Positions 1-32,100 of a stretch of DNA of 32,100 bases are shown one piece after another (position 1 is the stretch's first letter; the number at the start of each line of letters is the position of its first letter). A model generated the notes under the pieces. It had not been told where the DNA came from, did no database searches, and saw only the letters and a list, made by a program, of their open reading frames with translations. Position numbers and translations under genes: made by a program. The stretch comes from Actinomycetes bacterium. GTDB lineage: Bacteria; Actinomycetota; Acidimicrobiia; Acidimicrobiales; RAAP-2. The DNA is taken from positions 1 through 32,100 of the forward strand of contig JAJXTB010000016.1 of the NCBI GenBank assembly GCA_021784205.1, written 5' to 3'.

Positions 1-2
1 CG

Positions 3-343
3 GCCGAGGCCGAGCGCGACGACGCGCCCTGGCCGGGACAGCTGTGCGCGCCGAGTCCTGCGACCACCCTCGCGCGCCCGGTGCCGGTCGAGCTGCGCGA
101 CGCCAACGGGGCGCCGCTGCGCGTGGCGCCGCGCGGGGGGCTGACCGGCGAGCCGGCGACGTTGTGGTTCTCGCACGCGATTCGCCGCGACGTGGCCTGG
201 CACGCGGGGCCCTGGCCCAGCCTCGAGCGCTGGTGGGCGCTGGCGCGTCCGCGCGCTCACGTCCAACTCGTTCTCACCACCGGCGAGGCCGTGCTCCTCG
301 TCGCCCACTCGCACCGGTGGTGGCTCGTGGGGATCTACGACTG

Positions 344-344
<1 letters not shown>
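3..344 (+). CDS. imuB: ImuB-like DNA polymerase Y family protein, C-terminal part
   Basis: This is the last 113 codons of a gene that begins before the window; the frame is open from base 3 to the TGA at 342-344. The visible residues carry the ImuB tail pattern: an APWPG segment, a proline/alanine linker, a PVELRD strand, a GGLTGEPA turn, AGPWPSLERWW, and a final WWLVGIYD. ImuB is a catalytically inactive Y-family polymerase homologue that bridges the beta clamp to DnaE2 (ImuC) in the SOS mutasome. The Y-family core and clamp motif lie outside the window. The stop codon overlaps the dnaE2 start (TGATG), so the two genes are probably translationally coupled. The identification rests on this tail plus the dnaE2 neighbour. 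Confidence 0.85.
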
Positions 345-3418
<3,074 letters not shown>

Positions 3419-3494
3419 TCACGTCGTTCTCAGCTTGGGAAGGTACATGTCGATCGAAGTCGCATTTCAGTAACTACCTGGTAAGAAGTAATTT

Positions 3495-3523
3495 CCAAAC
3501 ACGAGAGGTTTGGCTTTGCTTTT
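3495..3523 (+). terminator. Probable intrinsic terminator after dnaE2
   Basis: CCAAAC (3495-3500) pairs with GTTTGG (3508-3513) around a seven-base loop. It is followed by CTTTGCTTTT, a fairly U-rich tract in RNA. The stem is only six base pairs, so termination is likely but not certain. Confidence 0.4.
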
Positions 3524-3537
3524 GCCGGGCAGGTTCT

Positions 3538-3566
3538 GGGCAGGGGCAGGGGCAGGGGCAGGGCAG
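3538..3566 (+). repeat. GGGCAG tandem repeat with G-quadruplex pattern
   Basis: GGGCAG occurs four times in a row from 3538 to 3561, followed by GGCAG. The plus strand therefore carries five runs of three or four guanines separated by CA, which fits the common G3+N1-7 G-quadruplex pattern. A related GGGCAGG lies just upstream at 3527. Such a tract is also prone to polymerase slippage. Confidence 0.7.
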
Positions 3567-3652
3567 TCAGCAGGCAGGGGATTCGAGGTGAAGTGGGTCC
3601 GGGTTGCGTGAGTACTTCACCGGCCGTGATGCGTGGATCGCTGATCAGGTAG

Positions 3653-3744
3653 ATTGCAGGACACCGAACAAAGTGATTGCATGACACCGAACAAGGTGAT
3701 TGCAGGAAACCGAACAAAATCATTGCAGGACACCGATCGGATGT
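3653..3744. repeat. Four 23-bp tandem repeats abutting the ATPase start codon
   Basis: Units begin at 3653, 3676, 3699 and 3722. Each starts ATTGCAGGACACCGA or a close variant and is exactly 23 bp long. Units 1 to 3 differ at a few positions; unit 4 diverges in its second half, where it contains the ATG at 3741. Because 23 is not a multiple of three, an open frame through the array changes sequence from unit to unit, so the array is DNA- or RNA-level structure and not protein repeats. There are no spacers, which excludes CRISPR. It could be an operator array for the ATPase gene or a remnant of a transposon end. Confidence 0.85.
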
Positions 3745-5009
3745 TAGAGTTGCCGTGCGTGGCAAATCAGACTCCATATCTCCCAAGAGTGGTCGACAGT
3801 CTTCTTAGCGCGTCCCTCGAAAAGCCCGTGGCCGTCGTCATCGAAGGGGCCAAGGGGGTCGGCAAGACTGAGACAGCCACCCACCACGCGGCAAGTCGCG
3901 TGCTGTTGGACGTGGACCAGGAAGCAAAAGCTGCTGCAGCTGTTGACCCTTCGCTGGTGCTCGCCGGTGACAAGCCGCGTCTGCTTGATGAGTGGCAGGA
4001 GGTACCCCAACTCTGGAACAACGTTCGCCGAGCAGTGGACGCTCGCGAGGGCCCCTTCATCCTGACCGGATCCGCGGTTCCCGCGGATGATGCATCGAGG
4101 CACACGGGGGCGGGCCGATTCAGTTGGATTCGTATGCGACCGATGACGCTCTTTGAACTGGGGCGCTCGTCGGGATCCGTGTCGCTTCGCCGACTCCTCG
4201 ACGGCGAGACAACGAACGTCAACGCGGGAGAGTTGGGCATTGGCGAACTCGCCGAGCTCATTTGCATCGGGGGCTGGCCGGCGCTCGTTGGCAGCGGAGT
4301 TGACGCGGCGAGTCACTTCCTGGGCGGTTACCTCGACTCGATCGCGAGAGCGGACATTCAAAGAGTCGACGGCGTAGGACGCGACCCTGACCGCGTTCGG
4401 CGCGTACTTCGCTCACTAGCGCGCAACGTCAGCACTGAGGTCGCCATTACGACGATCGCAAGCGACGCGGGTGGATCTGATGGACCGGTCGACCCCGACA
4501 CCGTGAGTTCGTACTTGCGAGCGCTCGAACGGTTGATGGTGCTAGAAGATCAACCCGCCTGGGCGCCGCGCTTGCGATCGAGGGCCCGGCTGCGCTCCGC
4601 ATCGAAGCGGCACCTGTGCGACCCCAGTCTGGCTGCCGCCCTACTGAACGCGACACCCGAGCGACTGCTTAAGGACTTCAATTTCCTCGGTTTTCTGTTT
4701 GAAAGTCTGGTCGTGCGCGACCTTCGCGTCTACGCACAGAGCAATGGAGCGACAGTCTCGCACTATCGCGACAATGTGGGTGAGGTTGACATCATCATCG
4801 ACGGCGGGGAGCATTGGGCGGCAGTGGAGGTGAAACTCGGAATCTCGTATGTCGATGAGGCAGCTACTAGTCTGCGGCGCTTCCTTGGACGAATTGAAAC
4901 GGCGCATCACGGTGAACCAGCCTTCCTCGCTGTCGTCCTTCCAACTCCATACGGGTACGTCAGAGAAGATGGCGTTCATGTCATTCCGATTCATGCATTA
5001 GGTCCCTGA
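3741..5009 (+). CDS. AAA ATPase with DUF4143 C-terminal domain
   Basis: This encodes 422 residues of the widespread but poorly characterised AAA_14/DUF4143 family. The N-terminus YLPRVVDSLL is followed by a Walker A motif (GAKGVGKT, residues 36-43), an LLDEWQ Walker B segment around residues 80-85, and an FILTGSA sensor. The C-terminal part contains D350 in GEVDII and E363/K365 in VEVKLG, spaced like a PD-(D/E)xK nuclease fold. The start at 3741 is preferred over 3654 because the extra 29 residues would be translated from the 23-bp repeats and do not resemble the family; an AGGA lies 10 bases upstream. Codon use and G+C look unlike dnaE2 and the other neighbours, which suggests acquisition by transfer. 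Function is unknown; nucleic acid or defence-related roles have been proposed for relatives. Confidence 0.85.
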   Translation: MLELPCVANQTPYLPRVVDSLLSASLEKPVAVVIEGAKGVGKTETATHHAASRVLLDVDQEAKAAAAVDPSLVLAGDKPRLLDEWQEVPQLWNNVRRAVDAREGPFILTGSAVPADDASRHTGAGRFSWIRMRPMTLFELGRSSGSVSLRRLLDGETTNVNAGELGIGELAELICIGGWPALVGSGVDAASHFLGGYLDSIARADIQRVDGVGRDPDRVRRVLRSLARNVSTEVAITTIASDAGGSDGPVDPDTVSSYLRALERLMVLEDQPAWAPRLRSRARLRSASKRHLCDPSLAAALLNATPERLLKDFNFLGFLFESLVVRDLRVYAQSNGATVSHYRDNVGEVDIIIDGGEHWAAVEVKLGISYVDEAATSLRRFLGRIETAHHGEPAFLAVVLPTPYGYVREDGVHVIPIHALGP

Positions 5010-5121
5010 GTGGGTGGGGGGCTGCCCCAGCAAAGGAGCGCTTGCGACTTGGTCGTCAGAACAGTCCCGTGATGAAGGTTGCGTAATCACTAGTCAGTTC
5101 GTGTCCATCAAACCGTGGCAA

Positions 5122-5277
5122 CTCCACGGGGCGTTCACCGAGTTCGACCGGAGGCGCACGTCCCTCGGGAAGAGGGGTAGGTCGTCGACGCGGGTGGTGC
5201 CCACGCACCATGACGACGTTGGGATGACGTCACGACGCATCGGGAGACTGAGGGTCAGTGATCCGACCCATCGGCAG
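5122..5277 (-). pseudogene. Decayed 3' fragment of a nucleotidyltransferase paralogue
   Basis: The minus strand here aligns with the 3' end of the intact nucleotidyltransferase gene at 8652-8768. The best block is 5128-5244. Translated from the complement of 5245 downward it gives PMRRDV..TSSWCVG..RVDDLPL..RDVRL, against PMRFDV..TSSRCVG..HADDLPL..MDVRL in the intact protein, about 21 of 31 residues identical. A one-base deletion near 5149 then breaks the frame, and no start or upstream body of the gene is present. Weaker similarity may extend to about 5277 and 5122. This looks like the tail of a second, diverged copy and not a recent duplication. Confidence 0.8.
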
Positions 5278-5293
5278 CCACGAGTTTATCCGC

Positions 5294-5324
5294 CGAGAGG
5301 GCGAGACCCCGTCTCGCCCTCTCG
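5294..5324 (-). terminator. Perfect 14-bp hairpin downstream of the secreted-peptide gene
   Basis: CGAGAGGGCGAGAC (5294-5307) is exactly complementary to GTCTCGCCCTCTCG (5311-5324), with a three-base loop. It lies 20 bases past the stop codon of the minus-strand gene at 5344. No U-tract follows on either strand, so it may stop transcription weakly or protect the 3' end of the mRNA. Confidence 0.6.
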
Positions 5325-5343
5325 ACATCAACTGTTACGAGAC

Positions 5344-5571
5344 TCAGCAGCCCGACACGTTCCCCGACACGTTCACTGCGTGGAACATGCCGCTGTCGCC
5401 GTTCAGGTTGGCATGAAACATCGCGACGCTTCCCATGGACGCGTCACTGAGCATGTTGCAAGCCCCGATCAATCCAGATGGGGTCGGCGGCGCGGCGGCG
5501 GACGCGGTGCCGACGAACGCGGTGGCGGACAGCGCCGCTCCCGCGAGAACTACCACGACTCTCTTGAACAT
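5344..5571 (-). CDS. Small secreted protein, 75 residues, unknown function
   Basis: The protein begins MFKRVVVVLAGAALSATAFVG, a clear Sec signal peptide ending at an ASA site, and leaves a mature peptide of about 50 residues. The mature part has two cysteines, one in IGACNML and one as the last residue, which could form a disulfide, and a MFHA motif that occurs twice (MFHANLNGDSG and MFHAVNVSG). The start at 5571 is chosen because an AGAGGGGG ribosome site lies just upstream and the signal peptide starts there; the frame is open further up to 5700 without any signal-like sequence. It lies 162 bp downstream of the LuxR-type regulator on the same strand. I do not recognise a function. Confidence 0.75.
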   Translation of the reverse strand: MFKRVVVVLAGAALSATAFVGTASAAAPPTPSGLIGACNMLSDASMGSVAMFHANLNGDSGMFHAVNVSGNVSGC

Positions 5572-5663
5572 GTGACCCCCTCTTCTCGTGGCGGCGGATG
5601 CCGCCATCCACGACGGCCACTTCAGTCGACGTCGCCCGGTTGAGACGTCGGCCCCGGATCTAT

Positions 5664-5690
5664 CGGTCGCGGTGGCTAAATAGCCGACCG
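5664..5690 (-). terminator. Hairpin after the LuxR-type regulator gene
   Basis: GGCTAAATAGCC (5674-5685) is a perfect inverted repeat, flanked by CGGTC (5664-5668) and GACCG (5686-5690), which extend the stem past a five-base bulge. It sits about 45 bp past the end of the regulator gene. There is no strong U-tract, so a terminator role is tentative. Confidence 0.35.
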
Positions 5691-5733
5691 AAATAGTCAT
5701 CGCCTTCGACGGTAAGACGATGAGTCGCGCCGA

Positions 5734-8523
5734 TCATCCGGCATCTCCCTCAAGTTCGTGGCTGAGGGTGGCAGCGAGCTCGGTCCGATTTCGGGCGCCC
5801 AGCTTGGCGAGGATGTGTGAGACGTGTCGCTCGACGGTCTTGCGCGAGAGAAAGAGAGTCTGGGCGATCTCGGGATTCGTGGCGCCGGCGGCCACGAGGC
5901 GAGCGACCTCGCTCTCTCGCGAGCTGAGTGTGCCCACGTCACTGGTCATTCCTCTCTGCCACGTACGCACACCGAGCCCTCGTAGCGCCTGGAGTGCGAG
6001 CTGCTGCTCGCTGCGCGCGCCCATCGACGCGGCTTCGTTCGCCACGGCTCGGAGTGACTCAATTCTCGATTCGTGGTCCATTTCGGCGAACTGGGCGGCG
6101 TCGAGTTCGATCCACAGCCGCATCAGCTCCTGGCCTGCTGAACGCGCGAGGTCAGCCGCCGCGTCGAACAGCGGACCGCTTTGCGCGACGTCGCGACGTG
6201 CCGCGACGAGGGCTCGGGCGTACGCGTAGCGAGCGGCCGGCCCCGGAGACGGATGGGGATGGGCCGAGAACCACTCGTCGAGATCGGCCTCGACCTCAGT
6301 GAGGTCGCCGAGTCGGGCCTGGGCCTCGGCGAAGTGGAGCACTGACTCCCACCGGCATCGCCCGCAGTCCGCCGCCAGGGCGTCTTCGTGGGCTAGTGAC
6401 TTAAGGACGACGAGTTCCTCGGCGCTCGGCGCGGCGAACCGTCCGATCAGCCACACGTGGATCACCCGGATGACGAGGCGAAAGTGCGGGTCGGGCTCGG
6501 CGGCGATCGCGTCCTCGATCGCTGTCACGCTTCGACGCCAGTCGTCTCGGCTGGCGTCCACGCTGTGGGCGACCGCTTGGAGTATGCCGAGGGTGAAGCG
6601 GCGAGGGGGGCCGACCCTCGCGGCGATTTCTAACGCTCGTTGCAGCGTCTCGGACGCCTCGTCGAGACGACCGCGATGATGCGCGATCCACCCGACCCAA
6701 TGGGTGGTCTCAACCTCGAGGTCGGGCAGGGCGAGCCGCCTCGCCTCCTCGAGCGCCCGCCGGGCCCGCGGCTCGGCCTGTTTGGCCATGCCCCCGAACT
6801 GGAGCATCGCGAAGACGCCGTCGGACGCCGCGGCCAGCGCGGCCGCAGGATCACGGGCGCCGGCTTGGATTATCTCGGCGCAGCGCACCACGGTGTCGCC
6901 GTCGGCACGGCGAATCGCGAGGTCGAGCTGTGAGCGAAGGGCGTCGAGATAGGCCTCACGGGCGTCCTCGTCCAACGAGTCCACGCCACCGGTCCGCTCC
7001 AGTAGCGTCAACGCCGCCGCCATCGCGCGTTCGACGACGGGGCGTGCGTCATCTACGCGGTTCTCCAGCCACAGGAGTGCCTGGGCGTCCCAGCAGTCGG
7101 CCCCGATCGTGAACGCCACATGGTCGGCCATCTCGTCGCGGGCACGTTTGGCAAAAGCGTGCACGTCGTCGGCGCGCCCGAGTCGCCACGCCGCCTTCGC
7201 CGCGGCGAGCGCGGCGAGAGCGCGCTCGCGCCTGCTGGGTAGGCGATCGGTGACTACAGCCCAGCGCTCGAGCGCGAGGGACCATTCGCCGAGCTCGGCG
7301 GCCAGTGAGGCAACCGCTCGTTCCAGGCGGTCCGCCTCGCCGCCGGTCGTGCTGCGGGCGACCGCGTCGAGCGTCATGAGACCCTCATGGCCCAGCAGGC
7401 GACGACGTGGCGAGCGCGCAATACGCCAGGCGAGCGCGTTCGAGGTCTCTCCGGCCGCGTGCCGATGTTCCAGGGCGCGTAGTAATTGCCCCACGTCTTC
7501 GCTCGCGCGAGCCTCAAACCAGTCGGCGAGCAAATGGTGAAGGTGTCGCTGCTGAGCGGTGGACACGTGGCTTATCGCGGCTTCGCGAATGAGGTCGTGA
7601 GAGATGCGCAGTGACTCGTCGTCCGCGAGCACCAGTCCGCGATCGGCCAGCTCGATCGCCGCACGACGGCACCGCGGCTCTTCCCACTCGAGCACCTCGT
7701 GCGCGTCGGTGAGCGTGAGCGGCTGCGCAGCCACGACCAAAGTGGCGAACAACGTGGCGGCGTCACTGTCGAGATCGGTGAAACGTGCGCGGACCAATTG
7801 AGCGGGTGACGTGTGGCGCCCATCGCTCGCGAGAGCTTCGAGCCAAAAGGGTGAGCCGTTTGCTCGTTGCCACAGATCATGGGCATCGGCGCGAGAGAGT
7901 CGTGGAGAAAGTGCCAATACCAACTCCATCCCCTCCTCGCGGTCAAGGGGATCAAGTGAGATCTCTCGGTATCGGTCGGGTGCGAGAAGCGTCTGGAGGT
8001 GCGCGGCGACGTCGCGCATCGCGGTGCTGGGACGACCCGCGCCGAGTACGAACAGCGCGTCATCGGCCATCTTCGCTCCGCACAGTACGTAATTGATAAG
8101 TGCGAGCGTCTGCGAGTCCACCCACTGGAGGTCGTCGATCACGATGCCGAGCGGAGCCATCTCGTTCAGGCAGCGAAAGGCGATTTCGAAGACCCGAAGG
8201 GTCTCGAGCCCGACACGGGCTCCCATCTCTCCCACGAGGAGCGCATCGAGCTGGTCGCCCGCGAGCGGCGCGCGCGCCAGATCTCTCAGCAGGTGGCCCG
8301 CCGCTCCCAGTGGGATCTCTCGGGCTGGTTCGTATCCCTGGAGCCGGATAGTCGGCACCGTGAGGCGTGCGGTCACCTCGTCGAGCAAGCGGGTCTTTCC
8401 GAGGCCCGGTGGGGCGAGGACGACCGCCGCGGCTGCACCACCCGTCGAAACGGCGTTACCGAGCGCGCACAGAGCGTCGATTTCCGCTGAGCGACCGACG
8501 AAGGCGCCTCGGTGGCGGGCCAC
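5734..8523 (-). CDS. Large ATP-binding LuxR-family transcriptional regulator (LAL/MalT-like)
   Basis: This encodes 929 residues. The N-terminus has an AAA/NTPase domain with Walker A APPGLGKT (residues 37-44) and Walker [13 protein letters not shown] near residues 125-136. A long helical, TPR-like middle follows. The last 65 residues form a LuxR-type helix-turn-helix ([39 protein letters not shown]). Regulators of this class use an ATP-switched STAND domain to sense a ligand or partner and activate transcription. The start is GTG at 8521-8523, with a TAGGCT hexamer exactly six bases upstream, which suggests a leaderless mRNA. The secreted-peptide gene downstream and the nucleotidyltransferase gene upstream are possible targets; the ligand is unknown. 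Confidence 0.9.
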
Positions 8524-8529
8524 GGCCGA

Positions 8530-8535
8530 AGCCTA
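8530..8535 (-). promoter_or_regulatory. Predicted -10 box of the LuxR-type regulator gene
   Basis: Reading the minus strand, TAGGCT is followed by six bases (TCGGCC) and then the GTG start. This spacing would put the transcription start at or next to the first codon. No convincing -35 box is visible. Confidence 0.4.
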
Positions 8536-8626
8536 ATTCTGTGACGTACGCGAGGGTCGGGTTCACGCCCGGGCGAGTGTCGGTCCTCAGGGCGAGGTGG
8601 TCGGGCCGTCGGTGAGCGGCGTTCAG

Positions 8627-9475
8627 CTAAATCAGGGAGAAGGCGCTCTCCGGGCGTTCCCCGAGTTCGACCTGGAGGCGCACGTCCATCTGGACGAGGG
8701 GCAGGTCGTCGGCGTGGGTGACGCCCACGCAGCGAGACGACGTGGCAAGGACGTCGAAGCGCATCGGGTAGTGGTGCAGGATGCGTCCGACGAAGGTCGA
8801 CAGCGCCACCTCGGGCTCGTCGTCGAAGTCGTGGCTCTCGAGCGCGTGGTGCAGCAGCGGCCAGATCGCGGGCTGGAATCCCCACAGGTTCATCGACACC
8901 GTCGTGTCGGACTCGAGCAGCACGGGAGAGAGCCCGTCGTCGGAGGCGAACCCGCCCTCCCACGCGTAGACCTGGCGGCGCTCGACGATGTCGGTGAGGT
9001 GTCCGTTGACCACGTTGCACACGCCGCGTGAGACGGGCAGGTCGCCGACCAAAGCGCGATCAAGCTGGAAACCGATGAGACAGTTCGTGCTGCGCTCGCG
9101 CAGGTGTTCGCCGAGCTTTTCCAGCGCGTCACGTCCGTAGAGGTCGTCGGCGTTGGAGATCGCGAAGGGCACTGACGTGTCGAGCAAGCCCTCGGCGGCC
9201 AGCGTCGCGTGCACCGTGCCCAGCGGTTGGTGCTGGAGGGCGAAGGAAACGTTGACCCCCTCGGGCCAGTTCTCTCGGACGTGGGCCTCGATGTCGGGTC
9301 CCGTCTCGGGGTTGACGACGACGACGATTCGGTTGAACCCGGCCGCCAGCGCGTCCGAGGCGATGAGATCGATCACGCCTTCACCGTGCACGCCGATCGG
9401 CGCGAGCGGCTTGAGGCCCCCGTAGCGGGTGGCCCGCCCAGCGGCGAGGATGATGAGCGACGGGTCTAGGACCAC
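8627..9475 (-). CDS. Nucleotidyltransferase (sugar-1-phosphate type)
   Basis: This encodes 282 residues. The N-terminal signature LAAGRATRYGGLKPLAPIG (about residues 10-28) is the nucleotide-binding loop of the NTP-transferase fold (glycine-rich LxxGxxxRxxxxKP), and ISNADDLYG near residue 107 matches the acidic metal-binding segment. Such enzymes activate sugar phosphates or similar alcohols as NDP or CDP derivatives; the substrate cannot be read from the sequence. The start lies inside the end of the FabH-like gene (overlap of 10 bases), so translation is probably coupled. A degraded relative of its 3' end is found at 5122-5277. Confidence 0.8.
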   Translation of the reverse strand: MVLDPSLIILAAGRATRYGGLKPLAPIGVHGEGVIDLIASDALAAGFNRIVVVVNPETGPDIEAHVRENWPEGVNVSFALQHQPLGTVHATLAAEGLLDTSVPFAISNADDLYGRDALEKLGEHLRERSTNCLIGFQLDRALVGDLPVSRGVCNVVNGHLTDIVERRQVYAWEGGFASDDGLSPVLLESDTTVSMNLWGFQPAIWPLLHHALESHDFDDEPEVALSTFVGRILHHYPMRFDVLATSSRCVGVTHADDLPLVQMDVRLQVELGERPESAFSLI

Positions 9476-10386
9476 TTCACCACCGCGGAGGCCCAGGTCA
9501 TGCCCGCGCCGAATCCCGTGAGGAGCGCGTAGTCGCCCGCGTGCACGCGGCCGTTCTCGCGCGCGTCGTAGAACGCGAGGGGAATCGACGAGCTCGAGGT
9601 GTTGCCGTAGCGGTCGAGCACCACGACGCAGCGCTCCATGTCGATGCCAAGGCGCTGGGCCGCGGCCTGGATGATGCGGATGTTGGCCTGGTGGGGCACG
9701 ACGAGCGCGATGTCCTCGGCCGACACGCCGGCGCGCTCCATGGCCTCGCTGGCCGAGTCGACCACGACGCGCACGGCGCGGCGAAAGACCTCTTTGCCAT
9801 CCATCTGGAAGAAGCCATCGTGCTCGCAGGACAAGAGGTCGGCGGACGTGCCGTCGGTGCCCAGAACGAAGGACAAGACGTCTGTGCCAGTCTCGTCGTA
9901 GTCGAGCACCGCGGCGCCGGCGCCGTCGGCGAGTAGGACTGCCATGTTGCGGTCGTCCCAGTCGACCCAGCGCGAGAGGTTCTCCGAGCCGACCACGAGG
10001 ATGCGCTTGTTGCCAGTCTCAAGCAGTCCTTGGGCCGTGCGCAGTGCGAACATGAAGCCGCTGCAGGCGGCGTTCACGTCCATGGTGGGACACGTCAGTC
10101 CCAAGTTGGCCGCGATCGTGGTCGAGGTCGCGGGAGTGATCCGGTCCGGGGTGGTGGTCGCGAGAACCAAGAAGTCGATCGAGTCGAGCGCTACGCCCGC
10201 GTCGGCGATCGCGGCCGCGGCGGCCGTGGTGCCGAGGGAACCGGCTGACCCACCGATGCGACGCTCACGAATGCCGGTGCGCTCGCGGATCCACTCGTCG
10301 GAGGTGTCGAGGGTCCGTGAGAGCTCGTCGTTGGTCACGACCCGTTCGGGAACGGCGATACCCCAACCCTTGAAGCGAACTCCCAT
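9466..10386 (-). CDS. 3-oxoacyl-ACP synthase III family ketosynthase (FabH-like)
   Basis: This encodes 306 residues of the thiolase-fold FabH family. The catalytic triad is visible as C108 (VNAACSGF), H232 (VPHQANIRII) and N262 (RYGNTSSSS). FabH condenses acyl-CoA with malonyl-ACP to start fatty acid synthesis; members outside fatty-acid clusters can serve secondary lipid or ketone pathways. No fabD, acpP or fabF is nearby; the neighbours are a hotdog thioesterase upstream and a nucleotidyltransferase downstream, so a specialised role is as likely as housekeeping initiation. A TAGACT hexamer at 10417-10422 and an AGAGGAAAGG purine tract lie upstream of the ATG. Confidence 0.9.
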   Translation of the reverse strand: MGVRFKGWGIAVPERVVTNDELSRTLDTSDEWIRERTGIRERRIGGSAGSLGTTAAAAAIADAGVALDSIDFLVLATTTPDRITPATSTTIAANLGLTCPTMDVNAACSGFMFALRTAQGLLETGNKRILVVGSENLSRWVDWDDRNMAVLLADGAGAAVLDYDETGTDVLSFVLGTDGTSADLLSCEHDGFFQMDGKEVFRRAVRVVVDSASEAMERAGVSAEDIALVVPHQANIRIIQAAAQRLGIDMERCVVVLDRYGNTSSSSIPLAFYDARENGRVHAGDYALLTGFGAGMTWASAVVKWS

Positions 10387-10416
10387 GAAGACGGCCCTTT
10401 CCTCTGGCTTTTCGCC

Positions 10417-10422
10417 AGTCTA
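10417..10422 (-). promoter_or_regulatory. Possible -10 box for the FabH-like gene
   Basis: The minus strand reads TAGACT here, 30 bases before the ATG at 10386. It is followed by a small CTGGC-GAAAA-GCCAG hairpin and a purine-rich ribosome site. No good -35 box is seen, so this is tentative; the gene could also be read through from the thioesterase gene 46 bp upstream. Confidence 0.25.
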
Positions 10423-10432
10423 GGTCGGCCGC

Positions 10433-10846
10433 TTATTGGGCCGGTGGTGCCGCGAGCACCTGGAGCGAGCACCGCGCGACGCTGATGAGACGCCCACGCT
10501 CGTCGGTCATCTCGATGCCCCAGACCTGGACACTGCGCCCGAGGCGCATCGGGGTGGCCGTCGCCGAAAGCGTGCCCTCGGACATGGGACGAAGGTGTGA
10601 GCAATTGAGCTCGGTGCCCACCACGATCTGGTCGGACTTGACGTTGAGCGCCCCGCCGAAGGACGCCGCGCCCTCGGCCAGCAGTGCTGAGACGCCGCCG
10701 TGGAGGATGCCGTAGGGCTGGTGGTGGATGGGCCCGACATCAACGGCTAGGACGACTCGCTCCTTAGAACTCTCGACGACGCGAACGCCCAGGTGCGCGT
10801 GCACCCCTGAGTTGATTGGGATTCGATCGGCCGGATTCTCAGTCAT
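10433..10846 (-). CDS. Hotdog-fold acyl-CoA thioesterase (PaaI/YdiI-like)
   Basis: This encodes 137 residues, a typical length for a single hotdog domain. The motif HQPYGILHGGVSALLAEGAAS contains the HGG segment (H49-G51) and E58, the position of the catalytic glutamate in the YdiI/MenI and 4-hydroxybenzoyl-CoA thioesterase group. It should hydrolyse an acyl- or aroyl-CoA in the cytosol; a role in menaquinone synthesis (1,4-dihydroxy-2-naphthoyl-CoA) is possible but unproven. The start at 10846 is chosen because the longer open frame upstream is antisense to the threonine aldolase gene. A TACACT box lies six bases before the ATG, suggesting a leaderless transcript, divergent from the aldolase gene with only 30 bp between them. 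Confidence 0.85.
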   Translation of the reverse strand: MTENPADRIPINSGVHAHLGVRVVESSKERVVLAVDVGPIHHQPYGILHGGVSALLAEGAASFGGALNVKSDQIVVGTELNCSHLRPMSEGTLSATATPMRLGRSVQVWGIEMTDERGRLISVARCSLQVLAAPPAQ

Positions 10847-10852
10847 GGTCAA

Positions 10853-10870
10853 AGTGTAGGAGCGTAACCT
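10853..10870. promoter_or_regulatory. Divergent leaderless promoters for thioesterase and threonine aldolase
   Basis: The 30-bp gap contains two -10-like hexamers. TACACT on the minus strand (10853-10858) is six bases from the thioesterase ATG. TAACCT on the plus strand (10865-10870) is six bases from the aldolase ATG at 10877. Both spacings would place transcription starts at the first codon. Neither has a clear -35 box, and the two polymerase footprints would overlap. Confidence 0.45.
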
Positions 10871-10876
10871 CGTCTC

Positions 10877-11893
10877 ATGATGAGACGAGTCGACCTTCGC
10901 AGCGACACCGTGACCCAACCCACTCCGGCAATGCGCGAGGCGATGGCCCGCGCCGAGGTGGGCGACGACGGCTCGGGTGAGGACCCGACTGTCAACGCTC
11001 TCGAATCTCGCTATGCGGCGCTGGTGGGTAAGGAGGCGGCGCTCTTCGTGCCGTCGGGCGTCATGGCCAATCAGATTGCCCTGCGTATCCTCACACGACC
11101 CGGCGACGTCGTCGTCGCCGGGCGCAACCAGCACCTGGTCGAATTCGAGTTCGGCGCGGCGGCGCGCAACTCGGGCGTGCAGTTCACCACGGTGGGCGAC
11201 GAGCGTGGCGTGCTTGACGCCGACGAGGTCGCCGCGGTCCTCGGTGCTGAGGCCTACCACCGGCCCCACGTTGCGATGGTGAGCATCGAGAACACGCACA
11301 TGCCCTCGGGGGGAACGCCGTGGGAGAGGGCGAGTTTGGCCGCACTCGCGGACGTGCTCGCGGGAACCTCACTGCACATGGACGGCGCGCGGCTCTTCAA
11401 CGCGGTGATCGCTACAGGGATCTCAGCGGCCGACTACGCCGCGCCGGCCACCACGGTGATGTCGTGCCTGTCCAAGGGACTCTGCGCGCCGGTGGGGTCT
11501 CTCCTCGCCGGGCCGGCCGATCTCATGGCGACCGCAAGAATCGAGCGCAAGCGCCTTGGCGGCGCGATGCGCCAGGCGGGTGTGATCGCGGCGGCCGGAC
11601 TCGTGGCCCTCGACACGATGATCGAGCGCCTGGCCGACGACCACCGTCGCGCCGGAGTCATCGCCGCGGTGGTCGCCGCAGCCTGGCCCGAGTCGGGCTA
11701 CGACCCCGCCTCGTGTCGCACCAACATCGTGGCCTTCACCCACGAGCGCGCCGGCGAGATCGTCGGTGCCTTCGCCGAGCGCGGCGTGCTCGCTGACACG
11801 CTCGCCGCCAACCTCGTTCGTCTGGTGACCCACCACGACGTGACCGATGAGGACGTTGACTACGTGAACGACGTGATCGCGACGATCGCCTGA
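10877..11893 (+). CDS. Low-specificity threonine aldolase family PLP enzyme
   Basis: This encodes 338 residues of the beta-eliminating lyase family. Diagnostic segments are [19 protein letters not shown] at the N-terminus, [15 protein letters not shown], and the PLP-binding lysine K200 in [12 protein letters not shown]. The enzyme cleaves L-threonine or L-allo-threonine to glycine and acetaldehyde, and some relatives act on other beta-hydroxy amino acids. The start could be the ATG at 10877 or the one at 10880; the first fits a leaderless start six bases after TAACCT. A 17-bp inverted repeat, CGTCTCAT-G-ATGAGACG (10871-10887), covers the start codon. Confidence 0.9.
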
Positions 11894-11922
11894 TCCTCAC
11901 CGTCGTCGCTGGTCGCCGACGG

Positions 11923-11939
11923 TGTCCGGACAGTAGGCT
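11923..11939 (+). promoter_or_regulatory. Possible promoter with palindrome before the MgtE-N protein gene
   Basis: A perfect 10-bp palindrome TGTCCGGACA (11923-11932) is followed one base later by TAGGCT (11934-11939), a plausible -10 box. Transcription would begin near 11946, just ahead of the GAGG ribosome site. The palindrome is placed like a repressor or activator site, but short palindromes occur by chance in GC-rich DNA. Confidence 0.3.
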
Positions 11940-11959
11940 TGGGAGGTCTCGAGGTTCGT

Positions 11960-13219
11960 ATGGCCGACATTTTTCACCTCTCAACGTTCCTGCACCGGCC
12001 CATCTTTGATCAGGCCGGTGACCGGATTGGACGCGTCCAGGACCTGGTCGCGCGACTCGGCGACGACGCGCACCCGCCGATCGTGGGCGCGGTGATCCGC
12101 ATCGAGGGTCGGGACCTCTTCATCCCAATCAAGAAGATCGGCGGCCTGGCCGAAGGGCGAGTCACCTTCCAGGGCCGGCGGGTGGATCTGCGCCGCTTCG
12201 AGCGCCGTCCGGGCGAACTGCTGCTCGCCGAGGACCTGCTCGCTCGTCATCTAATCAATCTGGTGCGCGGGCGACTCATCATTGCCAACGAAATCGAGCT
12301 GGCCGAGGTTAACGGACGCTGGGAGGTCATCGGCGTCGACTCGGGCCGCCGCCCGCTCCTGCGTCGGATCTTCGGTCCCGGCATCGCGAGCCACGTCAAG
12401 TCCGAGACACTGGTGGACTTCGCCTCGATCGAGCCCTTCGTCAGTCACGTTCCGACCGCGCGTCTGCGCATCCCCTATCGCAAGCTCGCCAAGCTCCACC
12501 CCGCCCAGATCGCCGATCTCGTCGAACAGGCGAGTCACGAGGAGGGCGAGGAGATCATCGAGGCCGTGGGACTGGATCGAGAGCTCGAGGCCGACGTCTT
12601 CGAAGAGCTCGACACGACTCACCAGCTCGAGTTCCTCGAGGGTCGCAGTGACGTGGACGCGGCGCGCCTGCTCGCACGAATGGAGCCCGACAACGCCGCC
12701 GATCTGATCAGCGAGATCGACCAGGAGCGCCGCATGCCGATTCTGGAAAAGCTTCCCGAGAGCCAACGCACTCGGGTTCGCAACCTGCTGTCCTATAACG
12801 CCGACACGGCGGGCGGGCTGATGAACCTCGACTACGTCTCGGTGGCCGAGGACGCCACCGTCGGCGAGGCCATTGAGGCGATCCGGCGCTCGAGCGCGCC
12901 GACGGAGTCGTTGCACACGGTCTTTGTCCTTGACTGGATGGGACATCCTCTCGGGGCCTGTCCGATCGCGACTCTGGTGCGCACGCGAGAGTCCGAACTG
13001 GCCATCAACGTCGCGCGCACGCACCTCACCCACGTGCACCCCCAGTGGGACCTGCATCGCGTGGCGCGCAAGATGAGCGATTTCAATCTCACCGTCCTGC
13101 CGGTCCTCGACGAAGAGCACGGACAGATGATCGGTGTCGTCACGGTCGACGACCTGCTCGAAGTGATGCTGCCCCAGGGCTGGCGTCGCGAGTTCGGCAT
13201 GAGCGCGGTGGAGGAGTAG
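11960..13219 (+). CDS. Soluble PRC-barrel / MgtE N-domain / CBS-pair protein
   Basis: This encodes 419 residues without membrane segments. Residues 1-165 look like two PRC-barrel repeats (FHLSTFLHRPIFDQAGDRIG; LLARHLINLVRGRLI). Residues 175-280 match the MgtE N-terminal helical domain (LAKLHPAQIADLVEQ, LLARMEPDNAADLISEI), and residues 285-410 form a CBS pair (ADTAGGLMNLDYVSVAEDATVGEAI, FNLTVLPVLDEEHGQMIGVVTVDDLLEVM). In MgtE these two cytosolic domains bind Mg2+ and gate the channel; the channel itself is missing here. It most likely acts as a Mg2+- or nucleotide-responsive partner of the Nramp-type transporter encoded next. The start at 11960 is preferred over 11939 because of the GAGG site before it. 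Confidence 0.85.
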   Translation: MADIFHLSTFLHRPIFDQAGDRIGRVQDLVARLGDDAHPPIVGAVIRIEGRDLFIPIKKIGGLAEGRVTFQGRRVDLRRFERRPGELLLAEDLLARHLINLVRGRLIIANEIELAEVNGRWEVIGVDSGRRPLLRRIFGPGIASHVKSETLVDFASIEPFVSHVPTARLRIPYRKLAKLHPAQIADLVEQASHEEGEEIIEAVGLDRELEADVFEELDTTHQLEFLEGRSDVDAARLLARMEPDNAADLISEIDQERRMPILEKLPESQRTRVRNLLSYNADTAGGLMNLDYVSVAEDATVGEAIEAIRRSSAPTESLHTVFVLDWMGHPLGACPIATLVRTRESELAINVARTHLTHVHPQWDLHRVARKMSDFNLTVLPVLDEEHGQMIGVVTVDDLLEVMLPQGWRREFGMSAVEE

Positions 13220-13226
13220 TGCGCTG

Positions 13227-13374
13227 CGCGGGTCACGTTCTAAGGGGGTCTGTCTGAAACCCCCGAGTACCGGCTTGCCGGTTCCTTCCCTCACGCACCC
13301 GCGACACGGACTTCAGGGCGACTAGCGCCTCCTGATCGTCGTGGCTGCGTGTCACGACGATCCGAAAGGAGGTG
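13227..13374 (+). promoter_or_regulatory. Structured leader RNA, candidate riboswitch, before the Nramp-type gene
   Basis: The 159-bp gap holds a coherent set of helices. CGCGGGT (13227-13233) pairs with ACCCGCG (13297-13303), enclosing GGGGGT/ACCCCC (13244-13249 with 13259-13264) and ACCGGC/GCCGGT (13269-13274 with 13277-13282): a three-stem junction. Downstream, CGCCTCCT then GATCGTCGTG (13326-13343) pair with CACGACGATC (13353-13362) and, after a CGAA bulge, with AGGAGGTG (13367-13374), which is the Shine-Dalgarno of the next gene. GGGCG (13316-13320) can instead pair with CGCCT (13326-13330), freeing the Shine-Dalgarno. The hairpin loop TGCGTG (13346-13351) could also pair with CACGCA (13292-13297). 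All pairings were found by eye. The ligand is unknown; Mg2+ or another metal is the natural guess from the genes. Confidence 0.65.
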
Positions 13375-13378
13375 GGCG

Positions 13379-14959
13379 GTGTCCCGCGAACGTGTTTCCG
13401 ATAATCAGATCAGCGGCGCCTTCGGGACCATCGCCGAGCACGACTCGGGCGCGCGCCGTGGCGTGCGCGCGCGCCTACTGACGCTTCTCGCCATCATCGG
13501 ACCGGGTCTCATCGTGATGGTCGGGGACAACGACGCCGGTGGCGTCTCGACGTACGTCCAGGCTGGTCAGAACTTCGGGTATTCGTTGTTGTGGACGTTG
13601 CCACTCCTGATCCCAGTTCTGATTATCAATCAGGAAATGGTCGCGCGACTAGGAGCGGTCACCGGCGTCGGACACGGCCGGCTGATTCGCGAGCGCTTTG
13701 GTCGGCGCTGGGGCAACGTCTCGATCGGTTCGATCCTCCTACTCAACTTTCTCATCATCATCACCGAATTCATCGGCATATCACTGTCGATGCGTTACTT
13801 CGGCGTGTCGCCGTACCTCTCGGTGCCGGTCGCGGTCTTCGTGCTCTTCGCCGTGACGGCCACCGGGTCCTTCCAACGCTGGGAGCGGTTCATGATGCTC
13901 TTTGTTGCCGTCAATTTTCTCGTCATTCCTCTCGTGGTCCTCGCGCACCCTCGTCTGCACGCCGTCGTCAGCCACGCCGTTTCGCCCAGCGTGCGTGGCG
14001 GTGTCACGTCGTCATCGGTGTTGCTCATCATCTCGATCATCGGGACAACCGTCGCGCCCTGGCAGCTCTACTTTCAGCAGTCCAACATCGTCGACAAGAG
14101 AATTACCCCGCGATGGCTGAACTACGAGCGGATCGACACGGTGCTTGGCAGCTTCATCGTCGTCATCGGCGCGGGTGCCCTCGTCGCCGCGGCCGCCGCA
14201 GGACTCTCCGGGCATGGCGGAACGAACAGTTACATCAACGCACTGGAGGTGGCTCACGGGCTTCGCCGCTACGTCGGGCACGGTTCGGGTGCACTGTTCG
14301 CGATCTTGCTGCTCAACGCGTCAGTCATCGGTGCCGCCGCGGTGACCCTCGCGAGCTCCTACGCCCTCTCGGACCTCTCAGGGGCGCGCCAGTCGCTCAA
14401 CTCGCGTCTGGTTGAAGCGAAGGGCTTTTACAGCGTCTTCGCGGGCCTGCTGGTCGTGGCCGGGGCCGTCACCCTGATTCCCGGCGCGCCCCTCGGACTG
14501 ATTACTCTCGCGGTGCAGGCCATGTGCGGATTGATGTTGCCAAGCACCACGATCTTCGTGCTGTTGCTGTGCAACGATCGCGAGGTCCTGGGTCCCTGGG
14601 TCAACGGGCGACTTCTCAACGCGGCCGCGAGCGTCGTTGTGACCGTGCTCGTCGTGCTGTCGATCACCATGATGGTGTCCACACTCTTCTCATCGGTGAA
14701 CGTCATTGGCATGTTGAAGGTCCTCTCGATTGCCGCGGTCGTGGGACTCGTGATTGGCTTGCCGCTGGCCTGGCGTCGACGCGGTCCTGAACCCGTTTAC
14801 GGCGTCGACCGGCGCGACTGGCGTACACCACGGCTCACGTTGCTCGCGCCGCCACCGGCGACGCGTTCGCGGCGGGTGCTCTTTGGCGCGGTGGGCACCT
14901 ACCTGGCTGTTGCGGGTGTGCTGCTGGCCGTGCGAATCATCCAACTCGCGTCCTCCTAA
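13379..14959 (+). CDS. Nramp-family divalent metal transporter with altered metal site
   Basis: This encodes 526 residues with about eleven hydrophobic segments in the Nramp/SLC11 pattern. Helix 1 carries GDNDAGGVSTYVQAGQNFGY (D50 onward) where classical Nramp proteins have DPGN, and helix 6 carries TTVAPWQLYF (A226, P227, W228) where they have a methionine followed by PH. The methionine that selects Mn2+ and Fe2+ is thus replaced, so Mg2+ or another hard cation is more likely; Mg2+-transporting relatives of this family are known. The GTG start at 13379 is chosen because AAAGGAGG lies six bases upstream; an in-frame GTG at 13349 sits inside the leader hairpin. The preceding MgtE-N/CBS protein and the structured leader suggest control by cellular metal level. 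Confidence 0.85.
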   Translation: MSRERVSDNQISGAFGTIAEHDSGARRGVRARLLTLLAIIGPGLIVMVGDNDAGGVSTYVQAGQNFGYSLLWTLPLLIPVLIINQEMVARLGAVTGVGHGRLIRERFGRRWGNVSIGSILLLNFLIIITEFIGISLSMRYFGVSPYLSVPVAVFVLFAVTATGSFQRWERFMMLFVAVNFLVIPLVVLAHPRLHAVVSHAVSPSVRGGVTSSSVLLIISIIGTTVAPWQLYFQQSNIVDKRITPRWLNYERIDTVLGSFIVVIGAGALVAAAAAGLSGHGGTNSYINALEVAHGLRRYVGHGSGALFAILLLNASVIGAAAVTLASSYALSDLSGARQSLNSRLVEAKGFYSVFAGLLVVAGAVTLIPGAPLGLITLAVQAMCGLMLPSTTIFVLLLCNDREVLGPWVNGRLLNAAASVVVTVLVVLSITMMVSTLFSSVNVIGMLKVLSIAAVVGLVIGLPLAWRRRGPEPVYGVDRRDWRTPRLTLLAPPPATRSRRVLFGAVGTYLAVAGVLLAVRIIQLASS

Positions 14960-14968
14960 TCTCGTGGG

Positions 14969-15784
14969 GTGACTGATACCCCCACCCTCGTCTGTGTGCA
15001 CGCCCACCCTGACGACGAGGCCCTCTTCACCGGAGGGGCCACGTCGCGCTACGCGGCGCTCGGCTATCGCGTGGTGCTCGTGACCTGCACCAACGGCCAG
15101 TACGGGATCGACCCGGCCGGACGCGCCGGCGACGACCCCACCCATGACACGCCGGCCACGCGCGCGACCCGCGCGAGCGAGCTGCAGGTGGCGGCTCGCT
15201 TGGTGGGTTACGAGCGCCTGGTGAACCTGGGATTCGACGACTCGGGCATGGCCGGATGGCCCCAGAACCACGCGCCCAACGCCTTTACCAACTGCGACGT
15301 CGAGGCGAGCGCGGCGGTGCTCGCGAGTCTCTTCGACGAGGTGGGGGCCAGTGTTGTTCTCACCTACGACGAGAACGGCTTCTACGGACATCCTGACCAC
15401 GTGATGGCTAATCGCGTCGCGCGCCGTGCGGTGGACCTCGCCGCGTCGCCCGAGCGTCTGTACTACACGATCGTGCCCCAGAGTGTGCTCACCGACTTCG
15501 TGCCCGACGCCCACGAGCTCGAGATCTTCCTGCCGGCGTGGGTCCTCGAGGCGGGCATCGGCGTGGCCGACGATCTGGTGGCCACAACACTCGACGTGAC
15601 CGACTTCGTTGACGTGAAGCAGGCGGCCATCGCCGCGCACGCGAGCCAGATCGACAACGCGGACCTCGTCTCGATGGACCGGTCGCTCTTTCTCACGCTC
15701 TTTGGCACCGAGTACTATCAGCGCGCCTGGTCGAGACAAGTGGCGAGCGGCGACGAGAGCGACCTGTTCGGAGGGTTGTCATGA
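14969..15784 (+). CDS. PIG-L/LmbE-family deacetylase, first of a tandem pair
   Basis: This encodes 271 residues. The family signature is VCVHAHPDDE (zinc ligands H13 and D16) with a third ligand in FYGHPDH (H144 region), and VTCTNGQYG after the second strand. PIG-L enzymes are zinc-dependent N-deacetylases of amino sugars; in Actinobacteria they include MshB and Mca of mycothiol synthesis and recycling. The sequence alone does not distinguish these. The start is a GTG nine bases after the Nramp-type stop codon, so the gene probably shares that transcript. The stop overlaps the second deacetylase gene by four bases (ATGA). Confidence 0.85.
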   Translation: MTDTPTLVCVHAHPDDEALFTGGATSRYAALGYRVVLVTCTNGQYGIDPAGRAGDDPTHDTPATRATRASELQVAARLVGYERLVNLGFDDSGMAGWPQNHAPNAFTNCDVEASAAVLASLFDEVGASVVLTYDENGFYGHPDHVMANRVARRAVDLAASPERLYYTIVPQSVLTDFVPDAHELEIFLPAWVLEAGIGVADDLVATTLDVTDFVDVKQAAIAAHASQIDNADLVSMDRSLFLTLFGTEYYQRAWSRQVASGDESDLFGGLS

Positions 15785-16635
15785 CACTCACCTTCATGGC
15801 GGTGCACGCGCACCCCGACGACGAGGCGAGCTCGACTGGGGGCCTCTTGCGGGTCCTCGCAGACCAGGGTGTGCGCACCGTGCTCGTGACCTGCACCAAC
15901 GGCGAGTACGGCGACGCCCCGGGCGGCGTGAAGCCCGGCGACGACGGACACGACGCCGACGAGGTCGCCGCACTGCGCGAGGGCGAGCTCGACGCGGCCG
16001 TCGCCATCCTCGGGGTCTCGCGCCTCGTGCGCCTGGGATATCGCGACTCGGGGATGATGGGCTGGCCCCAGAACGACGACCCGCGCTCCTTTTGGTCGAG
16101 CGACGTCGCCGAGGCCGCCGCGCGGCTCGCCGCGGTAATGGCCGAGGAGCGCCCCCAGGTTGTCGTCACCTACAACGAGGTCGGCTTCTACGGCCACCCC
16201 GATCACATCCAGGCCCACCGGATCACGCTCGCGGCCATTGCCTCGCTCGACTACGAGCCCACTCTCTATTTCAACGCCATCCCATCGAGCGTGATGAAGA
16301 TCTACGAGGCCCGCTGGGCTGAGGAGGAGAAGCGCCGCCGCGCCGAGGACGAGGCCAAGGGGATCGTGCGCGAGCCCGACCCGGCCGACGAGGCCGAAGG
16401 GATTGACATGGCGACTCCGGACGAGGAGATCGCGGTCACCGTGGACGTCTCGAGCGCGGCCGACGCCAAGTTTGACGCGCTCGCCGCGCACCACTCTCAG
16501 ATCGGCGACTCGTTCTGGATCCGCCAGGGCCGCGAGGAATTCCGGCGCACGAGTGGGCGTGAGTGGTTCGTGCGCGCGCGCAACCCGCTGGGACTGAGCG
16601 GCGCCGCGCAGGACATCTTCGTGGGCTATCGCTGA
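15781..16635 (+). CDS. PIG-L/LmbE-family deacetylase, second of a tandem pair
   Basis: This encodes 284 residues, a paralogue of the preceding protein: it shares HAHPDDE (H11, D14), VTCTNGEYG, DSGMMGWPQND and FYGHPDH (H142 region). It differs by a charged insert around residues 178-205 (EEEKRRRAEDEAKG) and a longer C-terminus with HHSQIGDSFWI, a feature reminiscent of mycothiol conjugate amidase Mca. If so, it would cleave mycothiol conjugates in detoxification while the first copy may act on another amino sugar; this division is inferred. Translation is coupled to the first copy through the ATGA overlap. Confidence 0.85.
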   Translation: MTLTFMAVHAHPDDEASSTGGLLRVLADQGVRTVLVTCTNGEYGDAPGGVKPGDDGHDADEVAALREGELDAAVAILGVSRLVRLGYRDSGMMGWPQNDDPRSFWSSDVAEAAARLAAVMAEERPQVVVTYNEVGFYGHPDHIQAHRITLAAIASLDYEPTLYFNAIPSSVMKIYEARWAEEEKRRRAEDEAKGIVREPDPADEAEGIDMATPDEEIAVTVDVSSAADAKFDALAAHHSQIGDSFWIRQGREEFRRTSGREWFVRARNPLGLSGAAQDIFVGYR

Positions 16636-16670
16636 GACCCCGGCCGAGGCACCCACGGTAGATTTGGCCG

Positions 16671-17426
16671 GTGGAGAACACGCTGCTCGAACTGCGCGGG
16701 GTCACCAAGCGTTTCGGCGAGGCCACCGCGCTGGCTGAGACATCGCTCTCGATCCACGAGGGGTCCTTCGTCGCCATCGTGGGACCCTCGGGATGCGGCA
16801 AGTCGACGCTCTTCAACGTGATCGCGGGACTGCTCGCCCCCGACGGGGGAGAGGTCCGCCTCCAGGGTGAGCCGGTGACTGGGGCGACCGGACACGTGGG
16901 CTACATGCTCCAAAAGGACCTCCTGGTGCCCTGGCGCACGGTGGAAGACAACATCACGATGGCCGCGCGCCTGACGCGGCGCGTGAACAACGCCGATCGC
17001 GCCGAGGCCCGCCGGGTGGCCACCGAATACGGACTCGGCGACTTCTTGCGCCACTACCCGCGCGCCCTCTCGGGCGGGATGCGCCAGCGCGTCGCCTTCA
17101 TGCGCACCCTCGTCACCCACCAGCCGCTGCTGCTGCTCGACGAGCCCTTCGGGGCACTCGACGCCCAGACCCGCCTCGACATGCAGCAGTGGCTCCTGCA
17201 GGTCTGGCGTGACACCGGTCGCACGGTTCTATTCATCACCCACGACGTGGACGAGTCGCTGTTTCTCTCGGACCGCGTCCTGGTGATGTCGCCGCGACCC
17301 GGCCGCGTGGTGGCCGACATCACGAATCCTCTGGCGCGCCCGCGCGAGATGGAGACCCTGACCGATCCGGCGTTCATCGAATTGAAGAGCCGAATCATGC
17401 ACCTGCTTCACGGTGGTGCGTCGTGA
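16671..17426 (+). CDS. NitT/TauT-type ABC transporter ATP-binding protein
   Basis: This encodes 251 residues with all ABC motifs: Walker A GPSGCGKST (38-46), Q-loop MLQKDLLVPW, signature LSGGMRQR, Walker B LLLLDEPFGALD and the switch histidine in FITHDVDE. The MLQKDLLVPWRTV segment and the C-terminal region are typical of the nitrate/taurine/thiamine-precursor class of importers. The start is GTG at 16671. It is the first gene of a five-gene operon; its stop overlaps the permease start by four bases. Confidence 0.92.
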   Translation: MENTLLELRGVTKRFGEATALAETSLSIHEGSFVAIVGPSGCGKSTLFNVIAGLLAPDGGEVRLQGEPVTGATGHVGYMLQKDLLVPWRTVEDNITMAARLTRRVNNADRAEARRVATEYGLGDFLRHYPRALSGGMRQRVAFMRTLVTHQPLLLLDEPFGALDAQTRLDMQQWLLQVWRDTGRTVLFITHDVDESLFLSDRVLVMSPRPGRVVADITNPLARPREMETLTDPAFIELKSRIMHLLHGGAS

Positions 17427-18271
17427 CCCGAAAGTTACTTCGCAACATCGGCGTGCCGGTGCTGTCGCTCCTTCTTCTGCTCGCTCTGTGGCAGGCGATC
17501 GTGGTGGGATTCAACGTCGCGCCCTACGTCGCGCCGCGGCCCTGGCAGGCGATCCTGTCGGTCACTCAAAACTGGTCCACGATCTGGCCACTGGCGCTGG
17601 GCACGATCCGCGAGACCGTCTACGGCTTTCTGATCGGCGCGTTCCTCGGGGTGTTCCTCGGGGTTGTGATGGCCAAGATCCCGGTGTTGCAGCGCTCGGT
17701 CTATCCCGTGCTGGTGCTCTCCCAGGCGGTGCCGATCATCGCGCTGGCCTCACCACTCGTGTTGATCCTGGGCTTTTCGATCATGCCCAAGATCGTCATC
17801 GTCGCTTGGATCGTCTTCTTCCCTGTGACGGTGAACGTGGTCGACGGGCTGAGCCACGTGGACCCGGACCTGATCAACCTGGCGCGCGTCTACGGCGCGC
17901 CGCGCTGGCGCACATTCGTGCACATCGAGATGCCGGCCACCACGACGCCGCTTTTCTCCGGACTCAAGATCGGGGCGACCTACGCCGTGACCGGCGCCGT
18001 GATCGGCGAGCTGGCCGCCTCCGAAGGCTCTTCGCTCGCCCTGTACCAGGAGCACGCCAACTCGAATCTGAACGCGGCGGCGGTCTACGGCACGACCATG
18101 GTCATGACCGCGATCGGCATCTCGTGGTTCCTCCTGGTGGTCGCCACCGAGGTCGCGGCCACGCCCTGGCAGCGGCGCAGCGTCGCGCGCCGCTACCCGT
18201 GGCGCCGTGCCCGTTTTGAGACCGACGGCGCCGCTAGCATCGTCTCCAGCCTTTCGAAAGGGGAATCGTGA
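17423..18271 (+). CDS. NitT/TauT-type ABC transporter permease
   Basis: This encodes 282 residues of a BPD_transp_1 permease with six predicted membrane helices. The cytoplasmic EAA-type loop is seen as DPDLINLARVYGAPRWRTFVHIEMPATTTPLFSGLKIG, which docks on the ATPase. The start is GTG, overlapping the ATPase stop (GTGA). The gene overlaps the substrate-binding protein gene by four bases in the same way. The C-terminal tail of about 35 residues after the last helix is basic and longer than usual. Confidence 0.92.
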   Translation: MTRKLLRNIGVPVLSLLLLLALWQAIVVGFNVAPYVAPRPWQAILSVTQNWSTIWPLALGTIRETVYGFLIGAFLGVFLGVVMAKIPVLQRSVYPVLVLSQAVPIIALASPLVLILGFSIMPKIVIVAWIVFFPVTVNVVDGLSHVDPDLINLARVYGAPRWRTFVHIEMPATTTPLFSGLKIGATYAVTGAVIGELAASEGSSLALYQEHANSNLNAAAVYGTTMVMTAIGISWFLLVVATEVAATPWQRRSVARRYPWRRARFETDGAASIVSSLSKGES

Positions 18272-19281
18272 ACCGTCGTCACCTGGGGGCGCTCGCCCTC
18301 GCCGCATCCCTCGCCGTCACGCCGCTGGTCGGCCTGGCCGGGGTCTCCTCGGCCGCGCCGCTCACGACCGTGAACTTCGCCTACGACTTTCCGGGCCCCG
18401 ACTTCGAGCTGACCCCGCTGGTGGTCGCCCAGGACCTGGGCTACTTCAAGGCGGTCGGTCTCAAGGTCAACGTGAAGTTCCCGCCGGACACCTCGACGAC
18501 GACCAGGATGCTCGCCACGGGATCGGCCGACATCGGCTTTCTCACCACGACCGACATGGGTGTGGCAGTGAACGCTGGCGCGCCGGTCCTCTCGGTCGCC
18601 AACTACTCGATGCGCAACAACTGGGCTCTCTTCGCCAAGCCGGGCTCGGGCGTCACCGCCGCCAACCTGAAGGCCAAGCTCAAGGGCAAGCGGATCTTCT
18701 CCTACGGCGACACCTGGACCGAGGCGATGCTGCCGTTCGTGCTGCGCCACGCCGGCCTGACGTCGAGCCAGGTGAAGATCGTGACCGACCCCACGGGCAA
18801 TGACCTCACGGCCCTCCTCCAGGGCCGGGTCGACTACTCGACCTCGACGACCAACTACGAGATCCCCGGTTTCGTCGGCTCCAAGACCAAGGGCCATCTG
18901 ATCACGGTGCTCGGCACCGCGGTCGGCGCACCGGACGTGCCAATCTGGGTCTACGCGGTGACCAAGGGCTACGCGGCCGCCCACGGCGCGACGGTGAAGA
19001 AGTTCCTCGCGGCCGTGAAGCGGGCCACGATCTGGGCCGCGAAGAATCCGACGGCCGCGGCCGCGGACTTCTCGAGGGCCTACCCCAAGAGCGGCTACAC
19101 CAATGCCTACAACAAGTTGGGCTGGAAGTTGACGGTGCCCTTCCTCACCAACTCGAAGGGCCAGTACTTCACGCAGACGAGCGCCCAGTGGTCGACGCTC
19201 GCCACGGCCCTTAAGAGCATCAAGCTGATCTCCAAGGTGCCGGCGCCCTCGACCTACTACACCAACAAGTTCCTTCCCTAG
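18268..19281 (+). CDS. NMT1/THI5-like substrate-binding protein of the ABC importer
   Basis: This encodes 337 residues with a Sec signal peptide (MNRRHLGALALAASLAVTPL, cleavage near VSSA-AP) and no lipobox cysteine, so it is exported without a lipid anchor or held another way. The mature part has the NMT1-family features: an N-terminal FAYDFPG strand, ELTPLVVAQDLGYFKAVGLKV, and GSADIGFLTTTDMGVAVNAGAP. Members bind small substrates such as pyrimidine precursors, riboflavin, sulfonates or nitrate. The ribokinase and nucleoside hydrolase genes downstream point to a nucleoside or related ribose conjugate. The start is GTG in the GTGA overlap with the permease gene. Confidence 0.88.
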   Translation: MNRRHLGALALAASLAVTPLVGLAGVSSAAPLTTVNFAYDFPGPDFELTPLVVAQDLGYFKAVGLKVNVKFPPDTSTTTRMLATGSADIGFLTTTDMGVAVNAGAPVLSVANYSMRNNWALFAKPGSGVTAANLKAKLKGKRIFSYGDTWTEAMLPFVLRHAGLTSSQVKIVTDPTGNDLTALLQGRVDYSTSTTNYEIPGFVGSKTKGHLITVLGTAVGAPDVPIWVYAVTKGYAAAHGATVKKFLAAVKRATIWAAKNPTAAAADFSRAYPKSGYTNAYNKLGWKLTVPFLTNSKGQYFTQTSAQWSTLATALKSIKLISKVPAPSTYYTNKFLP

Positions 19282-20133
19282 GTGGGGGTGGGTGACGATC
19301 CCCGTGTCGGGGTCGTAGGCAGCTGCAACGTCGACTACGTCGTGCGCGTCGCGCACCTCGCGCGTGCGGGTGAGACCGTGCGCGGCGCCGACGTACTGCG
19401 CCTTCCTGGCGGTAAGGGGGCCAATCAGGCCGTGGCTGCCGCACGCCTGGGCGCGGCCGTGACGATGATCGGCTGCGTCGGCCGCGACGCCGACGCTGAG
19501 CTCATCACCGCGAGCCTCGCCGAGAACGGTGTTGACGTAACCGGCCTTCGCCGCTCGGAGCGCCCCACGGGCGCCGCGTTCATCAGCGTCGACGACGCGG
19601 GCGAGAACCAGATCGTGCTCTCGCCGGGCGCCAACGTCGATCTCGACACCTCGGCGAGCGACCTCGAGTCCTTCGACGTCGTGCTCGCCCAGCTCGAAGC
19701 GCCGGCGAAGGCGGTCGCCGAGGCCTCCCTTCGCGCGCGCCGCTTAGTCCTTAACGTCGCCCCGGTCGCCCCGGTCGCTGTTGAAGTTCTCGATCGCTGC
19801 GCGGTCGTCGTCGCCAACGAGGTCGAGGCCGAGTCGCTCGACCTCGCGCGCCTGGGCCACGTGATTGTGACCCTTGGCGCTCGGGGGGCGACACACTTGC
19901 GCTTCGGCCGCGAGGTCGCCACCGTCGCGGCCCCGCGCGTTGCGGCGCTCGACACGGTGGGAGCTGGCGACGCGTTCTGCGCGGCCTACGCCGTTCAGTT
20001 CGCCAAGGGCGCGGACGCCTACGACGCGTTGACCTACGCCGTGGTGGCCGGCGCGCTCGCCACCCGGGCGAGCGGGGCGCAGGGCTCTCTCGCCACCGAC
20101 CAGGAGGTACGAGCGTGGCTCGCACGCGGGTAA
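19282..20133 (+). CDS. Ribokinase-like PfkB-family sugar kinase
   Basis: This encodes 283 residues. PGGKGANQAVAAARLGA (from residue 42) is the ribokinase substrate-binding signature, and DTVGAGDAF (residues 224-232) carries the catalytic base D230 and the anion hole. The likely reaction is ATP-dependent phosphorylation of ribose to ribose 5-phosphate. The GTG start follows the binding-protein stop codon directly, and a second in-frame GTG lies six bases later. Its 3' end overlaps the nucleoside hydrolase gene by 19 bases. The operon suggests it acts on ribose freed by that hydrolase. Confidence 0.88.
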   Translation: MGVGDDPRVGVVGSCNVDYVVRVAHLARAGETVRGADVLRLPGGKGANQAVAAARLGAAVTMIGCVGRDADAELITASLAENGVDVTGLRRSERPTGAAFISVDDAGENQIVLSPGANVDLDTSASDLESFDVVLAQLEAPAKAVAEASLRARRLVLNVAPVAPVAVEVLDRCAVVVANEVEAESLDLARLGHVIVTLGARGATHLRFGREVATVAAPRVAALDTVGAGDAFCAAYAVQFAKGADAYDALTYAVVAGALATRASGAQGSLATDQEVRAWLARG

Positions 20134-21041
20134 TCGTCGACACGGATCCGGGGGTGGACGACGCGGTCGCCATCCTGCTCGCCCTGGCGAGCGAAGAGTT
20201 AGAGGTGGTGGCCATCACGTCGGTCGCCGGCAACGTCGGTATCGACGCGACGACGTTGAACGCCCGCCGGCTCGTCGAGCTCGCCCAGCGCCCCGACGTC
20301 CCGGTGGCGCGCGGCAGCGCCCGCCCCCTCAACGGTGACCCGCAGCTCGAGGTGAGCGTGCACGGTGCCGACGGGCTGGGCGACCTCGTCTGGGATGAGC
20401 CACAAGTCCCCGAGCACGAGCTTGATGCGGTCGACCTGCAGTACCGGTTGATCACCGAGGCGCCCACAACAATCGTGGCGATCGGACCCCTCACCAACCT
20501 GGCGAACCTCCTGTCGCGCTATCCCCAGGCGGAGTCGCTCGTCGAGCGCGTCGTCATCATGGGCGGCGCCTCCTTCGAGGGCAATGTCACTCCGGCCGCG
20601 GAGTTCAACATCTGGTTCGACCCTGAGGCCGCCGCCGCGCTGGCCGCCGCGCGCTGGCCGATGACCTTCATGCCGCTCGATCTCACGCATCAGGCCCTGT
20701 TGAACGACGAGGACCTGGCGCACCTGAGGGGACTGGACACCGCGGTGGGACATCGGGTTGCGGCCATGCTCGAGCCCTACGCGCTCTTCCACGACGAGTG
20801 GTACGGCAACCGCGACGTGATCATGCACGACGCGACCGCGGTCTACGAACTGATCGACCCGACGGCGATCGAGAAGCAGGGCGTCGCCGTGACGGTCGAG
20901 ACCGGCGGAGAGCACTCGCGCGGGGCCACGTGGTTCGACCGTCGCCGCGCGAACTCGAACAGCACCACGACGGTGGGCGTCACGCTCGACAACGACCGTT
21001 TCGCCTCGGTGATCCGCGAGCGCCTCGCCCGATTCGCTTAG
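20115..21041 (+). CDS. Inosine-uridine-preferring type nucleoside hydrolase
   Basis: This encodes 308 residues. The calcium- and ribose-binding motif DTDPGVDDA (D9, D11, D15, D16) stands at the N-terminus, with AEFNIWFDPEAA in the middle and MHDATA near residue 237 for the catalytic-site histidine and aspartate. The enzyme splits the N-glycosidic bond of ribonucleosides to give the base and ribose. The GTG start lies inside the ribokinase gene, indicating coupled translation. It ends four bases from the stop of sahH on the other strand. Confidence 0.92.
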   Translation: MARTRVIVDTDPGVDDAVAILLALASEELEVVAITSVAGNVGIDATTLNARRLVELAQRPDVPVARGSARPLNGDPQLEVSVHGADGLGDLVWDEPQVPEHELDAVDLQYRLITEAPTTIVAIGPLTNLANLLSRYPQAESLVERVVIMGGASFEGNVTPAAEFNIWFDPEAAAALAAARWPMTFMPLDLTHQALLNDEDLAHLRGLDTAVGHRVAAMLEPYALFHDEWYGNRDVIMHDATAVYELIDPTAIEKQGVAVTVETGGEHSRGATWFDRRRANSNSTTTVGVTLDNDRFASVIRERLARFA

Positions 21042-21045
21042 TTGG

Positions 21046-22491
<1,446 letters not shown>

Positions 22492-22572
22492 GATGCTCCT
22501 GTGGATAGATCTGCGGCCGGCGCCGACCTCTGTCGTTCACGCCTGGTCAAATCGTAGCGGCCCGATGCGGGG

Positions 22573-23652
22573 CTAGACCCCGACGCGAAACTCCACGACG
22601 TCGCCGTCGCGCATGACGTACTCCTTACCCTCGATGCGGGCCTTGCCGGCCGCGCGCACCGCGGCGACCGAGCCGCCCTCGACGAGATCGGCGAAGGAGA
22701 TGACCTCGGCCTTGATGAAGTGCTTCTGAAAGTCGGTGTGGATCACACCGGCGGCTTCTGGTGCCGTCGCCCCCTGGGGGATCGTCCAGGCCCGCGCCTC
22801 CTTGGGCCCCGCGGTGAGAAAGGTCTGCAGTCCCAAGGCGCCAAAGCCGACCCGCGAGAGCGCGGCCAGTCCCGACTCGTGCTGGCCGTAGGACTCGAGC
22901 AGTTCGAGCGCCTCGTCGGGATCGAGACCGGCGAGCTCGGCCTCGATCTTCGCGCAGAGCACGACGCACGGCGCGGGAGCGACCGAGTCGGCGAGCTCCC
23001 GGCGGCGCGCCTCGTCCGAGAGCGTCGCCTCGTCGACGTTGAAGACGTAGATGAAGGGCTTGTCCGTCAGGAGGTGCAGGTCCGCGAGGGCGTCGCGGTC
23101 GAGCTCGGGTCCGACCTTGGCGATCACCAGCCCTTCATTGAGGGCCGAGCGGGCGCGCTGGACGTGGCGGAGTTTCTCGGCGGCCTCGGGGAGGCGTTTG
23201 GCGTCGCGCTCGAGGCGCGTCACGACTTTGTCGATGGTCTGCAGGTCGGCGAGGATGAGCTCGGTCTCGATCGTGGCGACGTCGCTCGCCGGGTCGATTC
23301 GCCCGTCGACGTGGATCACGTCGTCGTCGTGAAAAGCCCGCACGACCTCGCAGATCGCGTCGGATTCGCGGATGGCGGCGAGGAACTGGTTGCCCAGACC
23401 CTCGCCCTCGGAGGCGCCTTTGACGATGCCGGCGATGTCCACGAAGGTCACCTGGGCGGGCAGAATCCGCTCGGAGTGAAAGATCGCGGCGAGCTGGGCG
23501 AGGCGCGGGTCCGGCACCGCGACGACGCCGACGTTCGGCTCGATCGTGGCGAAGGGGTAGTTGGCAGCCAGGACGTTGTTGTTCGTGAGCGCGTTGAAGA
23601 GCGTGGACTTGCCGACGTTGGGCAGGCCGACGATACCGATGGAAAGCGCCAT
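22573..23652 (-). CDS. ychF: YchF/OLA1-family ribosome-associated ATPase
   Basis: This encodes 359 residues. The Obg-type G1 motif GLPNVGKS (residues 9-16), the [20 protein letters not shown] switch II region and NVDE in place of NKxD identify YchF, which prefers ATP over GTP and binds ribosomes. A TGS domain forms the C-terminus ([30 protein letters not shown]). The start at 23652 matches the family N-terminus MALSIGIVG; 13 further upstream codons are open but unrelated to the family. A TAGCCT box lies ten bases before the ATG and no ribosome site is visible, so a very short leader is likely. Confidence 0.96.
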
Positions 23653-23759
23653 AAGGCACTCAAGGCTAGTAGAGCCGTGACCTCCGCCCATATGGTGAAT
23701 TGAGTCGAAATTGAGGTGACTCCACGGAATTTCTCAAGGTCGGCCACGACCATGGAGCC

Positions 23760-24077
23760 ATGCGAGGACATCTCAGCGGACGCGTGCGCGCCCTCTCATC
23801 GTGGGCGGTGGCCGGCACCTTGACCCTTGTCCTCTCAACGGCGGCGGTTGCCTTGATGATGCACGCGTCGAATCCCGCCCCGCTCTCCAATTCGCTCTCT
23901 GCGAACTCAGCACCGACGACGGTACCGAACACCCCGGCGGCTCCACCGACGATGGCGCCCGCTCCCGCCGTGGTGACCTACACCTACAGCGGCGATGACG
24001 GCGCGTCGGGCGACGACGGATCGCCGTCTTCGGGGACCTACGGGTCATCGGCTTCTGGTTCCTACGGCGACGACTGA
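23760..24077 (+). CDS. Small membrane-anchored or exported low-complexity protein
   Basis: This encodes 105 residues. A basic start (MRGHLSGRVR) precedes one hydrophobic segment (about residues 14-33), then a Pro/Ala/Thr-rich stretch (residues 50-70) and a tail rich in Gly, Ser, Asp and Tyr (GDDGASGDDG, GTYGSSASGSYGDD). It is probably exported with the acidic tail outside. I do not recognise a family. The ATG at 23760 is the natural start, with GGAG very close upstream. It may form a unit with the exported protein gene 98 bp downstream. Confidence 0.6.
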   Translation: MRGHLSGRVRALSSWAVAGTLTLVLSTAAVALMMHASNPAPLSNSLSANSAPTTVPNTPAAPPTMAPAPAVVTYTYSGDDGASGDDGSPSSGTYGSSASGSYGDD

Positions 24078-24131
24078 CCCAGGCTGTAGCGGTCGCTTCG
24101 CGAGCGTGCTGACACCTGACTCGAGCGCGAA

Positions 24132-24159
24132 TCTGACCCCTCGCTAGCCCTACTACCAT
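24132..24159 (+). promoter_or_regulatory. Possible promoter of the histidine-rich exported protein gene
   Basis: TCTGAC (24132-24137) and TACCAT (24154-24159) are separated by 16 bases and lie 16 bases before the start codon, with a GGGAGG ribosome site between. The match to a sigma-70-type promoter is moderate. Confidence 0.35.
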
Positions 24160-24175
24160 CGGCGCGGGAGGTTCT

Positions 24176-24874
24176 ATGTCCACAGACTCCGCAGTGCCGA
24201 CGTCGCGCCGATGGATTCCTTTTGCCCTGCTCACCCTGCTTGGTGTCGCCAGTCTCGCTACCGCGTGGCTCTCGTCGCGTCCATCTTCGGCGGTGGTGGG
24301 TCCCGAAGGTGTCGTGATGTACCCCGGGGCGGATCTGGCCAGTGCGTCGAGCACGCGTAGTGGGGCGACGACGGACGGCGTGTCCTGTCAGACCGGGGCG
24401 AAGGAGGTGGTGAAGTACCACATTCACGTCCACGTCGCGATCTTCGTCGATGGCCAGCGTCGGAACCTTCCAGCGGGCATCGGCATCACCCAGCCCGCCC
24501 TCGTCGAGCACTATCCCAGTGGCGAGTTCTACGACGTGGGTCTCACCGACTGCCTCTACTGGCTCCACACTCACGTCGCCGACGGAATCATCCACGTCGA
24601 GGCGCCGCGACAGGGCGCCTTCACGCTCGGCCAGTTCTTCGACATCTGGAACCAACCGCTGTCCGCTCACCAGGTCGGTCCGGCGCATGGGTCCGTCGTT
24701 GTCTTTGAGAACGGCCGACGTCTCAGTGGTGATCCGCGTGCCACGCCGCTGCTCTCACATGGCGACATCCAGATCGACGTGGGCTCGCCCGTCGTAAGCT
24801 TTCAGCCATTCTCTTATCGAGTGAGCGGCGGCTGCGGCGAGGGAACTACGTCGTGCTCGGCGCCGACCGGTTGA
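24176..24874 (+). CDS. Membrane-anchored histidine-rich protein of unknown function
   Basis: This encodes 232 residues. One N-terminal hydrophobic segment (about residues 13-31) anchors or exports it. The outer domain has two histidine clusters, YHIHVHVAIFVDG (H82, H84, H86) and CLYWLHTHVADGIIHVE (H131, H133, H140), and cysteines at 71 and 126 that could pair. TLGQFFDIWNQPL follows. I recall similar proteins in actinobacterial and chloroflexal genomes annotated as hypothetical. The paired histidines on beta strands look like a metal site, copper or zinc, but this is inference. The start is supported by GGGAGG four bases upstream. Confidence 0.75.
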   Translation: MSTDSAVPTSRRWIPFALLTLLGVASLATAWLSSRPSSAVVGPEGVVMYPGADLASASSTRSGATTDGVSCQTGAKEVVKYHIHVHVAIFVDGQRRNLPAGIGITQPALVEHYPSGEFYDVGLTDCLYWLHTHVADGIIHVEAPRQGAFTLGQFFDIWNQPLSAHQVGPAHGSVVVFENGRRLSGDPRATPLLSHGDIQIDVGSPVVSFQPFSYRVSGGCGEGTTSCSAPTG

Positions 24875-24901
24875 CGTCGTCGGCGAGCGGCGGCGGGACT
24901 C

Positions 24902-26578
<1,677 letters not shown>

Positions 26579-26757
26579 GTGAGGACCAGGCTAGCGAGAG
26601 GTTCATCGCCCGCCGCAACGACCAACGAGCGAGAGAGATCCCCGCTCGCTTTGACGTTGCGCGGCCCGTTTTACAGTTCGAGGATCGAACACCGTGGCGA
26701 GGCGCAGGTGGCGAAAGGCCTCTTGAGGTGGGACAATCTGGTGGGAGAGGGGCTCGA

Positions 26758-27345
26758 ATGGCGTACCAGATCGTGGCGCTGGAGGGTTCGACGTGGGATC
26801 AGTTCGCCGAACTTGTCGAGCGCAATAACGGCGTATTTGGCGGGTGCTGGTGCATCGGTTATCACCCTGAATGCGGCCAGCGCGGAGTCGATTACCGAAT
26901 GGTGAAAGAGGACCGGGTGAGAACGGGCCGGGCCCACGCGGCGCTCGTTCTCGACAGCGACGGCTTCGCCCAGGGATGGTGCCAATACGGCAGCCCAGAC
27001 GAGTTATCCAATTTGAAGCACCGCAGGATGTACGACAAAGATCCGCCGCCCGTCCCCGACTGGCGCATCACCTGCGTCTTCGTTGACAAGAGGCATCGGG
27101 GCCAAGGTGTCGCCCGCGCCGCACTCGAAGGGGCCCTCGACATGATCGGCGCCGCCGGTGGCGGTCCGGTCGAGGCGATCTCCGAGGTCACGAGTGGCCG
27201 CGCGGCTCAGGGCCGCTTCCTCTTCAGCGCCACCGTCGAACTCCTCGAACAGTACGGATTCCAGCGTGGACGCCAGGTCGGACTGCACGCGTGGATCATG
27301 AGTAGGTCGATCGAGCCTCCTAGGAGTTGTGCCTCGGGCGACTGA
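26758..27345 (+). CDS. GNAT-family N-acetyltransferase
   Basis: This encodes 195 residues. The acetyl-CoA binding motif is CVFVDKRHRGQGVARAALEGAL, with RGQGVA at residues 114-119. The N-terminal part contains a cysteine-rich stretch, GGCWCIGYHPECG (residues 28-40), unusual for the superfamily though seen in some relatives. The substrate is unknown. The start at 26758 is supported by GGGAGAGGGG upstream; the frame is open ten codons further without a ribosome site. Confidence 0.82.
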   Translation: MAYQIVALEGSTWDQFAELVERNNGVFGGCWCIGYHPECGQRGVDYRMVKEDRVRTGRAHAALVLDSDGFAQGWCQYGSPDELSNLKHRRMYDKDPPPVPDWRITCVFVDKRHRGQGVARAALEGALDMIGAAGGGPVEAISEVTSGRAAQGRFLFSATVELLEQYGFQRGRQVGLHAWIMSRSIEPPRSCASGD

Positions 27346-27389
27346 GGAGACTCGCAGCGACAAACCGCGTGCTCATCGGTGGGCGAGCC

Positions 27390-28298
27390 TCAGCGCTGAA
27401 GTACCCGTGAGCGAAGGAGGAGCGATCGGTGGTCCGCGTCGGTGGACGTTCCGCGAAGGCTGCGTGGCCACAGGTGTTCGGCGAGGACCACATTGAGCTG
27501 CGCCGCGTAGAGAGTGAGCTGGGCGCCGAGGTAGATCCAGGCGAGCAGTCCCACGACCAGAGAGAGGGGACCATAGAGGTGCGACGCGTGGGCGATCTCG
27601 TGGCGGGTGTAGTAGGCGCCGATGTTCTGTAGGAGCGTCCAGCCAATGGCTCCGACCAACGCGCCTGGCAACACGGTCCGCCACGACATGCGGCGGTTGG
27701 TCAGGATGACGAAGGCGCCGAGATAGAGCACGAAATTAAGTATCAGCGGCCCGACGACGCTGACGAGATTCGCGGCGACCGGGGCGATGACGTGGGTCCC
27801 CTGCAGGCCAGCCAGGGAGCTCGAGAGTATGAATGCGACGCCCAGGGCGACGAGCATGGCCAGTCCGCGCAGTCGCGACCACCACAGGTTTGGCCTCTGG
27901 GCGAGGGGAATGTACCAGACCGTGTTCATGGCGCCTTCTACTGCGCGCGTGACGCCCAGGCCGGCCCACAGGGCGACGACGAGTCCCACGCCCAGGGCGA
28001 TCCCGCTGCCCGTGATCGTTGCGTCAATCGTGCCGGCGAAGCCTGGAAAGGAACGTGCGACGTTCTCGAGGACGTGGACGCGAAGACCCGAGTCCCCGGC
28101 GAGCACAAAACCGAGAATTGACACGAAACTCAGTAGCAGTGGAAACAGCGAGAGGAAGCCGTAGTACGCGATCAGCGCGGCGAGATTGCCACCCTGGTCG
28201 TCGCTCATCTTGCGCACGAGCGAGAACGGCAGCGCGATCCAGCGGTGGCGGCGCTGAACGCGGTCAACGGCGTCGAGAAAACCTGCGAGCCATTTCAC
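27390..28298 (-). CDS. YihY/BrkB family inner membrane protein
   Basis: This encodes 302 residues with six predicted membrane helices. The family pattern is seen in LAALIAYYGFLSLFPLLLSFVSILG, GLVVALWAGLGVTRAVEGAMN, and LYGPLSLVVGLLAWIYLGAQLTLYAAQLN. BrkB was once called ribonuclease BN by mistake; its role in the membrane is unclear. The ATG is preceded by AAAGGATGG. The gene is convergent with the acetyltransferase gene (44 bp apart). Confidence 0.9.
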   Translation of the reverse strand: MKWLAGFLDAVDRVQRRHRWIALPFSLVRKMSDDQGGNLAALIAYYGFLSLFPLLLSFVSILGFVLAGDSGLRVHVLENVARSFPGFAGTIDATITGSGIALGVGLVVALWAGLGVTRAVEGAMNTVWYIPLAQRPNLWWSRLRGLAMLVALGVAFILSSSLAGLQGTHVIAPVAANLVSVVGPLILNFVLYLGAFVILTNRRMSWRTVLPGALVGAIGWTLLQNIGAYYTRHEIAHASHLYGPLSLVVGLLAWIYLGAQLTLYAAQLNVVLAEHLWPRSLRGTSTDADHRSLLLRSRVLQR

Positions 28299-28444
28299 AG
28301 CCCCATCCTTTCAGAGGTGTCTGCACCGTGGGCTACGTCGCGTCGTTTACCCACTGTCGTCACCTCCATTTGTCGTGCTGACTAAACGGCCAGAGCTCGA
28401 CCGGTCGCTCACCCGGCGACTGCGACGTGCAGCGTCGGACGTTA

Positions 28445-28502
28445 CGACGACACCGCGCCCGCGGGTCCCACCGAAGAGGGATCCGCGGGCGCGGTGTCGT
28501 CG
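28445..28502. terminator. Very stable 25-bp hairpin between the binding-protein gene and brkB-like gene
   Basis: The arms 28445-28469 and 28478-28502 pair over 25 bases with one G-U pair and an eight-base loop (ACCGAAGA); the outer 20 pairs are perfect. It lies 28 bases past the stop codon of the substrate-binding protein gene. There is no U-tract, so Rho-independent release would rely on the stem alone. It could also protect the transcript's 3' end. Confidence 0.65.
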
Positions 28503-28530
28503 CCGGACGATCGAGTCGCTCGTCTCCGGT

Positions 28531-30354
28531 TTAGAAGTAGTAGTACTCGGGCATGAAGTTCGCCAGCGGGTTCGGGGTGAATCCGATGGAGCTCTTCAAC
28601 GTCTTCTTGATCTCAATCGGCGTGACCGGGTTCGGCTGATAGAGCACGGGGAGCTGCTCGGCCGCGTACTTGGCGTACGTGGTCAACTTGGCAGTGCCGA
28701 AGGTCGTCGTGTTGATGATCTTGTTCATTGTGGGGTCGCTGTAGCCACCGGGGTTGAAGCCGCCCTTGGTGGTAAAGAGCGTCTCGCCCGACGGGTAGTA
28801 GTCCGGGGCGTAGATCCACCCCGCACCCCATGAGCACAGCTCGTAGTGCTGCTTGGCGCTCGTGCAGTCCGCGATGACCGTGTTGAACGTGCCGGTTGAG
28901 TGCGTGAACTTGATGCCGATGCTCGCCCAGTCGGCGATCTCCGCGTTGAACGTGTCATCGAGCGACGGTGACCCGCTGGCCCAGACGATCTTGAAGTTCA
29001 AGGTGTAGCCCTTTGTAATGCCCGGCCCGCACTGATTGGCGCTCGTACCCGGGTTGACGCAGGTCTGCACTCCGTTTTCGATCTTCCAGCCGTGCGATGT
29101 CAGAAGCGACTCCGCCTTGGCCTTGTTGAAGGGATACGGGTTGGCGACGGGACCGCTGATCGACGCCGGGGTGTTGGGCGGCAGTGGACTGTAGGTCGGC
29201 ACGCCGTAGCCCTTGTCGACCACCTTGATGATTCCCGTCTGATCCACGGACATCTGCAGAGCCTGACGGATGTAGAGCTGGTGGATAGCCGCGGAGGTGG
29301 GATTGGCCGAGCTGAAGTTGAACGGCGCGTAGTTGAAGCTCCACGGGGTACCCGCGTAGATGTTGTAGGTGCTGGCGATCGCTGGCCAGTTGGGACCGGC
29401 CTGTCCGGGTCCGGGGGCTGGCGACGTCAGAATCGTCGGGTCCACGAAGCCGACGTCGATGGTGCCGGCCTGCAGGCTCGACTGCTCGGCCTGGTTCGAA
29501 GTGAAGGGAATCTCCTTGACGGTCTTGACCTGGGCCTTCTGGGGACCTGAGTACTTCGTGTTGGGAACGAAGGTGACGTTGCCGAGGTTGTCCATGAAGG
29601 TGAGCTTCCACGGACCGTCGACACCGCTCTGCCACATCGCGTCGGTGTAGGTACTGACTTTGGAGGACTGGGCGTCCAGATACTTCTCGACCGCCTTACA
29701 AGCCGTGTCGGTCGAGGGTGCCCCGTAGGCGCCGGTCGCGCAGGTCGACGGTGTGGAGGCCGATGTGACGTCCCATGTGTTGGGGAAGGGGGTGATCTCG
29801 GAGAGGTAGTTGTAGAGCAGCCAGTTCGGGTTGACGGACGTTTTGAATTTCAGCGTCACAGTGTTTCCGTGTCCCGTGGCACTCTGGACCTGGTCGGGGA
29901 TGCCGAAGCCGGGGTTGTATCCCGCGTACGACGTCGGGTCGGCCTTGTACATGTTGAGAAAGAACATCACTGACTGGGCGTCGACGGTTTGGCCGTCGGC
30001 AAACTTCCAGCCCTTCATCGTGATGGTCACTGTCTTATTACTGTTCGAGAACACTGGCATGTTTGCGAGCGATAGCGGCGGCTGAACGGCGACCGATCCT
30101 CCGAGACCAAACCAGTACAAGGGTCGGAACATCAGCTCTTGGAACTGGTTGATGTTATCGACCGAGAAGTACTGGCCACCCATGTACGGGAAGATGTAGT
30201 TGGGATTGGCCCCGGGCGCCTCGGCGAAGGTCACCGTGCCGCCGGAGGCGGTGGACTTTGGTGACTTCGAGCTCAGGACCCCTATCGTGATTCCGGCCGC
30301 GATGACGATGACCACCACCGTGACGAGTATCCAGATTTTTCGTGCCGATTTCAT
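28531..30354 (-). CDS. Peptide/nickel-type ABC transporter substrate-binding protein (SBP_bac_5)
   Basis: This encodes 607 residues. A basic start and a long hydrophobic helix (residues 7-27) form an uncleaved anchor or signal; no lipobox cysteine is present. Family features include a GGTVTFAEAPGANPNYIFPY start of the mature domain, KGWKFADGQTVDAQSVMFFLNMY, and IRQALQMSVDQTGII. These proteins capture oligopeptides or similar ligands outside the membrane. No permease or ATPase genes are beside it, so it is an orphan in this window. Codon use is less GC-biased than that of its neighbours. A GGGAG site precedes the ATG. Confidence 0.92.
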   Translation of the reverse strand: MKSARKIWILVTVVVIVIAAGITIGVLSSKSPKSTASGGTVTFAEAPGANPNYIFPYMGGQYFSVDNINQFQELMFRPLYWFGLGGSVAVQPPLSLANMPVFSNSNKTVTITMKGWKFADGQTVDAQSVMFFLNMYKADPTSYAGYNPGFGIPDQVQSATGHGNTVTLKFKTSVNPNWLLYNYLSEITPFPNTWDVTSASTPSTCATGAYGAPSTDTACKAVEKYLDAQSSKVSTYTDAMWQSGVDGPWKLTFMDNLGNVTFVPNTKYSGPQKAQVKTVKEIPFTSNQAEQSSLQAGTIDVGFVDPTILTSPAPGPGQAGPNWPAIASTYNIYAGTPWSFNYAPFNFSSANPTSAAIHQLYIRQALQMSVDQTGIIKVVDKGYGVPTYSPLPPNTPASISGPVANPYPFNKAKAESLLTSHGWKIENGVQTCVNPGTSANQCGPGITKGYTLNFKIVWASGSPSLDDTFNAEIADWASIGIKFTHSTGTFNTVIADCTSAKQHYELCSWGAGWIYAPDYYPSGETLFTTKGGFNPGGYSDPTMNKIINTTTFGTAKLTTYAKYAAEQLPVLYQPNPVTPIEIKKTLKSSIGFTPNPLANFMPEYYYF

Positions 30355-30760
30355 GTCAAATTTCTCCCGTCTCCACCGATTCCGAATTATCGAAAAAGGA
30401 AACCTAAATGTGTGGATTCGGTTCCATAGTAGGGGCTTGATTAACGTATTCGTACCGCACGATAAGAAATAGAAAACAAAAAGAATATTATTGTAATATT
30501 CTGAGAATTTTCCTCGATTCGCTCTATTATTGGAAAACCTTCCGCACCACAGCCACGCAGAGGGCTACGATCCGGCGCTGAAGGACCGGCTTTTAGCACG
30601 CCAGGCCCCACACGGGGCCCGAGACGACCGGCGCGGACGTCGAATGGAAGTTCGCTGGCGGGAGCCGTTGCCGGTGTGATCGACGCGAAAAGGACTAGTG
30701 ACATCGGTTCCAAGTACCATCGATCCGGTGGGATTCTGACGGAGATGTCGCCACTGACAG
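30355..30760. other. Intergenic region, 406 bp, AT-rich in its left half
   Basis: The stretch 30355-30545 is much richer in A and T than the rest of the window and should contain the promoter of the substrate-binding protein gene; TACTAT on the minus strand (complement of about 30426-30431) is a candidate -10 box. It includes a perfect AT-only-like inverted repeat, AGAATATTA-TTG-TAATATTCT (30482-30502). The right half returns to high G+C and probably carries the tRNA promoter. I see no gene in it. Confidence 0.5.
30482..30502. repeat. AT-rich inverted repeat
   Basis: AGAATATTA and TAATATTCT are perfect complements around a three-base TTG spacer. In this GC-rich genome such a sequence is unlikely by chance and could be a protein-binding site upstream of the substrate-binding protein gene; being about 130 bp from its start codon it could also be an activator site. 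Confidence 0.5.
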
Positions 30761-30835
30761 GCCCTCGTAGCTCAGGGGATAGAGCATCGGTTTCCTAAAC
30801 CGTGAGCGCAGGTTCGAATCCTGCCGGGGGCACCA
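30761..30835 (+). tRNA. tRNA-Arg (anticodon CCT)
   Basis: The cloverleaf is complete. The acceptor arms GCCCTCG and CGGGGGC pair with one T-G wobble; the D arm is GCTC/GAGC; the anticodon loop TTCCTAA (30792-30798) places CCT at positions 34-36; the T arm is GCAGG-TTCGAAT-CCTGC. The discriminator is A and CCA is encoded (30833-30835). The outermost pair of the anticodon stem is a T-T mismatch. It reads AGG codons. An IS481-family element begins five bases after the tRNA. Confidence 0.95.
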
Positions 30836-30840
30836 CTGAA

Positions 30841-30862
30841 ATCTGTCGCGACATCGCGAACA
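30841..30862 (+). repeat. Left terminal inverted repeat of the IS481-family element
   Basis: This 22-bp end matches the complement of 32047-32068 at 20 positions, differing at two bases near its inner side. It begins five bases after the CCA end of tRNA-Arg. Confidence 0.75.
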
Positions 30863-30878
30863 GTTGAACCCGTGCAGA

Positions 30879-32028
30879 CTATCGAAAGCCGTGGCCCTTG
30901 GGCTGGTAGTCCCGATTGGGGTCGAGCCTCGTCTCGCCGATGAATTCGCCCTCGTCGGTGGCAAAGGTCACCACGTCATCGAGGATGAAGAGGCGGATCG
31001 AGCGACCCCGGTAGCTCCAGCCGACGTTGAGGTGGCGCAGCTTGCCCAGGTAGCGCAAGGTGACGTGACCGCGCGCGTCGACGACGTCGGTTCGCACGCG
31101 CCAGTGGGGCTCGTAGATGAGCGTGTGGGCCGTCGCCTTGGCGCGCGAGCGGTAGGCGACGCTCGGCGTTAGCCGGTTGATGCCGCGATGGGGTCGCACG
31201 TCGTTGTAGTAGCGAACGACGTCCTCTAGGACGGCGTTGAGCTCTCCCAGCGTCGTCGCGGGGCGCTTGGCGAGGAAGCCCTTTAACGTGCGGTGCCAGC
31301 GCTCGACCTTGCCGCAGGTCTGGGGATGGTAGGGGCGCGAGTGCTTGTAGAGCACGCCGGCGGCCATCAGGTCGCTCTCAAAGCCGCTGCGCCCGCCGCG
31401 CGAGGCGGCGTTGTAGATCGCGCCGTTGTCGGTCAGCACGCTCGCCGGCACGCCATAGAGCGCGCAGGTCTGGGCGAAAACCCCGCGCACGGTCTCGGCA
31501 CTCACGGTGGGGTAGGCGCGCACGGTGAGGGCCAGGCGCGAGTGGTCGTCGAGGAAGGTGAGGATCTCCACGCCGGTGCCGTCTTCTAGGTGCCAGTGAG
31601 TCATGTCGGACTGCCAGCACTCGTTGGGCAGCTCGGCCGTAAAGCACGTAGGAGGCCTTGGGGCGCTTCTTGGGTGCCGGGGTGACAAAGCCGCGCCGGG
31701 TGAGGATCCGCTGGATCGTCGAGACCGACGGCGCGCGAGCACCCTCGCGCTCGAGGAGCGTGTGGATCGTGTCGGCCCCGGCGTCGGTGCCGAGGTCGAC
31801 CAACTCCTTTCGCAGCTCGACGATGCGGTCCTCGACCAGGGGCGACGTCGCCGCAGGGTTCGTTCGCGGTCGTTTCGAGCGCGCGTGAAGACCCGCCGGG
31901 CCCTCGGCGCGGTAGCGCTGGACGAGGGTGCAGACCCAGGCCGGCGAGACCCCGTATTTCTTGGCCGTCGCGCGAACTCCCAAACCCTGGGACACCACCG
32001 ACGCCACAATGACCTGGTTCTTGACCAC
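30879..32028 (-). pseudogene. IS481-family transposase, frameshifted
   Basis: The N-terminal part is read from a GTG at 32028 behind a GGAGGTGA ribosome site. It has a helix-turn-helix (RATAKKYGVSPAWVCTLVQRY) and continues to PKASYV near 31643. The rest, in another frame, begins FTAELPNECWQSD and contains the DDE catalytic core: SDMTHW, LTDNGAIYN and VERWHRTLK, down to a stop at 30879. A skip of one base (a +1 shift) near 31640-31650 joins the two parts; an ancestral GTGCGCTTT reduced to GTGCTTT would explain it. Full-length IS481 transposases are normally one frame, so this copy is probably inactive. Confidence 0.85.
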
Positions 32029-32046
32029 GACTCACCTCCACCGAGG

Positions 32047-32068
32047 TGTTCACTATGTCGCGACAGAT
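32047..32068 (-). repeat. Right terminal inverted repeat of the IS481-family element
   Basis: This is the mirror of the left end. It includes GTTCACTATGTC (32048-32059), which recurs 23 bases further out at 32071-32082, so the right side has a direct repeat the left side lacks. Confidence 0.75.
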
Positions 32069-32100
32069 CCGTTCACTATGTCATGAAGGTAGAGACTGCC

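Follow-up and report, generated by a model that had tools for sequence, protein, structure and literature searches.

A candidate leader-ORF translational attenuator with two overlapping small ORFs between an MgtE_N/CBS gene and an NRMT-type transporter gene

Introduction

The leader ORFs mgtL, mgtP and mgtQ, which precede genes of magnesium transport, were described in enterobacteria. In Salmonella, mgtQ is an ORF of 8 amino acids located between mgtC and mgtB; in the sections of PMC8092293 considered here, the stem-loop 2:3 frees the ribosome site of mgtB, the alternative stem-loop 3:4 hides it, and the proline codon as such is not needed. MgtL, the leader of mgtA, contains the sequence EPDP and depends on an intrinsic destabilisation of the ribosome at low Mg2+ (excerpt of PMC11282234). 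On the transporter side, an MgtE-like fragment beside nrmT has previously been described, and one relative with an MgtE fragment and without an M-box looked Mn2+-specific (available part of PMC4072509).

The locus presented here shares features with each of these systems. As for mgtQ, a predicted small ORF separates two genes of a putative magnesium operon, competing stem-loops would free or hide the ribosome site of a transporter, and the early residues of the peptide are proposed to decide the outcome. Compared with the same sections on mgtQ, the phylum, the peptide and the transporter (NRMT here, MgtB there) are different, the window displays two overlapping ORFs, a CTG start and an anti-sequestor strand included in the ORF, and Pro-Pro-Ser stands against Asp2 and Glu5 of mgtQ. 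With MgtL, as the excerpt presents it, the locus would have in common early proline codons in the predicted leader of a putative Mg2+ transporter, and a related NRMT clade has EPPS or DPPS in 5/7 leaders; unlike MgtL, the second small ORF of the window has no acidic residue near its start, and MgtL acts through Rho-dependent transcription termination whereas in the window the ribosome site would be masked. The nrmT loci with an M-box, in the available part of PMC4072509, contain the same gene pair, an MgtE cytoplasmic-domain protein and an Nramp-related transporter; unlike in these loci, the M-box was not found in the window and the proposed control element is intergenic. The Mtb pe20 Mbox with its conserved small ORF rv1805A (part of PMC12810186) likewise belongs to Actinomycetota and unites, in a Mg2+ locus, small ORFs and an expression platform acting on translation, a likeness of layout; unlike the window, pe20 has an Mbox aptamer.

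Searches of the open-access literature brought up no leader ORF for an NRMT gene. The accessible portion of PMC11611912 does not mention PPS and that of PMC8632094 names no Nramp motif. If the working proposed below is true, a sensor based on the ribosome would have arisen once more, without relation to the known ones, before a magnesium-type transporter and in a lineage far from the enterobacteria.

The locus and its neighbouring genes

The window (the whole stretch of 32,100 nucleotides that was analysed) contains on its forward strand a gene coding for a soluble MgtE-like protein with MgtE_N and CBS domains (11939..13219 in the ORF list, start codon uncertain; Pfam E-values of 2e-20 for MgtE_N and 2e-13 for CBS). 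A gap of 159 bases (13220-13378) separates it from the gene of an Nramp-type transporter (13379..14959, forward strand, GTG start; Pfam Nramp, E-value 4.5e-75), whose Shine-Dalgarno site AAAGGAGGT is localized at 13365..13373 on the same strand. The closest solved structure is 7qia (E-value 1.2e-62), which we take to be the NRMT of Eggerthella lenta, and the residues NDAGG and GTT-APW are identical in both proteins. According to PMC8806188, NRMTs carry DxxG in their first helix and TxxA/T in helix 6; the DAGG and TTVA of the window protein align with the DAGG and TTIA of 7qia. By its sequence, the transporter is of the NRMT type and may transport Mg2+. The sequence-only reading had linked the gap to metals from its two neighbours, and the NRMT-type transporter beside the MgtE_N/CBS protein agrees with that link.

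The nearest genome (G001) has 96% of sampled words in common with the window. The records that carry the same locus are mostly labelled Acidimicrobiaceae, Actinomycetes or uncultured actinobacterium, and a few are labelled Acidobacteria or Saccharibacteria. On the 3' side of the transporter, two genes of the PIG-L family (GlcNAc-PI de-N-acetylase) occupy 14969-16635 and overlap by four bases.

Collection of the leaders

Transporter loci were gathered by protein searches in 61 relatives and 247 genomes of the class. The sequence [A/C/T]TGAA[A/G]CCNCCNAG[T/C] is present in 43/43 same-genus loci tested. These correspond to L001-L034, L041, L129-L135 and L137 (L136 and L032 being one and the same locus); the second paralog of G001 and the loci of G003 and G005, which are partial matches only, were left out. 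Four same-genus loci outside this list (L143, L179, L194 and L195) also show the ORF. With the pattern GRGGN6TGAARCCYCCNAGTAC, 87 stretches were recovered from 84,980 species genomes, of which 83 adjoin a homologue of MgtE_N, of NRMT or of both; the four others (L046, L053, L063 and L128) are beside neither gene and look like chance matches. The motif GARCCNCCNAGTACCTGG, scanned in 296 genomes of the phylum, gave one match, in a locus of 3018 bases from which NRMT is absent.

Together with the window, 129 sequences were obtained. The end of the MgtE_N gene was found in 119 of them, which yielded 90 unique leaders; 88 contain the motif, and the two that lack it (L035 and L036) come from other families. 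The loci fetched later are excluded from the set of 88. The motif is localized 274-436 nt before the NRMT match in L048, L052, L056, L069 (= L033), L072, L075, L082, L087 (= L034), L088, L105 and L113. In L033, this space seemingly contains an extra small ORF, joined by eye to the transporter via TGATG.

Two overlapping small ORFs in the gap

By sequence comparison, the gap is composed of two overlapping small ORFs and of two hairpins competing for an anti-Shine-Dalgarno arm. The sequence-only reading had considered the 5' part as the sensor of a riboswitch; we find there the marks of a coding sequence instead. The first predicted ORF, sORF1 (VRCAGHVLRGSV*, 13219..13257, forward strand), has 12 codons followed by TGA. 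Its GTG start overlaps the TAG stop of the MgtE_N/CBS gene, of which the last codons, GTG GAG GAG, may serve sORF1 as Shine-Dalgarno site. In the relatives, the start takes the form ATGA, GTGA, TAATG or TAGTG at the MgtE_N stop or is found a few bases later, and the ORF ends with the TGA included in CTGAAAC. In 86/88 leaders, an ATG or GTG is open through to this TGA, vs 12/88 in each shifted frame; the two exceptions (L028 and L120) have TGATGA, the search pattern having taken the second TGA and the first being in frame with a start. The distance between the MgtE_N stop and the TGA takes 13 values, from 32 to 56, and 80/88 leaders fall in one frame. With a tree of the MgtE_N proteins of 85 leaders and one most-parsimonious assignment, 23 of the 28 changes in length are by a multiple of 3 (binomial 1.5e-7). 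In another genus, the sORF1 of L139 and of L141 end with EERGSF* through different synonymous codons, and L191 shows the layout TAATG ... CTGA.

A strict conservation of the amino acids V[LQ]RG in sORF1 was considered and rejected: L085, L092, L101 and L127 read this stretch in another frame, their sORF1 start and TGA being nonetheless in frame. The motif GTTC[T/A]A (GTTCTA, 13237-13242 in the window), on the 5' side of the Shine-Dalgarno-like site of the second ORF, is nearly invariant within the genus and is not seen in L139, L141 and L191; it is poorly explained by coding or by pairing.

The second predicted ORF, sORF2 (MKPPSTGLPVPSLTHPRHGLQGD*, 13254..13325, forward strand), is composed of a CTG start, 23 codons in all and a TAG. 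Its product is MKPPST followed by 17 residues, its start overlaps the sORF1 stop as C-TGA, and its Shine-Dalgarno-like site AAGGGGG (13242..13248, forward strand; AAGGAGG in some relatives) is included in sORF1. CTG starts are unusual; here the start codon is CTG in 83 of the 88 leaders, ATG in 4 and TTG in 1. In the same 88 leaders, Lys is coded by AAA (86) or AAG (2), the first Pro by CCC (81) or CCT (7), the second Pro by CCN (21 G, 42 T, 13 C and 12 A) and Ser by AGT (88/88), the next codon being mostly ACC. The apparent hole N in the RNA core is the wobble base of a proline codon. AGT belongs to the pattern with which many of the loci were collected; it is also present in all 35 loci of alignment A1, which came from the protein search, and represents only 11.9% of the Ser codons in the neighbouring gene. 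The first stop in the sORF2 frame is found at a median of 75 nt in 85 leaders, with a standard deviation of 6.9 nt, which rises to 58 and 98 nt when the other two frames are read. Codons 7-16 are free of stops in 85/85 leaders in this frame, vs 58/85 and 56/85 in the others. By eye, the sORF2 stop lies just 5' of the anti-Shine-Dalgarno arm. No protein conservation was detected in the 88 leaders beyond MKPPST. A fusion of sORF1 and sORF2 by frameshift was rejected, no conserved slippery site being seen by eye.

Judged from these alignments, the conserved "core" is for the most part made up of a start codon with its Shine-Dalgarno-like site and of the codons for Lys-Pro-Pro-Ser-Thr. A coding constraint can masquerade as a riboswitch core when it is read as RNA alone. 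Two other candidates were considered. A DNA operator (the palindrome GGGGGT-N-ACCCCC) was rejected because the loop and one flank, conserved on one strand only, read as a start codon and codons. An ECF-type promoter (TGAAAC) was also rejected, with no conserved -10 by eye.

Hairpins upstream of the transporter

The hairpin GGGGGU/ACCCCC (13244..13264, forward strand), a perfect complement between 13244-13249 and 13259-13264, contains the sORF1 stop and the sORF2 start in its loop. Its fold has a z of -1.7 (12/200 shuffles as good). In the alignment, 98.9% of its cells are paired, and it displays little covariation since 3/5 pairs never vary; among the partners, GGAGG meets CCTCC in 4 leaders and CCCCC in 5. 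This hairpin may make the initiation of sORF2 depend on the translation of sORF1.

The sequestering (OFF) hairpin pairs 13326-13345 with 13351-13374 (forward strand) and hides the Shine-Dalgarno site of the transporter. We count 20 pairs, where the sequence-only reading gave 18; the CGAA bulge and the masking that it described are found again, and none of the 200 shuffles is as good (z = -5.5). The anti-sequestor (ON) hairpin pairs 13292-13320 with 13326-13351 (forward strand), its 5' strand being inside sORF2 and the stop of this ORF at its apex; the alternative fold 13290-13354 has a z of -3.4 (1/200 shuffles as good). In this hairpin, GGGCG (13316-13320) faces the anti-Shine-Dalgarno CGCCT (13326-13330), and CACGCA (13292-13297) faces TGCGTG (13346-13351). 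Both pairings had been anticipated, and the latter corresponds to a conserved long-range helix: with RNAalifold, only the GGGGG/CCCCC hairpin and the helix ACAACC/GGTTGT, between sORF2 codons and the arm of the sequestering hairpin, are recovered from A1 (35 leaders). This helix is paired in 90.0% of cells. For the core and the long-range helix taken together, 0/500 shuffles reach the percentage of pairing, the changes on both sides or the covariation score in the 35 leaders, while the changed pairs are reached by 25/500 and the pair types by 62/500.

For the analyses of stop position, pairing and folding, the first Shine-Dalgarno site 3' of sORF2 was taken in each leader and L119, which has no such site, was dropped; in about 11/84 leaders the transporter is further on, so the site taken may belong to another small ORF. 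Without alignment, the pairing in 84 leaders amounts to -18.9 kcal/mol with the own partner (self), vs -16.9 with the partners of other leaders (cross) and -15.4 with shuffled sequences; self exceeds the cross mean in 65/84 leaders and the own shuffles in 75/84. Permutations of self vs cross were done on 19 representatives below 62% identity, chosen from 77 leaders (7/84 were dropped for short segments). The observed value is matched in 8/5000 permutations for the anti-sequestor, in 0/5000 for the sequestor and in 815/5000 for P1, and the own partner is the single best of 19 in 2, 6 and 3 representatives, respectively.

P1, the closing stem of the proposed three-stem aptamer, behaves differently. 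Its strands in the window, CGCGGGT (13227-13233) and ACCCGCG (13297-13303), are perfectly complementary, as claimed. On 35 leaders, 45.5% of its cells are paired vs 19-52% when the partners are slid by -2 to +2 columns, which is no better than these controls, and, depending on the measure, between 32 and 233 of 500 shuffles come up to the observed values. The three-stem "sensor" domain is marginal in the window (z = -2.1, 5/200 shuffles as good). The comparison thus supports the sequestor and its mutually exclusive partner, hence a translational switch before the Nramp-type gene, and does not keep P1; with most of the core explained by sORF2 signals and codons, the aptamer part of the earlier proposal is not supported. 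By eye, it had not found the cores of M-box and yybP-ykoY, and this agrees with Rfam: at the gathering score, Rfam detects over the whole window only a tRNA (30761-30832), and up to an E-value of 10 in 13100-13450 only one match, asX1, with an E-value of 5 on the other strand.

In the full leader, the balance is in favour of OFF: the median difference in stability from ON is 19.4 kcal/mol, and three or more of the five Shine-Dalgarno bases are paired in 75/84 leaders. ON must therefore be kinetic. Before the 3' arm exists, the U:D pairs have a median of 15 vs a mean of 7.8 for shuffled U, which they exceed in 62/84 leaders; at least 6 such pairs are found in 63/84, fewer than 6 in 21/84, and none in L080 and L099.

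Proposed working and alternative explanations

We consider it rather probable, from the comparison of sequences, that the gap acts as a translational attenuator of the leader-ORF type, similar to mgtQ in its working and unrelated to it in sequence. The predicted ORFs are included between two metal-transport genes of a putative operon, and the mutually exclusive anti-sequestor and sequestor are supported by both comparative and thermodynamic data. Two adjacent Pro codons occupy positions 3-4 of the predicted sORF2 and would, if it is translated, recall the early prolines of the MgtL and MgtP leaders, and the early Asp or Glu codons of the mgtQ type were not found in the window, where sORF2 starts with MKPPST and KPPS is non-acidic. 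Ribosomes leaving the upstream gene would re-initiate on sORF1, and the translation of sORF1 would open the GGGGG/CCCCC hairpin and supply ribosomes to sORF2, whose CTG start is weak. Translation of sORF2 up to its stop would melt the anti-sequestor, whose 5' strand corresponds to codons 13-23 with the stop at the apex; the freed arm would then mask the Shine-Dalgarno site in front of the transporter gene (OFF). If instead the ribosome were stalled or lost early, on the codons for Lys-Pro-Pro-Ser-Thr, the anti-sequestor would stay intact and the transporter would be made (ON). By analogy with MgtL, whose EPDP acts at low Mg2+, and with Pro-Pro early here, the signal would most likely be a low level of Mg2+ (or Mn2+) that weakens ribosomes on the early proline codons and slows the reading of Pro-Pro-Ser.

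The folding of 84 leaders with ribosome footprints at equilibrium does not display the effect expected from a stall at PPS: the median accessibility of the Shine-Dalgarno site is 0.21 in the naked leader, 0.21 with a ribosome at PPS and 0.21 with a ribosome on codons 10-20. Only the footprint at the sORF2 stop raises it, to 0.41, with 24/84 leaders above 0.5 (from 0.007 to 0.39 in the window). For this reason, a plain translational coupling represents the main rival. The ribosome terminating at the sORF2 stop would cover the anti-Shine-Dalgarno arm and turn the transporter ON, sORF1 and sORF2 would form a relay from the upstream gene, and Pro-Pro-Ser would only set the flow. The near-constant position of the stop, by eye just before this arm, also fits. 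Such a coupling leaves unexplained, however, why an anti-sequestor is kept inside sORF2 and why Pro-Pro-Ser comes early, and we regard it as unlikely, while giving it more weight than the other alternatives.

Concerning these, the attenuator competes with a new metal riboswitch, in which the 5' part would bind an ion and select between the two hairpins. The metal genes on both sides of the gap, the M-box control of NrmT genes (mostly in Clostridia and Deltaproteobacteria, in the available part of PMC4072509) and a nucleotide conservation at the genus level beyond the need of coding (GTTC, the AGT codon) would all suit it. Yet there is no Rfam match, P1 is not conserved, the stretch between the core hairpin and the switch is variable, and most of the conserved positions can be read as a Shine-Dalgarno-like site, a start and codons, with a constraint on the frame from start to stop. 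The sensor region is unlikely to be a riboswitch aptamer, and we rate this explanation as highly improbable. In another alternative, the products of the small ORFs would themselves be functional, as a transporter subunit for instance, and the hairpins would set only the level of expression. In its favour, MKPPST is conserved and the two genes that flank the ORFs share their strand, but the residues beyond MKPPST vary although the RNA pairing is kept, and no hydrophobic stretch is seen by eye; we give this explanation the least credit of all.

Leader peptides in other NRMT clades

We looked through 395 genomes of the class for a second NRMT clade, that of L150 (the G001 paralog) and its relatives. 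In 7/7 of its loci (at least 66% identity), the transporter gene is preceded by a PPS leader with an ATG or GTG start and a Shine-Dalgarno site: MRTEPPSRW, MRSEPPSSR, MKSDPPSTW, MKSEPPSTC, MKLEPPSTW, MRQPPSTW and VLSQPPSTR. An acidic residue precedes PP in 5/7 of these leaders, as EPPS or DPPS. No MgtE_N match was detected in the loci of this clade. L150 itself, on contig 68 of G001, is the second NRMT gene of the nearest genome and has its own EPPSRW leader, without an MgtE_N match. The Ser codon AGT (13266-13268 in the window) is common to the 88 leaders of the genus, to L139, L141 and L191, and to 7/7 leaders of the distant clade.

Among 27 NRMT loci outside the genus, one (L149) has a clear PPS leader. 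In another set of 21 such loci, L191 has KPPSI and L178 has MEPPDT, the others having none or a loosely similar ORF. Nothing convincing was found at the NRMT loci L138/L175, L142/L177, L144/L197, L145, L147, L180, L183-L185, L189 and the family f90 (L153-L157), and L146, L148, L152, L190, L193 and L037 display only loosely similar ORFs, some of them recognized by eye. Since these other loci show either nothing convincing or loose similarity, the peptide is patchy in its distribution; the sequences also indicate that it is old.

We tentatively propose, as a possibility in which we place less confidence than in the attenuator itself, a family of metal-sensing leader peptides with the core [E/D/Q/K]-Pro-Pro-Ser(AGU)-[Thr/Ser/Arg]. 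It would control NRMT transporters in several families of the class of the window, would be independent of MgtL and mgtQ, would replace the M-box and would need both the AGU codon and the peptide; in the lineage of the window, its CUG start would be conserved and would receive ribosomes from the ORF that overlaps it on the 5' side. What is new is probably the lineage, the peptides and the unusual tandem overlap, the mgtQ-like kind of attenuator being already known. With 88 unique leaders and a distant clade, the signal-sensing codons are directly testable.

Finally, in L175, L177, L182 and L186, a small ORF with a CTG start is found behind AAGGAGCA or AAGGAGTA, 200-280 nt before NRMT. These four ORFs start alike (LDAD, LSAG, LHADP and LSAD) and perhaps represent another leader family.
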